64,000 nt of DNA from Skermanella rosea (GTDB taxonomy: Bacteria; Pseudomonadota; Alphaproteobacteria; Azospirillales; Azospirillaceae): NCBI RefSeq assembly GCF_016806835.2, contig NZ_CP086111.1:3403471-3467470 (forward strand), written 5' to 3'. Shown one piece after another: positions 1-64,000 of this stretch. Each line of letters starts with the position of its first letter. Positions within the stretch are counted from its first letter, which is position 1. A program made the translations under genes and the position numbers. The notes beneath the pieces are model-generated. The model had not been told where the DNA came from. It ran no database searches and was given only the letters and a program-made list of their open reading frames with translations.

Positions 1-624
1 GCCGCGATCTGGGAGATCAACCCGCAGACCGGCGAACATCGAATCTTCGCTTCCGGCCTGCGCAATCCGAACGGGATGGACTGGGAACCGACCACCGGCA
101 TGCTGTGGACCGCGGTCAACGAGCGCGACGAGATCGGCGGCGACCTGGTGCCCGACTACATGACGTCGGTCCAGGACGGCGGCTTCTACGGCTGGCCCTA
201 CAGCTACTATGGCCAGAACGTGGATGTCCGGGTCGAGCCCCAGCGGCCCGACCTGGTCGAGAAGGCGATCGTCCCGGACTACGCGCTCGGGCCCCATACG
301 GCATCCCTGGGACTCGCCTTTTCCGACGAGAACACTCTGACCGACCAATTCTCCAACGGCGTCTTCATTGGACAGCACGGATCGTGGAACCGGAAGCCGC
401 GCAGCGGCTATAAGGTCATCTTCGTCCCCTTCGCCGACGGCAAGCCGTCGGGCGATCCGGTCGACGTGCTGACCGGCTTCGTCAACGATCAGGGCGACGC
501 GCTGGGCCGGCCGGTAGACGTGGCGCCCGACGGCAAGGGCGGGCTGCTGGTGACCGACGACGTGGGCAATCGGGTCTGGCGCGTCAGCGCCGACACGACC
601 GTGGGCCAGGCGGCCCAGCGGTAA
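1..624 (+). CDS. PQQ-dependent sugar (sorbosone-type) dehydrogenase, C-terminal part
   Basis: The frame is open from the first base of the window to the stop at 622-624, so the gene starts upstream and only about 207 C-terminal residues are seen. The segment [10 protein letters not shown], followed by a WTAVNERDE stretch and [12 protein letters not shown], is typical of soluble-glucose-dehydrogenase/sorbosone-dehydrogenase beta-propellers, which oxidise sugars or aldoses with pyrroloquinoline quinone, usually in the periplasm. The later [14 protein letters not shown] stretch is also a family hallmark. The substrate cannot be read from the sequence. The next gene is convergent and begins six bases after the stop. 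Confidence 0.8.
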
Positions 625-630
625 GCTTGC

Positions 631-1050
631 TCAGGGCACGATACCGGCCATTCGGGCCAGGGTCAGGCGCCAGCCCCGCAAGCTCCTGACCCGCTGGCCG
701 ATCTCCGCGGCGCTGCGCAGTTCCTGGCTCTCCAGGCGGCTGCGCAGCTTCGCCATCTGGTGCTGGTCCCGCTGCCGGGCCATGTCGTCGTCGGACAGCG
801 CCTCTCCTCGACTGGGCGGCGGGGCGGAAGCGTCGAAGCTGCCGCCGGCTCGGCGCAATGCGGCGGCCGGGTCGGCGCCGTCCCGCATCATTTCCGCCGC
901 CTTCTCGATGAAGGGCCTGGCCGCTTCAGGCACGCGGACGGTGACGCTGGTCAGCCCGTCGGCATCTGCGGGCCGCTGAACCGGCGCCGGTGTCCGTGTC
1001 GCCCGGGTTTTCTGTCGCGCCGCACCGCGGTTGCTGTTTCGTGCCATCAT
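631..1050 (-). CDS. hypothetical protein, basic N-terminus and helical body
   Basis: A 139-residue protein that I do not recognise. It opens with a basic, low-complexity tail (RNSNRGAARQKTRATR), followed by SVTVRVPEAARPFIEKAAEMM. That looks like a short strand and helix of the kind seen in small DNA-binding or antitoxin-like proteins, but no fold can be claimed. The C-terminal half is helical and charged. It lies 54 bases downstream of livF on the same strand and could be the last gene of that transcript. There are two adjacent ATG codons at the start (1050 and 1047). No membrane segment or signal peptide is visible. Confidence 0.55.
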   Translation of the reverse strand: MMARNSNRGAARQKTRATRTPAPVQRPADADGLTSVTVRVPEAARPFIEKAAEMMRDGADPAAALRRAGGSFDASAPPPSRGEALSDDDMARQRDQHQMAKLRSRLESQELRSAAEIGQRVRSLRGWRLTLARMAGIVP

Positions 1051-1104
1051 TCACCGATCGCTGGACATCCCGCCGAGATACCGCGGGAATATCAGATTAA
1101 GTCG

Positions 1105-1821
1105 TCAATGGCCACCCAGATAGGCCGCGGCAACCTGCGGGTTTTCGGCGATCTCCGGCCCCGGACCCTGCAGCGTTATCGTGCCGCTCTCCAGCACATA
1201 GGCATAGTCGGCGATCTCCAGGGCGGCTTGGGCGTTCTGCTCGACCAGCAGGATGGTCGTTCCTTCGCGTTTGAGGTCGGCGATGATCCGGAAGATCTCC
1301 TCAACGAACAAGGGGGCCAGCCCCATGCTCGGCTCGTCCAGCAGCAGCAGGCGGGGTGCGCCCATCAGCGCGCGGCCCATGGCGAGCATCTGCTGCTCGC
1401 CGCCCGACAGCAGGCCGGCTTGCTGGGCCAGCCGCTCGCGCAGGCGGGGAAAGCGCTCCAGCACGCGGTCGCGGCGCTTGGCGTACTCGGACGCACCGGG
1501 CGCCTGGAGCCCGCCGAGTTGGAGATTCTCGTCCACGGTCATCTCGGCGAAGACCTGCCGACCCTCCGGGACTTGCCGGATGCCCAGCCGGGCGATGCGG
1601 TGAGCGGCACTGCCGGTGATGTCGGCGCCGTCGAAGCGGACGGTACCGGCCGTCGGCTTCAGCAGGCCGGCCAAGCCGCGCATGGTGGTGGTCTTGCCGG
1701 CCCCGTTGGCGCCGATCAGGCAGACCACGCCGCCGACCGGGACAGACAGGTCGATCCCCTTGACCGCCGTGGTCCTGCCATAGCCCAGGTGAAGGCCGGA
1801 TACTTCGAGAAGAGTGCTCAT
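1105..1821 (-). CDS. livF: branched-chain amino acid ABC transporter, ATP-binding protein LivF
   Basis: Cytoplasmic ATPase of the high-affinity branched-chain amino acid importer, 238 residues, the usual LivF length. It shows Walker A (GANGAGKTT), the ABC signature LSGGEQQMLAMGRAL and Walker B LLLLDEPSMGL, with the LivF-type H-loop region. The frame is open further upstream, but the start is set at the ATG (1819-1821), which overlaps the livG stop as ATGA; this coupling and the family length support it. It is the last transporter gene of the livHMGF order. The nearby leucine-degradation genes suggest leucine or another branched-chain amino acid as substrate, which is inference. Confidence 0.93.
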   Translation of the reverse strand: MSTLLEVSGLHLGYGRTTAVKGIDLSVPVGGVVCLIGANGAGKTTTMRGLAGLLKPTAGTVRFDGADITGSAAHRIARLGIRQVPEGRQVFAEMTVDENLQLGGLQAPGASEYAKRRDRVLERFPRLRERLAQQAGLLSGGEQQMLAMGRALMGAPRLLLLDEPSMGLAPLFVEEIFRIIADLKREGTTILLVEQNAQAALEIADYAYVLESGTITLQGPGPEIAENPQVAAAYLGGH

Positions 1822-2612
1822 GCGCCGTGCGCCTTCGCCAGACGTTCGGCAACCTTGGTGCCGAGATAGGCCTCGATCACGGCCGGATCGTCGCGCACCT
1901 CGCGGGCGGTGCCCTCGGCGATCTTGCGGCCGAAGTTCAGCACGGTGATGCGGTCGCACAGGTCCATGACGAAGCCCATGTTGTGCTCGACCAGCAGCAG
2001 CGTGATGTCGCGCCGGGCCACTTGACGGAGCAGCGCCGCGAGGTCGCGGGTCTCGGTCGGGTTCATGCCGGCGGCGGGTTCGTCCAGCAGCAGCAGGCGC
2101 GGATTGCCGGCCAGGGCGCGGGCGATCTCCAGCCGGCGCTGGTCGCCATAGGACAGGTCGCCGGACCGCAGCCCCGCCTTGTCGGCGAGACGCACGAACT
2201 CCAGCAATTCCATCGCCTTCGCCTTGGCCGCCCGTTCTTCCCGCCGGAACGCGGGCAGGCGCAGCAGCGCCGCGAGGCCGGAGGAGTCCAGGCGCGTGTG
2301 CATCCCGGTCATGACGTTCTCGACCACCGTCATGTCGGAGAACATGCGGATATTCTGGAACGTCCGGGCGACGCCCATCCGCGTCCGCTCGTACGGCGCC
2401 GCCCCGGTGATGTCGTGCCCGTCGAGCGTCAGGGTGCCCGAGGTCGGCGGCAGCAGACCCGAGACCAGGTTGAAGAACGTCGTCTTGCCGGCCCCGTTGG
2501 GGCCGATGATGCCGTGGACGGAACCCGCCGCCACATCGACGTCGACCTCGTTGACGGCCAGCAGCCCGGTGAACTGCTTGGAGATCTGCCGGGCGGAAAG
2601 CAGGATGGTCAT
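1818..2612 (-). CDS. livG: branched-chain amino acid ABC transporter, ATP-binding protein LivG
   Basis: Second ATPase of the importer, 264 residues. Walker A is GPNGAGKTT, the signature is LSYGDQRRLEIARAL (the LivG-type variant) and Walker B is LLLLDEPAAGM. The C-terminus carries the LivG tail with VIEAYLG. It overlaps livM upstream by four bases (2609-2612) and livF downstream by four bases, so the three genes are almost certainly translationally coupled. It pairs with LivF to energise the LivHM permease. Confidence 0.94.
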   Translation of the reverse strand: MTILLSARQISKQFTGLLAVNEVDVDVAAGSVHGIIGPNGAGKTTFFNLVSGLLPPTSGTLTLDGHDITGAAPYERTRMGVARTFQNIRMFSDMTVVENVMTGMHTRLDSSGLAALLRLPAFRREERAAKAKAMELLEFVRLADKAGLRSGDLSYGDQRRLEIARALAGNPRLLLLDEPAAGMNPTETRDLAALLRQVARRDITLLLVEHNMGFVMDLCDRITVLNFGRKIAEGTAREVRDDPAVIEAYLGTKVAERLAKAHGA

Positions 2613-3451
2613 GGCGCCCGCCTCAGCCTGAAGGGAATGACGCCGCGCGGCAGGAACAGCACCGCGACGACGATGATCAGCCCGTTGATCACCAGTCGGA
2701 AGTCCTGGAGCGGACGCAGCACCTCGGGCAGCGCCGTCAGGATCATGGCGCCGATCACCGGGGCGATCGGGGTGCCGATGCCACCCAGCAGCGCGAAGCT
2801 GAGGATCGTAACGGCCATCTCGAAACCGAATTCATTGGGGCCGATGAAGCTGTTGCTGTGCGCCGTCAGGCATCCGGCCAACCCCGCCAGCATGGAGGAG
2901 ACGATCAGCGCCCCCAGCTTGTAGCGCGGCAGGTTGACGCCCATGACGCCGGCCACCGCCTCGTCCTCGCGCATCGCCTCCATGGCGCGGCCGATCTTCG
3001 ACCGCCCGACCATCCAGAAGCCGACGACGCCGAGCAGGAGCAGCAGGTAGATCAGCCACAGGTCCGCCTTGCGCGGGATGCCGGACAGACCCAGCGCGCC
3101 GCCGGTCAGCCCTTCGGCATTGATGTAGAGGACGCGCAGAACCTCGCCCAGCGCGATGGTGGAGATCGCGAGATAGACGCCGCTGAGCCGCAGCGTCGGG
3201 CCGCCGATCACCAGCGCTACCAGGGCCGGCGCGAGCGCCGACAGCGGCAGGACCAGCCAGAACGGCAGCCCCAGCTTCAGCGTCAGCAGCGCTCCGGTAT
3301 AGGCGCCGATCCCCATGAAGGCGGCCTGCCCCAGGGAGAGCTGCCCCACGGCCATCACGCAATACATCGACAGGGCCAGCAGCCCGTGGACCCCGAGGGC
3401 GTGGATCAGCGTCTCGTAGGTGAACAGGAAATCGTCGAGCCAGATGGGCAT
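2609..3451 (-). CDS. livM: branched-chain amino acid ABC transporter, permease LivM
   Basis: Inner-membrane permease, 280 residues with many hydrophobic segments. The LivM-type segments GQLSLGQAAFMGIGAYTGALL near the N-terminus and FALLGGIGTPIAPVIGA near the C-terminus are visible; the latter fits the EAA-like loop that meets the ATPases. The longest frame begins at 3508, but MPIWLDDFLF at 3451 is preferred because the upstream part (RPVRPRPGEEG) is not membrane-like and overlaps livH. The gap to livH is five bases. It forms the translocation channel with LivH. Confidence 0.92.
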   Translation of the reverse strand: MPIWLDDFLFTYETLIHALGVHGLLALSMYCVMAVGQLSLGQAAFMGIGAYTGALLTLKLGLPFWLVLPLSALAPALVALVIGGPTLRLSGVYLAISTIALGEVLRVLYINAEGLTGGALGLSGIPRKADLWLIYLLLLLGVVGFWMVGRSKIGRAMEAMREDEAVAGVMGVNLPRYKLGALIVSSMLAGLAGCLTAHSNSFIGPNEFGFEMAVTILSFALLGGIGTPIAPVIGAMILTALPEVLRPLQDFRLVINGLIIVVAVLFLPRGVIPFRLRRAP

Positions 3452-3456
3452 TGGTG

Positions 3457-4338
3457 TCAGGCCCTCTTCGCCTGGGCGCGGCCGAACAGGCCGACCGGGC
3501 GGAACCACAGGGTCAGCACCAGGATGGTGAAGGCGACCGCCTCCCTGGCATTGGACGAGATGTAGCCGGCGGTCAGCACTTCCAGCAGGCCCAGCAGCAC
3601 GCCGGCGATCAACGCGCCGCGGATGTCGCCCAGGCCGCCGATGATGATGACGGCGAAGCCCCGGAGCATCATGTGCTCGCCCATGAAAGGCTGGATCGCG
3701 TTGAAGTTCAGGCCGATCAGGACGCCCGCCGCCCCGCCCAGCATGCCGGACAGGAAGGAGACGGCGGCGACGGTCAGGCCGACATTGATGCCCATCAGGC
3801 GGGCGGCATCCTCGTTCTCCGCCAGGGCGCGGATCATCAGGCCAAGCTTGGTGCGCTGGAGCAGCACGAACAGCAGGGCCACCAGCACCAGCGTGGTGCC
3901 GATGATCAGGATCTGCACCGTGGAGATCCGGACATCACCGAATTCCAGGGCGGAGTTGTCGACGAAGCCGAAGGGGAAGCGCTGGATGTCGGTGCCGATG
4001 AAGACCGCCATCAGCGAGTAGAGCGCCAGCACCGCGCCCAGCGTCACCATCAGCGACGCCAACTCACCGGCCTTGGCCCGGCGCAGCCGCGTCAGCAGGA
4101 GCCAGTCCGCGACGACGGCCACCAGCCCGGCCGCAACCGCGCCAAGCGGCAGCGCCACCCAGATGTTGGCGCCAAGCTCGCGCGCGGCGGTCAGGGCCAC
4201 GAAGGCGCCGACCGAGAAATAGAAGCCATAGGTCAGGTTGATGACCCGGAGCACGCCGAAGATCAGCGTGAACCCCAGCGCGAAAAGCGCGTAGGTCGAT
4301 CCCAGCACCAGGCCGTTGACCAATTGTTGGGACAGCAT
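3457..4338 (-). CDS. livH: branched-chain amino acid ABC transporter, permease LivH
   Basis: Inner-membrane permease of 293 residues, beginning LSQQLVNGLVLGSTYALFAL, the classic LivH N-terminus, followed by GFTLIFGVLRVINLTYG. Several hydrophobic helices follow, and the C-terminal GGLGDIRGALIAGVLLG segment fits the ATPase-contact loop. It lies 95 bases downstream of the binding-protein gene, with a hairpin in the gap that may lower permease expression relative to the binding protein. No strong Shine-Dalgarno is visible at the start. Confidence 0.93.
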   Translation of the reverse strand: MLSQQLVNGLVLGSTYALFALGFTLIFGVLRVINLTYGFYFSVGAFVALTAARELGANIWVALPLGAVAAGLVAVVADWLLLTRLRRAKAGELASLMVTLGAVLALYSLMAVFIGTDIQRFPFGFVDNSALEFGDVRISTVQILIIGTTLVLVALLFVLLQRTKLGLMIRALAENEDAARLMGINVGLTVAAVSFLSGMLGGAAGVLIGLNFNAIQPFMGEHMMLRGFAVIIIGGLGDIRGALIAGVLLGLLEVLTAGYISSNAREAVAFTILVLTLWFRPVGLFGRAQAKRA

Positions 4339-4386
4339 GGAAGGTAGGCGCCATATACAAGTCGAGAAACGTCCCGCAAAGCGGAA

Positions 4387-4405
4387 GCCCGCCGTGAGGG
4401 CGGGC
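4387..4405 (-). terminator. hairpin between binding-protein gene and livH
   Basis: Perfect 7-bp inverted repeat GCCCGCC / GGCGGGC with a 5-base loop in the gap downstream of the binding-protein gene. On the minus strand it is followed by TTCCGCTTTGCG, a weak T-run, so it looks like a partial terminator or an mRNA-stabilising hairpin rather than a full stop. Such elements commonly let the periplasmic binding protein be made in excess of the permease. Confidence 0.5.
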
Positions 4406-4433
4406 CTCCCTTAGCACGGTGCGCAGGCTGGAA

Positions 4434-5561
4434 CTACTCCAGTATTTCGAACCGGCCGTTTTTCATGGACAGCACGACGACGCCTTCGTTCGAGGCCGGG
4501 TCGCGGCCCTCGGTGAAGGTGAACGGCCCCATGACGCCGTTGAAGTCGGTCTTGTAGAGCGCCTGGCGGATCTTATCGCTCTCGGCCGCACCCGCCCGGT
4601 CGATCGCCTGGGCCACGATGTACATCGTGTCATAGGCCTGGGCCGCGAACTGGTCCGGGTCCTTGCCATTCCGCTTCTTGTAATCGGCCACGAACCTCTG
4701 GTTCGCCTCGTCCTTCTTGGCGATGAACCAGGGGCTGCCGACCAGCAGGCCATCGGCCGCGGCACCGGCGATTTCCCCCAGCTTCGGCGAGTTGGCGCCG
4801 TTGCCGCCGATGAAGCGGACGCTGCTGGGAATGCCGAGCTGGCGCGCCTGGAGGACAACTCCGGAGATCGGCTCGACCAGCGCCGAGATCGTGATGGCGT
4901 CGACGCCGAGGCCCTTGATCTTGGTCAGCTGGGCCGAGAAGTCGGTGTCCTTGCTGCCGAAGGTCTCGATCGTCGCGATCTCCAGCCCCAACTCCTCCGC
5001 CGCGGCTTTCATGCTGTCGAAGCCCGACTTGCTGAAGGCGTCGTCGTTCGCGTACATCATCGCGATTTTCTTGATGCCGAACTTCTCCTGCGCCGTCTTC
5101 AGCGTGACCGGGACGACGTCGGATTCCGGCAGCGACGTGCGGAAGATGAACGGGCCGATCTCGGTGATGCCCTTGGCCGTGGTCGAGGTGCCGACCGTGA
5201 CCACCTCGCGGCCGTTGGTGACCGGGCCGACGGCGAACATCTCGTTGGACAGCGTCGGGCCGATCACGACCGGCACCTTGTCGCGGCCGACCAGCTTGCG
5301 CGCGGCGTTCACCGCCTGGTCCTTGTTGCCGGCCGAGTCCTCGACGATGAGCGCCAGCTTCTTGCCGCCGAGCACGCCGCCCTTGGCGTTGATCTCGTCC
5401 ATCGCCAGTTCGAGCCCGCCCTTGATGGCGGTGCCGTAGGCGGCACTCGGCCCGGACAGGATCTCGATGGCGCCGATGGTCACCGTCTCCTGCGCCATGA
5501 CAGGCGTCGCCAGGAGCGAACCGAGCGCGATCGCCCCTACCGTCGCAAGCATCCTGGACAT
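4434..5561 (-). CDS. branched-chain amino acid ABC transporter, periplasmic substrate-binding protein
   Basis: Periplasmic ligand-binding protein (type I periplasmic binding fold, LivJ/LivK class) of 375 residues. The N-terminus is a Sec signal peptide with probable cleavage after VMA (residue 23), giving mature QETVTIGAIEILSGPSAAYG, where the GP-SG motif is typical of the family. Shine-Dalgarno AGGGAGA lies 7-8 bases before the ATG. It is first in the transporter order and follows the liu genes on the same strand after a 101-base gap. The proposed leucine or branched-chain specificity rests on context only; related proteins also bind aromatic amino acids, amides or urea. Confidence 0.9.
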   Translation of the reverse strand: MSRMLATVGAIALGSLLATPVMAQETVTIGAIEILSGPSAAYGTAIKGGLELAMDEINAKGGVLGGKKLALIVEDSAGNKDQAVNAARKLVGRDKVPVVIGPTLSNEMFAVGPVTNGREVVTVGTSTTAKGITEIGPFIFRTSLPESDVVPVTLKTAQEKFGIKKIAMMYANDDAFSKSGFDSMKAAAEELGLEIATIETFGSKDTDFSAQLTKIKGLGVDAITISALVEPISGVVLQARQLGIPSSVRFIGGNGANSPKLGEIAGAAADGLLVGSPWFIAKKDEANQRFVADYKKRNGKDPDQFAAQAYDTMYIVAQAIDRAGAAESDKIRQALYKTDFNGVMGPFTFTEGRDPASNEGVVVLSMKNGRFEILE

Positions 5562-5588
5562 GTTATTTCTCCCTGAGTTTTCCCGCTG

Positions 5589-5607
5589 GGCCGGAACTTG
5601 TCCGGCC
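5589..5607 (-). promoter_or_regulatory. hairpin in the leader of the binding-protein gene
   Basis: GGCCGGA and TCCGGCC form a perfect 7-bp stem with a 5-base loop, between the end of liuD and the start of the binding-protein gene. It could be a weak terminator of the liu transcript or a leader structure. No T-run follows. Confidence 0.35.
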
Positions 5608-5662
5608 TGCTTCTAAAATGCAAGCTCCGACCTGCGGACCTGCAGTTCCTGGGCCGGCGGAT

Positions 5663-7669
5663 TCACGGCGTCGAGGTCTCCGCGAAGCCGATCAGCTCGG
5701 CGCCGTCCTCGACTTGGTCGCCGACGGCGTAGCGGACCTTCTCGACGGTGCCGTCAGCGGGCGCCTTGATGGTGTGCTCCATCTTCATCGCCTCCATCAC
5801 CACCAGCGGCTGGCCCTTGGTGACCACGGCTCCAGGTTCGGTCAGCACGGCGATGATCTTGCCTGGCATAGGGGCGATCAGGCGGCTGCCCGGCGCTTCC
5901 GCGGCGTCGGCCCCGGCCAGCGGCTCGATCAGGGTCAGGCGGTGGCTACCATGCTCGCGGAAGACGGCGATATCGGCGCCCCGGCGGACGACGGTGCCCT
6001 CCAGCCGCCGGCCGCCCAGGTCGGCGGACAGCGTGCCGTCGCGGGCGAGCCGGCCCGACGCCTCGACGGTGCCGCCGGGAAGATCGAGCCGGTAGCTGCC
6101 GCGGCGGTAGATCAGATGGACCGGCCGGTCCGTCCCTCCGTCGCGGAACGTCAGCGTGTCGTGGGCGTCATCGTTCAGCCGCCAGCCGTCGCTGCCCGCC
6201 CACGGGCTGTACGGGTCGGCCGATGCCGCCGCCACGGCCCGCGCCTTGGCCGAGCGGTCCAGCAGCACCGCGAGCGACGCCAGCGCCAGCACCTCGTCGT
6301 CGGCCGGGGCGGGTTCGGGCAGCAGGTCGTCCTGGTACCGCTCGATGAACTTGGTGTCGAGATCGGCCGCGAGGAACGCCGGATGGGAGGCGATGGCCAG
6401 CAGGAAGTCGGTGTTCGCCGCCAGTCCGACCACCTGGGTCGCGGCCAGGGCGCCGCGCAGCTTGCGCACCGCGGCCGCCCGGTCCTCCCCTTTGACGATC
6501 AGCTTGGCGATCATCGGGTCGTAATGGATCGAGATGGTGTCGCCCGCGCGCACCCCGGTATCGGTCCGAATGCCGAAATCGAGCGGCGGAAAGACCAGAT
6601 GGTCCAGGCGGCCGGTCTGCGGCAGGAAGCCCTTCTGCGGGTCCTCGGCATAGAGCCGGACCTCGATCGCGTGGCCGTGGATGTGCAACTGGTCCTGGGT
6701 CCGCGGCAGCGGCTGGCCGGAAGCGACGCGGAGTTGCCATTCCACCAGGTCCTGGCCGGTGATGTACTCCGTCACCGGATGCTCGACCTGAAGGCGGGTG
6801 TTCATCTCCATGAAGAAGAAAGAACCGTCCTCGTCCAGCAGGAACTCCACCGTTCCCGCCCCGACATACCCGATCGCCCGGGCGGCGGCCACGGCGGCCT
6901 CGCCCATGCGGCGGCGGGTGTCCGGGTCCAGGTTGGGGGCCGGCGCCTCCTCCACCACTTTCTGGTGGCGGCGCTGGATCGAGCAGTCGCGCTCGAACAG
7001 GTAGACGCAGCCGCCGTGGGTGTCGGCGAAGACCTGGATCTCCACGTGGCGCGGCCGGGTGACGTAACGCTCGATCAGCACGCGGTCGTCGCCGAAGGCG
7101 TTGATCGCCTCCCGCTTGGCGCCGTTCAGCTGGTCGTCGAACTCCTCCGGTCCGGCGACCACCCGCATGCCCTTGCCGCCGCCGCCGGCCGACGCCTTGA
7201 TCAGCACCGGGTAGCCGATGCGGCTGGCTTCGGCGCGCAGCAGGTCCGGGTCCTGGTCCTCCCCATGATAGCCCGGCACCAGCGGAACGCCGGCCTTCTC
7301 CATCAGCGCCTTCGCCTCGGACTTGCCGCCCATGGCGCGGATCGCCGACGCCGGCGGGCCGATGAAGACGACGCCGGCCCGTTCGCAGGCTTCGGCGAAG
7401 CCGGCATTCTCCGACAGGAAGCCGTAGCCGGGATGGATCGCCTCGGCGCCGGAACGCTTCGCCACTTCCAGGATGGCGTCGCCGCGCAGATAGCTCTCGC
7501 GGGCCGGCGCCGGACCGATGTGCCAGGCCTCGTCGGCCATTTCCACATGCAGGGCGCCGGCATCCGCGTCGGAATAGACCGCGACGGTGCGGATGCCGAG
7601 CTGCTTGGCGGTACGGATGACCCGGCAGGCGATCTCGCCGCGGTTGGCGATCAGGATCTTGGAAAACAT
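5663..7669 (-). CDS. liuD: methylcrotonyl-CoA carboxylase alpha (biotin-containing) subunit
   Basis: Biotin-dependent carboxylase subunit, 668 residues. The N-terminal biotin carboxylase domain starts FSKILIANRGEIACRVIRTA, has the glycine-rich ATP-grasp loop GGGGKGMR and the MNTRLQVEHPVTE catalytic segment. The C-terminal biotinyl domain has EAMKMEH, with the biotin-accepting lysine at residue 629. With LiuB it carboxylates 3-methylcrotonyl-CoA in leucine degradation. Acetyl-CoA or propionyl-CoA carboxylases share this architecture; the neighbouring isovaleryl-CoA dehydrogenase and methylglutaconyl-CoA hydratase decide the assignment. Shine-Dalgarno GAGGT lies 7 bases before the ATG, and the gap to liuC is five bases. 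Confidence 0.93.
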   Translation of the reverse strand: MFSKILIANRGEIACRVIRTAKQLGIRTVAVYSDADAGALHVEMADEAWHIGPAPARESYLRGDAILEVAKRSGAEAIHPGYGFLSENAGFAEACERAGVVFIGPPASAIRAMGGKSEAKALMEKAGVPLVPGYHGEDQDPDLLRAEASRIGYPVLIKASAGGGGKGMRVVAGPEEFDDQLNGAKREAINAFGDDRVLIERYVTRPRHVEIQVFADTHGGCVYLFERDCSIQRRHQKVVEEAPAPNLDPDTRRRMGEAAVAAARAIGYVGAGTVEFLLDEDGSFFFMEMNTRLQVEHPVTEYITGQDLVEWQLRVASGQPLPRTQDQLHIHGHAIEVRLYAEDPQKGFLPQTGRLDHLVFPPLDFGIRTDTGVRAGDTISIHYDPMIAKLIVKGEDRAAAVRKLRGALAATQVVGLAANTDFLLAIASHPAFLAADLDTKFIERYQDDLLPEPAPADDEVLALASLAVLLDRSAKARAVAAASADPYSPWAGSDGWRLNDDAHDTLTFRDGGTDRPVHLIYRRGSYRLDLPGGTVEASGRLARDGTLSADLGGRRLEGTVVRRGADIAVFREHGSHRLTLIEPLAGADAAEAPGSRLIAPMPGKIIAVLTEPGAVVTKGQPLVVMEAMKMEHTIKAPADGTVEKVRYAVGDQVEDGAELIGFAETSTP

Positions 7670-7674
7670 GGTGT

Positions 7675-8466
7675 CTACCTCGCCGTCCAGGCCGGCTTGC
7701 GCTTTTCGAGGAACGCCGCCAGACCCTCGCGCCCTTCGGACGAGGCGCGGATGGTGGCGATGCGTTCGGCGGTGTCACGGATCACGGCGGCGTTCACGGG
7801 CCGGTGCGCGACGGCGAAAATCAGGTCCTTGGCCGCCTTCTGCGCGGCGGGTCCGCCATCGGCCAAACGCGCCAGGACGCTGTCCAGCGTCTCGTCCAGC
7901 TTGTCCGCCGGGACCACCTGATGGACCAGCCCGATGCGCAGCGCCTCGTCGGCGGCGAACCGCTCCGCCGTCAGGAAATAGCGCCGCGACGCCCGCTCGC
8001 CGATCGCCGCCACCACATAGGGTGATATGACGGCCGGGATCAGGCCCAGCTTGACTTCCGACAGGCTGAAGGAGGCCCCTTCGGCCGCGATCGCGATGTC
8101 GCAGCAGGCGACCAGCCCGACCCCGCCGCCGAAAGCGGCGCCCTGCACCACCGCGACGGTGGGCCGGGGCAGGAAGTTGAGGGTCCGCATCAGCTCGGCC
8201 AGACCCTCGGCGTCGCGCAGGTTCTCGTCAGGGCCGTAGCCGGCCATCCGCTGCATCCAGCCGAGGTCGGCCCCGGCCGAGAAGCTTTTCCCCGCGGCCC
8301 GAAGCACGACCGCACGCACCCGGTCGTCCTCGCCCAGGCGCCGCAGGGTCGCGGTCATCTCGGCGATGACCTGATCGTTGAAGGCGTTGTGGACCTCCGC
8401 CCGGTTCATGGTGACGGTGGCGATCCCGTCGTCCCGGATGTCGGTCAGGATGCTGGTGCTGTCCAT
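7675..8466 (-). CDS. liuC: methylglutaconyl-CoA hydratase (enoyl-CoA hydratase family)
   Basis: 263-residue crotonase-fold enzyme. The oxyanion-hole segments SFSAGADLGWM and GAAFGGGVGLVACCD are clear, as is the SEVKLGLIPAVISPYV stretch. In the leucine pathway it hydrates 3-methylglutaconyl-CoA to HMG-CoA. The frame is open far upstream (to 9027) through liuB in another frame; the start at 8466 is preferred because MDSTSILTDIRDDG begins the domain and GGGAGGAAAC sits just upstream. It lies between the two carboxylase subunit genes, the standard liu order, which separates it from generic enoyl-CoA hydratases. Confidence 0.9.
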   Translation of the reverse strand: MDSTSILTDIRDDGIATVTMNRAEVHNAFNDQVIAEMTATLRRLGEDDRVRAVVLRAAGKSFSAGADLGWMQRMAGYGPDENLRDAEGLAELMRTLNFLPRPTVAVVQGAAFGGGVGLVACCDIAIAAEGASFSLSEVKLGLIPAVISPYVVAAIGERASRRYFLTAERFAADEALRIGLVHQVVPADKLDETLDSVLARLADGGPAAQKAAKDLIFAVAHRPVNAAVIRDTAERIATIRASSEGREGLAAFLEKRKPAWTAR

Positions 8467-8504
8467 CGGCGTTTCCTCCCTGCCTTTTGCCCTGCCCTTT
8501 CCCA

Positions 8505-10112
8505 TCACATTCGGAACACGCCGAACTTCGGCGGCGGGATCGGGGCGTTGAGGGCGGCGGAGATGCCGAGGCCGAGGGTCATTCGGGTATCGGCCGGGTC
8601 GATGATGCCGTCGTCCCACAGCCGGGCGCTGGCGTAATAGGGATGGCCCTGGTGCTCGTACTGCTCGCGGATCGGCGCCTTGAACGCCTCCTCCTCGTCG
8701 GCGCTCCAGCTCTTGCCCTGGGATTCCATGCCGTCGCGCCGGACCTGGGCCAGCACGCCGGCGGCCTGCTCCCCGCCCATCACCGAGATGCGGGAGTTGG
8801 GCCACATCCAGAGGAAGCGGGGACCGAACGCCCGGCCGCACATGCCGTAATTGCCGGCGCCGAAGCTGCCGCCGATCACGACCGTGAACTTGGGCACCTG
8901 AGCGCAGGCGACCGCCGTGACCAGCTTGGCGCCGTCCTTGGCGATGCCGCCGGATTCGTACTTCTTGCCGACCATGAAGCCGGTGATGTTCTGGAGGAAC
9001 ACCAGCGGGATGCCGCGTTGGCAGCATAGCTCGATGAAATGGGCGCCCTTCAGCGCCGACTCCGAGAACAGGATGCCGTTGTTGGCGATGATGCCGACGG
9101 GGTAGCCGAAGATGTGGGCGAAGCCGCAGACCAGCGTGGTGCCGTAGAGTTGCTTGAACTCGTCGAACTCGGAACCGTCCACGATCCGGGCGATCACCTC
9201 GCGCACGTCGAAGGGCTTCCGCGTGTCGCTCGGGATGATGCCGTACATCTCTTCGGCGGCGTAGAGCGGCTCGGCCGGGGCGCGCAGTTCCACCTGGGGC
9301 CGCTTCGGCCGGTTCAGGTTGCCGACGATCCGCCGCGCGATGCTCAGCGCGTGGGCATCGTTCAGCGCGTAGTGGTCGGTCACGCCGGAGGTCCGGCTAT
9401 GGACGTCGGCTCCGCCCAGATCCTCCGCCGAGACGACCTCGCCGGTCGCGGCCTTCACCAGCGGCGGGCCGCCGAGGAAGATGGTGCCCTGTTTCCGCAC
9501 GATGATCGACTCGTCGCTCATGGCCGGGACATAGGCGCCGCCCGCCGTGCAGCTTCCCATCACCACCGCGATCTGCGGGATGCCCTGGGCCGACATGGTG
9601 GCCTGGTTGTAGAAAATGCGGCCGAAATGGTCCCGGTCGGGGAACACCTCATCCTGGTTCGGCAGGTTGGCGCCGCCGCTGTCCACCAGATAGATGCAGG
9701 GAAGGTTGTTCTCCCGGGCGATCTCCTGGGCGCGCAGGTGCTTCTTGACGGTCAGCGGGAAATAGGTCCCGCCCTTGACCGTCGCGTCGTTGGCGATCAC
9801 CACGCATTCCCGCCCCGACACCCTGCCGATGCCGGTCAGGATGCCGGCGGCGTGGATCGGCTCATCGTAGACCCCGTGGGCCGCCAGCTGGGAGAATTCC
9901 AGGTACGGCGTGCCGGGATCGAGCAGCGTACGGACGCGGTCGCGCGGCAGCAGTTTGCCGCGGGAAAGATGGCGGTCGCGGGCTTTGGCCCCTCCCCCCT
10001 GCTTGACCTCGTGGACCTTGTCGCGCAAGTCGGCGACCAGCCCGCGCATCGCCTCGGCGTTGTCGGCGAAGGCGGAGTCGCGGGTGTCGATGGCGGATTT
10101 CAGGATTGTCAT
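8505..10112 (-). CDS. liuB: methylcrotonyl-CoA carboxylase beta (carboxyltransferase) subunit
   Basis: 535-residue carboxyltransferase, the standard length for MCC beta. It contains the carboxyltransferase segments [34 protein letters not shown] and [15 protein letters not shown], the last diagnostic for methylcrotonyl- rather than propionyl-CoA carboxylase. It transfers the carboxyl group from biotin on LiuD to 3-methylcrotonyl-CoA. It is eight bases downstream of the isovaleryl-CoA dehydrogenase gene and 38 bases upstream of liuC, in one operon. Confidence 0.94.
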
Positions 10113-10120
10113 GGCGGGTC

Positions 10121-11293
10121 TCAGGCCGTCTCTTTGAACAGCTCGCGGCCGATCAGCATGCGCCGGATCTCGCTGGTGCCGGCGCCGATCTCGTACAGCT
10201 TGGCGTCGCGCAGCAGGCGGCCGGTCGGGTATTCGTTGATGTAGCCGTTGCCGCCCAGCAGCTGGATGGCATCCAGCGCCACCTGGGTCGCCGCCTCGGC
10301 CGCGTACAGGATGGCTCCGGCCGCGTCCTTGCGGGTCGTCTTGCCGGCATCACAGGCGCGGGCCACGGCATAGACATAGGCGCGGCAGGCGTTCAGCCGG
10401 GTATAAATGTCGGCAAGCTTGCCCTGGACCAGCTGGAACTCGCCGATCGGGGTGTCGAACTGCTTGCGCTCGTGGACGTACGGAACGACCACGTCGAGGG
10501 CCGCCTGCATGATGCCGACCGGGCCGGCGGCCAGGACGGCGCGCTCGTAGTCGAGGCCGGACATCAGGACGTTGACGCCCTTGCCCACGGGGCCGAGCAC
10601 GTTCTCCTCCGGCACCTCGCAGTCCTCGAACACCAGTTCGGAGGTGGGGGAGCCCCGCATGCCCAGCTTGTCCAGCTTCTGCGCCGGGCGGAAGCCCTTG
10701 AAGCCCTTCTCGATCAGGAACGCGGTGATGCCGCGCGGGCCGGCGGACGGATCGGTCTTGGCGTAGACCACCAGCGTCTCGGCATAGTGGCCGTTGGTGA
10801 TCCACATCTTGGAGCCGTTCAGCACGTAGCGGTCGCCGCGCTGGTCGGCGCGCAGCCGCATCGAGACCACGTCGGAGCCGGCGCCCGGCTCGGACATGGC
10901 GAGCGCCCCGACATGCTCGCCGGACAGCAGCTTGGGCAGGTAGCGGTTCTTCTGTTCCGGCGTGCCCCAGCGGTTGATCTGGTTGACGCACAGGTTGGAG
11001 TGAGCGCCGTAGCTGAGCCCGACCGAGGCCGAGGCGCGGCTGATCTCCTCCATCGCGACGACGTGGGCGAGATAGCCCATGTCCACCCCGCCGAACTCCT
11101 CCGACACCGTGATGCCGTGCAGGCCCAGCTCGCCCATGGCCGGCCACAGATCGATCGGAAAGTCGTCCTTGGCGTCGATCTCCGCCGCGCGCGGGGCGAT
11201 CTTCTCCTGCGCGAAGGTGCGCACGGTGTCGCGCAGCATCTCCAGGTCCGAACCGAGGCCGAAATCGAGTTCGCTGTGGGTGGGTATCGCCAT
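10121..11293 (-). CDS. liuA: isovaleryl-CoA dehydrogenase
   Basis: 390-residue FAD acyl-CoA dehydrogenase. It has the N-terminal helical domain, the FAD/substrate segments [15 protein letters not shown] and [10 protein letters not shown], and the C-terminal helical domain ending [22 protein letters not shown]. Glu250 in [13 protein letters not shown] sits where isovaleryl-CoA dehydrogenases carry the catalytic base, unlike straight-chain enzymes that carry it near residue 370. It oxidises isovaleryl-CoA to 3-methylcrotonyl-CoA. It is the first gene of the liu operon, with a strong GGGAGGAG ribosome site, and faces a TetR gene across 185 bases. Confidence 0.94.
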
Positions 11294-11344
11294 TGTGTCC
11301 GCTCCTCCCGCTGGGCATCGCCCGGGCAGCGCCGCCGGGCTCGT

Positions 11345-11368
11345 TTAAATACGAACATACGTTTTTAT
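11345..11368. promoter_or_regulatory. candidate TetR operator in liuA / tetR divergent region
   Basis: An imperfect inverted repeat, TTAAATACG - AACATA - CGTTTTTAT, with 7 of 9 arm positions complementary, lies in the AT-rich part of the divergent region. Its position between liuA and the TetR gene, and its size, fit an autoregulatory operator controlling the liu operon. This is inferred from position and symmetry only. Confidence 0.5.
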
Positions 11369-11478
11369 TTCTCTTCGCGCAACGTCGTATCGGCCGCATA
11401 ATAGGGCATGACGCCCAGGATTGCCCCGGCTTTCGAATTTGCTATGAACCGGGCAGCATAGAGCTGAGGAACGCCATC

Positions 11479-12135
11479 ATGGCACGCACCGCGGGATCCA
11501 ACGGAACCAGGACTCTGGAAGCGATCCGAAAGGCCGGGCTGCGCCTGATCTACCGGCAGGGTTACGAGGCGATGAGCCTGCGCCAGCTGGCCTCGGAGGT
11601 CGGCCTCCAGGTCGGGTCCCTCTACAACCATATCTCGACGAAGCAGGATCTGCTGTTCGACCTGATCCGGGTTCACATGGAGGAACTGATCGCCCGGCTA
11701 GACCGGGCGCTGGAGGGCATCGACGCCCCGGCCGACCGGCTGGATGCCTTCATCCGGTTCCATGTCGAGTACCACATCGCCCGCAAGCGGGAGGTCTTCA
11801 TCAGCTATTCCGAGCTGCGCAGCCTGGAGCCGAAGAACTACGACGTGATCGTGGACCTGCGCGGCCGCTACGAGCGCCGGCTGATCGATATCCTGGACGA
11901 GGGCGCGGCGCGCGGCGACTTCACCACCGCCGACACCACCGTCGCCGCCTTCGGCATCCTCGCCATGCTGACCGGGGTCTGCACCTGGTTCAAGCCGGGC
12001 GGGCGGCTGAGCAAGGACGAGGTGATCGGGGTCTATTCCGGCATGATCCGGGACGGGCTCGTCCGCCCCGGCGCCGGCTTCAATCCCGACCGCCCGCTTC
12101 CCCGGCCGCCTGCTGGCGCAGCACGCGGCGCATGA
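11479..12135 (+). CDS. TetR/AcrR family transcriptional regulator, probable regulator of the liu operon
   Basis: 218-residue regulator. The N-terminal helix-turn-helix is clear (YEAMSLRQLASEVGLQVGSLYNHISTKQDLL), with a C-terminal helical ligand-binding domain. The longest frame starts at 11293, but ATG 11479 has GAGCTGAGGA upstream and begins just before the DNA-binding domain. It is divergent from liuA and shares the AT-rich region holding an inverted repeat, so it probably represses liu genes and responds to an acyl-CoA or related intermediate. In many proteobacteria liu is controlled by a MerR-type LiuR instead, so a TetR here is a variation. Its 3' end overlaps the convergent acyl-CoA synthetase gene by 56 bases. 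Confidence 0.88.
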   Translation: MARTAGSNGTRTLEAIRKAGLRLIYRQGYEAMSLRQLASEVGLQVGSLYNHISTKQDLLFDLIRVHMEELIARLDRALEGIDAPADRLDAFIRFHVEYHIARKREVFISYSELRSLEPKNYDVIVDLRGRYERRLIDILDEGAARGDFTTADTTVAAFGILAMLTGVCTWFKPGGRLSKDEVIGVYSGMIRDGLVRPGAGFNPDRPLPRPPAGAARGA

Positions 12136-13708
12136 CCTTGCCGGTCACCGTCATCGGCAGTTCGGGGACGAAAGCGACCTCCCGCGGGTACTCGTGGGCG
12201 GCAAGCCTGGTCTTGACGAACTCCTGGATGTCACGGGCGAGATCGTCCGACGCTTCGCGCCCCGGGCGCAGCACGACGTAGGCCTTCACCCGCTCGGTCC
12301 GGATCGGGTCGGGCACGCCGATCGCGGCGGCCAGGGCCACAGCCGGGTGGCCGAGCAGGCATTCCTCGACCTCGCCCGGCCCGATCCGGTACCCGGCGCT
12401 GGTGATCACGTCGTCGTCGCGCCCGACATACCAGAAGAAGCCCTCCTCGTCGCGGCGGCCCAGGTCGCCGGTGACCAGCCAGTCGCCGACGAACTTGTCG
12501 GCGGTGGCCTCCGGCTTGTTCCAGTAGCCCAGGAACATCACCGGGTCCGGGCGGCGGATCGCGATCGAGCCGACCTCACCGTCCGGCAGTTCGTTGCCCT
12601 GCGGGTCGATCACGGCGACCCGGTGGCCGGGGACCGCCCGGCCCATGGACCCCGTCCTGAACCCGAGCGGAGCCGCGTTGCCGACCACGACGTTGCACTC
12701 GGTCTGGCCATAGAACTCGTTGATCGTGACGCCGAACACCGTACGTCCCCAGTCCAGCAGTTCGCCTCCCAACGTTTCGCCGCCGCTGGCGACGGTGCGG
12801 AGCGACAGCCCCTCCCCCGTCACGCCGGCCTGCCGCATCAGCTTGATCGCGGTCGGCGGCAGGAAGACGTTGCGGACTCCGTGCCGCTTCATCAGGTCGA
12901 TCGCCTGCTGCGGATCGAACTTGCGGAACCGGTGGGTCAGCACGGGAACGCCATGGTGCAGCGACGGCATCAGCACGTCGAACAGCCCGCCGATCCAGGC
13001 CCAGTCGGCCGGCGTCCAGAACAGGTCGCCGGGTTGCGGAAAGAACTCGTGCGGCAGTTCCACGCCCGGCAGGTGGCCGAGCAGCACCCGGTGTCCGTGC
13101 AGCGCGCCCTTCGGGCTGCCGGTGGTGCCGGAGGTGTAGATGATCACGGCGGGATCGTCCGGTCCGGTATCGACCGGCGTGAAGCTGTCCGACGCGCGGG
13201 AGAGCGCCTCGTGGAAGCCGAGCGTGCCTTCCGGCGCCCCGTCGATGCACAGCACCAGCGTCAGGCCGGGCAGCCGGTCGCGCAGAGGGGCCAGCTTGGC
13301 ATAGCCTGCCATGTCGGTTACCAGCACGCGGGCGCCGCTGTCGGAAAGACGGTATTCCAGGGCCTCCTCGCCGAACAGGGCGAACAGCGGGATGGTGATC
13401 AACCCGGCCTTGAAGCCCGCGATGTGGGCGATGGCGGTTTCCGGCGACTGAGGCAACAGTACGGCCAGCCGGTCGCCCCGAACCGCCCCGTGCGCGGCCA
13501 GCACGTTGGCGAGACGGTTCGACTGGTGGTACAGGTCGCGGAAGGTGTGGCGCCGGACGGTGCCGTCCTCCTCCTCCACGATCAGGGCGACGCGGGCCGG
13601 ATCATCGGCATGGCGGTCGCAGACATCGACGCCGATATTGTAGCGCTCCGGCACCGTCCAGGCGAACGACCGATACAGCTCGGCGTAGTCGTCGTGGCGC
13701 GTCAGCAT
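12080..13708 (-). CDS. AMP-dependent acyl-CoA synthetase (acetyl-CoA synthetase-like)
   Basis: 542-residue adenylate-forming enzyme. The phosphate-binding loop YTSGTTGSPKGALHGH, the A5 motif NEFYGQTECN, the A7 motif TGDLGRRDEEGFFWYVGRDDD and the C-terminal lysine motif VTGKVMRRVLR are present. The pattern DLFWTPADWAWIGGLFDVLMPSL resembles short and medium-chain acyl-CoA synthetases related to Acs. It activates a carboxylic acid to its CoA ester; the substrate is not readable. It is 10 bases downstream of kdsA on the same strand and convergent with the TetR gene. A link to leucine degradation (acetoacetate or branched acid activation) is possible from location but unproven. Confidence 0.87.
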   Translation of the reverse strand: MLTRHDDYAELYRSFAWTVPERYNIGVDVCDRHADDPARVALIVEEEDGTVRRHTFRDLYHQSNRLANVLAAHGAVRGDRLAVLLPQSPETAIAHIAGFKAGLITIPLFALFGEEALEYRLSDSGARVLVTDMAGYAKLAPLRDRLPGLTLVLCIDGAPEGTLGFHEALSRASDSFTPVDTGPDDPAVIIYTSGTTGSPKGALHGHRVLLGHLPGVELPHEFFPQPGDLFWTPADWAWIGGLFDVLMPSLHHGVPVLTHRFRKFDPQQAIDLMKRHGVRNVFLPPTAIKLMRQAGVTGEGLSLRTVASGGETLGGELLDWGRTVFGVTINEFYGQTECNVVVGNAAPLGFRTGSMGRAVPGHRVAVIDPQGNELPDGEVGSIAIRRPDPVMFLGYWNKPEATADKFVGDWLVTGDLGRRDEEGFFWYVGRDDDVITSAGYRIGPGEVEECLLGHPAVALAAAIGVPDPIRTERVKAYVVLRPGREASDDLARDIQEFVKTRLAAHEYPREVAFVPELPMTVTGKVMRRVLRQQAAGEAGGRD

Positions 13709-13718
13709 GGGTTTTCCC

Positions 13719-14567
13719 CTACCGCATCAGCCGCCCGACCGGCCGGCTCTTGGCGATGCGGTCGAACTCGACCATGTCGCCCAGCACTTCCGCCATGCGG
13801 GACAGCGGCACCATGTTGGGGCCATCGCTCGGCGCATTGTCCGGGTCCTGGTGGGTCTCCATGAACACGGCGGCGACGCCGATCGCGACGGCGGCGCGCG
13901 CCAGGACGGGCACGAATTCCCGCTGGCCGCCGGAGGTGCCGCCCTGCCCGCCCGGCTGCTGGACGGAGTGGGTCGCGTCGAACACCACGGGATAGCCGGT
14001 CTCGGCCATGATCGGCAGCGACCGCATGTCGGACACCAGCGTGTTGTAGCCGAAGCTGACGCCGCGCTCGCACAGCAGGATGTTCTCGTTGCCGGTGCTG
14101 GCGATCTTCGCCGCGACGTTCTTCATATCCCAGGGAGCCAGGAACTGGCCCTTCTTGACGTTGATCGCCCGGCCCGTGGCACCGGCGGCCAGCAGCAGGT
14201 CGGTCTGGCGGCACAGGAAGGCGGGGATCTGGAGGATGTCCACGGCCTCCGCCACCGCCGCGCACTGGTCGGGCGCGTGGATGTCGGTCAGCACGGGGAT
14301 GCCGTGGGTCTCGCGCACCTCGGCGAGGATCGGCAGGCTCTTCTCCAGGCCGAGGCCGCGGGCGGTGTTGACCGAGGTCCGGTTGGCCTTGTCGAACGAC
14401 GACTTGTAGATCAGCCCCAGGCCGAGCTTGCGGGTGATCTCCAGCAGCGCCTGGGAGGTCTCCAGCGCGTGGGCCCGGCTCTCCAGCTGGCAGGGGCCGG
14501 CGATCAGCACGAACGGCTTGTCGTTGGCGAAGGTGAGGGATCCCACCTGTACGGACTTGTTCATCAT
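13719..14567 (-). CDS. kdsA: 3-deoxy-8-phosphooctulonate synthase (KDO-8-phosphate synthase)
   Basis: About 282 residues, matching KdsA. It condenses phosphoenolpyruvate with arabinose 5-phosphate to make KDO-8-phosphate for lipopolysaccharide. Diagnostic segments are [34 protein letters not shown] and [16 protein letters not shown]. The gene begins with two ATG codons (14567, 14564) behind CCGGGAAC, and the second has the better spacing. In many alphaproteobacteria kdsA sits between pyrG and eno; here it is followed by an acyl-CoA synthetase, so the location is unusual and a second copy elsewhere cannot be excluded. Confidence 0.93.
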
Positions 14568-14649
14568 CGGTGTTCCCGGCGTTGCCCGGTCAGGGCGTGA
14601 GATCAGGTCGTCTGGCCCCAACCATACTCCACCGTAAACCGCGATCCAG

Positions 14650-15825
14650 TCAAAGTGCTGCCGTGCGCGCCTTGATCGTTTCTATCCGGCCGACGATCTC
14701 ATAGTCGATCTCGCCGGTCCGCCAGTCCTGGAGTTGCTGGACGATCCGGTGGCGGATGCCGGCCAGGTTGTCCATCGTGACCCGGACCGTGTTCTCGCAC
14801 TCGCTTTTCGGGACCAGCGGGATGACGCGCATGATCTCCGCGATGCGGCGATGGTCGATGTTCTGCCGGTCGGCCATGGCGGCCTGCCAGAGTTCGCAGA
14901 CGTCGAGCCAGCCGTCGAGCAGCCAGGCCAGCCGGTCGATGCTCTGGCGCAGGCGGAGGATGTTTGCGTCCCAGCCGGCGAAAAAGGCCGGCAGGTTCTG
15001 AAGCTCGCGGTCGATCTCGGCGATCATCCGCTCGGCCATGCGGGCGGTGACGCCGGCGGTCTCGCCGGCCAGATGCCCGGTCGCGCCGATATTGGCGGCC
15101 GAGATCGAGTTGCGCAGGTCGCCGACCCGGCGCAGGATCCGGCGCAGGTAACCGGAATCCTCGTCGCCGGCGAAGCCCAGCGGTCCGACCGCGTCGCTCA
15201 GTTCGAGGATGCGCGCCCGGCACTGCCCCGGAGGCTGGCCCACCAGGCGCGCGAAGGCGTCGGCGACCTGGATGATCAGCGTCTCCCCGACCCGGCCGCG
15301 GACGCGCTGCATCAGGTCGTCGGTCGTCCTGTCGAGCACGCCGGTCAACCGGACGACCCGGCGCAGCATGGCCTCCTGATTGATCTTCTCTTCCCGGGCG
15401 ATACGGGCCATGGCGGCCCCGGCAGCCTCCGCCGCCTCCACCCCGGCCAGCCCGGTCTTGGCGACCCGATGGGCCGCGAGCCGCATGCGCATCGGCGTGA
15501 TCGCGTCGGCCAAGCTGATCTCCGCCTGGAGCGCCCGATCGTGCAGGGTCAGCCGCATCACGGAGGACAATCCGTCCCAGGGAAAGACATAAATCGAGCG
15601 GCATCCGGAGAAGCCCGTCACCAACACCTCCAGATGGTTGGTCCTGGTGTCGCGCCGGACCCGGGAGAACGCCAGCTCCGGCGTGGTGAAGGGAACGGTG
15701 GTGCCGCGCTCGTCGAAAGTCGACGGCGCGTAGTCGTAGGCGAGGCGGAGCGCCTGGGCATCGCCGGCGGACGGGGATCGGCCCGCTTCCGTCCCCCTGG
15801 CCATGGCTCTATTCATGGTTGGCAT
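14650..15825 (-). CDS. uncharacterised protein, paralogue A of the 14.6-19.4 kb locus
   Basis: 391 residues, not recognised. Residues about 30-135 look like a strand-rich domain with the stretches [32 protein letters not shown] and [13 protein letters not shown]. The remainder is largely helical and ends with [25 protein letters not shown] and [17 protein letters not shown]. All of these recur in the 397-residue protein encoded at 17417-18610, so the two are paralogues. No signal peptide or membrane helix is visible. The start overlaps the stop of the upstream gene by 17 bases; later ATGs (15816, 15804) would remove the overlap, so the N-terminus is uncertain. Probably co-transcribed with the 15809-17218 gene. 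Confidence 0.75.
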
Positions 15826-17218
15826 TCATGGCATGGATGATCTTCAGCAGGAATTGCGCTGGATCGGCGCTCGCGGCGAAACCGAGCCGGACGGCGCAGT
15901 CCTCCAGCATCCCCAGCACGGTTTCCTCGCTGCTGATCGGCTCGAGCGAGCGGGCGACCTGGACCGCGACGGATAGCGCGTTCTGCTTCTCGCGATTCCC
16001 GGCGGCGGCCCGGTCCGAGGCGATCCGCTCCAGACGCCCGGCCACCCCCGAGATGGTATCGGCCGTCAGGGCCTTCAGTTCGGCGGGAACCTCGAACTGC
16101 TGCTTCACCGCGTTGTTGACCTTCGCGACCGCCAGCACGGCCCGTGTCAGGGCGGCGATCTCCTCGGCGCTCGGCAGGCCGCCGCCCGGGGAAGAAACGA
16201 AGGAGCCGACGTTTTCCTCCGCGGCCTTGGTGAACCGGTCGCTCAGGAAATCGTGGATTCGCTCTTCGACCTTGTCGATCCGCTGGCCGACCTGCCGGGT
16301 CAGGTGCGGCGCAGCGACACGCAGCACGCCGAGGCTCTCGATCGCCGCCCTGACCTTTTCAGCCGCGTCGTCGAGGTCGCCTGCCGTTTCCAGCGGCATG
16401 GCGAATCCCGCCTTGAGGGTCTCGCCCTCCTTCGTGACCAGCGCCTCGCACAGGTCGGAGGCGACCGAGGGTCCGCCGCGGCTGCCGTTGCTCTCGGCCA
16501 GGGCCTCGATCAGCGGAGCGGTGTGGTCCGCCAAGTCCGGATCCATCAGGAGCACCATGAAGAACAGCTTGAACCAGCGCTGGTCGCCTTTCCGGGAGGC
16601 AGCCTCGCGGCCGAGCGAGATCACCGATTGGACATACTGGTCGCCGATCCCGATCAGCTGTTCGGACGCGATGATCTGGCGCCGGGCGGTCATGATGGCA
16701 TCGCGCATCTGGTAGAGCGCATGCACTTCCTGGATGACGTCGGGCAGGTCGGGATGCCGCTGCGCCAGGGCCTTGGGAAAGGAACGGTCCGCCGCCAGCC
16801 TGGAATGGATCCCCTCCACCGCGCGGGCGAAGGATGCGAAGAGCTGCCGGTGGACGGACAACGGGCACGGCTCGTCCATCAGGTACTCGCCGGAAGCATC
16901 CACCTGCCGCGCCGCCTCGGCGTCGTCCAGGTGCTCGAGCACCAGCGCCCACAAGGGGGAGACGCTGCTGCGCGGGATGCTGCCCAGGGGCCGCGGACGG
17001 GCCGGTTCGTTGCACAGCAGGCTTTCGAAGGGCAGGCAGAAGAGCCGCTCCGCGGTGAGCCTGCGCAGCGGACGGATCTTCTTCAGCCGATGGCGAAGCT
17101 GGTCCTTGAACATTCCGCGCAACGCGTCGTCGGGCATCTTGTCGGCCAGGGCATACACCATCCTGACCTTGTCCTCCGACAACTCGTCGAGCGCCTTTCT
17201 TTCCGGCAACTGAAGCAT
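15809..17218 (-). CDS. uncharacterised helical protein, middle gene of the 14.6-19.4 kb locus
   Basis: 469 residues from the ATG at 17218, which has GAAGGACAGAGAC upstream; the longest frame begins at 17260 but that part overlaps a palindrome-rich promoter region. The protein is almost entirely predicted helix and charged, with an early basic segment DQLRHRLKKIRPLRRLTAER and a Cys-containing CLPFESLLC. A serine/glycine loop SSPGGGLPSAEE separates the last quarter. No catalytic motif, signal peptide or membrane segment is seen. It reads into paralogue A with overlapping ends, and is divergent from paralogue B across about 200 bases. I cannot assign a function; a structural or adaptor protein is possible. 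Confidence 0.75.
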   Translation of the reverse strand: MLQLPERKALDELSEDKVRMVYALADKMPDDALRGMFKDQLRHRLKKIRPLRRLTAERLFCLPFESLLCNEPARPRPLGSIPRSSVSPLWALVLEHLDDAEAARQVDASGEYLMDEPCPLSVHRQLFASFARAVEGIHSRLAADRSFPKALAQRHPDLPDVIQEVHALYQMRDAIMTARRQIIASEQLIGIGDQYVQSVISLGREAASRKGDQRWFKLFFMVLLMDPDLADHTAPLIEALAESNGSRGGPSVASDLCEALVTKEGETLKAGFAMPLETAGDLDDAAEKVRAAIESLGVLRVAAPHLTRQVGQRIDKVEERIHDFLSDRFTKAAEENVGSFVSSPGGGLPSAEEIAALTRAVLAVAKVNNAVKQQFEVPAELKALTADTISGVAGRLERIASDRAAAGNREKQNALSVAVQVARSLEPISSEETVLGMLEDCAVRLGFAASADPAQFLLKIIHAMNANHE

Positions 17219-17260
17219 GTCTCTGTCCTTCGGCCACTCCAGGCATGATAGCCGGCACAC

Positions 17261-17285
17261 GTAAAAATTTACATACTATCGATAG
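17261..17285. promoter_or_regulatory. two adjacent palindromes in an AT-rich divergent promoter region
   Basis: GTAAA-AA-TTTAC (17261-17272) is followed three bases later by the perfect 10-bp palindrome CTATCGATAG (17276-17285). They lie in the AT-rich stretch of about 200 bases that separates the divergent genes at 17218 and 17417, the likely control region of the uncharacterised locus. They could be operators; no regulator gene is adjacent. Confidence 0.45.
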
Positions 17286-17416
17286 GAATAGTTCTCGGGA
17301 CTGGAACGGCATTGGTGGATTAACTGGATTTTTAACCAACGAGTGCTCTTCTGGAACACTATTACGATTACCCATATCTGCTTATACCTCTTTATATAGT
17401 TGGATATCTCCCAAGA

Positions 17417-18610
17417 ATGTCTAAAATGGTAGATATCGAAGAATGGGCGGCGATCTTGCCGGACGGTTGCATTTTGAGGGTTGGAATGACTGGTACCTCG
17501 GCCATCAGCCAAGTCGCGGATGTCGTCCAGGACATGGTGCCGTCCACGTTCGAGGAGCGTGGCACCACGATCCCCTTCACGACGCCCGAACTGGCCTATT
17601 CCCGCCTGCGCCGCGGCGCCCGCGGGAGCCTGGAAGTGCTGGTGAACGGCTTCTCCGGTGGGCGCTGCACCTATGTCTTCCCCTGGGCGAGCATCCCGCA
17701 GGTCGTTCGGCTCACCCTGCACGACAAGGCGCTTCATGCCGAAATCTCCTATTCCGACGCCACCACTCCGGACAAGATCCGGCTGGCAGCCTATCGGGTG
17801 GCGCGGACAGGGCTGGGCGGCCCGGAACTGATCGACATGGCCTCCCGATCGATCGAGCAGGAGGTGACCGAGAAGCTGGCCAGCAGTTTCTTCCTGATGC
17901 TGAAGGTGATCGAGGCGACCGGAGTCAACACCGACCGGGCGACGCTGGCCCTGATCAACATCAACTCGCCCGAAGGCAAGGCCATGGTCCGCCAGGCGTT
18001 CCGCCGGCTGGGCGACGGCATCGGCACCACCCCCGAGGTCTGCCACCAGCGCATCACCGAGCTGGGCGACGTGATCCAGCCCATCGGGTTCGAGATCGAA
18101 GGGCAGCGCGGACGGCTGCGCCAGCTTCTGCACCGCCTGAACCAGTTCCGCGACGAGGTCGTCCGGGGCGAGTCGGGCGGCACCGCCCGGACGCTGGCCG
18201 ACGTGGCGCAGCTTACCTTGAGGATCGGCAACGGGATCATCGCCGACATCGACCGCGACATCGCAGGCATCGTCCGCTACGTGACCGACTGGGACAGCCG
18301 CCTGCCCGCGACCCGCCAGAGCATGGAGCGGCTGTCCTGGCTGCTGGACGGCTGGACCTATGTCTGCGATCTCTGGGAGGACACCAATTCCGACCGGTCG
18401 GTTCCCAAGCGCCAGCGCATCAACGAGATCATGCGGATCATTCCGGTGGTCCCCAGGAGCGAGGCCAACTCCGGAGTCCGGACGGAAACGGGCGATCCCC
18501 AGCGCCGGCAGACCCGCATCGTCCAGCAGAACGAGGACTGGCGGACCGGACAGATCGACCATGAGATGGCGGCCAGGCTGGGCAGGCTCAATGCCCGCAC
18601 TCCGTCCTGA
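17417..18610 (+). CDS. uncharacterised protein, paralogue B of the 14.6-19.4 kb locus
   Basis: 397 residues, paralogous to the protein at 14650-15825. By eye, about two thirds of positions agree between [19 protein letters not shown] and the RVARTGLGG segment. It shares LEVLVNGFSGGR, YVFPW, RLSWLLDGW, INEIMRIIPVVPRSE and RIVQQNEDWRTGQIDHE. An additional N-terminal segment of about 40 residues (VDIEEWAAILPDGCILRVG) precedes the common part. The strand-rich N-terminal and helical C-terminal arrangement is the same. No strong ribosome site is seen at 17417; ATGs at 17426 and in MTGTSAISQ are alternatives. The next gene follows after 23 bases in the same direction. Confidence 0.75.
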   Translation: MSKMVDIEEWAAILPDGCILRVGMTGTSAISQVADVVQDMVPSTFEERGTTIPFTTPELAYSRLRRGARGSLEVLVNGFSGGRCTYVFPWASIPQVVRLTLHDKALHAEISYSDATTPDKIRLAAYRVARTGLGGPELIDMASRSIEQEVTEKLASSFFLMLKVIEATGVNTDRATLALININSPEGKAMVRQAFRRLGDGIGTTPEVCHQRITELGDVIQPIGFEIEGQRGRLRQLLHRLNQFRDEVVRGESGGTARTLADVAQLTLRIGNGIIADIDRDIAGIVRYVTDWDSRLPATRQSMERLSWLLDGWTYVCDLWEDTNSDRSVPKRQRINEIMRIIPVVPRSEANSGVRTETGDPQRRQTRIVQQNEDWRTGQIDHEMAARLGRLNARTPS

Positions 18611-18633
18611 ACCGGCCGGCGGGGGGCAGCGGC

Positions 18634-19011
18634 ATGGCTGACGCGAACGCCAGGGCGGGTACCGAAGGCGGCGAGTTCTACCGGGTCGTCGACAACACGG
18701 GCGAACTGATGGGCGAGTTCCCCTCGTCCAGGATCGCCCGGGAGTTCGCCCGCCGCATGATCGAGGCGGGCAAGGCCAGCACCCTGGTCGTGGAATGGTC
18801 CAACAACGGCCGGCGCGGGGAACTCTCGATCACCCGCAGGATGGTCAACGCGGCCGAGAAGCGCGCGGCCGAGGCGAAGCGCCGGGCGCACCTGGAGGCG
18901 CGCCGCAGGGCCAACCTGATCAGCGGCCTCGCCGCGGCGGTCGTGGCCTTCCTGGCGCTGATCCAGATCGCCGCGACCTACGTGGAGGCCAGGGGAAACC
19001 TCTGGCCCTAG
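18634..19011 (+). CDS. small protein with basic helix and C-terminal membrane segment
   Basis: 125 residues, not recognised. A strand-rich N-terminal part (EFYRVVDNTGELMGEFPSS, ASTLVVEWSNNG) is followed by a long Ala/Arg/Lys-rich helix (EKRAAEAKRRAHLEARRRAN) and one hydrophobic helix, LISGLAAAVVAFLALIQIAA, close to the C-terminus. It is probably a tail-anchored inner-membrane protein with its body in the cytoplasm. The ribosome site GGCGGGGGGCAG precedes the ATG, and it follows paralogue B by 23 bases, so the two likely form an operon. It overlaps the convergent gene by four bases. Confidence 0.7.
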   Translation: MADANARAGTEGGEFYRVVDNTGELMGEFPSSRIAREFARRMIEAGKASTLVVEWSNNGRRGELSITRRMVNAAEKRAAEAKRRAHLEARRRANLISGLAAAVVAFLALIQIAATYVEARGNLWP

Positions 19012-19373
19012 CTCCCGGCCGAGCGGTTCATGCCGATCTCCAGGATCGCGAACTCGGCTGCCAGCCGGTCGCGGGCCCGTTCCATCGCGTCGATGTCCTC
19101 CAACAGCAGGGCGTCCTGGCAATCGGCGCAGAACTGCCTGACCACGAGAGCCTCCTCCAGGGCGTCCCCAAGGTCGTCCGAGAAGCTGGCGAGCTCAGCC
19201 ACCATACGTCCGGCAACCTCGCCGATCATCTCGGCCTGTGTCTCGAGGTCGCGGAACAGTTCGGCCGCGGTCACCGCATAGGGAACCTCCCGGGAAGCGG
19301 CGGCGCGGCTGCGGGCGGCGCGGACTTCGGCGAGATCGACGATGCCGGTACCCTGGGATGGATTGGGATTCAT
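19008..19373 (-). CDS. hypothetical helical protein
   Basis: 121 residues, unrecognised. After a disordered start and an AARSRAAAS basic patch, the body looks like two long amphipathic helices (AELFRDLETQAEMIGEVAGRM and DDLGDALEEALVVRQ), with a CADC pair near residue 90. GCGAGGTATAC precedes the ATG. It converges on the small membrane protein gene, overlapping by four bases. Whether it belongs to the neighbouring uncharacterised locus is not clear. Coiled-coil adaptor or chaperone-like roles are only guesses. Confidence 0.6.
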   Translation of the reverse strand: MNPNPSQGTGIVDLAEVRAARSRAAASREVPYAVTAAELFRDLETQAEMIGEVAGRMVAELASFSDDLGDALEEALVVRQFCADCQDALLLEDIDAMERARDRLAAEFAILEIGMNRSAGS

Positions 19374-19589
19374 TTGTATACCTCGCGAGTGATCTATAAG
19401 GGCTCAACTCATGAGGAGACAATTTGCACAGCAAATGCCAAGTATTTATCCGACTTTCAGCCTACGCCGAAACAGCCATAGGGCCTATTTTTCATCGGAT
19501 TTGCTGCGAAACCATCGGCTGCGATGTGCAATTCGCGAATCCGCATTGTCAGGCATTGCAATATGCGGCTTGCTGGATGGGACGACAGC

Positions 19590-20579
19590 TCAGTCCGTGA
19601 ACTCCGCCCGGATCTTCAGCACGGCGGGCAGGTTGGCGAAGAAGGCATCAATGCAGACCGGATCGAAATGCGTCCCGGCATTGTCCCGAAGGAACGCCAG
19701 CGCCTCCTCCAGGGACCATGCCGCCTTGTACGGACGCCGGGTGGTCAGCGCGTCGAAAACGTCGGCGATGGCGATGATGCGGCCTGCCAGCGGGATCTCC
19801 TCCCCCTTGAGGCCCTCGGGATACCCGGTGCCGTCGTATTTCTCGTGATGGGTCAGCGCGATCGATGCCGCGAGGCGGATCAGGGGAGAGGAGCTGTCGT
19901 CCAGGATACGGTAGCCGTGGACAGTGTGCAGCTTCATGATCTCGTATTCTTCCGGCGTGTAACGGCCCGGCTTGAACAGGATCTCGTCGGCAACCGCCAC
20001 CTTGCCGACATCGTGCATGGGAGCGGCCATCTGGATACGCTCCTGCATCGCGTCGGACATCCCGACGCCCGCCGCGATGACCCGGGCGTAGCGTGCCATC
20101 CGGTCCAGGTGGGCACCGGTCTCGCTGTCCCGGGATTCGATGGAGCGCGACAGCCGCATGATCAGTTCGTTCGCCGCCTGCTCCCGCAGCCGACGATGGC
20201 TGGCCCGGAGTTCCAGCAGGTTGCGGCACCGCGCGGTGAACTCGATGCGATCGATCGGCTTGCTCAGGAAGTCGGTGACCCCTCGGACCAGCGCTTCGCG
20301 CCGGAATTCCTTGGCCCCCTGCCCGGTCACCATGATGACCGGAACCTCGGCCGTGTTCCCGATGCCCCGAAGGCGGTGCAGGAATTCGAGACCGTCCATC
20401 TTCGGCATCATGAAGTCCGTGACGACCAGGTCGACATCGTGCCCGTCACACCAGTCCAGGGCTTCGGACGCGCAGCCCACGCCATGGACGGAAGCGCCGG
20501 CGATCGCCTGGGCGTAGCGGCTCATCAGCATCAGGTTCGCCGGATTGTCGTCGACGATCAGCAGGTCCATGGTGGTCAT
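19590..20579 (-). CDS. response regulator with HD-GYP cyclic di-GMP phosphodiesterase domain
   Basis: 329 residues from the ATG at 20579, behind a strong GGGAGGATGCA site. Receiver domain at about 4-120: acidic pair DD10-11, phospho-acceptor Asp55 in VVTDFMMPKMDG, Lys in LSKPID. HD-GYP domain at about 140-310 with the metal-binding HD (189-190, MHDVGKVAVADE) and the complete HHEKYDGTGYP signature (244-254), so it is predicted to be an active c-di-GMP phosphodiesterase in the cytoplasm. It lies 26 bases downstream of a hybrid kinase with an HPt domain, its likely phosphodonor. The module would link a periplasmic signal to c-di-GMP level. Confidence 0.93.
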   Translation of the reverse strand: MTTMDLLIVDDNPANLMLMSRYAQAIAGASVHGVGCASEALDWCDGHDVDLVVTDFMMPKMDGLEFLHRLRGIGNTAEVPVIMVTGQGAKEFRREALVRGVTDFLSKPIDRIEFTARCRNLLELRASHRRLREQAANELIMRLSRSIESRDSETGAHLDRMARYARVIAAGVGMSDAMQERIQMAAPMHDVGKVAVADEILFKPGRYTPEEYEIMKLHTVHGYRILDDSSSPLIRLAASIALTHHEKYDGTGYPEGLKGEEIPLAGRIIAIADVFDALTTRRPYKAAWSLEEALAFLRDNAGTHFDPVCIDAFFANLPAVLKIRAEFTD

Positions 20580-20605
20580 TGCATCCTCCCGATCCAGGTT
20601 CCGGT

Positions 20606-22825
20606 TCACGCCGCGAGTTTACGCGACAGCAGGGCGCGGCGGGCGTCGGCCAGGTCCGCTTCGAGCCGATCCACCATCCGGCCGAGGGCTGGCTGCGCCC
20701 CGGCTATCCCGTCGCCGCGTCCCGCGACCGCGGTGCGCAGCCTTTCGCTGGCCGCCACCAGCGCCGGCAGCCCGAGCGTTCCCGCGGCGCCCGACAGGCT
20801 GTGCAGTTCAACTTCCACCGCCCCGAAGTCCCCGGCCGCCAGACGGTCGCGGACCCTGCCGATGCGGCCCCCGGAGTCCTTCAGGAACGTCTCGAACAGC
20901 TTGCCGGCATCCGGTCCCATGGTCTCCAGCAGATCCTCCAGCGCGTTCGGGTCGACGATGGGCGCGGCGAATCCCGCGTTCTCCGGCGGGACCCTGTCGC
21001 GGCCCCAGGTCCGCACGACCTCGTCGAGCCGGGCCCGGCTGATCGGCTTGGGCATGTAGTCGCTCATGCCGGCATCGATGCAGCGGGCCTCGTCGCCGCG
21101 CATGGCATGGGCCGTCAGCGCGATGATCGGGATCGTGGACGCATCACCGCCGAGCGCGCGGATGCAGCGGGTCGCGTCGAAGCCGTCCATCTCCGGCATC
21201 TCGATATCCATGAGCACCAGGTCGTAGCCGCCCCGTTCGACGCGGTCGACCGCCTCGATGCCGTTGCCGACCACGTCGACCACATGCCCGCGCCGCTTCA
21301 GCATGCCTGCGGCCACCTGCTGGTTCACCGGATTGTCGTCCGCCACCAGGATCCGCAACGGCCGGCCGTCGCCCGCCTGGGAAAGCTGTGCAGGCAACCG
21401 GCCCGACACGTGCGCCGCCGACGCGGCAAGCCCGGCGCCCGGCGGTTCCGGCTTGGCCGGTACGGCCTCGACCGATCCTAGCGCCGGCCTCAGCGGCAAG
21501 GTGAACCAGAAGGTGCTTCCGCTGCCCTGGACGCTCTCGACGCCGATGCGCCCGCCCATCATCTCCACGAGGCGCCGGCTGATGGCGAGGCCGAGGCCGG
21601 TGCCGCCGGACTTTCCGCGCTCCTGCCCGTCGACCTGATTGAACATCTGGAACAGTCCGGCCCGTCCCTGCTCGGATATCCCGATGCCGCTGTCCCGGAC
21701 GGACAATTTCAACTCCCCCGGAGCCCCTACCTCGACCAGGACGCCGACGCTACCCTGGGGCGTGAATTTCACCGCGTTTCCAACCAGGTTCATGAGGACT
21801 TGGCGGACCCGGCCGGCGTCGCCCCGGAGCGCCACGCGCGCCGCGGGATCGATCACCGCCTCCATCGCGATGCCCTTCTCGGCGGCACCGGGAGTCAGCA
21901 GATCGACCACGCCCCGGACCAGCGGCTCGAGCTCAAAGTCGGCATCGTCGAGTTCGAGACGCCCGGCCTCCATCTTGGAGAAGTCCAGGATGTCGTTGAG
22001 CACCGTCAGCAGGGCCTCCGCCGAGGTCAGGATCACCTGGGCCTGACGCCGCTGCTCGGGACCGAGGGGAGTCTCCAGCAGCAGGTCGGCCATGCCGATG
22101 ACGCCGTTCATCGGCGTGCGGATCTCGTGGCTCATCGTCGCCAGGAAGACGGATTTGGCGCGGTTCGCGGCCTCCGCGGCGGACAGGGCCTGCTCGAGGT
22201 CGGCGGCCAGCGCCGTCTGCCGGACGCGGGCGCGGTGGAGGTCCCGAAGCTGCCGGAACAGCAGGAACACAAGCCCCGCCATGCTGGCCGCCAGCGCCGC
22301 GACGCAGATCGCGAGCAGGGTCGAAAGACGGTGGGTGCGCTCGCGAAAATCCACCATGTCCGCCGAGCGGCGGGCGTTCATCCTGACCAGCTGCTGTTCC
22401 GTCAATTGCCGCAACCGGCGGACCGCCTCGCGGAACGGCTCCACCGCGGTCAGTTCGACATAGGGCGACAGCGACTCGATCTCGGTGACGATCCGCTCCG
22501 CAAGGTCGCGGTCGGCCGGATTGATCGCGATGATGCCGGCCAGCTGGCCGCCGCGGAGCAGGTTGGTCCGGCTGAACAGGATGTCGTACCGGAGAGACAC
22601 TTCGCCCGCATGTTCCGGCGACGGACTGGCGACATAAGTCGCGAGCGCCGACTCCAGCTTCACCGTCTCGCGGTCCAACTGATAGACCGCCCAGACCGCG
22701 TCCTCGCGCACGCTGTTCTCGACTTCCGCCTGGCGATCGATCAGGAGGGCCAGCAGCACGACGCAGGAGCCGAACAGCAAGCCGCTGAGCGCGAGCAGCA
22801 GCCGCGCGCGCAGGGACTGGATCAC
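20606..22825 (-). CDS. hybrid sensor histidine kinase (HisKA-HATPase-REC-HPt)
   Basis: 739 residues from a GTG start at 22825, chosen because AGGAGGT lies nine bases upstream and the first transmembrane helix ([22 protein letters not shown]) follows directly; a frame from 22912 would add about 29 non-membrane residues. A periplasmic domain at about 32-167 is bounded by a second helix ([19 protein letters not shown]). Then come HisKA with His233 ([10 protein letters not shown]), HATPase ([22 protein letters not shown]), a receiver with Asp540 ([12 protein letters not shown]) and an HPt domain with His675 ([12 protein letters not shown]). This BarA-like phosphorelay probably feeds the adjacent HD-GYP regulator. 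The small YedY-like periplasmic protein upstream may supply the signal. Confidence 0.93.
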
Positions 22826-22898
22826 GATCGGCCACCTCCTGATTGACGGCATGGACGGAAGAACCATTGCACTGCGGCCACGGTGCGAATGCACCGGC

Positions 22899-23423
22899 TC
22901 ACTGGACCTCAATGCTCTTTACCTGCCAGACCGAGCGACCGAAATAAACTTCGTTGTAGAGATCCGGATTGGTGTCGAAGGGGTAGATCACGAAAATCGG
23001 TCCCTGATGGCGTACCGGCAGATAGACGTCGTTCTTCTTCAGCGCGAGTATGACATCGAACTTCATGAAATCGTCGAACGGGACTTCGGCGGAATAATCG
23101 TTCAGCGCCGTGATCCGAAGCTTGGAGCCTTTCGCTCCGACCGCCTGCAGAACGGCCCGGGCGAGCGGCCCCTCGAACGCGTTCACACCTTCCGCCCAGG
23201 GGGTCGTCACCTTAGCCACCCGGCCGGGCAAGGCTTCCAGCATCGCGACGTCGAACTGCGCCCCGGCGGCGCCGTTGGTCTGAGAGATCTTGCCGCTGAC
23301 GGTCAGCACGACCGGCCCGCTCGGCGCCGCGAGCGTTGCGGCGGCGGCCGAATGGAATGCTGACATCCAGATCATCAGCGCGAAGGCGACCAGGATACGG
23401 ATGGGGCGATGCGACGCGAACAT
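22899..23423 (-). CDS. exported molybdopterin-oxidoreductase-like (YedY-fold) protein without cofactor cysteine
   Basis: 174 residues from ATG 23423, preceded by AGAGGTG. A hydrophobic signal peptide ends near SAAAA. The mature part ([51 protein letters not shown]) resembles small proteins of the sulfite-oxidase/YedY superfamily often encoded beside signalling proteins. No cysteine is present in the mature part, so a cysteine-ligated molybdenum cofactor is unlikely and it may bind a ligand instead. It is 73 bases upstream of the hybrid kinase and on the same strand, suggesting a periplasmic partner of that kinase. Family membership is by pattern and moderately sure. Confidence 0.75.
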
Positions 23424-23689
23424 GGGGACACCTCTGACGGGTACGGCGAAGAGATACCTCTTAGGATATTTTCGTACCAGCTGGCAATTTGGCATAAATC
23501 CCGAGGGCTTCGACATGGGTGGCGGAACGACTGATCCTCCACCCCTCCCCCGCTTGGCCGCAAATGTCAGCATCCGTCATCATCGATCCCGCCGGCATGG
23601 AGCGGGACCGGCAGAGAGATGGCCGGTAGGCGCTTAATCGGCGAAAGGCGGAGCTGACGCGACGGGGCGTTTCACGCAAGTGGAATGCG

Positions 23690-23713
23690 GAAGATAGTAG
23701 GAATATTATCTTC
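23690..23713. repeat. inverted repeat GAAGATA-N10-TATCTTC
   Basis: Perfect 7-bp arms separated by ten bases in AT-rich intergenic sequence, about 270 bases upstream of the YedY-like gene. It could be an operator or a short hairpin. It is not associated with a T-run. Confidence 0.4.
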
Positions 23714-23882
23714 TTCCTCGGGAACCCGCAACCTGTTTGAGCGGAGCAGATTCCGGGCCTTCCGCATGCCGTCGGCGTCGGCCCGGCGGGCCGAGGCCGA
23801 CCTACCGCCTTATGCGGTCAAACCGAGCTGAAGTGAAAGTCGATGGTGGGGATGGATCCCGGCATCAGGATGAACAAGTTCC

Positions 23883-23927
23883 AAAAACGAAGGTGCGGCC
23901 GTCATCGGGGATGACGGCCGCACCTTC
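23883..23927 (-). terminator. intrinsic terminator of the formate dehydrogenase operon
   Basis: A perfect 17-bp inverted repeat (23889-23905 with 23911-23927) with a five-base loop. Read on the minus strand the stem is followed by GTTTTTGG. It lies 44 bases downstream of the last fdh gene and is the strongest terminator in the window. Confidence 0.88.
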
Positions 23928-23970
23928 AGAAGGAACCGTAGACCCGTTCCTGGCCTACAGGCATCCTGTC

Positions 23971-25020
23971 TCACTCCGCTGGCAAGCCGGGGGAGTGAGG
24001 GTCGCGGTGCGTGGGCACCTTGCTGGGGCCGTCGCGGGTGTCGGTCGAGATGCCCTGGGTCTTCAGCCAGCCGGCATGGTGCTCGCGGGCCCAGTTGAGG
24101 TCCACCTCGCCGTTGCCCATGGCGTCGAAGGCGCCCTCCATCCCGATCGTGCCGATATAGATGTGGCCGAAGATGACGGCCACCAGCACCGCCGTGCCCA
24201 GCGTATGGACGACGTGGGCGATCTGCATGCCGTTGACGCCCGTCAGATAGAACGGGAACATCAGCATGTAGCCGCTGAGCGCCATGGCGAGGCCGCCCAG
24301 GACGATCGTCCAGAAGATCATCTTCTGGCCGGCGTTGAAGCGGCCGGCCTCGGGATGCATCCCGTTGTTCAGGAAGCCGCCGCCCTGCTTGATCCAGGTC
24401 AGGTCGGCCTTTTCCGGGATGTTGTCCTTGATCCACAGCACCAGCATCATCAGGATGCCGAGCACGAAGGGGAAGCTCAGGAAGTTGTGGGCGTACTTCC
24501 CGAAGGTGGCCATGGCCGTGAAGGCCTCGTGCCCGAACAGCGGGATCATCACCGGCTTGCCGAAGATCAGCATCAACCCGGTCAGCGCCAGGACGATGAA
24601 GCTGGTGGCCGTCAGCCAATGGGCGAAACGGTCGATCGGCATGAACCGGGTGATCGTCCGCCCCGCCCGGCCGGCGGCGATCCGGATCTTGCCGCGGAAC
24701 AGATAGAACACCGCCAACCCCAGCAGCATCCCGCCCATGACGACCAGGGAGATGATGCGGCCGTAGTAGTTGCGGAACTCCCGCCAGTCGCGTCCCTGGG
24801 GCTGGACCAGGGTCGCCAGCTTGCCGTCGGGAATGCTGACATAGCCCTGGATCTTGCCCTGAAGGTTCTGGAAAAGCTCGACCTCCTCCTTCTGGGAGGG
24901 CGGGTTCGGCGCAGGGACCTTGTCCAGCTGGGCCTGCGCCGCCGGAGCCGCGGCCATCAGGAAGACGGCGAGGAGAAGTCCGGGGACCACCCGGGTGATC
25001 AGTCTGAGGATCGTCGGCAT
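23971..25020 (-). CDS. fdhC: formate dehydrogenase cytochrome b556 (gamma) subunit
   Basis: 349 residues. An N-terminal signal-like helix ends with AAQAQ, followed by a periplasmic stretch of about 100 residues (GYVSIPDGKLATLVQPQGRDWREFRN). The FdnI/FdoI-like membrane cytochrome then has FMPIDRFAHWLTATSFIVLALTG and further helices; histidines in these helices (FAHWL, YAHNFL, HVVHTLG, FGHIYIG) are the likely haem ligands. It passes electrons from the iron-sulfur subunit to quinone. The start is ATG 25020 (or the in-frame GTG just before it) behind GGGAGAAC. It is the last fdh gene, followed by a strong terminator. Confidence 0.9.
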   Translation of the reverse strand: MPTILRLITRVVPGLLLAVFLMAAAPAAQAQLDKVPAPNPPSQKEEVELFQNLQGKIQGYVSIPDGKLATLVQPQGRDWREFRNYYGRIISLVVMGGMLLGLAVFYLFRGKIRIAAGRAGRTITRFMPIDRFAHWLTATSFIVLALTGLMLIFGKPVMIPLFGHEAFTAMATFGKYAHNFLSFPFVLGILMMLVLWIKDNIPEKADLTWIKQGGGFLNNGMHPEAGRFNAGQKMIFWTIVLGGLAMALSGYMLMFPFYLTGVNGMQIAHVVHTLGTAVLVAVIFGHIYIGTIGMEGAFDAMGNGEVDLNWAREHHAGWLKTQGISTDTRDGPSKVPTHRDPHSPGLPAE

Positions 25021-25039
25021 CACGCGTTCTCCCTTGCCA

Positions 25040-25639
25040 TCAGACGCCGCCGTCCGTCTGGCCGTAGGCGGTGGTCCAGCCCCAGGCGCCCGCGCCGTAA
25101 CCCCGGCGGACCACCCGTTCCTTGTAGATGTCGGCGATGATGTCGCCGTCGCCCGCCATCAGGGCGCGGGTCGAGCACATCTCGGCGCACAGCGGCAGCT
25201 TGCCCTCGGCCAGCCGGTTCGTGCCGTAGCCGTGATACTCGACCAGCGTCATGTCCTCTTCCGGACCGCCGGCGCAGAAGGTGCACTTGTCCATCTTGCC
25301 GCGTCCGCCGAAGTTGGTCGTCTGCGGATACTGCGGCGCCCCGAAGGGGCAGGCGTAGAAGCAGTAGCCGCAGCCGATGCACAGCTCCTTGGAATGCAGG
25401 ACCACGTTCTCGGCGGTGAAGTAGAAGCAGTCCACCGGGCACACCGCCGCGCAGGGCGCGTCGGTGCAGTGCATGCAGGCCATCGAGATGGACCGCTCGC
25501 CCGGCTGGCCGTCGTTCAGCGTGATGACCCGGCGGCGGTTGATGCCCCACGGAACGTCGTGCTCGTTCTTGCAGGCGGTGACGCAGGCGTTGCACTCGAT
25601 GCAACGGTCGCTGTCACAGAGGAATTTCATTCTTGCCAT
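25040..25639 (-). CDS. fdhB: formate dehydrogenase iron-sulfur (beta) subunit
   Basis: 199-residue electron-transfer subunit. Cysteine motifs for four [4Fe-4S] clusters are visible: CIECNACVTAC, CMHCTDAPCAAVCPVDC, CIGCGYCFYACPFG and the CTFC...C pattern with LCAEMCSTRAL. It lacks the C-terminal membrane helix of E. coli FdnH/FdoH, so membrane attachment would depend on the gamma subunit. It lies between the catalytic and cytochrome subunit genes with short gaps. It is probably exported as a complex with the Tat-signal-bearing alpha subunit. Confidence 0.92.
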   Translation of the reverse strand: MARMKFLCDSDRCIECNACVTACKNEHDVPWGINRRRVITLNDGQPGERSISMACMHCTDAPCAAVCPVDCFYFTAENVVLHSKELCIGCGYCFYACPFGAPQYPQTTNFGGRGKMDKCTFCAGGPEEDMTLVEYHGYGTNRLAEGKLPLCAEMCSTRALMAGDGDIIADIYKERVVRRGYGAGAWGWTTAYGQTDGGV

Positions 25640-25664
25640 GGTCGGTACTCTCGCCCTCCCCCGC

Positions 25665-28556
25665 TCAAGCCGGCTCGATGCGGCACAGGGTCACTTTGGT
25701 TTCCTGCATGAACGTCACAGGGTCGTAGCCATAGGTCATCACCGCGTTGACCGGGGCTCCCAGCACGATCGGGTCGGTGCCCGGCGGATACTTCTCCCGC
25801 TGGTCCACGCCTTCCCAGAAGCCCGAGAAGTGGAACGGCATGAAGGCGACGCCCTGCCCCACCCGGTCGGTGACGAAGGCCATGACCCGGGCCTTGCTGT
25901 TGTATTCCGGGCCATAGACCCAGACGTCGGACCGGTGCCGGATGCCCAGCCGCTCGGCGTCCCTGGTGTTCACCTCGACGAACATCGTCTGCTGAAGTTC
26001 GGCCAGCCACGGGTTGGACCGGGTCTCCTCGCCGCCGCCCTCGTACTCGACCAGGCGGCCGGACGTCAGGATGATCGGGAACTCCTTGGAGACGTCCCGC
26101 GCCTGGACGGATTTGGCGAGATGCGTCATGCGGAAGTCCCGACGGTCGTCGATCGCTGGATACTCGTCCACGAGGTCGCGGCGGGGGGTATAGAGGGGCT
26201 CGCGGTGGATCGGCACGGGATCCGGCAGGTTCCAGGCCACGGCGCGCGCCTTGGCGTTGCCGTGGGGCACGCAACCATGCTTCATGGCGACCCGGATGAT
26301 GCCCATGGACAGGTCGGTCATCCAGCTGACCTGATCGATGTTGTCGCCGCCGATGGCGTTGATCACCGCCAGTTCGTCGGGCGTCAGGTCGACGTCCCAG
26401 CCCAGCTTCTTCAGCACCGCCATGGTGAATTCGGGATAGCCGTCGGTGATCTCCGAACCCTTGGAGTAGGAGCCGTCGGCCAGCAAGCTGACGCCGTTGC
26501 GCTCGATCCCGAAACGGGCCCGGAAGGTGGAGCCGCCTTCCATGACGTGCTTGGAGGTATCGTAGAGGACGGCGGAACCGGGGTGCTTCATCTCCGGCGT
26601 GCCCCAGCACGGCCAGGGCAGACCGTAATACTCGCCCTCGCACGGCCCCTTGGTCGCCCGCATGCTGATCTTGTCGAAGTCGGCCTGATACTCCATGTGC
26701 ATCTTCAGTCGCTCCGGCGACTGGCCGGTATAGCCGGTCGCCAGGGCGCCGCGGTTGATCTCCCGCAGGATGTCCTCGGCCCGGGGCTTGGTGCCGTCCA
26801 CCGTGATGTGCTTGAAGAGCTGGTCCGCGAAGCCGAGCTTGCGGGCCAGGAGATACATGGTCTCGTAGTCGTCCTTGGATTCGAAGATCGGGTCGACGAC
26901 GGCATCCGACCATTGGAGCGACCGGTTCGAGGCGGCGCGGCAGCCCGCCAGCTCGAACTGGGTGCAGGCCGGAAGGATATAGGTGCCGTTCTTGCGGTCG
27001 CTGATGGAGGCGAAGGTCGTCGGGTGCGGATCAACCACCACCATCAGCTCAAGCGCCTCCAGGCCGCGGCGCATCTCGGGCATCCGGGTGACCGTGTTGC
27101 CGCCATGGCCGAAGGTGATGAAAGCCTTGATGTTGTTGGGCTGGTCCAGCTCACCCGGCTTCGCAAGCACGGCGTCGAACCAGCGGGTGCTCGGGATGCC
27201 CTTGGTCTCCATCAGCTCCTTGGACGCGAAGCGGCCCTTCAGCCACTCGTAATCGATGTCCCAGACGCGCGCCCAGTGCCGCCAGGCGCCCTCGGCCAGC
27301 CCGTAGTAGGACGGCAGCGAAGTGACGTCGAGGCCCATGTCGGTGGCGCCCTGGACGTTGCTGTGACCGCGATAGATGTTGGCGCCACCGCCCTCGACGC
27401 CGATGTTGCCGAGCGCCAGCTGGAAGATGCTGAACGCGCGGACATTGGCGGTGCCGACCGTCTTCTGGGTAGCACCCATGCACCAGATCAGGGTCGACGG
27501 CCTGTTCTTCGCCATGATCTCGGCGACCTTGCGGAGCTGGTCGCCCGGCACGCCGGTCACCCGCTCGACCTCCTCCGGGTGCCACTTCTTCACCTCGGCC
27601 CGGATCTCGTCCATGCCGTAGACGCGCTGGCGGATGTATTCCTTGTCTTCCCAGCCGTTCTCGAAGATGTGCCAGAGCATGCCCCAGATCACCGGGATGT
27701 CGGTTCCGGGCCGGATGCGGATAAAGTCGGTCGCGTGGGCCGCGGTCCGGGTGAACCGGGGATCGATGACGATGAAGGGTGCCCGGTTGTGCTCCTTGGC
27801 GCGAAGCATGTGCTGCATCGACACCGGGTGCGCCTCGGCCGGATTGCCGCCGATGATCATCAGCGCCTTGGCGTTCTGGATATCGTTGTAGCTGTTGGTC
27901 ATGGCGCCGTAGCCCCACGTGTTCGCGACGCCCGCGACAGTGGTGCTGTGACAGATGCGCGCCTGGTGGTCCACCGTGTTGGTGCCCCAGAGAGCCGCGA
28001 ACTTGCGGTAGAGATAGGCGCCCTCGTTGGAGAACTTGGCGGAGCCCAGCCAGAACACGCTGTCGGGACCCGACTTCTCGCGGATCTCCAGCAGCTTGTC
28101 GCCGATCTCGTCGATCGCCTGATCCCAGGAGATGCGCTGCCACTCGCCGTTGACCAGCTTGACCGGATACTTGTTGCGGCGTTCGCCCTTGGTCAGCTCA
28201 CGGACCGATGCGCCCTTGGCGCAGTGCGTGCCCTGGCTGATCGGGCTGTCCCAGCCCGGCTCCTGGCCGACCCAGACACCGTTCTGCACCTCGGCGATGA
28301 CCGTGCAGCCGACCGAACAGTGGGTGCAGATGCTCTTGCGCCGGGTGACTTCCAGGTCCGGATCGACCGGCCCGGCTTCCGCCTTGCGGACGGTCGCGAG
28401 CGGCAGCGCCCCCAGCGCCGCCATCCCGCCGGCGGCCAGCCCCGAATTCCGCAGGAAGGTACGACGGTCCAGTGAACCGCCGGCGTTCGCCGCCGCGGCC
28501 AGGGTTGAAGCGAGCGGCGAGCGTTGGGCGGTTCCCGAGCGTCTCTTGACCAGCAT
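25665..28556 (-). CDS. fdhA: formate dehydrogenase catalytic (alpha) subunit, Mo/W-bis-MGD, Tat-exported
   Basis: 963 residues. The twin-arginine signal is DRRTFLRNSGLAAGG (about 30-44). A [4Fe-4S] site is formed by Cys77, 80, 84 and 112 (CTHCSVGC ... HCAKGA). The active-site position is Cys202 in QARICHSTTVAG, where E. coli FdnG has selenocysteine; no in-frame TGA is needed. The molybdopterin dinucleotide-binding segments and GAMTNSYNDIQNA follow. It oxidises formate to CO2 in the periplasm and donates electrons through FdhB and FdhC. It is 25 bases downstream of the small Tat-signal gene. Confidence 0.94.
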   Translation of the reverse strand: MLVKRRSGTAQRSPLASTLAAAANAGGSLDRRTFLRNSGLAAGGMAALGALPLATVRKAEAGPVDPDLEVTRRKSICTHCSVGCTVIAEVQNGVWVGQEPGWDSPISQGTHCAKGASVRELTKGERRNKYPVKLVNGEWQRISWDQAIDEIGDKLLEIREKSGPDSVFWLGSAKFSNEGAYLYRKFAALWGTNTVDHQARICHSTTVAGVANTWGYGAMTNSYNDIQNAKALMIIGGNPAEAHPVSMQHMLRAKEHNRAPFIVIDPRFTRTAAHATDFIRIRPGTDIPVIWGMLWHIFENGWEDKEYIRQRVYGMDEIRAEVKKWHPEEVERVTGVPGDQLRKVAEIMAKNRPSTLIWCMGATQKTVGTANVRAFSIFQLALGNIGVEGGGANIYRGHSNVQGATDMGLDVTSLPSYYGLAEGAWRHWARVWDIDYEWLKGRFASKELMETKGIPSTRWFDAVLAKPGELDQPNNIKAFITFGHGGNTVTRMPEMRRGLEALELMVVVDPHPTTFASISDRKNGTYILPACTQFELAGCRAASNRSLQWSDAVVDPIFESKDDYETMYLLARKLGFADQLFKHITVDGTKPRAEDILREINRGALATGYTGQSPERLKMHMEYQADFDKISMRATKGPCEGEYYGLPWPCWGTPEMKHPGSAVLYDTSKHVMEGGSTFRARFGIERNGVSLLADGSYSKGSEITDGYPEFTMAVLKKLGWDVDLTPDELAVINAIGGDNIDQVSWMTDLSMGIIRVAMKHGCVPHGNAKARAVAWNLPDPVPIHREPLYTPRRDLVDEYPAIDDRRDFRMTHLAKSVQARDVSKEFPIILTSGRLVEYEGGGEETRSNPWLAELQQTMFVEVNTRDAERLGIRHRSDVWVYGPEYNSKARVMAFVTDRVGQGVAFMPFHFSGFWEGVDQREKYPPGTDPIVLGAPVNAVMTYGYDPVTFMQETKVTLCRIEPA

Positions 28557-28581
28557 TGACGTCTTTCCTCCTGGATCCGCC

Positions 28582-28812
28582 CTAGAGGCGGTTCAGCGCA
28601 TAGAACTGCTTCACATGGGCGGTTTCCTGGTAGCGCGGCTTGACGCGCTCCTCGGGAGACTCCTCGGCCGCCACGCCCGTCGCGGCCAGGGGAACCGCCG
28701 CCGCGGCCGCCGTGCCGGCGAGGCCGATCGTTTTCAAGAAATCCCGACGCTCGACCGGTGAACCGCCGATCCCGCTCTTCCGCTCAACCCCGATTTTTTT
28801 ATCCGATGACAT
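28582..28812 (-). CDS. small Tat-signal protein of formate dehydrogenase operons
   Basis: 76 residues, of which most is a twin-arginine signal: ERRDFLKTIGLAGTAAAAAVPLAATG, then about 25 residues rich in Glu and Arg ending HVKQFYALNRL. It matches the small 'formate dehydrogenase region Tat-signal' proteins that open such operons; their role is unknown but they may aid assembly or export of FdhA. The longest frame begins at 28926, but MSSDKKIGVERKSG at 28812 is preferred from the family size and the GAGGA upstream. First gene of the fdh operon. Confidence 0.85.
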   Translation of the reverse strand: MSSDKKIGVERKSGIGGSPVERRDFLKTIGLAGTAAAAAVPLAATGVAAEESPEERVKPRYQETAHVKQFYALNRL

Positions 28813-29022
28813 TGTCCGGTCGTCCTCATCCTTCCTGCCGCTCCCGATACCCGGCCCGGGAGACGGTCTGGCGCCTACGTGCTGGACAACACGCAGGCAC
28901 GCAAAAAGTCCCAGTCTCGAAAGCACTAGAAACCAACTGGCAGCATGGCTGTTGAGCGCTTAGCGCAGACTCCGTCCGGCCCCGGCCGCGATGGGGCGGA
29001 TAAAATAGGAAGGATCAACATT

Positions 29023-29385
29023 TTGCACGTGAAGCCGATCATCCTGGGGGCGGCCCTGCTGGCCGTGGCCGCCGTCTCGGCCGGGGCCCAGGGAATCAAG
29101 AAGGAAACGTTGACCGAGGATCCGAACGTCACGCGCAGCCTGGAGCCCGGCTCGACGCCCCAGGGCACACGGTCGCCGGACCCTACCGAGAAGCGGAACG
29201 AGGACAATGGCGAGATCCAAGGGGCCATGGACCGGCTGAGGGCGAATCCGACCGACGTCCAGGGCAACCAGGTGCAGCGGGAAACCCGCGACAGCGGCCA
29301 GCCGCAGTCCGAGGAATCGGAGCAGGACAAGGAGGATCGTGCCGGCGTGCCGGATGCGAACCAGCCGGAGGAACAGCCCAAGTAA
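29023..29385 (+). CDS. small secreted, probably disordered protein
   Basis: 120 residues from a TTG start at 29023 behind AGGAAGGA (a GTG at 29029 is the alternative). A signal peptide KPIILGAALLAVAAVSAGAQG is followed by a hydrophilic chain rich in Glu, Gln, Asp, Pro and Ser (TEDPNVTRSLEPGSTPQG, SEESEQDKEDRAG) with no obvious fold. It is probably periplasmic or extracellular. It is divergent from the fdh operon with about 210 bases between. Function unknown. Confidence 0.6.
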   Translation: MHVKPIILGAALLAVAAVSAGAQGIKKETLTEDPNVTRSLEPGSTPQGTRSPDPTEKRNEDNGEIQGAMDRLRANPTDVQGNQVQRETRDSGQPQSEESEQDKEDRAGVPDANQPEEQPK

Positions 29386-29442
29386 AGTGGGCTTCGCCGA
29401 TGGAGGGCGGCGCGACCGCAAGTCGCGTGGAAAGGCTTTCCG

Positions 29443-29495
29443 GGAAAGGCCGAAGGACGGGCAGGCCCGGAGCCTGCCCGTCCTTCGGCCTTTCC
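29443..29495. terminator. bidirectional terminator, 23-bp perfect inverted repeat
   Basis: Arms 29443-29465 and 29473-29495 are perfectly complementary over 23 bases with a seven-base loop CCCGGAG. It lies between the convergent genes ending at 29385 (plus) and 29505 (minus) and ends with TTTCC on either strand, so it can serve both. The stem is unusually long for this window. Confidence 0.75.
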
Positions 29496-29504
29496 GGTCC
29501 CGGG

Positions 29505-29909
29505 CTACAGCACCATATGGCGGGCGCGGGCGCCGCGTTCGATCGCGGCGGCGTTGAGCCGGTCGATCTCCAGGCTGTCGCGCAGCAGTTCCAGCAGGCG
29601 CAGTTCCTCCTGCGTCGTATAGCCGTCGGCGGCGGCCACGTCGCAGGCGACGGCGTAGGCGGTTTCCCTCAGCTTCAGGGGGAGCCCCTGCTTGATCTCG
29701 CCCAGCGCCGCATCCAACCCGTCGCGCTGGCCGAGCAGTTCGGTACAGTCGGCGGCGATCTCCGCCAGGCGGCCGGTGTCGAAGTCGCGGAAGACCGGCA
29801 GGTACCGGACCGTCTCGCTGATGGTGTTCAGTTCCGCATCCGTCATGTCCGCATCGGAAGCTGACACCATGACCATGGTGTAGATCAGCGCGGTATGGTG
29901 GTCGATCAT
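29505..29909 (-). CDS. TerB-like (tellurite-resistance family) protein
   Basis: 134 residues from ATG 29909, preceded by GAGAAGG. The pattern HTALIYTMVMVSASDADMTDAELNTI at the start and YAVACDVAAADGYTTQEELRLLELL later gives two acidic-rimmed helical hairpins, as in TerB proteins, which have a metal-binding acidic face. TerB-family proteins are linked to stress and tellurite responses, but stand-alone ones are mostly uncharacterised and no other ter genes are visible here. Cytoplasmic; no signal peptide. Confidence 0.75.
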   Translation of the reverse strand: MIDHHTALIYTMVMVSASDADMTDAELNTISETVRYLPVFRDFDTGRLAEIAADCTELLGQRDGLDAALGEIKQGLPLKLRETAYAVACDVAAADGYTTQEELRLLELLRDSLEIDRLNAAAIERGARARHMVL

Positions 29910-30092
29910 GATGAGCCTTCTCGCGATTGTCCTGCGCACATGTGCCCGCGCGCCCGACGAACTTCAAGGGTGGCGCATGACCTCATGCATAGCCGTTTTT
30001 GCCGGGCGGAGGCTGCCTCGACACGGCAACGGCTTCACCTTATCTTGCTGCATACCGAGAGACGGCGGTTCCGTCCGATGGGGAATGTTTTG

Positions 30093-30515
30093 ATGACGGC
30101 TTTGCCGAACGCCGTGCCGGACAGGAAATCCGCGGAAGACGAGCTGCCTGTCCGTCATTCCGCGCAAGTGATGATCGTGGAGGACGAGCCGCTTGTGGCG
30201 CTGGAACTCCGGATCCTGGTCGAGGACATGGGGCACCGCGTGTGCGCGGTGGTGGACACCGAAGCCGATGCGGTGCGCCAGGCCGACGCGACGGCACCCG
30301 ACCTGGTGATCGCCGACATCCAACTCCGGCAAGGCAACGGGGTCAATGCCATGGAGCGGATCGCCGAACGCCGCGACGTTCCGGTGATCTTCGTGTCCGG
30401 CAATCATGCCTTCACCCCCAACCCGCAGATTCGGACTGCCCGCTTCATTGCAAAACCCTTCCGCGTCGAGAGCCTCAGGCAAGCAGTCGCCGACCTTTGC
30501 CGCGGCGTGGCCTGA
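30093..30515 (+). CDS. single-domain response regulator
   Basis: 140 residues, essentially one receiver domain (about 24-140). VMIVEDEPLVALELR carries the acidic residues, Asp75 in DLVIADIQLRQGNG is the phospho-acceptor and Lys is in FIAKPFRVE. There is no output domain. The ATG at 30093 has GGGGAATG upstream; ATG 30078 is an alternative. The HisKA_2 kinase gene overlaps its 3' end in another frame, so the two form a two-component pair. Stand-alone receivers of this kind act as phosphate shuttles or sinks in alphaproteobacterial stress pathways. Confidence 0.88.
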   Translation: MTALPNAVPDRKSAEDELPVRHSAQVMIVEDEPLVALELRILVEDMGHRVCAVVDTEADAVRQADATAPDLVIADIQLRQGNGVNAMERIAERRDVPVIFVSGNHAFTPNPQIRTARFIAKPFRVESLRQAVADLCRGVA

Positions 30516-32118
30516 AACCGCGCGTCGCTGGCGGCTGATTCGTCCGGGCAGCACGGCGAGCACCATCCATCTCAGCATCTTCGCCCTGCTGGTGATCGTC
30601 ACGGCCGCTTCGTGGCTGATCTACGACGCGCGGCGCAATCTGGTGCTCGAGGCCGAGCGGACGGCGGGCACCGCGGCCTTCTTCCTGGCCGACCATGCCA
30701 CGCGGCTGTTCGAGGCATCCGACCTGGCGCTGCTGGAGGCGACCAACGCCGCCGAGGCGATGGACTGGGACCGTGTCGCCGGGGACGAGGAGCTGTGGGA
30801 GCGGCTGCGGGCCCTCAGCGACCGCTTCCCCTACATCGACCATATCTGGCTGAACGACAGCAGCGGCCAGCTGCGCATGAGCACGGTGGCCCTGCCGACG
30901 CCACCCAGTTCGGCGGGCGATCGCGACTTCTTCCGGGCGCACCAGGAACCCGGCAGCGGGCTGTTCGTGGGCGAACTGATCATCGGCCGGGTCACCGGGG
31001 AACCGACCTTCATGCTGAGCCGCCGGCTTTCGGCGGAGGACGGGACCCTCCGCGGCGTGGTCTCCCTGACCATCGATCTGACCTATTTCTCGACCTTCTA
31101 CGGGTCCCTCGACCTCAGGCTGGAGCCGGTGATCAGCCTGGTGCGGGCGCTGGACGGATCGATCCTGACCCGAGTCCCGCTGGGCGAGCCGCAGCCACTG
31201 CCCACCCTGCCGATTCCGGCCGACGCCGGATCGGGGTCGAGCGGCCCGTCCTACCTCACCGACTGGCATACCCCCGTCCACGCCTTCCACAAGGCCGAGC
31301 GCCTGCCGCTCCATGTCAGCGTGGCGGTGCCGAACCGGAACATCACCCTGGAATGGGCGTCCCGGATCTGGGTCTACTGGGTGGTCGCCGGGGTCGCGGG
31401 AATGGCCTTGTGGCCGCTATCGGTCATGGCGGTGCGCCAGGCCCAGGCTGACCGGATCGCCAAGGAAACCCTGGAGCAGCGGGTGGAGGAACGGACCCGC
31501 CAGCTCACCGCGGCCAACGCGCAGCTGGAGACCCTGTTCCAGGAGGTCCATCACCGGGTCAAGAACAACCTCCAGGTCATCACCTCCCTGCTCCGGCTCC
31601 AGGCGGCGCGGTCCAGCGACGCGGAGACCCGGTCGTCGCTCCAGAAGAGCGTGGACCGCGTCCATGCCATGAGCCTGGTCCACCACCTGCTCTACAGTTC
31701 CAAGGAGCTGACCGACGTCGATTTCGCGACATACCTGGGCGAACTGGCGGCGAACCTGCAGAGCGCCTACGGGACCGAGAACCAGGTCCGCCTGGAGATC
31801 GATGTCGGCCGTTCCTGGTTCCCGCTGAACCGGGCGATCCCCTTGTGCCTGATCGTCAACGAGATGATGTCGAACGCGTTCAAGCATGCTTTCCCGCACG
31901 GCCGCGCCGGGACCCTGCGCATCCGGCTGCGCGAGGAGGAGGGTGCCTTCGAGCTGCTGATCGAGGACGACGGCGTCGGCCTGCCCGACGGCTTCGATCC
32001 GGCGGGTGGCAAGGGCCTGGGAATGCAGATCATCCGATCCCTGGCCGCCCAACTGGAGGGGGCCGTGACGTTCGGACCGTCCGAGGGCGGCGGCTCAGCC
32101 TTCCGGCTCACCTTCTGA
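30406..32118 (+). CDS. sensor histidine kinase, HisKA_2 (HWE-related) type
   Basis: 570 residues as drawn. TM1 is at about 54-72 (HLSIFALLVIVTAASWLIY), followed by an extracytoplasmic sensor domain of about 250 residues and TM2 near 325-345 (VYWVVAGVAGMALWPLSVMA). The HisKA_2 motif is EVHHRVKNNLQVITSLLRLQ (His near residue 382), and a HATPase domain follows (NEMMSNAFKHAFP, GKGLGMQII). HisKA_2 kinases often signal to single-domain receivers, as in the adjacent gene. The drawn start overlaps that gene by 110 bases and lacks a Shine-Dalgarno; the N-terminal 40 residues are not family-like, so the true start may lie later at an alternative codon. Ends convergent with dinG by 24 bases. Confidence 0.87.
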   Translation: MPSPPTRRFGLPASLQNPSASRASGKQSPTFAAAWPETARRWRLIRPGSTASTIHLSIFALLVIVTAASWLIYDARRNLVLEAERTAGTAAFFLADHATRLFEASDLALLEATNAAEAMDWDRVAGDEELWERLRALSDRFPYIDHIWLNDSSGQLRMSTVALPTPPSSAGDRDFFRAHQEPGSGLFVGELIIGRVTGEPTFMLSRRLSAEDGTLRGVVSLTIDLTYFSTFYGSLDLRLEPVISLVRALDGSILTRVPLGEPQPLPTLPIPADAGSGSSGPSYLTDWHTPVHAFHKAERLPLHVSVAVPNRNITLEWASRIWVYWVVAGVAGMALWPLSVMAVRQAQADRIAKETLEQRVEERTRQLTAANAQLETLFQEVHHRVKNNLQVITSLLRLQAARSSDAETRSSLQKSVDRVHAMSLVHHLLYSSKELTDVDFATYLGELAANLQSAYGTENQVRLEIDVGRSWFPLNRAIPLCLIVNEMMSNAFKHAFPHGRAGTLRIRLREEEGAFELLIEDDGVGLPDGFDPAGGKGLGMQIIRSLAAQLEGAVTFGPSEGGGSAFRLTF

Positions 32119-34899
32119 GGGCGCCGGCGCAAGGAACTCGCGCGTCGCCCGGACCGCCTCGGCGAGGCCGACCCGGCGCAACTCGACGCCCTCCGGGAAC
32201 GCCCCGGCCAGCCTGGACGGCATCATCGGGTCGAGCAGGACGAAGACCCCGGTGTCGTCGGCCCGGCGGACCAGCCGGCCGAACGCCTGCTTCAGCCGCA
32301 GGCGGGTGATCATGTCGTCGTAGCGCTTGGCGCCGAACGCCTCGCGGCGGGCCCGGTGGAGGATATCGGGGCGCGGCCAGGGCACCCGGTCGAACACGAT
32401 CAGGCGGAGCGAGCGACCGGGGACGTCCACCCCGTCGCGCACCGCGTCGGTGCCCAGCAGGCAGGCCTGTTCCTCTCCCCGGAAGATGTCGATCAGGGTG
32501 GAGACGTCGAGCCCGTCCACATGCTGGCCGTAGAGCGGCAGGCCGGCCAGCTCCAGCGGTTCGGCGATGCGCTGGTACACGGCGCGCAACCGGCTGATCG
32601 CGGTGAACAGCCCGAGCGCCCCGCCGCCGGCCGCGAGGAACAGTTCGCGGTAGGCGGCGGCCACCTGGACAAGATCGTCCTTGCGGACATCGTTGACCAC
32701 CATCACCCGGGTTCGCGCCGGGTAATCGAACGGCGAGGGCACGCTTGCCCGCAACGCCGGCCAAGCCATGTGGACGGCGCCGGTGCGGACGGAGGCCGCC
32801 AGCCAGTCCTGCTCCACGTCCCCCGTGCCGTCGGTCAGGGTGGCCGAGGTCACCACCATGCCATGGGCCTGGGCGCCCACGGTGGCGACGAACGGAATCG
32901 TGGGATCGACGTAATGCCGGTACATGCCGACATCCAGGTCGCGGCCGTCCTGCCGCTCGATCCCGAACCAGTCGACGAAGCCGGTCGGGGTCGGCTTGCC
33001 GATGCTGCGGAGCATGTCGCGCCAGCCCTTGAGGGTGACGCTGCCGCGCCGCTGGAGGCTGCGGCAGACGGCCTCGATCCGCCGGCGGGTGTCGCTGTCC
33101 AGCTCGGCCGCCTCGGTGTCGAGCCGGGCCGCCAGGCGCTTGCCCAATTCCTCCAGCGGCTCCTGGAGGCGGCCGAGGGCCTTCTCGAGCTCGACGGCGG
33201 ATTCCGTCAGGCCGTCCACCGGGTCGGCGGTCTCGGTCTCCAGGCTGTAGAAGCTGTCGCGGCCATGGGCGCGGGCATGGACCTGCCGCCGGACCATCAG
33301 CAGGAACGCCTCGGCGGCGCCGGTCCCCATCCCATCGGTCAGGCGGTTCGACCAGCCCTCCCCGGGCAGCGCGCGGGCGGCCATGACCACGTCGTCGACC
33401 AGGGCGGCGCTGTCCTCGTCGGCGGCGACGAGATCCTCGACCCGCCGCTTGAGGCCGCGCGCCCGGCTGCTCCGCCCGCCCTCGGCACCCAGCAGCCAGC
33501 GGCGAAGCTCGGCGGTCTCCTGCGCGGTCAGGTGGCCGGCGAAGGCGCTGTCGGCGGCGTCGAAGACATGGTGCCCCTCGTCGAAGACGTAGCGGGTCGG
33601 GGCCGTCGTGTCCTCCCCTCCCAAGGCCGCCTGGATCATCACCAGCGCGTGGTTCGCGATCACGATGTCAGCCTTGCGGGCGCGGCGGATCGTGTTCTCG
33701 ATGAAGCATTTGCGGTAGTGCTGGCAGGCCGAGTAGATGCATTCCCCGCGGCGGTCGGCCAGCGTCACGGTGCGGGCCCGGCCGACCAGGTCGGGCAGCC
33801 AGCCGGGGAAGTCGCCGCCCTGCATGTCGCCGTCCCGGGTGGCGGCGACCCAGCGGACCATCAGGCCCAGGGCCGTCGCGTAGGCGGGCAGCGACGGCAA
33901 GGTGGCGACCGCCTCCTCCAGGTTCAGCAGGCACAGGTAGTTCTCCCGGCCCTTGCGCAGCACGACCTTGCGCGCCTTGACTGCCGGGTCGCGGTGCAGC
34001 CGGTCCAGCTCCCCGTCGATCTGGTGCTGCAGGTTCCGGGTGTAGGTGGAGATCCAGACGGGGCCGCGGTTGATCTCCGCCCACAGGCTGGCGGGCGCCA
34101 GATAGCCCAGGGTCTTGCCGACGCCCGTGCCGGCTTCGGCCAGGACGAGGTTGGGCGTCCCGGGATAGTTGCGCGGGGTGAAGGCGGTGCTGACCGCGCT
34201 GGCGTAGTCGGACTGCTGCGGGCGCGGCTCGGCCGCCTTGCCGCGGATGCCGGCCTGGAGCAGGTCGGCGAGACGGCGGCGGGCGTCGTTGGCATGGACG
34301 GTGGCCTGGCCGGGCGGCGGTTCGGGAGCCCCCTCCTCCCATTCCGGCAGCCGCTTCCAGACCTGGAACGCGCCGAGGGCGCGGCGACCCGGCGGGCCGT
34401 TGGGAGCGCCCAGCGCCGACAGCACGAAAGGCGCCCAACCCCAGGCGTAGCCCTGCGCACCCGCTCCCATGTACCAGGCTATGGCGACCGGGTCGGACTT
34501 CTCCTCCCGGTCGGGATCGGTCAGGTCGGTCAGGAGCTGGCGGGTGGCGCGGATCAGGGTCAGGGCGTCATCCTCCGCGCCGTCGGGCCTGGGCAGGCCC
34601 AGCGCTTCGGCGAGGCCGCGCGGGGTCGGGACGACAAAGCGGGCGGGATGGACGAAGGCGAACAGTTCCAGCAGGTCGAGCGCCGCGAAGCGGTCGGCGT
34701 TCAGCCGGCGCCCCAGCGCGCGGGCGTGGCAGACCAGCAGCGTTTCCCGCTGGAGCCGGCGCCGCGCCTCGTCCAGGTCGATCGTATCGACCTCTCCGTC
34801 GGCGGTCAGCCAGACGGCCCGACGCGCCCCGGCGACCAGCGCGGGCACGTCGGGCAACAGCAGGCGCCGCGGCGGCGCGGGGGATTGAACGATGTCCAT
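32095..34899 (-). CDS. DinG-type ATP-dependent DNA helicase
   Basis: 934 residues, superfamily 2 XPD/DinG class. Walker A is AEAGTGVGKT (about 255-264). Four cysteines for an Fe-S cluster are present: NYLC, then GEC, SAC and RKC around CIYSACQHYRKC. The DEAH box is FDEGHH, a Gly variant. C-terminal helicase motifs include CLLGTDAVRDGVDVPG and KQAFGRLVRRADD. The first about 230 residues include LLVCHARALGRRL and look like a degenerate exonuclease-like region. It unwinds DNA in repair or recombination. The 5' end is ATG 34899 (GTG 34902 alternative). Its 3' end overlaps the convergent kinase gene. Confidence 0.88.
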   Translation of the reverse strand: MDIVQSPAPPRRLLLPDVPALVAGARRAVWLTADGEVDTIDLDEARRRLQRETLLVCHARALGRRLNADRFAALDLLELFAFVHPARFVVPTPRGLAEALGLPRPDGAEDDALTLIRATRQLLTDLTDPDREEKSDPVAIAWYMGAGAQGYAWGWAPFVLSALGAPNGPPGRRALGAFQVWKRLPEWEEGAPEPPPGQATVHANDARRRLADLLQAGIRGKAAEPRPQQSDYASAVSTAFTPRNYPGTPNLVLAEAGTGVGKTLGYLAPASLWAEINRGPVWISTYTRNLQHQIDGELDRLHRDPAVKARKVVLRKGRENYLCLLNLEEAVATLPSLPAYATALGLMVRWVAATRDGDMQGGDFPGWLPDLVGRARTVTLADRRGECIYSACQHYRKCFIENTIRRARKADIVIANHALVMIQAALGGEDTTAPTRYVFDEGHHVFDAADSAFAGHLTAQETAELRRWLLGAEGGRSSRARGLKRRVEDLVAADEDSAALVDDVVMAARALPGEGWSNRLTDGMGTGAAEAFLLMVRRQVHARAHGRDSFYSLETETADPVDGLTESAVELEKALGRLQEPLEELGKRLAARLDTEAAELDSDTRRRIEAVCRSLQRRGSVTLKGWRDMLRSIGKPTPTGFVDWFGIERQDGRDLDVGMYRHYVDPTIPFVATVGAQAHGMVVTSATLTDGTGDVEQDWLAASVRTGAVHMAWPALRASVPSPFDYPARTRVMVVNDVRKDDLVQVAAAYRELFLAAGGGALGLFTAISRLRAVYQRIAEPLELAGLPLYGQHVDGLDVSTLIDIFRGEEQACLLGTDAVRDGVDVPGRSLRLIVFDRVPWPRPDILHRARREAFGAKRYDDMITRLRLKQAFGRLVRRADDTGVFVLLDPMMPSRLAGAFPEGVELRRVGLAEAVRATREFLAPAPSEGEPEG

Positions 34900-35010
34900 C
34901 ACGGCCGCAGTATAGAAGCCTGGACGCCGCGGCGCGAGCGGAACAGGCCGAGGTTGCCTCCCCCTTCAGGGTGGTTATGATGGCCGCCCCGTCCCCAGGC
35001 CGCAGGTCCC

Positions 35011-35721
35011 ATGTCCGTCCTCCAGCGAGTTTCCACCGCCCTGCCCCGGCGGCGCGTCCTTCCGGCCGTGCTGGCGATCGGGCTGGGCGTCGCCGCGGTC
35101 ACGGTCGGCTGGGTCGTGCTGTACCGGGCGGTGCCGCCGCCCGGCACGCCGCTGATGCTGATCCGGGCGTTCGGCGGTGCCGGGATCGAGAAGGACTGGG
35201 TCGGCCTCGAAAGCCTGTCCGGCGCCCTGCCCCGGGCGGTGATCGCGTCCGAGGACAGCCTGTTCTGCAGCCATGCCGGCTTCGATTGGGACTCGCTGCG
35301 CCAGGCATGGCAGGGAAACCTGGCCGGCCGGTCGCTGAGGGGCGGCAGCACGATCACCATGCAGACCGCCAAGAACGCCTATCTCTGGCAGGACCGGACC
35401 TACCTGCGGAAAGGGCTGGAGGCCTGGTTCACGCTGTGGATCGAGCTGGTCTGGCCGAAGGCGCGGATCATGGAGGTCTACCTGAACATCATCGAGTGGG
35501 GCGACGGCATATACGGCGCAGAGGCGGCCGCCCGCGCCTATTTCGGCAAGCCGGCATCGGCCCTGACCCGTCGGGAGGCCGCGCTCATGGCGGCGGTGCT
35601 GCCCAATCCGCTGCGCTGGTCGCCCGCCAAGCCGACCCGCTACATCGCCGGCCGCGCCAACGTGATCCAGCAGCGCATGGCGATCGTGGAACGGGACGGG
35701 CTGGACGATTGCATCGGCTGA
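35011..35721 (+). CDS. mtgA: monofunctional biosynthetic peptidoglycan transglycosylase
   Basis: 236 residues with one N-terminal membrane anchor (VLAIGLGVAAVTVGWVVLY) and a periplasmic GT51 domain. Motifs: catalytic Glu in IASEDSLFCSHAGFDWDSL, RGGSTITMQTAKN, RKGLEAWFTLWIEL and EVYLNIIEWGDGIYGAEAAA. It polymerises lipid II glycan chains without a transpeptidase domain. Its length matches MtgA. AGGTCCC lies before the ATG. It is divergent from the dinG-type gene. Confidence 0.94.
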   Translation: MSVLQRVSTALPRRRVLPAVLAIGLGVAAVTVGWVVLYRAVPPPGTPLMLIRAFGGAGIEKDWVGLESLSGALPRAVIASEDSLFCSHAGFDWDSLRQAWQGNLAGRSLRGGSTITMQTAKNAYLWQDRTYLRKGLEAWFTLWIELVWPKARIMEVYLNIIEWGDGIYGAEAAARAYFGKPASALTRREAALMAAVLPNPLRWSPAKPTRYIAGRANVIQQRMAIVERDGLDDCIG

Positions 35722-35795
35722 CCGGCGGGACGAGGGAAACCCTTCCGCGTTCCTTCTGTTGAGATGGGAGATCCATCAACGAAAGGGACCGGACC

Positions 35796-36065
35796 ATGTC
35801 GGAAACGACGACCGACCACGACAAGATCCGCAAATGGGCCGAGCAGCACGGCGGCAAGCCGGCGGTGGTGAAATCGACCCACGGCCAGGGCGGCGTCGGG
35901 ATCATCCGGATCGAGTTCCCCGACGCTCCCAACTCGAAGAACGACAGCCTGGAGGAAATCTCCTGGGAAGAATTCTTCAAGCAGTTCGAGGACCACAAGC
36001 TGGCCATGGTGTTCGAGCAGAAGAGCAACTTCAACAAGATCATCAGCCGGGATTCGGCGAAGTAG
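35796..36065 (+). CDS. conserved-looking small hypothetical protein
   Basis: 89 residues behind a good GAAAGGGACC site. The body reads KIRKWAEQHGGKPAVVKST, then GIIRIEFPDAPNSKNDSLEEISWEEFFKQFEDHKLAMVFEQK. This is a compact alpha/beta protein with no signal peptide, and the sequence is not low-complexity, so it is likely a real gene. I do not recognise a characterised family; similar short proteins occur widely in rhizobia and azospirilla with no known role. It lies 74 bases after mtgA. Confidence 0.7.
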   Translation: MSETTTDHDKIRKWAEQHGGKPAVVKSTHGQGGVGIIRIEFPDAPNSKNDSLEEISWEEFFKQFEDHKLAMVFEQKSNFNKIISRDSAK

Positions 36066-36177
36066 CACCAGCGGCCCGGAAGCCGGCACCCTCCTCGGGA
36101 TAACGTACCATCGGAAGCTTTCGGGACAGCGGGCATTCGAGACAAAATCGGTCCCCTGTCACCACCGGGTGGACCCT

Positions 36178-36453
36178 ATGGAGCGTTCGGCTTCCGAGGA
36201 CCTCATTCGCACCGTGGTCTGCGCCTATGCCCGTGCGAAGAGCATGCTGCCCCATCCCGACGCCGGGTATCGGGCCGCCATAGAGATACTCCTGAAACAC
36301 AACCGAAGATTGACACCAGAGGAAGCCGCCGACCGTCTCATAGCGATGCTGTGCTATGCGGCGGAAGAGCGGCCCGAATGGCTCCAGGTCGAGCAACCGG
36401 TGGCCGGCGCCTTCCTAAGCCGGCCCCCGAGCGACCGGATCGCGGATCCATGA
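36178..36453 (+). CDS. small hypothetical protein
   Basis: 91 residues from ATG 36178 (GTG 36169 possible). Mostly helical, with SEDLIRTVVCAYARAKSM and ERPEWLQVEQPVAG. Weak ribosome site GGGTGGA. It ends 13 bases before the convergent P450 gene. No domain recognised; coding status is moderately likely. Confidence 0.45.
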   Translation: MERSASEDLIRTVVCAYARAKSMLPHPDAGYRAAIEILLKHNRRLTPEEAADRLIAMLCYAAEERPEWLQVEQPVAGAFLSRPPSDRIADP

Positions 36454-36466
36454 CTTTCCGCGTCGC

Positions 36467-37894
36467 CTAACCGGTCCGCCGGACCAGATCGAACCGGGCC
36501 GCACGATCCGGCTGGGTCGTGATGACGGCGGTCGGCAGGACGGGAGGATGGTGGTCGGGCAATCCGATCCTGAAGGCCGTCGCCATGGCTGCGACGACCA
36601 GGACGGCCTCGGTCAGGGCGAACTGGGCGCCGATGCAGACGCGGGGGCCCACGCCGAACGGGAGATAGGCGAACCGGTCGGGCGGAGCGGCGTCGGGCAG
36701 GAAACGGGCGGGGTCGAAGACGTCCGGATCCCGCCACAGCTTCCGATGCCGATGGAGGATCCAGGGAGCCACCATGACAAGGTCCCGGGGGCGCACCGGC
36801 ACGCCGCCCACGAGATCCTCGCCGATCGCCTCCCGGACGAGGACGAAGGCCGGGGGGTAGAGGCGGAGCGCTTCCTGGACGACGGCCCTGGTCAGGACGA
36901 GGCCGGGCAGCGCCAGGGCGGCCCCGTCGCGAGAAAGGTCGATGCCCGCCGCCTCGCGGGCGACGCCCTCCTGGATGTCCGGCGCCAGCGCCAGCAGGTA
37001 CAGCGACCAGAAGATCGCGAGTGCCGTCGTCTCGTGGCCGGCGACGATCATCGTGGCGACCTGGTCGCGCAGTTCGTCGGCCGGGATTTCGGCGCCGGTC
37101 TCGGGATCGCGGGCGGCGCGCAGGAGATCGAACAGGTCGCGGGGCGTGTCGGCGGAGCGGGCGGCGCCCCGGAACCGCTCCGCCATGATGGTTTCGATCA
37201 GCCCCATCCATTCGGCCTGGAAGCGCCTCCGGGCGAGGTCGTGCAGATTGGGCACTGCGGCCGGAAGCAGGAAATCGAGCAGGTAGGGCCGTCCCAGCCG
37301 CTCCGCGTAATGCGCGATCAGCCGGCGCATCCCGGCACCGTGGGCCGACATCTCCACCGAGAACATCGACCGGCCGGCGATATCGAGCGCGAGGTGCTGG
37401 CAGAAGGAGACCAGTTCGACAGGGCCCTCCTCGGCGCGGGCCGCGATGCCGGCGACCGCCTCCCGGGTCGCGTCGGCGATGTGGCGGGCCAGCACCGGGA
37501 TCGCGCGCGGCGTGAAGGCCGGCGCCAGGGTCTGCCGCTGGTGGCGCCAGAGCTTGCCCTCGGTGAGAAACAGGCCGTCCCCCATCAGCGGCCGGATGAT
37601 GCGGATCGATGCCGGCGTCCGCCGGTAATTCGCATGGTTATCGACCAGCACATGGCGGATGCCGTCCGGGTCGTTCACGAGAACCCGGCCCCGCCAGAGG
37701 AAGGACGAGGGAACCACGTCCCGCTCGTAGGCCTGCCGGGACCAGGCGGTCAGCGCATTCGTACGGAAGGCCTTGAGCTGCCTGTACCAGGGCAACGGCG
37801 CAGCCGCCGGTTCCAGGCGGGGCGGAACCACTCCGGCCGGAGTTCGGTCGAGGGGGGTGGAAGCCTTGGGATCGGGTGAGATCGACGCTGTCAT
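36467..37894 (-). CDS. cytochrome P450
   Basis: 475-residue soluble haem monooxygenase. The I-helix oxygen-binding motif AGHETT, the K-helix EALR (ExxR), the PERF-like segment DPARFLP and the haem loop FGVGPRVCIG with axial Cys420 are all present. The length and the FAYLPFGVGPRVCIGAQFAL form resemble CYP102/CYP4-like fatty-acid or alkane-type bacterial P450s rather than the shorter camphor class. No redox partner gene is adjacent and no reductase domain is fused. Substrate unknown. Confidence 0.93.
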   Translation of the reverse strand: MTASISPDPKASTPLDRTPAGVVPPRLEPAAAPLPWYRQLKAFRTNALTAWSRQAYERDVVPSSFLWRGRVLVNDPDGIRHVLVDNHANYRRTPASIRIIRPLMGDGLFLTEGKLWRHQRQTLAPAFTPRAIPVLARHIADATREAVAGIAARAEEGPVELVSFCQHLALDIAGRSMFSVEMSAHGAGMRRLIAHYAERLGRPYLLDFLLPAAVPNLHDLARRRFQAEWMGLIETIMAERFRGAARSADTPRDLFDLLRAARDPETGAEIPADELRDQVATMIVAGHETTALAIFWSLYLLALAPDIQEGVAREAAGIDLSRDGAALALPGLVLTRAVVQEALRLYPPAFVLVREAIGEDLVGGVPVRPRDLVMVAPWILHRHRKLWRDPDVFDPARFLPDAAPPDRFAYLPFGVGPRVCIGAQFALTEAVLVVAAMATAFRIGLPDHHPPVLPTAVITTQPDRAARFDLVRRTG

Positions 37895-38013
37895 CGGTCG
37901 CGACCGCGTTCTGATGCCGGGGCCCTACGGTACCTCATTCACGGCGGCCGAGGTGATATCTTCGGTAAACCGCCCGGACGGCAGAGGGGCGGATCCCGCC
38001 TCGGGGGCTGGCG

Positions 38014-38448
38014 TCACTCGGAAACCGATGCCGGGATGCGGCAGCTGAATTCGCGGCCGTGCAGCGTGCGGTACAGGGCCCGCAGCTTCTGCCGGTCGGC
38101 GTCGCGCAGGCAGCCGCGCATCAGGTCGTCGTGGAGCTGGACGGCCTGGGTGCGGTTGAGGCCGTGTCCCTTGGACAGCAGGACGGCGAGGAGAAGGGAG
38201 GCGTCGGCGTCGGTCCGGGCCTGGCGCTGGTCCGCGGCGGCCATGGCGCGCCGCAGGTCGGCGATGGCGTCTTCCTTCCCGCTGATCCTGCCGGAGGGAT
38301 CGGCGTTGCGGACCTGGAGCGGAGAAGGCCGGCCGCTGATGCCGAGGCGTTCCGCGGCGACCAGGGCGGTTTCATGCCGCGGCGCGCCGCCGGTGCGGCT
38401 CCGGCGGCGGGACAGCAGGTTGGACAGGTGGTCAAACAGGCCAGCCAT
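38014..38448 (-). CDS. hypothetical protein
   Basis: 144 residues. A basic N-terminal helix (GLFDHLSNLLSRRRSRTGG) could associate with membranes. The C-terminal half is helical: DADASLLLAVLLSKGHG and RTQAVQLHDDLMRGCLRDADRQKLRALY. GGGAGGGTGACG lies upstream of the ATG. No known domain recognised. It lies between the P450 and a TetR gene, on the same strand as both. Confidence 0.55.
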   Translation of the reverse strand: MAGLFDHLSNLLSRRRSRTGGAPRHETALVAAERLGISGRPSPLQVRNADPSGRISGKEDAIADLRRAMAAADQRQARTDADASLLLAVLLSKGHGLNRTQAVQLHDDLMRGCLRDADRQKLRALYRTLHGREFSCRIPASVSE

Positions 38449-38520
38449 CCAAACTCGTCACCCTCCCACCGACGCGGTTCGCGCACCCGAAGGAGTGCGT
38501 CGGAGGTAGTTACGCCATCT

Positions 38521-39141
38521 TCATTTATTTATAGTTAAGGGGCCGCAGGCGGCGTCCACCAGCGCCTCGGCCGCCGCCGCGGCGGCCTGGCCGACGCCGT
38601 CGGCGCCCAGCGTCTGGCCGCTGGTATAGGCCCCGTCCATCACGAGCAGGAGCTGGTCGGCCAGCAGGCCGGGGTCGGCGGCGCCGACGGCGCTCGCCAG
38701 GCCGCGCAGACGTTCCCTGAGTTCGCGCTTGTTCGCCCGGGCCACGGCGTGGCCGGGATGGTCCGGCTCGGGGAATTCGACCGCGGTGTTGATGAACGGG
38801 CAGCCGCGGTATCCCGGCGACGTCGTGCGCTTGCCGAGCGCCGTGAACAGCGCGCGGATCTGCGCCCTTGGATCGTCCGGATGACGCGCGGTCACGCGGT
38901 CCCACCAGTCCCAGTAAACGCGATCGAAATCCTCCAGGAAGGCCGCGACCAGCTCGTCCTTGCCGGAGAAGTTGCGGTAGAGGCTCATCTTCGCGACGCC
39001 GGAATGGGCGATCACGGCGTCCACGCCGACCGCCCGGATGCCGTCGCGGTAGAACAGTTCGGCCGCCGCCTTAAGGATGCGCGCCCGGGCCGACTTGCCC
39101 GATCCGTCCGGGGCCGGCTCGTCCTGGATGGGTTCCTGCAT
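38521..39141 (-). CDS. TetR/AcrR family transcriptional regulator
   Basis: 206 residues. The DNA-binding domain is ARARILKAAAELFYRDG ... GVDAVIAHSGVAKMSLYRNF. The C-terminal domain contains GCPFINTAVEFPEPDHPGH, as seen in TetR proteins related to YcdC/RutR-like or LuxR-type drug-response regulators. The longest frame begins at 39264, across the divergent promoter; ATG 39141 is preferred because it leaves the promoter free and begins shortly before the domain. It is divergent from an MFS transporter gene and probably represses it through an inverted repeat in the 85-base gap. Confidence 0.87.
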   Translation of the reverse strand: MQEPIQDEPAPDGSGKSARARILKAAAELFYRDGIRAVGVDAVIAHSGVAKMSLYRNFSGKDELVAAFLEDFDRVYWDWWDRVTARHPDDPRAQIRALFTALGKRTTSPGYRGCPFINTAVEFPEPDHPGHAVARANKRELRERLRGLASAVGAADPGLLADQLLLVMDGAYTSGQTLGADGVGQAAAAAAEALVDAACGPLTINK

Positions 39142-39164
39142 GGGTGCTCGTCCAATCAAATCCG

Positions 39165-39196
39165 TTGACAGATGATACAGGACGGTCTCTATCATC
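39165..39196 (+). promoter_or_regulatory. promoter and operator of the MFS transporter gene
   Basis: A consensus -35 TTGACA at 39165-39170 is followed by a -10-like TCTATC at 39188-39193 (17-base spacing). The inverted repeat GATGATA (39171-39177) / TATCATC (39190-39196) fills the spacer and overlaps the -10, where a repressor would block RNA polymerase. It fits control by the divergent TetR. Confidence 0.6.
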
Positions 39197-39226
39197 GCAA
39201 CAGTTTCTCCCACCGGAGCCATCCCG

Positions 39227-40519
39227 ATGTCCCTCCTGAGTTCCCGGCTGGCACGCGGACGCATCCACTACGGATGGTATGTCGCGGGCATCACCTTCGT
39301 AACGCTGCTGGTCGCGGCGGGCATCCGGTCGATGCCGAGCATCCTGATCGTCCCCGTCGAGCAGGAGTTCGGGTGGTCCAGGGCGACCATCTCGTTCGCG
39401 GTCGCGATCAACCTGGTCCTTTACGGCCTGATGGGACCGTTCGCGGCGGCCCTGATGGACCGGTTGGGCATCCGGACCACGATCGTCACCTCGCTCCTGC
39501 TGGTGGCTTCCGGAATCGCGCTGACCCCGCTGATGACCGCTCCTTGGCAGCTGGTGCTGCTGTGGGGCGTGGTGGTCGGAACGGGGACCGGCATGACGGC
39601 GCTGGTGCTCGGCGCCACGGTGGTGAACCGCTGGTTCGGCGAGCGGCGCGGGCTGGTCATGGGCCTGCTGACCGCCAGCACCGCGACCGGGCAACTGCTG
39701 TTCCTGCCGCTGCTGGCGATGATCGTGCAGGAAGTCGGCTGGCGCACGGCGGTGATCGGCGTCGGCGCGGTGGCGCTGGCCGTCATCCCGGCGGTCCTGC
39801 TGCTGATGCGGGAACGGCCGCGCGACGTCGGGCTGGCGCCCTTCGGCCGGACGGAGATGGAGGCGCCCCCTCCGCCCAGCATGGGCAACCCGTTCGGCCA
39901 TGCGCTGGGCGCGCTGGCCGAGGGAGTGCGGTCCCGGGATTTCTGGCTGCTGTTCGGCACCTTCTTCATCTGCGGGCTGAGCACGAACGGCCTGATCGGC
40001 ACCCACCTGATCGCCGCCTGCATCGACGCCGGCATCCCGGAGCTCCGGGCGGCGGGGCTGCTCGCGATGATGGGCATCTTCGACCTGGTCGGGACGACGC
40101 TGAGCGGCTGGCTGTCGGACCGCTACGACAACCGCTACCTGCTGGCCTGGTATTATGCGCTGCGCGGCCTGTCGCTGCTGTGGCTGCCCTTCGCCCTGGA
40201 CCTGTCCTTCCTCGGCCTGTCGCTGTTCGCCGTCTTCTACGGCCTGGACTGGATCGCGACGGTTCCGCCGACGGTCCGCCTCGCCACCAACGCCTTCGGG
40301 CGGGACAAGGCGCCGATGATGTTCGGCTGGATCTTCACAGGGCACCAGATCGGTGCCGCGGTCGCCGCCTTCGGAGCCGGCGCCATGCGGACCGTGATGG
40401 ACGGCTACCTGGAGGCTTTCCTGCTAGCCGGGCTCGCCTGCCTGCTGGCCGCCGGAATGTCGCTGATGATCGGCCGGGCGCCCGCGGCGCCGGCCCGGGT
40501 CGTCCAGGAGGCGGCCTGA
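39227..40519 (+). CDS. MFS transporter (monocarboxylate/oxalate-formate antiporter-like)
   Basis: 430 residues with about 12 hydrophobic helices. It opens IHYGWYVAGITFVTLLVAAG, typical of the monocarboxylate/oxalate-formate-antiporter-like MFS subgroup, with WFGERRGLVMGLLTAST and LSGWLSDRYDNRYLL as the conserved loop motifs. It is predicted to sit in the inner membrane and move an organic anion or drug; direction and substrate are unknown. The ribosome site CGGAGCC precedes the ATG. The divergent TetR gene and the operator-like repeat suggest substrate-inducible expression. It is followed by the MaoC-like gene after 54 bases. Confidence 0.88.
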   Translation: MSLLSSRLARGRIHYGWYVAGITFVTLLVAAGIRSMPSILIVPVEQEFGWSRATISFAVAINLVLYGLMGPFAAALMDRLGIRTTIVTSLLLVASGIALTPLMTAPWQLVLLWGVVVGTGTGMTALVLGATVVNRWFGERRGLVMGLLTASTATGQLLFLPLLAMIVQEVGWRTAVIGVGAVALAVIPAVLLLMRERPRDVGLAPFGRTEMEAPPPPSMGNPFGHALGALAEGVRSRDFWLLFGTFFICGLSTNGLIGTHLIAACIDAGIPELRAAGLLAMMGIFDLVGTTLSGWLSDRYDNRYLLAWYYALRGLSLLWLPFALDLSFLGLSLFAVFYGLDWIATVPPTVRLATNAFGRDKAPMMFGWIFTGHQIGAAVAAFGAGAMRTVMDGYLEAFLLAGLACLLAAGMSLMIGRAPAAPARVVQEAA

Positions 40520-40573
40520 CGGCGACTGCCCCCCGATACAACGCAACCCCTGGGATGCAGAAGGAGCCTGACG

Positions 40574-41047
40574 ATGCGCACGCTGGATGACCTGACGGTG
40601 GGTGACCGGTTCGCCGGCGGCCCGCTGGCCGTGACCGAAGCTGACATTCTCGAGTTCGCCGGCCGGTACGACCCGCAGCCTTTCCACCTCGACCCCGTCG
40701 CCGCCAGGGAAACCCTGTTCGGCGGCCTGGCGGCGAGCGGCTGGCACACGGCGGCACTCACCATGAGGATGATCATAGACGGCGAGGGGGAACTCGCGGG
40801 AGGTTTCGTCGGACTGGGCGTCGAGGAACTGGCGTGGCCGCAGCCGGTCCGTCCGGGCGATGTCCTGCGGATCGAGAGCGAAGTGCTGGGGATCACCCCC
40901 TCGGCCTCGCGGCCGGACCGCGGAACGGTACGGATGCGCACCCTGACCTATAACCACAAGGACGAGGTGGTCCAGCGATTCACGGCCGTCCTCCTGGTGC
41001 CGCGGCGCACCGGGTTGCCAGGAGAACGTCAGGTTGGTAATGGTTAA
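40574..41047 (+). CDS. MaoC-like (R)-specific enoyl-CoA hydratase / acyl dehydratase
   Basis: 157-residue hot-dog-fold protein. FAGRYDPQPFHLDPVAA is the MaoC hydratase motif with catalytic Asp and His, and GGLAASGWHTAALTMRMI is the following helix. Such enzymes hydrate enoyl-CoA thioesters; many stand-alone members are of unknown specificity. AGAAGGAGCC precedes the ATG. It follows the MFS gene with a short gap and precedes an SMP-30 gene, so these may be one catabolic unit. Confidence 0.87.
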   Translation: MRTLDDLTVGDRFAGGPLAVTEADILEFAGRYDPQPFHLDPVAARETLFGGLAASGWHTAALTMRMIIDGEGELAGGFVGLGVEELAWPQPVRPGDVLRIESEVLGITPSASRPDRGTVRMRTLTYNHKDEVVQRFTAVLLVPRRTGLPGERQVGNG

Positions 41048-41059
41048 TATATCGATATA
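41048..41059. repeat. 12-bp palindrome TATATCGATATA
   Basis: Perfect palindrome directly after the stop of the MaoC-like gene, in a short AT-rich gap 43 bases before the SMP-30 gene start. It may be an operator, a weak -10 region or chance. Confidence 0.3.
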
Positions 41060-41102
41060 AGGAATGGTCGGGTCTGGTGCCCGCCCCAGGGGGAGCTTGC
41101 GC

Positions 41103-41975
41103 ATGGACATCGAACGGATCGTCGCGGAACCGGCAAAACTGGGCGAAGGCCCGATCTGGTCGGTCGCCGAGCAGAAGCTCTACTGGGTCGACATCGACGG
41201 ACGCGCCCTGCACCGCTTCGATCCCTCTTCCGACCGAGACGAGAGCTGGCCGATGCCGGAGGAGATCGGCTGCATCGCGACCCGCCGGGATCACCGCATG
41301 CTGCTGGCACTGCGCAACGGGTTCGCCAACTTCGATCCCAGGACCGGGGACCTGGTCCGTCTGCTCGATCCGGAATCCGACAAGCCCGACAACCGCTTCA
41401 ACGACGGCACGACCGACAGCAGGGGTCGCTTCTGGGCCGGCACCATGCGCATGGGAACCCCGGGCGAGCACCCGGAAGGCGCCTTCTACCGTCTCGATGC
41501 GGATCTCGGATGCCATAGGATGATCGACGGATTCTGGACGACGAACGGCCTCGCTTTCAGCCCGGACGGGCGGACACTGTACATGTCGGACAGCAACGCC
41601 AAGGTTCGAACCATCTGGGCCTTCGACTATGATCCGGACGCCGGCGTGCCCTCCAACCGCCGCGTCTTCGTCGATACCAGGGACATGGCGGGCCGGCCCG
41701 ACGGCGGCGCCTGCGATGCCGACGGCTGCTACTGGATGGCCGGGATCGGCGGCGGCGAACTGGTCCGCTTCACGCCCGCGGGCGCGATCGACCGCACCAT
41801 AAAGGTGCCCTGCCGCACGCCGACCAAGATCGCGTTCGGCGGGCGCGGACTGGACGTCATCTACGTGACGTCGCTCCAAAAGGCCGGTGAGGAGCCCGAC
41901 CCGCTGGCCGGCTGCCTGTTCGCGATCACCGGAACCGGCGTCACCGGCGTGGAAGTTCCGCCGTTTGCCGGTTGA
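41103..41975 (+). CDS. SMP-30/gluconolactonase/LRE family lactonase
   Basis: 290 residues from ATG 41103, behind AGGGGGAGC. Six-bladed propeller enzyme: LGEGPIWSVAEQKLYWVDIDG with metal-ligand Glu15, RFNDGTTDSRGRFWAGTM and TNGLAFSPDGRTLYMSDS are the family segments. These enzymes use a divalent metal to hydrolyse sugar lactones such as gluconolactone or arabinolactone, usually in the cytoplasm. The adjacent transporter suggests sugar-acid use. The substrate cannot be read. Confidence 0.9.
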   Translation: MDIERIVAEPAKLGEGPIWSVAEQKLYWVDIDGRALHRFDPSSDRDESWPMPEEIGCIATRRDHRMLLALRNGFANFDPRTGDLVRLLDPESDKPDNRFNDGTTDSRGRFWAGTMRMGTPGEHPEGAFYRLDADLGCHRMIDGFWTTNGLAFSPDGRTLYMSDSNAKVRTIWAFDYDPDAGVPSNRRVFVDTRDMAGRPDGGACDADGCYWMAGIGGGELVRFTPAGAIDRTIKVPCRTPTKIAFGGRGLDVIYVTSLQKAGEEPDPLAGCLFAITGTGVTGVEVPPFAG

Positions 41976-41980
41976 AAGTA

Positions 41981-42001
41981 ATTTTCGGATAATTCGAAAA
42001 T
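41981..42001. repeat. inverted repeat ATTTTCG-N7-CGAAAAT
   Basis: Perfect 7-bp arms just after the stop of the SMP-30 gene, at the start of the 196-base AT-rich gap before the first desaturase gene. It could serve as a weak terminator or as an operator. Confidence 0.4.
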
Positions 42002-42098
42002 AGATTCAAAACAGGATCATTGCGACAATCGCCAGGAACTACACCCGCCTTAAACAGAACAGATCGGATACAATAACAACAAAAACTGAGTTTTTTAT

Positions 42099-42115
42099 AA
42101 GGCTAATATAGCCTT
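42099..42115. promoter_or_regulatory. hairpin-forming repeat AAGGCTA-ATA-TAGCCTT upstream of desaturase
   Basis: Perfect 7-bp arms with a three-base loop, preceded by TTTTTT (42091-42096) and lying about 57 bases before the desaturase ATG, inside its likely leader or promoter. It could be an operator or an RNA hairpin that responds to temperature or membrane state; this is inference. Confidence 0.4.
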
Positions 42116-42171
42116 TCAACCATTTCGTAGATTATCTGTAGCAATAGGACCCAACCCAAAGGAGATAAGGG

Positions 42172-43362
42172 ATGTCCATTGCTACGTTCGAACGCAATAT
42201 TTCCGTCAAAAATGATTCATCGGAAGGATTCGCCGATGCTCTTCCCGCCTCGGCGAACGACATACGGGCCGGAATGCACAGGCGGTTGCCGGCTTTCCTG
42301 CAGCCCTTCCTGACATGGCTGACCGCCCGTCCCGCGCCGGGCGAGGAGGCGCGGCCCAATACGGCCATGTTCCACGTGGTGACCGCCTTCGGCACCCTCG
42401 GTGCCGGCGTGGTGCTCAGCTTCCTGGCGCTGCACCTCTCCGGCTTCTGGCTGGCCGCCCTGCCCTTCCTCCTGATCCTGTCGGCATCCGGCATGGGCAA
42501 GCTGCAGGCCGTCGTCTTCCATCACTGCGCCCATGGCACGGTGTTCCGGAAAAGGGAAACGAACCGCCTGGTCGGGGAAACCATCTCGATCCTGCTGCTG
42601 ATGAAGCATTTCGACGTGTACCAGCATGAGCACATGCTGCATCACAGCCCCAACAAGCTGCTGACCCACGAGGACGAGTTCACCCAGTTCGTCATGAACC
42701 TGGCCGGACTGCGGCCCGGCCTGCCGAAGCCGGTGCTGTGGCGCCGGGTGATCGTCAGCTTCGTGTCGCCCTTCTTCCACCTGCGATTCCTGCTGGCGCG
42801 GGTCTCGTCCTGCCTGCTCTCCCACTCGACGGCGCACAACCTGATCGGCTGGGCGGCCTGGGGCAGCCTGTTTTATCTGGTCTGGCTCACCGGGACCTGG
42901 ACCGAGGTGGCGATCGCCTGGCTGCTTCCGGTGACCGTCCTCCTGCAGATCGGCACGGCGCTCCGGACCCTGTGCGAGCACCGCTTCCCGGAACAGGAAG
43001 TGATCGATGCCCGCGGCAAGACCTTCGTCTGCCTCGCCACCGCGGGCGTCTTTCCCGGATCACCGGTTCCGGAGCAGTCCGCGGCCACCCCGGGCGGCCT
43101 GTTGGCCTGGGCCGGCTGGTGGACGTCCATGCTGACGGTCCACCTGTTCTCCCGCGTGTTCGTGCTGGTCGGCGATGCCCCCTGCCATGACTTCCATCAT
43201 CGCCGCCCGGCGTCGCGCCGCTGGACGGATTATATCCACGCCCGCCAGAAGGACGCCGATACCGGCTGCCAGAGCTTTCCGCTCGGCTATATCGAGACGT
43301 GGGGGCTGATCGAGGCGATCGACGAGAACCTCGCCTCCCTGAGCACCGCCGGAAAGATCTGA
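42172..43362 (+). CDS. membrane fatty acid desaturase family protein
   Basis: 396 residues with several hydrophobic helices and three histidine clusters: HHCAHG, HEHMLHH and HDFHHRRP. These are the di-iron ligands of membrane desaturases and hydroxylases. It introduces a double bond or hydroxyl group into a lipid in the inner membrane; the exact position is unknown. The leader has an excellent AAAGGAGATAAGGG ribosome site. The 196-base upstream region is AT-rich with two inverted repeats. A second desaturase is encoded at 50722. Confidence 0.85.
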   Translation: MSIATFERNISVKNDSSEGFADALPASANDIRAGMHRRLPAFLQPFLTWLTARPAPGEEARPNTAMFHVVTAFGTLGAGVVLSFLALHLSGFWLAALPFLLILSASGMGKLQAVVFHHCAHGTVFRKRETNRLVGETISILLLMKHFDVYQHEHMLHHSPNKLLTHEDEFTQFVMNLAGLRPGLPKPVLWRRVIVSFVSPFFHLRFLLARVSSCLLSHSTAHNLIGWAAWGSLFYLVWLTGTWTEVAIAWLLPVTVLLQIGTALRTLCEHRFPEQEVIDARGKTFVCLATAGVFPGSPVPEQSAATPGGLLAWAGWWTSMLTVHLFSRVFVLVGDAPCHDFHHRRPASRRWTDYIHARQKDADTGCQSFPLGYIETWGLIEAIDENLASLSTAGKI

Positions 43363-43466
43363 GGGGAAGCCAAGGGTATCGCCGAAGCCGCGGCCTGCCC
43401 GAGAATCGGGTGACGCGGCGAAAATTTCCGGAAAGGGATCCGCTCGACGGAGTTCGTTTCGAAGGG

Positions 43467-44828
43467 TCAGGCGCGGTAGAAGACCGACGCCGACCCGTCG
43501 GCGACCCGCTGGCGGGGAAGCTGGACGGTCACGGTGGTGCCCCGTCCCGGTTCGCTGTCGATGGCGAGAGAGCCGCCGTGGCGTTCCGCGAGCGTCCTGC
43601 ACAGCGGCAATCCGAGCCCGGTCCCGCCGAACCGGCGGGTATAGGTATTCTCGAGCTGACAGAACGGCTCCATGGCGCGGGGGATATCCTCCGGCGCGAT
43701 GCCGATGCCGGTGTCGATCACCTGGAGCACCGCTCCGCCGTCCTCGGTCAGGTCGGCCCGGATTTCGACCCGGCCGCCCGCGGGGGTGAACTTGACCGCG
43801 TTCCCGACGAGATTGATCAGGATCTGGCGGATGCGGGTCGGATCCGCGAGAATGGCCGGCATTCCGTTCCGGATACCGACCGCCAGCGTGACACCGCGGC
43901 TCCGCGCCAGGGGCGCGACGGCGCCGAGGGCGGCTGCCGCGGCCTGGTTGAGATCGACATGCTCCTCCCGCAGGGTGGCCTTGCCTGACTGCAGGCGGGA
44001 AAAATCGAGGATGTCCTGGATCAGGTTCAGGAGGTGCTGGCCGTTCTCGTGGATGTCGGAAGCATATTCCCGGTACTTCTCCTGCGGGGCCGACCCGTAG
44101 AATTCGTCCCGGATGATTTCCGAAAACCCGATGATCGCGTTCAGCGGCGTACGCAGCTCATGACTGAGGTTGGCCAGGAAGGCCGCCTTGATCGAATTGG
44201 CCTCCTCGGCCGCGATCTTCGCGATGCGCAGTTCCTCCTCGACCCGCCGGCGCTGCATGATGTCGGCGAAGACGCCGAGCGCCGCCTCGACGATCTCGCG
44301 GTCGTCGGCGCCGAAGGGGCGCGAGACATTCGCCTCCATCCGGTTGCCGAGCAGCAGCGCTATGCCCGAAGCCGGATCATAGGCCCAGATCACGAACGGC
44401 AGGCCGAGCGCCTCCGTCAGGACGGCGCCGATCCCGTCGCAGGCTTCCCGCGACGAGGTGAAGTAGAATTCCGGCGGCTCCGCCAGCGGCACGTTCTCCA
44501 CGGGGCGCGGCCGGCCGAACCCCAGCCGGTTGACGATGGTGAACAATCCCCGGTGCGGGTCGCGCCGCAGGATGGCGCCCCGGTCGCAGACCAGATTGTC
44601 CAGCACGATCTCCAGCATGCGGTTGCCGACCGCCTCCTCCGAGGCGTCGACGTTGACGAGGCCGAAAGCGGTCCGCAGCAGCCGGGCCGCCGTGCGCGAC
44701 CTGCGCGCCTCCCGGTGGGCACGGCTCTGGTCTTCCTGCAGGCGCAGGACGCGGGCACCCAGATCGTTGCATTGCCGACGGTAGAAGGCGAGTTCGCGTT
44801 CCAGATCCTCGACCCTGCGTTCCGTCAT
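43467..44828 (-). CDS. cytosolic sensor histidine kinase with N-terminal coiled coil and GAF-like domain
   Basis: 453 residues from ATG 44828, behind GGACAGGAACG; a longer GTG start at 44858 would overlap the FIST gene. The N-terminal about 50 residues form a charged coiled coil (VEDLERELAFYRRQCNDLG). Residues about 55-190 look like a GAF-type sensor region. HisKA has His223 (LSHELRTPLNAIIGFSE), followed by HATPase motifs [14 protein letters not shown] and GTGLGLPLCRTLAE. No membrane segment, so the input is cytoplasmic, perhaps through the FIST protein encoded just upstream on the same transcript. No receiver is fused; the receiver is the first gene of the operon. Confidence 0.92.
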   Translation of the reverse strand: MTERRVEDLERELAFYRRQCNDLGARVLRLQEDQSRAHREARRSRTAARLLRTAFGLVNVDASEEAVGNRMLEIVLDNLVCDRGAILRRDPHRGLFTIVNRLGFGRPRPVENVPLAEPPEFYFTSSREACDGIGAVLTEALGLPFVIWAYDPASGIALLLGNRMEANVSRPFGADDREIVEAALGVFADIMQRRRVEEELRIAKIAAEEANSIKAAFLANLSHELRTPLNAIIGFSEIIRDEFYGSAPQEKYREYASDIHENGQHLLNLIQDILDFSRLQSGKATLREEHVDLNQAAAAALGAVAPLARSRGVTLAVGIRNGMPAILADPTRIRQILINLVGNAVKFTPAGGRVEIRADLTEDGGAVLQVIDTGIGIAPEDIPRAMEPFCQLENTYTRRFGGTGLGLPLCRTLAERHGGSLAIDSEPGRGTTVTVQLPRQRVADGSASVFYRA

Positions 44829-44847
44829 GCGCGTTCCTGTCCCGCCC

Positions 44848-46068
44848 TCATGGAGCACGGTCGCCGTGCAGGATCGTCAGGACGGCGGTCCAGTCCAGCG
44901 AGCGGCTCTGCTCCTCCCCGACGGGTGCGATCTCGACTCCCGAATACAGGCCCAGCAGGGGAGCCGGTATGGCAATCTCGTCCAACAGGACTTCCGCCTC
45001 TTCGATCTCGGATCCGCTCCGCGCACTCGCCCGCCCGGCGCAGTCGATGTAGAGCGCCAGGATAGGCTGCCGGCTGGAAAACCGTTCGTTCATCAGGCGC
45101 ACGCCGTCACGAACACTTTGTACCATCAAACCGTTGTCCCGCGACATAATCTGAACGACAGACCCCAGGTGAAAGTCCGGTTCGAACAAAGTAATGGACC
45201 GACGCTCCGGAGATGCCCGCAGGATCAGGCGATTTACATAGCGATTCTCATCGTACTCGGCAAACGGATCGCCGTGCTTCTCGCCGAGGGTAACCATAAG
45301 AGACAGCGCCCTGCCGTGGCTTTCGCCGATCTCGATCCCGAGCATGCCCTCCAGCACCGAAAGCGCCGGGCGGCCGTCCAATTCCAGGACCTCGGCCCCC
45401 TCCACCGCGGTGATCGTCATGAACGCGCTGACCGGCACGCAGCCGTGGAGGATGGCCGTCTCGGCGCCCACCGAGGGCGGCAGGACGACGGCGACGGCGG
45501 CATGCTTACGCGGGCGGGTGCCGTCGAAGACGTAGCCGTCGGACAGGTTCATGTCGGTCAGGGTGCCGGCGCCGACCAGATGGGGACGGCGGCCGCCGAG
45601 CCCCTGGTAGATGCCTTCGACCAGCGGGCTGGCCGGGTGCAGGCGCGGCGGAACGGTCGACGCGACGCTGTCGTAGAACAGCAGGACGACACGGCCGTCG
45701 TCGACGATTCCGCCCAACCGGTCGCCGAGCCGACGGCCGGCCGGGCCCTCGCCGTCGAGCAGCCCGTCGTCGACCAGGATGACCGGCTTGCCGAGGCCCG
45801 CCGGGAACAGGCCCACGGCGACCTCGAACCCACTGTAGCCGAACCCCGCTCCCGTGATGCCGCCCGCGGCCGAACCGCCGACCACCGCGATGGCACCGAC
45901 GACTCCACGAAGGCCCGCCAGGACCAGGGCAGGATCATGCTTGCCCCCGCAGAAGAGCAACGCCCAGGCCGGCGCTTCGTCCGGGTCCAGCAACGCCACC
46001 GCCCGACGCGCCGCTTCCGTGCCGGCTTCCTTCGGGTCGGGATTGTTGCTGCGGCCGACGCCGATCAA
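44848..46068 (-). CDS. FIST-domain sensory protein (FIST_N + FIST_C)
   Basis: 406 residues. The FIST N-terminal region is recognisable in PAWALLFCGGKHDPALVLAGL and AIAVVGGSAAGGITGAGFGYSG, and FIST_C lies in the second half (SRDNGLMVQSVRDGV, ILALYIDCAGR, LLGLYSGVEIAPVG). The start is a TTG at 46068 that overlaps the receiver stop as TTGA, with GGGAGG eight bases upstream; the longest frame to 46176 would run inside the receiver gene. FIST proteins are sensory, and some (NosP type) bind haem and nitric oxide and act on a kinase encoded nearby, which is the arrangement here. Haem binding is not shown by the sequence. Confidence 0.87.
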   Translation of the reverse strand: MIGVGRSNNPDPKEAGTEAARRAVALLDPDEAPAWALLFCGGKHDPALVLAGLRGVVGAIAVVGGSAAGGITGAGFGYSGFEVAVGLFPAGLGKPVILVDDGLLDGEGPAGRRLGDRLGGIVDDGRVVLLFYDSVASTVPPRLHPASPLVEGIYQGLGGRRPHLVGAGTLTDMNLSDGYVFDGTRPRKHAAVAVVLPPSVGAETAILHGCVPVSAFMTITAVEGAEVLELDGRPALSVLEGMLGIEIGESHGRALSLMVTLGEKHGDPFAEYDENRYVNRLILRASPERRSITLFEPDFHLGSVVQIMSRDNGLMVQSVRDGVRLMNERFSSRQPILALYIDCAGRASARSGSEIEEAEVLLDEIAIPAPLLGLYSGVEIAPVGEEQSRSLDWTAVLTILHGDRAP

Positions 46069-46565
46069 GATCCTTCCCTTCCTCCCTCTTGCCCGACGAG
46101 CCGGAAATTGGCGTGCCGCCGGACGAGCTTGAGCAGTTCGGGGGCGGAGATCGGTTTCGCCACATACTCGTCGCACCCGGCGAGACGGATCACGGCCTCG
46201 TCCTCCGGCGTCGCATAGGCGGTCACCGCGATCACGGGGATCTTGTGGAGCCGATCGCTGTTCCGGATCGCCCTTGCGACGTCGACGCCGGACATGTCGG
46301 GCAGGCCGATATCCAGCAGGATGACGTTCGGCATGAACTGCATAGCCTGGTCGAGCGCCTGCTCGCCGTCGGTCGCCGTCAGGGTCGTGTAGCCGGCCGC
46401 CTGGAGCAGGTCATCGAGCAACTTCAAATTGAACGGATTGTCCTCAACGATCAGCACGGTCCTTATGTGAAGCGGAGGCTTGCCTTCGCCTCCACCTCGA
46501 CGGGGCTCCGGTGCCGCCGGGGGAGACGCACCTTCGCCGGAAACAAGAGACAATCGCCGCGACAT
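46065..46565 (-). CDS. single-domain response regulator (DivK-like)
   Basis: 166 residues. A disordered N-terminal tail of about 35 residues is followed by a receiver: VLIVEDNPFNLKLLDDLL, phospho-acceptor Asp85 in ILLDIGLPDMSGVDVAR, and Lys in YVAKPISAPELL. The DNPFNLKLL pattern resembles DivK/CpdR-like stand-alone receivers. It is first in the receiver, FIST, kinase operon and is coupled to the FIST gene by a four-base overlap. It is probably phosphorylated by the kinase at 43467-44828. Confidence 0.9.
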   Translation of the reverse strand: MSRRLSLVSGEGASPPAAPEPRRGGGEGKPPLHIRTVLIVEDNPFNLKLLDDLLQAAGYTTLTATDGEQALDQAMQFMPNVILLDIGLPDMSGVDVARAIRNSDRLHKIPVIAVTAYATPEDEAVIRLAGCDEYVAKPISAPELLKLVRRHANFRLVGQEGGREGS

Positions 46566-46885
46566 GCGAACCTGTTATTGAAATGGAGCCTCAATATCTC
46601 CCACCTGAATGGGGATATCCAGAAGAAAAATCATGCTAACTATCGGCGAACATGCTTAACAGAGCTCGGCCCGCATAGCGGCGCCCATGCCTGTGGAGTT
46701 TTATTAAACTTGCGCTGCCTTGTTGAAACAACGCTATCGACAAGCTGCGAAAATAGAAATGATTTCGGATCGATTGACAGGGTGCAGGATGGCCAAAATC
46801 ATCGAGAAGGTATGGACCGGAGCGAAGACGACGGAGATCTTCCTCCGCCGACCGCCGACAGCTACCTGCGAGGGAATCCCGCCCC
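46566..46885. other. gene-free AT-richer intergenic stretch
   Basis: About 320 bases upstream of the receiver gene. No convincing coding frame; short frames here lack ribosome sites and family features. It should contain the promoter of the receiver/FIST/kinase operon near 46566-46700. I see no strong palindrome. Confidence 0.5.
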
Positions 46886-47092
46886 TCAGCGGTTCTCGAC
46901 CGCCCAGCCGCGATAGAACAGGGCGAAGCCGACGAACGCCATCGCCAGCGCGATGACCATTCCGAAGCCGCCGATTTCCGTCTCGATCCAGAAAGCGTTC
47001 AACAGCACGCTGAAGAAGATCACGACGAAGCCTGCCAGAGCCTGCGGCGTCTGCGAACATTTCTGTATGCGGTGGAGCCGTGTCCAGTACAT
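46886..47092 (-). CDS. small two-helix membrane protein
   Basis: 68 residues. Two hydrophobic helices, ALAGFVVIFFSVLLNAFWI and GMVIALAMAFVGFALFY, are joined by a short polar loop. GGGAAGGATG lies about ten bases before the ATG. No family recognised, but the hydrophobicity pattern and codon structure make it a credible small membrane protein. Confidence 0.55.
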   Translation of the reverse strand: MYWTRLHRIQKCSQTPQALAGFVVIFFSVLLNAFWIETEIGGFGMVIALAMAFVGFALFYRGWAVENR

Positions 47093-47400
47093 TCCCGGTT
47101 CATCCTTCCCCGCCGACGATCACCCCGGTCCGCACGGGATCCGGATCGTGACCACTGCGCAGCCGCCGAGCTACGCCTTATTGCTTATCCGTCAGTTAGA
47201 CTGATTTCCTTGAACGCTTCAACGTTCCGGAAGGAGGGTGGCGGGCGATCAAACGTCGCAGGCGCGGATCTCCATCCCGGCCCGCCGCGTCTTCGCGCCG
47301 TCGTCACTTCGGACTAATGGCAAGACGGCGAAACGAGCATATGATTTCTCCCAAGCCGTCGGAAGACACGACAGGGCGGCGTTATGACGGGAGAGAGACG
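47093..47400. other. intergenic stretch upstream of the ribbon-helix-helix gene
   Basis: About 310 bases with no supported gene. It carries divergent promoters for the small membrane protein (minus) and the ribbon-helix-helix gene (plus). A weak GAACG/CGTTC repeat lies at 47212-47227. Nothing else stands out. Confidence 0.45.
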
Positions 47401-47721
47401 ATGTGCAGAGTATTCGCCATGCAGGACCCCGCTTCCTACGCATGCGAGACGCGGGCCGTCCGGCTTCACGGCCATACGACGAGCATCCGGCTGGAGGCCG
47501 AGTTCTGGGCAATCCTCGAGGAGATCGCCGGGCGCGAAGGGCTGACGCTGGCCCGGTTCCTCTGCACCCTTCATGACGAGGTGCTCCAGCAGCAGGGCGA
47601 CGTGCCGAACTTCGCCTCCATGCTGCGGGTCACCTGCGCGCTCTACCTGCGCGACCCGGCCGCCCATGCCGCGGCCATCGCGAGCCGGCGGATGCGGAAA
47701 ATCGATGCTGTAGTAGCATGA
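47401..47721 (+). CDS. ribbon-helix-helix domain protein
   Basis: 106 residues from ATG 47401, behind GACGGGAGAGAG. After 15 residues the ETRAVRLHGHTTSIRLEAEFW strand and helix EILEEIAGREGLTLARFLCTLHDEV form a ribbon-helix-helix of the kind common in alphaproteobacteria as a stand-alone protein, ending LRVTCALYLRD. It is probably a small DNA-binding regulator; no target is known. It is followed after 73 bases by the glyoxalase gene. Confidence 0.75.
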   Translation: MCRVFAMQDPASYACETRAVRLHGHTTSIRLEAEFWAILEEIAGREGLTLARFLCTLHDEVLQQQGDVPNFASMLRVTCALYLRDPAAHAAAIASRRMRKIDAVVA

Positions 47722-47794
47722 TACTACCTCCCGCCTGAATCGCAGCCCTAGGATTTCGCTTGCAAGAGCGAAAGACCAGGGAGGCGGAACCACC

Positions 47795-48190
47795 ATGGCC
47801 AAAGTCATCCACGCGATGATCCGCGTGCTGGATGAAGACAGGTCGCGCGACTTCTACGGCCGGGCATTCGGCCTGGAGGCGGCGGACCGTTACGAGTTCG
47901 AGGGCTTCACCCTCGTCTACCTGCGCAACCGGGAGGCCGACTTCGAAGTCGAGCTGACCATCAACCACGGCCGGACCGAACCCTATGTCCATGGGGACGG
48001 ATACGGACACATCGCGGTGGCCGTGGACGACCTGGACGCCGAGCACGGCCGGTTCACCCGGTTGGGCTTTACTCCCAACCCGATCAAGGAATTCATGCGC
48101 GACGGCGCCCTGATGGCACGCTTCTTCTTCGTGCAGGACCCCGACGGCTACAAGGTGGAGGTGTTGCAGCGCCACGGCCGATACCGCTGA
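47795..48190 (+). CDS. lactoylglutathione lyase (glyoxalase I), VOC superfamily
   Basis: 131 residues. Two beta-alpha-beta-beta-beta repeats. The likely metal ligands are His6, Glu53, His72 (GYGHIAVAVDD) and Glu122 (YKVEVLQ), in line with those of E. coli GloA. It would convert the hemithioacetal of methylglyoxal and glutathione to S-lactoylglutathione. GGGAGGCGG precedes the ATG. A strict gloA assignment versus another VOC enzyme rests on these ligands and the FFVQDPDGYKVEV ending. Confidence 0.87.
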   Translation: MAKVIHAMIRVLDEDRSRDFYGRAFGLEAADRYEFEGFTLVYLRNREADFEVELTINHGRTEPYVHGDGYGHIAVAVDDLDAEHGRFTRLGFTPNPIKEFMRDGALMARFFFVQDPDGYKVEVLQRHGRYR

Positions 48191-48267
48191 GCGGAGCCGC
48201 GAAGGGTCGGAGCAATGCCTTCCATGAAGAAAAGCGATCGAAGAACCGTCTCCGAGGGAGGAGCACA

Positions 48268-48819
48268 ATGAGGACCATCGACAAGCGGGTCAAGGTGACC
48301 CGGCGCAACTTCCTGAAATCGGGCGCGGCGGCGGCCGGCGTCACGGCCCTGGCGAGCGGGACCGTGGCGATCTCCCCGTCCGGTGCCTGGGCGATGACCG
48401 CGAAGCATCTCAAGCCGGCCACCATGGTGACCCTGGTCCGGATGGCGCGCGACCTTTACCCGCACGACCGGCTGGGCGAGGCCCATTATGCCCGGGCCGT
48501 CGAGCCTTATGACGGCAAGGCCGGCGAGAACGCCGACCTGAAGCAGCTGATCGAGGACGGCGTGGCCGGCCTCGACACCGCGGCGCAGGCCAAATACGCC
48601 CGTCCCTATGCCGACGTCGTCGAGGAGGACGACCGGGTCGCCGTCCTGAAGTCGATCGAGGCCACCCCGTTCTTCCAGAAGGTGCGCGGCGACATGGTCG
48701 TGGCGATCTACAACCAGCCGGAGGTATGGGTGAAGTTCGGCTACGAAGGCTCCTCCGCCGAACATGGCGGCTACCTGGAGCGGGGCTTCGACGACATCGA
48801 TTGGCTGAAGAACGCCTGA
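48268..48819 (+). CDS. Tat-exported small subunit of a gluconate-2-dehydrogenase-like GMC dehydrogenase
   Basis: 183 residues. A twin-arginine signal, TRRNFLKSGAAAAGVTAL, precedes the mature domain with MARDLYPHDRLGEAHYARAV, as in gluconate 2-dehydrogenase subunit 3 proteins. The family partner is the FAD subunit, encoded 18 bases downstream, and the small subunit carries it across the membrane by Tat. The ribosome site GAGGGAGGAG is ideal. This dehydrogenase class acts on gluconate, sorbitol, fructose or other polyols in the periplasm. Confidence 0.87.
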   Translation: MRTIDKRVKVTRRNFLKSGAAAAGVTALASGTVAISPSGAWAMTAKHLKPATMVTLVRMARDLYPHDRLGEAHYARAVEPYDGKAGENADLKQLIEDGVAGLDTAAQAKYARPYADVVEEDDRVAVLKSIEATPFFQKVRGDMVVAIYNQPEVWVKFGYEGSSAEHGGYLERGFDDIDWLKNA

Positions 48820-48837
48820 GCGGGAGGGATCGGGATC

Positions 48838-50409
48838 ATGGCTGCTAAATTCGACCTCAACGACGACGGCGTCGTGGTGATCGTGGGTTCGGGCGCCGGC
48901 GGCGGCACGCTCGGCAACGAACTGGCCCAGAAGGGCGTCAAGGTGGTGGTGCTGGAGGCAGGCCCCCGTGTGGAGATGGAGGAGTTCGTCAACAACGAGT
49001 GGGAGTCATTCTCGCAGATCAGCTGGCTCGACAAGCGGACGACCTCGGGAAGCTGGCGTGTCGCCAAGGATTTCGCCGGACTTCCGGCATGGATCGTCAA
49101 GGCGGTGGGCGGCTCGACCGTCCATTGGGCGGGCGCCAGCCTGCGGTTCCAGGAGCACGAGTTCAAGACAAGGACCCATTACGGCGAGTTGGCCGGAGCC
49201 AACCTGCTGGACTGGCCGATCACGCTGGCGGAGCTGGAACCCTACTACGCCAAGGCCGAGCACAAGATGGGCGTGACCGGGACCAACGGCATCCCCCGCC
49301 TGCCCGGCAACAACAATTACAAGGTGCTGGCGGCCGGCGCCAAGGCGCTGGGCTACAAGGAATTCCACTCCGGCAACATGGCGATCAACTCGCAGGAGCG
49401 CGACGGCCGGGCGTCATGCCGGCAGATCGGCTTCTGCTTCCAGGGCTGCAAGACCGGGGCGAAATGGTCCACCCTGATGGCCGAGATCCCGAAGGGAGAG
49501 GCGACGGGCAACCTGGAGGTCCGGTCCGACGCACAGGTGCTTAAGATCGAGCATGACGCCTCGGGCAAGGTGACCGGCGTGCTCTATGGCGACAGGGCCG
49601 GCAACGTCATGCGGCAGAAGGCCCGCGTCGTCGCCGTGGCCGGCAACTCGATCGAGAGTCCGCGCCTGCTTCTCAACTCGGCGTCCGGCATGTTCCCGGA
49701 CGGCCTCGCCAACAGTTCCGGCCAGGTCGGGCGCAACTACATGCGCCATACCACGGGATCGGTCTACGCCGTGTTCGAGAGGCCGGTCCACATGTATCGC
49801 GGCACGACCATGGCCGGGATCATCCGCGACGAGTCCCGATTCGATCCGTCTCGGGGCTTCGCCGGCGGATACGAGCTGGAGACGCTGTCGCTGGGCCTGC
49901 CGTTCATGGCGGCGTTCCTCAATCCCGGTGCCTGGGGCCGCGGCTTCACCTCGGCGCTGGACGGCTACGACCACATGGCCGGCATGTGGATCGTGGGCGA
50001 GGACATGCCCCAGGAGAGCAACCGGATCACCCTGCACGCGACCGAGAAGGACCAGTTCGGCCAGCCGATCCCGAACGTGCATTTCGACGACCACCCCAAC
50101 GACGTCGCCATGCGCAACCACGCCTTCCGGCAGGGCTCGGCCCTGTACGACGCGGTGGGGGCGACCCGCACGATCCATACCCCGCCGTACCCTTCCACGC
50201 ACAATCTCGGGACCAACCGGATGAGCGAGAAGGCGCGGGACGGCGTGGTCAACAAGCATGGGCAGACCCATGATGTGAAGAACCTGTTCGTATCGGATGG
50301 CAGCCAGTTCACCACGGGGGCCGCCTGCAATCCCACCCTGACCATCGTCTCGCTGGCCATCCGCCAGGCCGACTTCATCGCGGACCGGATGAGCAAGCGC
50401 GAGATCTGA
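48838..50409 (+). CDS. GMC-family FAD oxidoreductase, large subunit
   Basis: 523 residues. FAD-binding Rossmann motif VVIVGSGAGGGTLGNELA followed by VVVLEAGPR, then the GMC segments ARVVAVAGNSIESPRLLLNS and, at the C-terminus, PSTHNLGTNRMSEKARDG with catalytic-type His/Asn, ending with FVSDGSQFTTGAACNPTLTIVSLAIR. It oxidises a sugar, sugar acid or alcohol in the periplasm together with the Tat-exported small subunit. A third, cytochrome c subunit expected in this complex is not encoded downstream; a hairpin terminator follows instead. Confidence 0.92.
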   Translation: MAAKFDLNDDGVVVIVGSGAGGGTLGNELAQKGVKVVVLEAGPRVEMEEFVNNEWESFSQISWLDKRTTSGSWRVAKDFAGLPAWIVKAVGGSTVHWAGASLRFQEHEFKTRTHYGELAGANLLDWPITLAELEPYYAKAEHKMGVTGTNGIPRLPGNNNYKVLAAGAKALGYKEFHSGNMAINSQERDGRASCRQIGFCFQGCKTGAKWSTLMAEIPKGEATGNLEVRSDAQVLKIEHDASGKVTGVLYGDRAGNVMRQKARVVAVAGNSIESPRLLLNSASGMFPDGLANSSGQVGRNYMRHTTGSVYAVFERPVHMYRGTTMAGIIRDESRFDPSRGFAGGYELETLSLGLPFMAAFLNPGAWGRGFTSALDGYDHMAGMWIVGEDMPQESNRITLHATEKDQFGQPIPNVHFDDHPNDVAMRNHAFRQGSALYDAVGATRTIHTPPYPSTHNLGTNRMSEKARDGVVNKHGQTHDVKNLFVSDGSQFTTGAACNPTLTIVSLAIRQADFIADRMSKREI

Positions 50410-50431
50410 CGGCCGCCGGGAGATATCGAGG

Positions 50432-50464
50432 AAGGGCGCGCACCCGTGAAGGCTGCGCGCCCTT
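50432..50464 (+). terminator. terminator after the GMC dehydrogenase
   Basis: AAGGGCGCGCA and TGCGCGCCCTT form a perfect 11-bp stem with an 11-base loop, 23 bases past the GMC stop, and the 3' side continues TCGATTCG. Only a short T-run follows. Confidence 0.7.
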
Positions 50465-50610
50465 TCGATTCGCCTCCTGGTAACCGCCCTCGCGCGCGAC
50501 ATATATGTTGGTGCGCATTTGCGCCGAAAAGTGTATAACCCCAAGCGCCGCGTCAATGGCGAATGGAAATTTCAGTATCTTAGGATTTCCTCTCGCCCTG
50601 GACTCGTAAA

Positions 50611-50635
50611 TTCTTAAGAAGGGCATAATTTGCCC
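50611..50635. promoter_or_regulatory. abutting palindromes upstream of the second desaturase
   Basis: TTCTTAAGAA (50611-50620, a perfect 10-bp palindrome) is directly followed by GGGCA-TAATT-TGCCC (50621-50635, perfect 5-bp arms). Together they lie about 85 bases before the desaturase ATG. They look like protein-binding sites, perhaps for regulators of membrane lipid genes. Confidence 0.5.
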
Positions 50636-50721
50636 ACAATCAAGGTCCATGAATGCGGTGCGACACTTGTTGATTCTTCCCGTGGCCGGAGCCACCCGTT
50701 CTCCCTCTTCAGGAACTCCCT

Positions 50722-51792
50722 ATGCTGCCCGATGAAACCGGGGTGCAGCCAATATGCGCCTCGACCCCAACGCCTGCGACCTTTCAGGACAGAAAGCAGG
50801 CAGCTCGCCGCTGGGCCCAACAGCTCGCGGCCTTCAAGCAGCCCGTCCTGGGGCGCAGCGTCGGACAGATCGGAACGACACTGTTGCCCCTCGCCGGCCT
50901 GACCGTCCTGATGGGCTTCAGCCTGCAGGTGGGATACTGGCTGACACTGCTGCTCGCTATCCCCGCCGCCTTCTTCCTGGTGCGGGCCTTCATCCTCCAG
51001 CATGACTGCGGTCACGGCAGCCTGTTCAAGTCCGGCTGGGCCAACGACGCGCTCGGACGCTGCCTCTCCGTGCTGACCATGACGCCCTATGGCTACTGGA
51101 AGCGCGAACACGCGATCCACCACGCCACCTCGGGCAACCTGGAAAAGCGCGGCATCGGCGACATCACCACGCTGACGGTTCGGGAATACCTGGCCCTGTC
51201 GCGCTGGGGCCGGCTGCGCTACCGGCTGTACCGGCACCCGGTCGTGCTGTTCGGCATCGGCCCGGCCTTCATGTTCCTGATCCGCCACCGGATCGCGATC
51301 GGGGACGGCACCAACGATCGTGCCGCCTGGACTAGCGTCCTGGGCACCAACGCCGCGATCCTGGCGGCACTCGTGGCGGCCTCGCTCCTGTTCGGCTGGT
51401 TGCCGGTCCTGATGGTCTGGGGTCCGGTCATCCTGCTGGCCGCGACGATCGGCATCTGGATGTTCTACGTGCAGCACCAGTTCGACGGGGTCCAGTGGCA
51501 CCACGAGGACGATTGGGACTTCCACGCCGCGGCGCTGGACGGCTGCTCCTTCTACGACCTGCCGCGGTGGCTGCACTGGCTGACCGGGTATATCGGTTAC
51601 CACCACGTGCATCACCTGTCGTCGAAGATCCCGAACTACAGGCTGAGGGACTGCCACCTGTCGATTCCCGACCTGCAGCGGGTCCGCGCCCTGGGCCTGA
51701 TCGAAAGCCTGAAGACCGTGAGCCTTGCCCTGTGGGACGAGGACAGCCGCAGGATGATCCGCTTCGGCGACCTGCGCGAGCGCATGGCCTGA
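50722..51792 (+). CDS. membrane fatty acid desaturase (delta-12/omega-3-like)
   Basis: 356 residues. The three histidine boxes of di-iron membrane desaturases are HDCGHG, HAIHH and HHVHH, with several hydrophobic helices between (GYWLTLLLAIPAAFFLVRAF; ILLAATIGIWMFYVQH). The order and spacing match delta-12-type acyl-lipid desaturases, though the regiospecificity is not certain. It works in the inner membrane with an electron donor, often ferredoxin. TTCAGGAAC precedes the ATG. Confidence 0.88.
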   Translation: MLPDETGVQPICASTPTPATFQDRKQAARRWAQQLAAFKQPVLGRSVGQIGTTLLPLAGLTVLMGFSLQVGYWLTLLLAIPAAFFLVRAFILQHDCGHGSLFKSGWANDALGRCLSVLTMTPYGYWKREHAIHHATSGNLEKRGIGDITTLTVREYLALSRWGRLRYRLYRHPVVLFGIGPAFMFLIRHRIAIGDGTNDRAAWTSVLGTNAAILAALVAASLLFGWLPVLMVWGPVILLAATIGIWMFYVQHQFDGVQWHHEDDWDFHAAALDGCSFYDLPRWLHWLTGYIGYHHVHHLSSKIPNYRLRDCHLSIPDLQRVRALGLIESLKTVSLALWDEDSRRMIRFGDLRERMA

Positions 51793-51798
51793 CGCCTG

Positions 51799-51837
51799 CC
51801 GGCCGCGGAGGTGCCTGCCCGGCACCCCCGCGGCCGG
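51799..51837. terminator. bidirectional terminator between desaturase and RTX beta-helix gene
   Basis: A long stem: CCGGCCGCGG (51799-51808) pairs with CCGCGGCCGG (51828-51837), and inside it GGTGCC pairs with GGCACC around a five-base loop. It sits between the convergent stops at 51792 and 51846. Confidence 0.7.
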
Positions 51838-51845
51838 CCGGTCGA

Positions 51846-54017
51846 TCAGACCAGCAGCCAAGCCGCCTTGCCGGGCTGCATCGAGCCGATATCGTCGGAC
51901 CCGACCCCCGCCAGGGTGACAAGCTCGTCCACTTTGCCGTCGTGATGAACCCAGACGGCCACGGCTCCGGCTCCCTTGGCGACCACCTCGACGTCGTAGT
52001 CCGCACGGTGCCCGGACATCAAGGGCCTCAGGTCCAGGATGTCCTGGCCGACCTTGAAGTCCATGATCACGTCGCCCTTGTCGCCGAGGCCGTTGAACAC
52101 GAAGCTGTCGCTTCCGCCGCCGCCGTAGAGCTGGTCGGCGCCACCGCCGCCGATGATGGTGTCCTTGCCGGCATTGCCCTTGATGATGTTCGACAGGCCG
52201 TTGCCGGTCAGTGTCATGCCGCCCGCCCTGAGCCCGATCAGGTTCTCGACATTGTCGGGCAGCGTGTAGGAGACGTCCCAGAGCTTGACGGTGTCGATCC
52301 CCTCGCCCGGCTTCTCGACCACCTTGTCGTAGATGCTTCCGGCCACGTAGGTGTCGTCGCCCTTGCCGCCCCGCATGACGTCATGCCCCGAGCCGCCGTC
52401 GAGCTGATCATTCCGGTCGGTGCCGGTCAGGGTGTCGTTCTTCGACGTGCCCTTGATCGTGCTGGTGAACGCGACGCTCTCGCGCCACTGGGCCAGGGTC
52501 GGTAGGGGCGTCGGCGTCGAACCGGCCGGGCTGAACCCGAAATCGTCGGCCGCGAAGGCGGCGATCTTGATGTTCAGGAACTTGAGCGTCTGCCCGCCAC
52601 CAAGGTCCAGAACGACATCCGCACCGGACTGCTTCATGGCCGCCTTGACCGCCGCGAAGCTGCCGAAAGGCGTTCCTTCCAGGCGCACCGTGTCGCCCGC
52701 CCCGGCACCGGCCTTGAAGTCGGTGATGACGTCGTTGCCCTTGCCCTTCGCGATCACGAACACGTCGTTGCCGCCACCGCCGGTCAATCGGTCGTTGCCG
52801 ACGCCGCCGTCGAGCACGTCGTTGCCGGAGCCGCCCTTGATCACGTTGTCCTTGGCGTTGCCGGTGACCTTGGAACCGCCCGAGCGCGTCACGTTGGCGT
52901 TCTCGACCGATGACGGCATGGTGTAGCTCGCGTCGGTCACCGTGACCGTGTCGACCGGATCGGTCGGCTTGGGAACCGTTCCGACCGTGCCGGAACCGGG
53001 GCCCGCCTTGCCGTTCCACACGCCGTCGAAACGGTTGCCGGAAACCTCCAGGCCCTTGCCCTGGCCGGACTCCACGCTCAGCCAGTTGTTCGACCGGTTT
53101 ATGGTGTTGTTGTTGATCGTGATGTCCGAGGACGGGGTCGCCTTGCCGCCCGTCTTGCCGGCCGCGACGTTGACGACGGTGTAGTATTTGGGATTGCCGG
53201 CCAGCAGGTTGCCGGTCGCCGTGCTGTCGACCGCGCCCAGGAAGTTGAGCGGGCGCTTGCCCACGTCGAAGACCTCGTTGCCGATCGCGACGACGTTCTT
53301 CGCCTCATAGTCGCGCATGCCCGGCCGCATCCATTTGGGCGTCGTCCAGCCGCCGATGGAAATGCCGTCCACATCGACGTCATGGACCCTGTTGTACTCG
53401 ATCCGGACGTTCGTCGAACCGCCCTTGGCGAACAGGCCGGCCACACCCGTGACCTTGGAAATGTCGTTGCGGGCGATGACGCTGTCATTGACCGCGACGA
53501 AGTCGATGCCCTGGTCGCCTGCACCGATGATGGTGTTACCCAGGATATGGACGTTGTCGCCCTGGGAGATCTTGATGCCGTCCATGCCGGCGCCGCGGAT
53601 GATGTTGCCCTCGACGACGATGTTCTTGACCATGTCCTTGAAGTCGGTGCCGGCCATGCCGAACTGGATGCCGTTCTGCTTGGACTGCGCCGTCACGTCG
53701 AAGCCGCGAACGACGATGTTCTCCTCGCCGAAGCCGGCGATGGTCGCGGTACCCGCGCTGGCGGGCTTGATCTTCGCGGCCCCGGCGCCGTCGGCCGAGA
53801 TCAACCAGATCGGCGCCTTTTCCGTACCGCTATGCTTGAAATTGACGTTCTCAACATAGGTGCCCGCCTTCACCATGATGGCCGTTCCGGGCGTGGCCTT
53901 GTCCAATGCGGCCTGGATCGTCTTGAACGGAGAACCTTCGGATCCGTTGTTGCTGTTGCTGCCCTTGTTGGAAACCCAAATGGTGCGCTGCGGCGTGATG
54001 TTGGAAAACGGCGTCAA
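51846..54017 (-). CDS. secreted right-handed beta-helix protein with RTX calcium-binding repeats
   Basis: 723 residues with no signal peptide, starting at a TTG (54017) with GAGGA eight bases upstream. Residues about 12-335 form repeated beta-helix turns (IVVEGNIIRGAGMDGIKI, IARNDISKVTG), as in pectate-lyase or alginate-epimerase-like proteins. Two RTX blocks follow: GGSGNDVLDGGVGNDRLTGG (about 395-425) and GGSGHDVMRGG plus GGGGADQLYGGGG (about 540-640). A segment with SYT(M/L)P...VEN recurs near 363 and 583. The C-terminus AAWLLV fits a type I secretion signal. No secretion genes are visible nearby. It is likely an extracellular polysaccharide-active or adhesive protein, substrate unknown. 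Confidence 0.85.
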   Translation of the reverse strand: MTPFSNITPQRTIWVSNKGSNSNNGSEGSPFKTIQAALDKATPGTAIMVKAGTYVENVNFKHSGTEKAPIWLISADGAGAAKIKPASAGTATIAGFGEENIVVRGFDVTAQSKQNGIQFGMAGTDFKDMVKNIVVEGNIIRGAGMDGIKISQGDNVHILGNTIIGAGDQGIDFVAVNDSVIARNDISKVTGVAGLFAKGGSTNVRIEYNRVHDVDVDGISIGGWTTPKWMRPGMRDYEAKNVVAIGNEVFDVGKRPLNFLGAVDSTATGNLLAGNPKYYTVVNVAAGKTGGKATPSSDITINNNTINRSNNWLSVESGQGKGLEVSGNRFDGVWNGKAGPGSGTVGTVPKPTDPVDTVTVTDASYTMPSSVENANVTRSGGSKVTGNAKDNVIKGGSGNDVLDGGVGNDRLTGGGGNDVFVIAKGKGNDVITDFKAGAGAGDTVRLEGTPFGSFAAVKAAMKQSGADVVLDLGGGQTLKFLNIKIAAFAADDFGFSPAGSTPTPLPTLAQWRESVAFTSTIKGTSKNDTLTGTDRNDQLDGGSGHDVMRGGKGDDTYVAGSIYDKVVEKPGEGIDTVKLWDVSYTLPDNVENLIGLRAGGMTLTGNGLSNIIKGNAGKDTIIGGGGADQLYGGGGSDSFVFNGLGDKGDVIMDFKVGQDILDLRPLMSGHRADYDVEVVAKGAGAVAVWVHHDGKVDELVTLAGVGSDDIGSMQPGKAAWLLV

Positions 54018-54588
54018 TTTACAGTTCCTCTCGAATTTCTACGAGGGCCGAGCCGCGGATGTCTCCGCGCCAACTTCAGCCCTTCATCGAACCCCGTATC
54101 ATTAGATCGGGTTACCTCTTTCGAGAGAATGTCCTGGACGATTTAATAGATCGTTACCGTCAAGTCAGACCTTCCAATGAATCCGGATTATTGATCGATA
54201 CCTGGGAAATACTCCGAATTCGGAACCAATTCCGATGCACGCGAAATCCCGGGTAGTTGCTGGGATTACGGGCATTTTCCTGCGCCTCGAGGCCGGCAAC
54301 GACCAAGTCTATTAACAGATATTCAGAATTCTGGACCTGAAAACGATCACAGCCCGGTCGGATCCGTGTCACAACTTCGTACCGGCTTTTGTCGGAACAG
54401 CAGACGCCTTTTTTGCTCCCCCGTTTCGATCGTTTGCATGTAATTTCCGGCCTGTTCGCTGTACAGACAAGTACAAATCACCAAATCGCTGCACCAGATC
54501 CGGAAAAATCCCATAATCTGCGAGTAAAAGCCCACTTTTGCTCAAGTGGATCCCGGACTGTAACGCACAATCAAAGAGTGGCATTGAA
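54018..54588. other. 571-base divergent intergenic region between the two beta-helix genes
   Basis: AT-richer than its surroundings and without a credible gene. A CCACTT/AAGTGG inverted repeat (54532-54549) lies about 40 bases upstream of the plus-strand beta-helix gene. Promoters for both beta-helix genes must be here, so shared regulation is likely. Short frames crossing it look like chance openings. Confidence 0.55.
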
Positions 54589-55971
54589 ATGGGCGATCGT
54601 CAGATCTGGGTTTCCAAATCCGGAAGCAACTCAAACTCCGGCAGCTCTTCAGCTCCTCTGAAGACTATTCAAGCCGCCGTCGATCGCGCTTCGGGCGGTG
54701 CCGACATCATGGTCAAGGCGGGCACCTATGTCGAAAACGTCCGCATCCGCAAAGATGACATCTCGCTGATCTCGGCCGACGGAAAGCATGAGGCGACGAT
54801 CAAGGCGGCCTCGCAGAAAGGTGCGGCGATCAGCGGCTTCGGGGTCGAGGATGTCACGATCAAGGGCTTCGTGATCGATGGGCCGTCCGGATCCAACGCC
54901 GTCCATTTCGGCATGTCCGGCCGCGGGTTCGGCGATCCGATCCGCAACCTGACCATCCAGGACAACAAGATCCACAGCTCCGGCCTGGATGGGGTCAAGG
55001 TTTCCCAGGCGTACAATGTCAAGGTGCTGAATAACGATGTTTCCGGCTCCGGCGAGGAGGGGATCGATTTCGTCGCGGTCAACAACTCGCGCATCGCGGG
55101 CAACGACGTGTCGGGCAGCGACGGTCCCTCCAGCCTCGGCGTCAAGGGCGGATCGTCCAACGTCACGATCGAGGACAACACTGTCTGGGACGCCAAGGGC
55201 GCAGGCATCAGCGTGGGCGGCTGGACGACGGCCAAGTGGATGTGGCCGAACGCGCGCAGCTATGAGGCCAAGAACCTGAAGGTCGTCGGGAACGAGGTCT
55301 CGGACGTGGGCAAGGCCGCGATCCTCGTCTCCGGCGCCCGGGACAGCCACATCGGCGACAATTATCTCGACCCCGACAACGGCCAGAAGGCCGCGATCTG
55401 GGTGGATCGCAGCAAGGCGGCGCACCCGAGCCCCATCTACTCCAAGGACATTTCCATCGAGGGCAACGCCTTCGAAAGCTCCAAGCTGGTGCAGGTGAAC
55501 AAGGGCAACGGCACCGGCCTGGAAGTCAGCGGCAACACGGCGGCCGCTTCGGGGCAGAAGGGCGTCTGGGCCTCGGCCAAGAGCGCCGCCGATACTGCCC
55601 ATGCCACCGAGGCTCCGAACGATGCGGTCCCCGACGTGATCGCGATCGCCCGGGAAGTCCTGCCGGAGAGCTTCCGCAGCCACGACGGCGAGGATCTGCC
55701 GGACATCCAGATCGTCGTGGGCGACGAGTCCGTGGTCTACAGCCCGATCCGCGACGGCAGTTTTGACGGGGCTGAACTGCCGGGCGGCGCCGCACCGACG
55801 GAAGACTACCTGTTCTTCGGGCTGCCCGCCGAAACGGTCGATGACGACGCGGCCGACGATGCCGCCGTGATCCTCACCGGGTGGCATGCGGTCGAGGATG
55901 CGCCGCACGCCGAACTGGCGGGTGCCGTCCAGGGTAGCTCAGTCGCCGCCGACTGGCTGCTCCAAGGATAG
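54589..55971 (+). CDS. beta-helix protein, RTX-less paralogue of the 723-residue protein
   Basis: 460 residues from ATG 54589. The N-terminus IWVSKSGSNSNSGSSSAPLKT and GADIMVKAGTYVENV closely match the divergent gene's product, and so do the helix turns with GLDGVKVSQAYNVKVLNND and GGWTTAKWMWPNARSYEAKN. There are no RTX repeats; instead an acidic tail of about 110 residues follows (SHDGEDLPDIQIVVGDE) and the end reads AADWLLQG, matching the partner's AAWLLV. It is presumably also exported by type I secretion, since no N-terminal signal peptide is seen. AAAGAGTGG lies upstream; the longest frame begins at 54538. Confidence 0.8.
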   Translation: MGDRQIWVSKSGSNSNSGSSSAPLKTIQAAVDRASGGADIMVKAGTYVENVRIRKDDISLISADGKHEATIKAASQKGAAISGFGVEDVTIKGFVIDGPSGSNAVHFGMSGRGFGDPIRNLTIQDNKIHSSGLDGVKVSQAYNVKVLNNDVSGSGEEGIDFVAVNNSRIAGNDVSGSDGPSSLGVKGGSSNVTIEDNTVWDAKGAGISVGGWTTAKWMWPNARSYEAKNLKVVGNEVSDVGKAAILVSGARDSHIGDNYLDPDNGQKAAIWVDRSKAAHPSPIYSKDISIEGNAFESSKLVQVNKGNGTGLEVSGNTAAASGQKGVWASAKSAADTAHATEAPNDAVPDVIAIAREVLPESFRSHDGEDLPDIQIVVGDESVVYSPIRDGSFDGAELPGGAAPTEDYLFFGLPAETVDDDAADDAAVILTGWHAVEDAPHAELAGAVQGSSVAADWLLQG

Positions 55972-56001
55972 TCTCCACGTCTCTCTTTCGGCGAAACCCA
56001 G

Positions 56002-56035
56002 GCTCTCTTCCGGCTAATCCCACCCGGAAGAGAGC
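56002..56035 (+). terminator. terminator hairpin after the RTX-less beta-helix gene
   Basis: GCTCTCTTCCGG (56002-56013) pairs perfectly with CCGGAAGAGAGC (56024-56035) over 12 bases with a ten-base loop, 31 bases past the stop. No T-run follows, so it may be factor-assisted or a processing hairpin. Confidence 0.6.
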
Positions 56036-56166
56036 AAGGGCGGAATTGCGCCAAAAAGATCTCTAGCTTGGTTAATTATCGGTAAATTTTTTGGGTTGAC
56101 GTCGAAACGATTTCCAGTCATGGGCATTGCTCGCGTGACGATATTAACCATAATGGGGCCGGTTTT

Positions 56167-56733
56167 ATGCATTTTCGCGGTAAATCTGGGGCGGTGTCGA
56201 GGCGATCGCTGCTGGCGGCGGGGGTTTCCGCAGCATTCCTCTCAGCGATCAAACCAGCCGCTGCCGCGGTCGCTCCCGTGAAGGATAGAAAGCTTCACCT
56301 TTACCATCGCCAGACCGGCGAATTTTTCAAAGAAACCTATTTCGAAGACGGGTTCTACCGCGTCGACGCGCTGGACAAGATCAACTGGGTCCTTCGAGAC
56401 TGGCGCACCGACGCGACGACCCCGATTGATCCCGCCCTGCTCGATATCCTGTTCAACGTCGCGAACAGCGTGGAGGCCGGCAAGCCCTTCGAGATCCTGT
56501 CAGGTTATCGCACGCCCGCGACCAACGCGGCCCTGCGCCGGCATGGCATCCGGACCGCGTCGCACAGCTATCACATGGTCGGCCAGGCGGTCGACATCAC
56601 GCTCCCCGGCGTGAGCCTCCGCAACATGCGGAAGGCGGCCCTCGCGCTCGGCAAGGGCGGCGTCGGCTATTATCCCAGGTCGGGCTTCATCCACGTCGAT
56701 ACCGGCGACGTCCGGCAGTGGAACGGGCGCTGA
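56167..56733 (+). CDS. DUF882/YcbK-like exported peptidase M15-type protein
   Basis: 188 residues. A Tat-like signal (SRRSLLAAGVSAAFLSAI) precedes a zinc-peptidase-like domain. His136 in SYHMVGQAVDI, Asp143 and His176 in FIHVDTG are the predicted metal ligands, as in YcbK/M15A proteins. These have been linked to peptidoglycan processing or envelope maintenance; activity is inferred. GGGGCCGG lies upstream of the ATG. It is followed by the divergently oriented Kbp-like gene. Confidence 0.87.
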   Translation: MHFRGKSGAVSRRSLLAAGVSAAFLSAIKPAAAAVAPVKDRKLHLYHRQTGEFFKETYFEDGFYRVDALDKINWVLRDWRTDATTPIDPALLDILFNVANSVEAGKPFEILSGYRTPATNAALRRHGIRTASHSYHMVGQAVDITLPGVSLRNMRKAALALGKGGVGYYPRSGFIHVDTGDVRQWNGR

Positions 56734-56818
56734 GGCAGTCCCGCGTCTTCCGAGACGGCGGAGGGAGCGCCGGCGCCCTGGGCCGCCCGCGCTCCGCGTC
56801 CGCCTCGCGGTGGATCGG

Positions 56819-57283
56819 TCAGGGAATACGGAGCATCTGGCCGGGATAGATCTTGTCCGGATGCTCCAGCATCGGCCGGTTCGCCTCGAAGATCGCCTGA
56901 TACCTGTTGGGATCTCCGTAGAACTCCTTCGAAACCTTCGAAAGCGTGTCGCCCTTCTTCACCGTGTAGAAGCGCGATTCCGGCGCAGCGTTGGCGGCCG
57001 CCGGAGTGGCGGCGGCAGGCGCGTCAGCCTGGGCCACGGCCAGGCGATCCTCGACCTTGGCGACGCCGTGCACGTTGCCGAGCGCCAGGACGATCTTCTC
57101 GCGCTGCTCTTGCGACGGGGCGGTGCCGGAAACGGTGACGATGTCGTCCTTCACGTCGACCGCGAAATCCTTGGCCTCAAGGCCGAGCTTGGTGACTTCG
57201 GCGCGCAGCTCGTCCGGCGTCGGAGCGTCGCTGCCGATACCCAGCTTGCGGCCCGCATCCTTCACGAAATCGAAGAAGCCCAT
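56819..57283 (-). CDS. kbp: BON-LysM protein, Kbp/YgaU-like potassium-binding protein
   Basis: 154 residues, matching E. coli Kbp in length and architecture. GFFDFVKDAGRKLG opens the N-terminus; BON domain at about 25-85 (DDIVTVSGTAPSQEQREKIVLALGN) and LysM at about 105-153 (YTVKKGDTLSKVSKEFYGD ... YPGQMLRIP). E. coli Kbp is a cytoplasmic potassium sensor. GAGGAGAAC precedes ATG 57283; the longest frame to 57364 lacks similarity. The next gene upstream is the quinone reductase on the same strand. Confidence 0.87.
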   Translation of the reverse strand: MGFFDFVKDAGRKLGIGSDAPTPDELRAEVTKLGLEAKDFAVDVKDDIVTVSGTAPSQEQREKIVLALGNVHGVAKVEDRLAVAQADAPAAATPAAANAAPESRFYTVKKGDTLSKVSKEFYGDPNRYQAIFEANRPMLEHPDKIYPGQMLRIP

Positions 57284-57411
57284 GATGTTCTCCTCAAAGG
57301 GGGTGGACTGGGTTTGGAAATGGTACGGGCCGCCGGAGCGGCCCGTCACTGCACCGCACAACAAACACCCAGTCGGCCCCGCGGTTGCGTGGAGGGTCGG
57401 GCCGCCGGATC

Positions 57412-58425
57412 CTAGAAGCCGGTCAGGACGATCTTGCCGATCGAGCGGCCGCTCTCCAGTGCCGCATGGGCCTTGCGCAGGTTCGCGGCATTGATCGTGC
57501 CGAATTCCTGGCCGAGGGTGGTCCGGATCAGTCCCTCGTCGACCAGGCCCGAGACCTCGTCGAGCAGCTTATGCTGCTGGATCATGTCGGGCGTCTCGTG
57601 CATGGCGCGGACGAACATCAGCTCGATGTGAAGCGTCCCGGCCTTGCCCTTGATCTGCATGACGTCCAGGGACGCCGGGTCGTCGATCAGGGTGATCTCC
57701 CCCTGGGGGGCCATGACCTTGACGATCTCCGCCCAGTGCCTGTCGGTGTGGGTCAGGGATAGCACGTAGCGCACCGTCGGGTACCCGATCCGGGCCATCT
57801 CCTCCGACAGGGACCTGGAATGGTCGATCACGTGATGCGCGCCCGAGGCCGTCACCCAATCCCGCGTTTCCGGCCGCGAGGCCGTGCCGATGACGGTGAG
57901 GTTGGTGAGCCTGCGGGCGAGCTGAACCGCGATCGATCCGACGCCCCCGGCCGCCCCGATGATCAGGATGGCGTCGTCGGTCGGCGCCTTGCCGACCGGA
58001 ATGCGGAACCGGTCGAACAGGCATTCCCACGCGGTGATGGCGGTCAGCGGCAATGCGGCCGCCTGGGTGAAGGACAGGCTCCGGGGCTTGTGGCCGACGA
58101 TCCGCTCGTCCACCAAGCCGTATTCCGCGTTGCTGCCCGGGCGGGTGATGCTGCCGGCGTAGAAGACCTCGTCGCCGGGCTTGAAGAGCGTGACGTCGCG
58201 CCCGACCGCTTCCACCACGCCGGCGGCGTCCCAGCCCAGGATCACCGGCTGTTCGGGTGTTCCCGTACGGCGCATGCGGACCTTGGTATCGACCGGATTG
58301 ACCGAGACCGCCTCGATCCGCACCAGCAGGTCGCGCAGCCCCGGGACCGGTTTGGGCGCCTCGAAATCGAACAGGGAACGCTCTTCGGTAATGGGCAGGC
58401 TTTCGCTGTAGCCGACGGCTTTCAT
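57412..58425 (-). CDS. zinc-binding-alcohol-dehydrogenase-family (quinone oxidoreductase-like) protein
   Basis: 337 residues of the medium-chain dehydrogenase fold. NADPH-binding GAAGGVGSIAVQLAR, the N-terminal GroES-like part (VSVNPVDTKVRMR, ILGWDAAGVVEAVG) and no structural zinc cysteines place it in the quinone-reductase-like group rather than true zinc alcohol dehydrogenases. It probably reduces quinones or enones with NADPH. It is divergent from a LysR gene, which may control it. Confidence 0.88.
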   Translation of the reverse strand: MKAVGYSESLPITEERSLFDFEAPKPVPGLRDLLVRIEAVSVNPVDTKVRMRRTGTPEQPVILGWDAAGVVEAVGRDVTLFKPGDEVFYAGSITRPGSNAEYGLVDERIVGHKPRSLSFTQAAALPLTAITAWECLFDRFRIPVGKAPTDDAILIIGAAGGVGSIAVQLARRLTNLTVIGTASRPETRDWVTASGAHHVIDHSRSLSEEMARIGYPTVRYVLSLTHTDRHWAEIVKVMAPQGEITLIDDPASLDVMQIKGKAGTLHIELMFVRAMHETPDMIQQHKLLDEVSGLVDEGLIRTTLGQEFGTINAANLRKAHAALESGRSIGKIVLTGF

Positions 58426-58512
58426 GGGCTGATCCTTTCATGCATCCTTCAACCTGCTCCCCAAGATGGATCAACGCCGCCCGACATAAAATGGCCTTGA
58501 GTCCGAATTGAC

Positions 58513-58531
58513 TGTTTGGCTTTATCAAACA
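58513..58531. promoter_or_regulatory. LysR-type binding site TGTTTG-N7-CAAACA
   Basis: Perfect 6-bp arms with a seven-base spacer lie immediately upstream of the LysR ATG and about 90 bases from the divergent quinone-oxidoreductase start. The TN11A form (inner T/A) fits LysR-type operators and suggests autoregulation. Confidence 0.55.
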
Positions 58532-59482
58532 ATGGATTTCAGCCTTTCCGACCTGACGCTCTTCGTCCGCACCGCGACACTTGGCAATATCAGCGCGGCC
58601 GGGCGGGAGATCGGCCTTGCACCGGCGTCGGCCAGCCAACGCCTCCAGGCGATCGAACGGGAGATCGGGGCTCGGCTGTTCCATCGGACTACGCGCAAAG
58701 TCGCCTTGAGCGAGGACGGCCGAATCTTCCTGGCCTATGCGCAGAAGATCCTGACGGATGCCGAGGAAGCCAGGGATGCGGTGACGGGGACACAGTCGCC
58801 CGCCGGGATGCTGTCGGTCACCGCTCCCGCTTCCTTCGGCCGCCAATACATCTCGCCGGTCCTGCCCGAGTTCCTGAAGGCCCATCCCAGGCTGCGGGTG
58901 CGGATGCACCTGATGGACCATGTGGTCGATATCGTGGCCCAAGGGATCGACATCGCCATCCGGATCGGCACCCTGCCCGACAGCACGCTGGTGGCGAAGC
59001 GGCTGGTGACCAACCGCCGCGTCGTCTGCGCCGCCCCGGCTTATCTGGCCGAGCACGGTACCCCCGCCACGCCGGCGGACCTGGAGGGGCACGCCTGCCT
59101 TGTCCTCGGCGACCAGCGCCTGTGGCGTTTCGAGAGTGCCGGCGGTTCGGGAGGCGAGGTCGCGGTGCGCGTCGCCGGCCCGCTGGAGAGCAACCATGGC
59201 GAGGTGATCAAGGACGCGGCCGCCGCGGGTATCGGCATCGCCATCAAGTCGACCTGGGATGTCGCCGACCTGCTGCGCGACGGACGGCTGGTGCCGATCC
59301 TCGGTGACTATCCGCTGGCGGGAGACAGCGCGATCTGGGCGGTCTATCCCAACATGCGGCTGCTCCCGGTCCGGGTCAGGTTGTTCATCGATTTCCTTGC
59401 GAAGCGCTTCGGTCAGCCGACGCCCTATTGGGACAAGGTCAGCACCTCCGAAGGACAGGCACCATTCTTACTAAAGGATTAA
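58532..59482 (+). CDS. LysR family transcriptional regulator
   Basis: 316 residues from ATG 58532 (a TTG at 58508 would extend it across the inverted repeat). The winged-helix domain is FSLSDLTLFVRTATLGNISAAGREIGLAPASASQRLQ, followed by the inducer-binding domain with GIDIAIRIGTLPDSTLVAKRL and AAAAGIGIAIKSTWD. It belongs to the group that controls oxidoreductase genes divergent to it, here the quinone oxidoreductase. Candidate operator just upstream. Confidence 0.9.
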   Translation: MDFSLSDLTLFVRTATLGNISAAGREIGLAPASASQRLQAIEREIGARLFHRTTRKVALSEDGRIFLAYAQKILTDAEEARDAVTGTQSPAGMLSVTAPASFGRQYISPVLPEFLKAHPRLRVRMHLMDHVVDIVAQGIDIAIRIGTLPDSTLVAKRLVTNRRVVCAAPAYLAEHGTPATPADLEGHACLVLGDQRLWRFESAGGSGGEVAVRVAGPLESNHGEVIKDAAAAGIGIAIKSTWDVADLLRDGRLVPILGDYPLAGDSAIWAVYPNMRLLPVRVRLFIDFLAKRFGQPTPYWDKVSTSEGQAPFLLKD

Positions 59483-59574
59483 TTTTCCTTCTGCGCTAAC
59501 GTGTTATTAACTAACCCCAATGGCGCACACAGTGCGTCCTTCTTCTCGACCTTCCTTCTTCAAGGGACCTCACG

Positions 59575-60582
59575 ATGACGACCCGGATCGGCACCTCGGT
59601 ACGCGATGTCCTGTATGGAACCCGCTGGGCGGACACGCTCCGCGGCGAGGCCGGCAACGACTACCTCAACGGACAGGGCGGCAACGACAGCTTGTCCGGA
59701 GGCGCCGGTGACGACAAGCTCGACGGCGGAGCCGGCAACGATACGCTACGGGGAGGCGACGGCATCGATGCCCTGTTCGGCGGTGACGGTTCTGATGTCC
59801 TCCACGGCGACGGCGGCAACGATTACCTCTCCGGTGGCGCCGGGTTCGACCAACTCTTCGGCGGTGCCGGCAACGACCGCTTGGTCGGCGGCGAGGGAAG
59901 CAACGACCTATCCGGCGGCGACGGCAACGACGTGCTGGTGCTCGAGGAGCACGGCACGGTCCGGGAGACCTCCTCCCTGTTCTCCGGCGGGACGGGCCGC
60001 GATACCCTGCACGTCGTTGCGGACGATGCCCGGGTGCTCGTGGATCCCTACACCGGATCGACCGCGACCGCTCCGGCGCGCATCGCCATCGATCTGGACG
60101 ATGAAGGATCCGGCGGCAGCCTGTGGTTCCAGGACGGCGACGGCTGGGCTTTCGAAGCTGCCGGCACCTTCGACGGGATCGAGGCCTTCACCGTCTCCGA
60201 GGGTACCCGGCTGGATTTCCATGGCGGAGCCGGTGATGCGACGGTGACCGGCGGCCTGCACGCCGACCTGTTCGAGGGCGGCTCGGGCAACGAGACCTTT
60301 CATGGGGGCGGCGGGGCCGACCTGTTCCTGATGAGCTGGAACGGCTCACTTCAGGGAATGGGTCATGACAGGATCGTCGGCTTCAAGGCCGCCGAAGGCG
60401 ACCGCATCGCTTCCGCGTTCTTCACCGGGAAGCATGGGGTCGATCTGAAGACGACCTGGGTCGAGAAGAACGGCCATACGGTCTTCACCACCCGGACGCC
60501 CGACGGAACCATCGTCCACACGCTCGACGTGGACGCCGTCGGCTTGCCCAAGGGAACCATGGCCGATCACGACTGGGCGTGA
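59575..60582 (+). CDS. RTX (haemolysin-type) calcium-binding protein
   Basis: 335 residues. Residues about 18-122 contain about eleven GGxGxDxLx nonapeptides, in runs such as GGAGDDKLDGGAGNDTLRGG. After a middle region, FEGGSGNETFHGGGGADLF gives one further block near 242-262. No signal peptide, so type I export is likely. AAGGGACC precedes the ATG. The role is not readable; such proteins bind calcium outside the cell and can be enzymes, adhesins or S-layer-like. No secretion system is encoded next to it. Confidence 0.87.
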   Translation: MTTRIGTSVRDVLYGTRWADTLRGEAGNDYLNGQGGNDSLSGGAGDDKLDGGAGNDTLRGGDGIDALFGGDGSDVLHGDGGNDYLSGGAGFDQLFGGAGNDRLVGGEGSNDLSGGDGNDVLVLEEHGTVRETSSLFSGGTGRDTLHVVADDARVLVDPYTGSTATAPARIAIDLDDEGSGGSLWFQDGDGWAFEAAGTFDGIEAFTVSEGTRLDFHGGAGDATVTGGLHADLFEGGSGNETFHGGGGADLFLMSWNGSLQGMGHDRIVGFKAAEGDRIASAFFTGKHGVDLKTTWVEKNGHTVFTTRTPDGTIVHTLDVDAVGLPKGTMADHDWA

Positions 60583-60713
60583 AACTTGGGGCAAGGCGGG
60601 CCGGTCATCGGCGGATTTGACGCAGGCCGAACGGACAGGATCCCGGTTGGTCTATCCGTCGGGTTCATGCGATTGCATGCGCACATGTTCCATCCGCCCG
60701 GTTGCTCCCCGCC

Positions 60714-61691
60714 ATGCACTCCCGCCTGATCCGCCGGCACGACCATTTCTTCAAACGGTTGCTGGAGCAGCCCGGCACGGCCGGGGCGCTGCTCCGGGAG
60801 CGGCTTCCGCCCGAGATCGCGAAGCTGCTGGGTCCCGATGAGCCGGTGCTGGTGCAGGGCTCCTTCGTGGATCGGGAACTTCGGGAATATCGGACGGACC
60901 GGCTCTACCGCGTACGCCTGCGGGACGGACGCGAGGCCTATCTCTATGTCCTGATCGAGCATAAGGCCGCCCCCGACCCGCGGGTCGGCCTTCAGCTTCT
61001 CGGCTATATGACGCAGTTCTGGCTGTCGTGGGACAAGGGGGAGGGAAAGGCGAAGGACGGCAAGCTACGGCCGCTGCCGCTGCTGTTCCCCCTGGTGGTC
61101 TATCACGGCGCGGCGGAGTGGGGCGTACCCCTGTCCTTCGCGGAGGCTGTCGATCTCGATGACGAGACGCTACGGCCCTATCTCTTGGATTTCCGCTACT
61201 CTCTCACCGACCTCGGAAGGATCGACGATGCCGGGCTGTCACGGCAGAAGGAACTCCGGATCGGGCTTCTTCTGCTGAAGCATGGCGGCCGGGGCGGCGA
61301 CCTGCGCCAGATCCTGGTCGAGGTCGGTCGCGCCGCAGCGGCCCTGAGCACCGATGACTTGGTGACCCTGGTACGCTACATTGTTTCCGAGCCCAATGAG
61401 GTCGAGGCTGCGATGCTTCGGGACCTGCTGAGGGAGATCGTACCCGGTCAGGAGGCAAGGATCATGTCGATCGCGGCGGAACAGTGGAAAGCCGAGGGCA
61501 TGGCTCGGGGTAGGGCTGAAGGCAAAGCGGAAATCCTGCTGCGCTTGCTGCGACGGCGCTTCGGCGAAATACCCCAATCGACCTTCGACACGGTCCATAC
61601 CGCCTCCGACGACGAACTGACGGCATGGGCGGAGAACATCCTAGATGCGTCGAGCCTGGATGCGGTCTTCCATCCGTCCAGGGCGAACTGA
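60714..61691 (+). CDS. Rpn-family putative recombination-promoting nuclease (PD-(D/E)XK)
   Basis: 325 residues from ATG 60714 (TTG 60702 possible). HDHFFKRLLEQPGTAGALL opens the domain, as in Rpn/YhgA-like proteins. Catalytic residues are Asp62 (EYRTDRLY) and Glu82-x-Lys84 in VLIEHKAAPD. The C-terminal WKAEGMARGRAEGKAEILLRLL helix with repeated Glu/Gly/Arg is also characteristic. Such nucleases cut DNA and may promote recombination or act in defence or mobile contexts; no transposon ends are visible. Stand-alone gene with about 120 bases upstream and no clear ribosome site. Confidence 0.85.
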   Translation: MHSRLIRRHDHFFKRLLEQPGTAGALLRERLPPEIAKLLGPDEPVLVQGSFVDRELREYRTDRLYRVRLRDGREAYLYVLIEHKAAPDPRVGLQLLGYMTQFWLSWDKGEGKAKDGKLRPLPLLFPLVVYHGAAEWGVPLSFAEAVDLDDETLRPYLLDFRYSLTDLGRIDDAGLSRQKELRIGLLLLKHGGRGGDLRQILVEVGRAAAALSTDDLVTLVRYIVSEPNEVEAAMLRDLLREIVPGQEARIMSIAAEQWKAEGMARGRAEGKAEILLRLLRRRFGEIPQSTFDTVHTASDDELTAWAENILDASSLDAVFHPSRAN

Positions 61692-61713
61692 CGGCGTCGT
61701 CGAGGGGCGGCCG

Positions 61714-62748
61714 TCAGGCGAACCGGTAGATCGTGGTCGAACGGAAGGCATCGCCGGGGTCCAGGCGCGCCGACGGAAAATGCGGATGGTTGGGCGAATC
61801 CGGGAAATGCTGGGTTTCCAGGCACAGCGCGTCGCCCTGGCGGTAGATCTTCCCGGCGGCGCCGATCAGGGTGCCGTCGAGATAGTTGCCGCTGTAGAAT
61901 TGGACGCCGGGCTCGGTCGTCAGCACCTCCATCACCCGCCCCGACACCGGGTCGCGCACCCGGGCAGCGAGCGTCAGGTCACCGGGCGAAGGCTTGTCCA
62001 GCACGTAGTTGTGATCGTAGCCGCGGGTGATCGCCAATTGCGGATGACCGTCGCGCAGGCGGGCGCCGATCGTCATCGGACGGGTGAAGTCGAACGGCGT
62101 TCCCGCTACCGGCTCGATGGCGCCGGTCGGGATCGAGGTCGGGTCGACCGGCGTATAGTGCGAGGCGTTCAGATAGACCTCGTGCCCCTCGACGTTGCCG
62201 GAGCCGTCGCCCGTCAGGTTGAAGAAGCTGTGGTTGGTCAGGTTCACCACGGTCGGCCGGTCGGTGATCGCGTGATAGTCGATCCGCAGCGCGTTGTCGT
62301 CGCCCAGCGTGTAAGTGACGGTCACGTCGAGGGTGCCGGGATAGCCTTCCTCCCCGTGCGCGCTCCGGTATGACAGGGCGAGCGCGCCGTCCCCGGCACG
62401 CTCGGCCCGCCAGATCCGGGTGTTGAAGCCGCCCGGGCCGCCATGAAGGGCATTGGGACCGTTGTTGGCGGCGAGCGTGAAATCCTCGCCGTCCAGGGTG
62501 AACCGGCCCTTCGCGATCCGATTGGCGTAACGCCCGATGATGGCGCCGAAGTAGCGGCCGGGCTCCGTGTAGTCCTCCAGCCGGTCGAAGCCCAGCACGA
62601 CGTTGGCGATGCGGCCCGCGGAGTCCGGAACGTGAAGCGCCTTGACGACGCCGCCATAGGTCAGGATCTCCACCGCCATTCCGCTGTCGTTCGCCAGCGT
62701 GTGGAGGTCGACGCCCTCGCCGAACGGCCGTTTCTCTTGCCTTGCCAT
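61714..62748 (-). CDS. galM: aldose 1-epimerase (galactose mutarotase)
   Basis: 344 residues, standard GalM length. IIGRYANRIAKGRFTLDG, the NHSFFNLTGDG segment with catalytic His, RGYDHNYVL and the C-terminal LCLETQHFPDSPNHPHFPS with catalytic Glu are all diagnostic. It interconverts alpha and beta anomers of aldohexoses. It is eight bases downstream of the glycerate kinase gene, so they are cotranscribed. Confidence 0.94.
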   Translation of the reverse strand: MARQEKRPFGEGVDLHTLANDSGMAVEILTYGGVVKALHVPDSAGRIANVVLGFDRLEDYTEPGRYFGAIIGRYANRIAKGRFTLDGEDFTLAANNGPNALHGGPGGFNTRIWRAERAGDGALALSYRSAHGEEGYPGTLDVTVTYTLGDDNALRIDYHAITDRPTVVNLTNHSFFNLTGDGSGNVEGHEVYLNASHYTPVDPTSIPTGAIEPVAGTPFDFTRPMTIGARLRDGHPQLAITRGYDHNYVLDKPSPGDLTLAARVRDPVSGRVMEVLTTEPGVQFYSGNYLDGTLIGAAGKIYRQGDALCLETQHFPDSPNHPHFPSARLDPGDAFRSTTIYRFA

Positions 62749-62756
62749 GCCGCCCC

Positions 62757-64000
62757 CTACTCCGCCGGATCGATCAGGATCGCGCGGAAGTCGTTGACGT
62801 TGGTCAGGGTCGGTCCGGTGATGACCTGGTCGCCCAGCGCCTCGAAGAAGGTGTGGCCGTCGTTGTCGGCCAGCTTCGCCTTCGCGTTCATGCCGCGCTC
62901 GGCGGCGCGGCGCAGGGTGTCGGGAGTGATGATGGCGCCGGCCACCTCCTCCGCCCCGTCGATACCGTCGGTATCGCCGGCGATGCCCCAGATCCCCTTG
63001 GCGCCGTTGAGGGCGACGGCGGTGGAAAGCAGGAACTCGACGTTGCGCCCGCCCTTCCCTTCGCCCCGTACAGTCACCGTCGTCTCGCCGCCCGACAGCA
63101 GGACGCAGGGCGCCGGCAGCGGGTGGCCGTGGGTCGCGGCGGAGAGCGCGATGCCTGCCATGATCTTGCCGACCTCCGTCGCCTCCCCTTCCAGCGCGTC
63201 GCCCAGCAGCAACGGGGTTACGCCTGCCTTGCGGGCCACCTCCGCGGCGGCTTCGAGGGAGAACTGCGGCGTCGCGATCATCACGTTGGTGACATTGGCG
63301 AGGCGCGGATCGCCGGGTTTCGGCGTCTCGTCCTCGCCCCGGTCCAGGTGGCGCTGCACCGCGTCCGACGGCGTGATGTTGTAACGCCGGAGCACGGCGC
63401 GGGCATCGTCGAAGGTGGACGGGTCGGGCACCGTGGGGCCGGAGGCGATGACCGAGGGATCGTCGCCGGGCACGTCGGAGATCAGCAGGCTGACCACCTT
63501 GGCGGGATGGGCCGCCGCACCCAGCCGCCCGCCCTTGATCGCGGAGAGGTGCTTGCGGACGGCGTTCATCTGCCCGATATCGGCGCCGGAGGCGAGCAGC
63601 GCCTTGTTGACGGCCTGCTTGTCCTCCAGCGTCAGGCCCGGCGCAGGCAGCGCCAGCAGGGCCGACCCGCCGCCGGAGATCAGGAACAGCACCAGGTCGT
63701 CAGGCCCCGCCCCTTCCGCCAGCTCCAGCACGCGCGCGGCGGCGGCGTGGCCGGCCGCGTCGGGAACGGGGTGGGACGCCTCGACGATCTCGATCTGGCG
63801 GCACGGCACGGCATGCCCGTAGCGCGTGATCACCAGCCCTTCGACGGGTCCCGGCCAATGGTCCTCGACCGCCTTCGCCATGGCGGCGGAAGCCTTGCCG
63901 GCTCCCAGCACGATCGTGCGGCCCTTGGGCGGCGGCGGGAGATGCCGCGGCACGACCTTCTCCGGCAATGCCGCCTCGACCGCGGCATCGAACATCGCCC
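62757..64000 (-). CDS. glycerate kinase / hydroxypyruvate reductase-like (MOFRL family), N-terminus cut by window end
   Basis: At least 412 residues in view; the family is about 420-430 and the codon before MFDAAVEAAL is open, so the true start may lie just past the window end. GAGKASAAMAKAVEDHW, LISGGGSALLALPAPG, ISDVPGDDPSVIASGP and LSGGETTVTVRG are the family segments. These enzymes are ATP-dependent glycerate 2-kinases, often annotated as hydroxypyruvate reductases (TtuD/GckA). It would act in glycerate, glyoxylate or tartrate catabolism. Cotranscribed with galM. Confidence 0.9.
   Translation of the reverse strand, partial: AMFDAAVEAALPEKVVPRHLPPPPKGRTIVLGAGKASAAMAKAVEDHWPGPVEGLVITRYGHAVPCRQIEIVEASHPVPDAAGHAAAARVLELAEGAGPDDLVLFLISGGGSALLALPAPGLTLEDKQAVNKALLASGADIGQMNAVRKHLSAIKGGRLGAAAHPAKVVSLLISDVPGDDPSVIASGPTVPDPSTFDDARAVLRRYNITPSDAVQRHLDRGEDETPKPGDPRLANVTNVMIATPQFSLEAAAEVARKAGVTPLLLGDALEGEATEVGKIMAGIALSAATHGHPLPAPCVLLSGGETTVTVRGEGKGGRNVEFLLSTAVALNGAKGIWGIAGDTDGIDGAEEVAGAIITPDTLRRAAERGMNAKAKLADNDGHTFFEALGDQVITGPTLTNVNDFRAILIDPAE

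Follow-up and report, generated by a model that had tools for sequence, protein, structure and literature searches.

The window that we analysed is a stretch of 64,000 nucleotides (G000:C1:3403471-3467470) from the 7.76-Mb genome of a soil bacterium of the genus Skermanella (Azospirillaceae). Between positions 14,650 and 19,373 it contains five adjacent open reading frames (ORFs). We use P for the family of two paralogous proteins encoded here, A and B, H for a 469-residue all-helical partner protein, and S and C for two small proteins. On the minus strand, A (391 residues, 14650..15825) follows H (15809..17218), whose ATG start codon at 17218 is conserved in relatives and whose ORF overlaps that of A by 17 nt (15809-15825). 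The plus strand carries B (374 residues, 17486..18610) and, beginning 23 bp after it, S (125 residues, 18634..19011), a basic protein with a pI of 10.7. C, an acidic helical protein of 121 residues (19008..19373, minus strand), is convergent with S, and the stop codons of the two genes overlap (19008-19011). All five ORFs and both overlaps had been reported in a preliminary description made from the sequence alone, and they are present as reported. The same description had called A and B paralogues and S membrane-anchored. Indeed, A and B share 42% identity over 373 residues (E = 3e-92), making them true paralogues, and S has one predicted transmembrane segment at its C terminus (residues 95-113, mean hydropathy 2.42). 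No such segments are predicted in A, B, H or C. Beyond C, also on the minus strand, lie a response regulator with an HD-GYP-type HD domain (19590..20609; Pfam Response_reg and HD_5) and a hybrid histidine kinase (20606..22912) with HisKA, HATPase_c, receiver and Hpt domains in Pfam.

Alignment with related genomes led us to correct the start of B. Its ORF is open from 17417, but other Skermanella lack both the ATG at 17417 and that at 17426, whereas the one at 17486 is kept in five of five. Because only this last codon is conserved, the start of B is most likely at 17486 rather than 17417, giving a protein of 374 residues and leaving a divergent region of 267 bp (17219-17485) between H and B. 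The expectation of an AT-rich control region at this position was borne out, as the GC content of 17261-17410 is 37%, compared to 67-69% in the flanking genes. Three blocks of the intergenic region, TACTATCGATAG, CTTT.TATAG and GTCTAAAAT, are conserved in the five Skermanella genomes, and the regulatory region is shared between the H-A and B-S sides. Inside the block TACTATCGATAG sits a perfect palindrome, CTATCGATAG (17276..17285). The 11-mer that holds CTATCGATAG occurs once in the window and in none of 100 shuffles; among all the loci that we fetched, it is confined to the H-B site, where every Skermanella copy has it. The palindrome is likely to be an operator, and we treat it as a candidate.

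Searches of Pfam and NCBIfam placed A, B, H and C in no family, and S gave only sub-threshold chance matches. When 53 P and 56 H members were scanned singly against the same two databases, the only matches were isolated ones with E-values above 0.001. PADLOC returned no meaningful match, its best (E = 0.0013) being for a protein of the P-related Q family described below, and PHROGs returned none at a meaningful E-value. Profile scans of the two families found no EAL, GGDEF, HD-GYP or PilZ domain within P or H, and no cNMP_binding or cyclase domain. Comparing the P and H profiles with each other showed that they are not homologous, and our literature search found no paper naming either gene. 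The preliminary description had presented the genes as undescribed, and this stands: none passed a cut-off in Pfam, NCBIfam, PADLOC or PHROGs, and there is no convincing match in the PDB. We conclude that P and H are previously undescribed families; our searches gave them no curated family, no matching fold and no function in the literature.

Structure prediction, which the preliminary description had proposed, gave models of P and H but no convincing fold match. The AF2 model of P, made on B (mean pLDDT 80.6; numbering of a 397-residue frame), has a disordered start, a small three-stranded part (63-66, 72-77 and 85-89) and after it a helical bundle. Near-invariant residues cluster in the N-terminal part (T44, R48, G49, F54, P57, R63, R65, E73, Y86 and D103), and the bundle contains a conserved WLLDGW motif (308-313). 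The model of H (AF2, pLDDT 87.0) is all alpha, with a conserved Arg-rich N-terminal motif at residues of about 40-85; R41, L44, R51, R57, P62, E64 and R82 are near-invariant in the numbering of a 468-residue query. PDB sequence profiles matched P and H only through chance similarities to coiled coils and designed bundles, and Foldseek and VIA-align searches with both models gave nothing above the level reached by helical bundles, helical models yielding matches of such strength by chance. The best natural Foldseek matches for H were the CATCHR/MUN rods (Exo70, Sec8, Munc13), which like H are long helical rods, but the scores (E about 0.01, TM 0.2-0.3, Z 7-10) are of a size that unrelated helical models also give, and there is no sequence match.

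Both families are common among the relatives of the host. Its own genome has five P genes and four places besides this locus with an H match; among 99 relatives, P occurs in 54 and H in 57, and nearly all of these genomes belong to the family Azospirillaceae. A profile search of 385 sampled alphaproteobacterial genomes found P in 65 (Q family included) and H in 62, and a phylum-wide draw added three matches outside the Alphaproteobacteria, all with E-values above 1e-5. Nearly every sampled Azospirillaceae genome has a copy, and several P/H copies per genome are found in this family. The preliminary description had suggested a neighborhood search, and it is the P-H pair that emerges from it as the evolutionarily stable unit. 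Within the fetched loci, 74 of 97 P genes have a same-strand H within 500 bp, a proportion that describes P-bearing loci and not genomes, as the loci were chosen for P or H matches. The pairs are ordered P-H in 64 cases and H-P in 10; most are less than 30 bp apart (typically 0-30 bp) or overlap, and translational coupling is frequent. Pairing is not obligatory, since 23 P genes (B itself and its orthologues in Skermanella account for five; other loci with P but without H include L198, L199, L207 and L220-L225) and 18 H genes in the fetched loci are unpaired. A tblastn search of plasmids with H gave no match, which reflects a limit of sensitivity, as H genes do adjoin P on those plasmids. In several genera trxA adjoins P-H, which argues for vertical retention of the pair for a cellular function. 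Six-frame translation also yielded P frames of 1105-1985 residues; we examined one, in L104, as a candidate fusion protein and rejected it, because it is an open frame on the strand opposite to the genes that are called at that place in L103.

If P and H are partners, their histories should match. We compared trees of 89 P proteins and 74 paired H proteins, built by quick searches with SH-aLRT support only, and found the same clades in both. The distance matrices correlate with r = 0.78, compared to at most 0.26 when the pairings are fully shuffled. Re-pairing H only among loci of one genome, a control that preserves species history, gave a mean r of 0.41 and a maximum of 0.65, and none of 1000 trials reached 0.78. 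Additionally, the nearest neighbor is the same in the P and H trees for 52 of the 74 pairs. Because the trees mirror each other beyond what within-genome re-pairing produces, we infer that the pairs are inherited as units, a pattern that usually reflects physical or functional partnership, and P and H very probably work together. In the tree of P proteins, A is sister to B (modest support, 81), and both fall together with a Skermanella H-P clade (L042, L107, L110, L131; support 90), a placement consistent with P having been duplicated within an H-P locus of Skermanella. A and H form a matched module, with an adjacent same-strand H and congruent trees, while B is divergent from the same H.

Around this pair, the order and orientation A-H-B-S-C is retained in all five sampled Skermanella genomes, as the preliminary description had anticipated in speaking of conserved order with a duplicated component. 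In a single-protein scan, the named contigs with close matches were those of Skermanella stibiiresistens and S. aerolata, these two only. The HD-GYP response regulator adjoins C in five of five genomes, the hybrid histidine kinase is also present in all five, and a further gene for a secreted protein continues the conserved segment. Because the segment runs on to the right, drawing its limit after five genes is arbitrary. S. aerolata (L108) has different flanks on both sides, yet A-H-B-S-C and the next three genes remain together there. Measured against the two nearest genomes, dN/dS is 0.03-0.05 for A and B (about 0.05 for A, about 0.04 for B), 0.10-0.12 for H and about 0.2-0.3 (0.19-0.29) for S and C; C is the least constrained gene, with values from 0.2 up to 0.45. 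Purifying selection acts on the block, and strongly on A, B and H. S is present in five of five Skermanella and was not found elsewhere among the genomes searched. C occurs twice in each of the five, and outside the genus it has only weak matches, in two other genera. We also looked for signs that the five genes are never conserved together, or that they belong to unrelated known families, and found neither. The earlier proposal of a functional system therefore survives in part: P-H acts as a functional pair, but a five-gene unit is unsupported outside Skermanella, where S is missing and C is weakly matched; B amounts to one more copy of P.

The locus is best explained as an elaboration, specific to Skermanella, of a P-H module of two genes that has not been described before. 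For the module itself we tentatively propose, with a probability of about 0.42, that a cytoplasmic complex of P and H acts as an adaptor in signaling, and that here one H serves two alternative P proteins, one of them perhaps tethered to the membrane through S. Besides the adjacency, matched inheritance, trxA synteny and constraint of the pair, the proposal draws on the lack of transmembrane segments in P and H, on small membrane-anchored proteins that follow P-H in three other genera and on PAS-EAL genes beside H-P, both described below; the unpaired genes and the mixed neighbors of P-H count against it. P and H would bind each other in a single complex. To judge from the models, P would contribute its small N-terminal part, whose invariant polar residues make ligand or partner binding likely, together with the helical bundle, and H would contribute a long scaffold of helices whose N terminus forms an Arg-rich hook. 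After duplication of P, H and A would be transcribed together as a coupled unit, and B and S together in the divergent direction, with the same 267-bp region driving both units, and the gene positions suggest that the single H could pair with either A or B. S, a single-pass membrane protein made right after B, may tether the B form to the membrane, and the operator candidate CTATCGATAG would likely set the balance of A to B. An enzymatic role is less likely than one as adaptor or scaffold, because P and H have a helical architecture and no recognised catalytic domain; the argument could fail, however, should the conserved polar residues of P make up an active site.

In a different reading, P-H would serve nucleotide second-messenger signaling (c-di-GMP, or cGMP in encystment) as a module for its output or its control, and either P or H would sense or gate a CRP-type regulator, a phosphodiesterase or a cyclase. 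Several neighborhoods point in this direction. A PAS-EAL protein is encoded just upstream of H-P in three Skermanella species (L042, L110, L131), and a homologue with 32% identity over its full length occupies the same position in another genus (L129); the two sets of H-P loci separate on the P tree, and these EAL phosphodiesterases (PF00563) are related to P-H only as neighbors. A CRP-type gene precedes H-P in L107, a class III cyclase begins 28 bp after the operon P-H-M74-M35-M176 in L084, and the HD-GYP regulator follows C in the window. The cGMP-CRP protein CgrA of Rhodospirillum centenum has a published footprint, TGTGAAGCAGTTCACA (PMC4681086), which we found at G006:C1:3935237, and because genome G006 carries it we take this genome to be R. 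centenum. There the cgrA/gcyB/gcyC encystment locus (PMC4681086) has a P-H-M operon a few kb away, on the opposite strand and convergent with it, and the same CRP and YcaO genes are found near P-H in a related genus (L085). We considered whether P and H are themselves the gcyB/gcyC "guanylyl cyclase subunits" and rejected the idea, as those genes encode YcaO and TfuA proteins; we found no published data on the R. centenum P-H genes. However, signaling genes of these kinds are abundant in Azospirillaceae genomes, most P-H copies adjoin housekeeping genes, the cgrA link spans two related genera, and P and H match no known c-di-GMP or cNMP binding domain. The 111 dereplicated direct neighbors of P and H have no common family (top count 3) and are not clearly enriched in signaling domains compared to genes three to four positions away, and among them we found no third partner common to all P-H loci. 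Given such neighbors, we regard the connection with cyclic-nucleotide and c-di-GMP genes as no more than suggestive, a lead and not a finding, and this reading as doubtful.

Another reading has P-H and membrane coiled-coil proteins jointly building or placing a structure of the envelope (pole, septum, cyst coat or pilus). P-H-M74-M35-M176 occurs in three genera other than Skermanella (L076, L084, L085), M35 and M176 being small, N-terminally anchored coiled-coil membrane proteins; P-H also lies within a chaperone-usher cluster in L078 and L087, and H weakly resembles the Exo70 and MUN-type rods. We think this improbable, since M35-M176 pairs mostly occur without P, H or Q, most P-H copies have no membrane partner, and the rod similarity is what any long helical model would give. 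S was tried as a member of the M35/M176 membrane family and rejected, as it has no homology to M176, and for that reason a functional likeness of S to these partners would be guesswork. It is also unlikely that the five genes are neighbors by history only, with a functional P-H and with S, C and the extra P as unrelated passengers. The absence of S and C beside P-H outside Skermanella and the constraint on C, the lowest of the five, are what such a history would leave, but the 23-bp spacing of B and S suggests a single transcript, and all five genes have stayed together with three more in S. aerolata despite its different flanks. Least probable is a toxin-antitoxin or anti-phage cassette, which would account for the coupled two-gene layout, the multiple paralogous copies and their scattered positions without fixed neighbors; it fits poorly with strongly constrained proteins of about 400 residues each, an old vertical synteny beside trxA across genera, a copy in nearly every sampled Azospirillaceae genome and the lack of meaningful PADLOC or PHROGs matches.

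Returning to the adaptor complex, P and H are present in roughly a sixth of the alphaproteobacterial genomes sampled, where they have multiplied into matched paralogous pairs kept under selection, and this matched inheritance makes their physical interaction directly testable. R. centenum, with a P-H copy beside its cGMP and encystment genes, is genetically tractable. If the pairs are specific, they would offer a model for the evolution of partner specificity outside two-component and toxin-antitoxin systems. The boldest version of the proposal, which we hold to be a long shot, is that P-H is a new two-protein alphaproteobacterial signaling complex, duplicated into specific pairs as two-component systems are, through which enzymes of cyclic-nucleotide or c-di-GMP signaling are coupled to the state of the envelope or to cell development (encystment), with the Skermanella locus acting as a switch in which one H is common to a soluble and a membrane-tethered P. 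P-H may still prove to be a modest housekeeping adaptor.

P also has a relative in the Alphaproteobacteria, an unnamed family described here as Q. An hhalign comparison of P and Q gave a probability of 96.8 and an E-value of 2.4e-10 over 273 columns, and the two are homologous over nearly their whole length, sharing the N-terminal part and the helical bundle. Unlike P, Q has no H gene beside it in the fetched loci. One Q gene (L268) is followed by an M35-M176 pair, and two Azospirillaceae Q copies follow a degenerate GGDEF-EAL gene.

In the genome that we take to be that of Rhodospirillum centenum, the interval from the CgrA site described in PMC4681086 to the gene for the CRP protein holds two ORFs (L305:17478-19674), where gcyB and gcyC are expected. 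These genes have been described as "putative guanylyl cyclase subunits". Because one ORF matches YcaO (E 3e-89) and the other TfuA (7e-47), their sequences point to a role in peptide-backbone modification rather than to cyclase subunits.

M35 and M176, two membrane-anchored coiled-coil proteins, form an undescribed tandem pair that is present in multiple copies per genome in the Azospirillaceae (e.g. L275-L291). One such pair lies immediately 3' of a gene for Q, the alphaproteobacterial relatives of the paralogue family P (L268:4032-6102). In two genera, a Q gene is immediately preceded by one encoding a degenerate GGDEF-EAL protein (L097:4115-6696 and L099:4243-6721), whose EAL matches are below the cut-off (E 2e-4 to 2e-5).

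P and its all-helical partner H also occur as decayed and tandem copies. An internal TAG interrupts an H gene in the window's own genome (L043:6461-9273), and a stop codon splits a P gene in another Skermanella (L113:6659-7761). Two P-H pairs stand in tandem, in the order P-H-P-H, at L205:7330-12562, and their P proteins are sisters in the tree. H without P adjoins a sensor kinase/response regulator pair in L116, L230 and L232; in L230 and L232 it also adjoins a gene for a DegP-like protease and CcmF-like genes of cytochrome c maturation.
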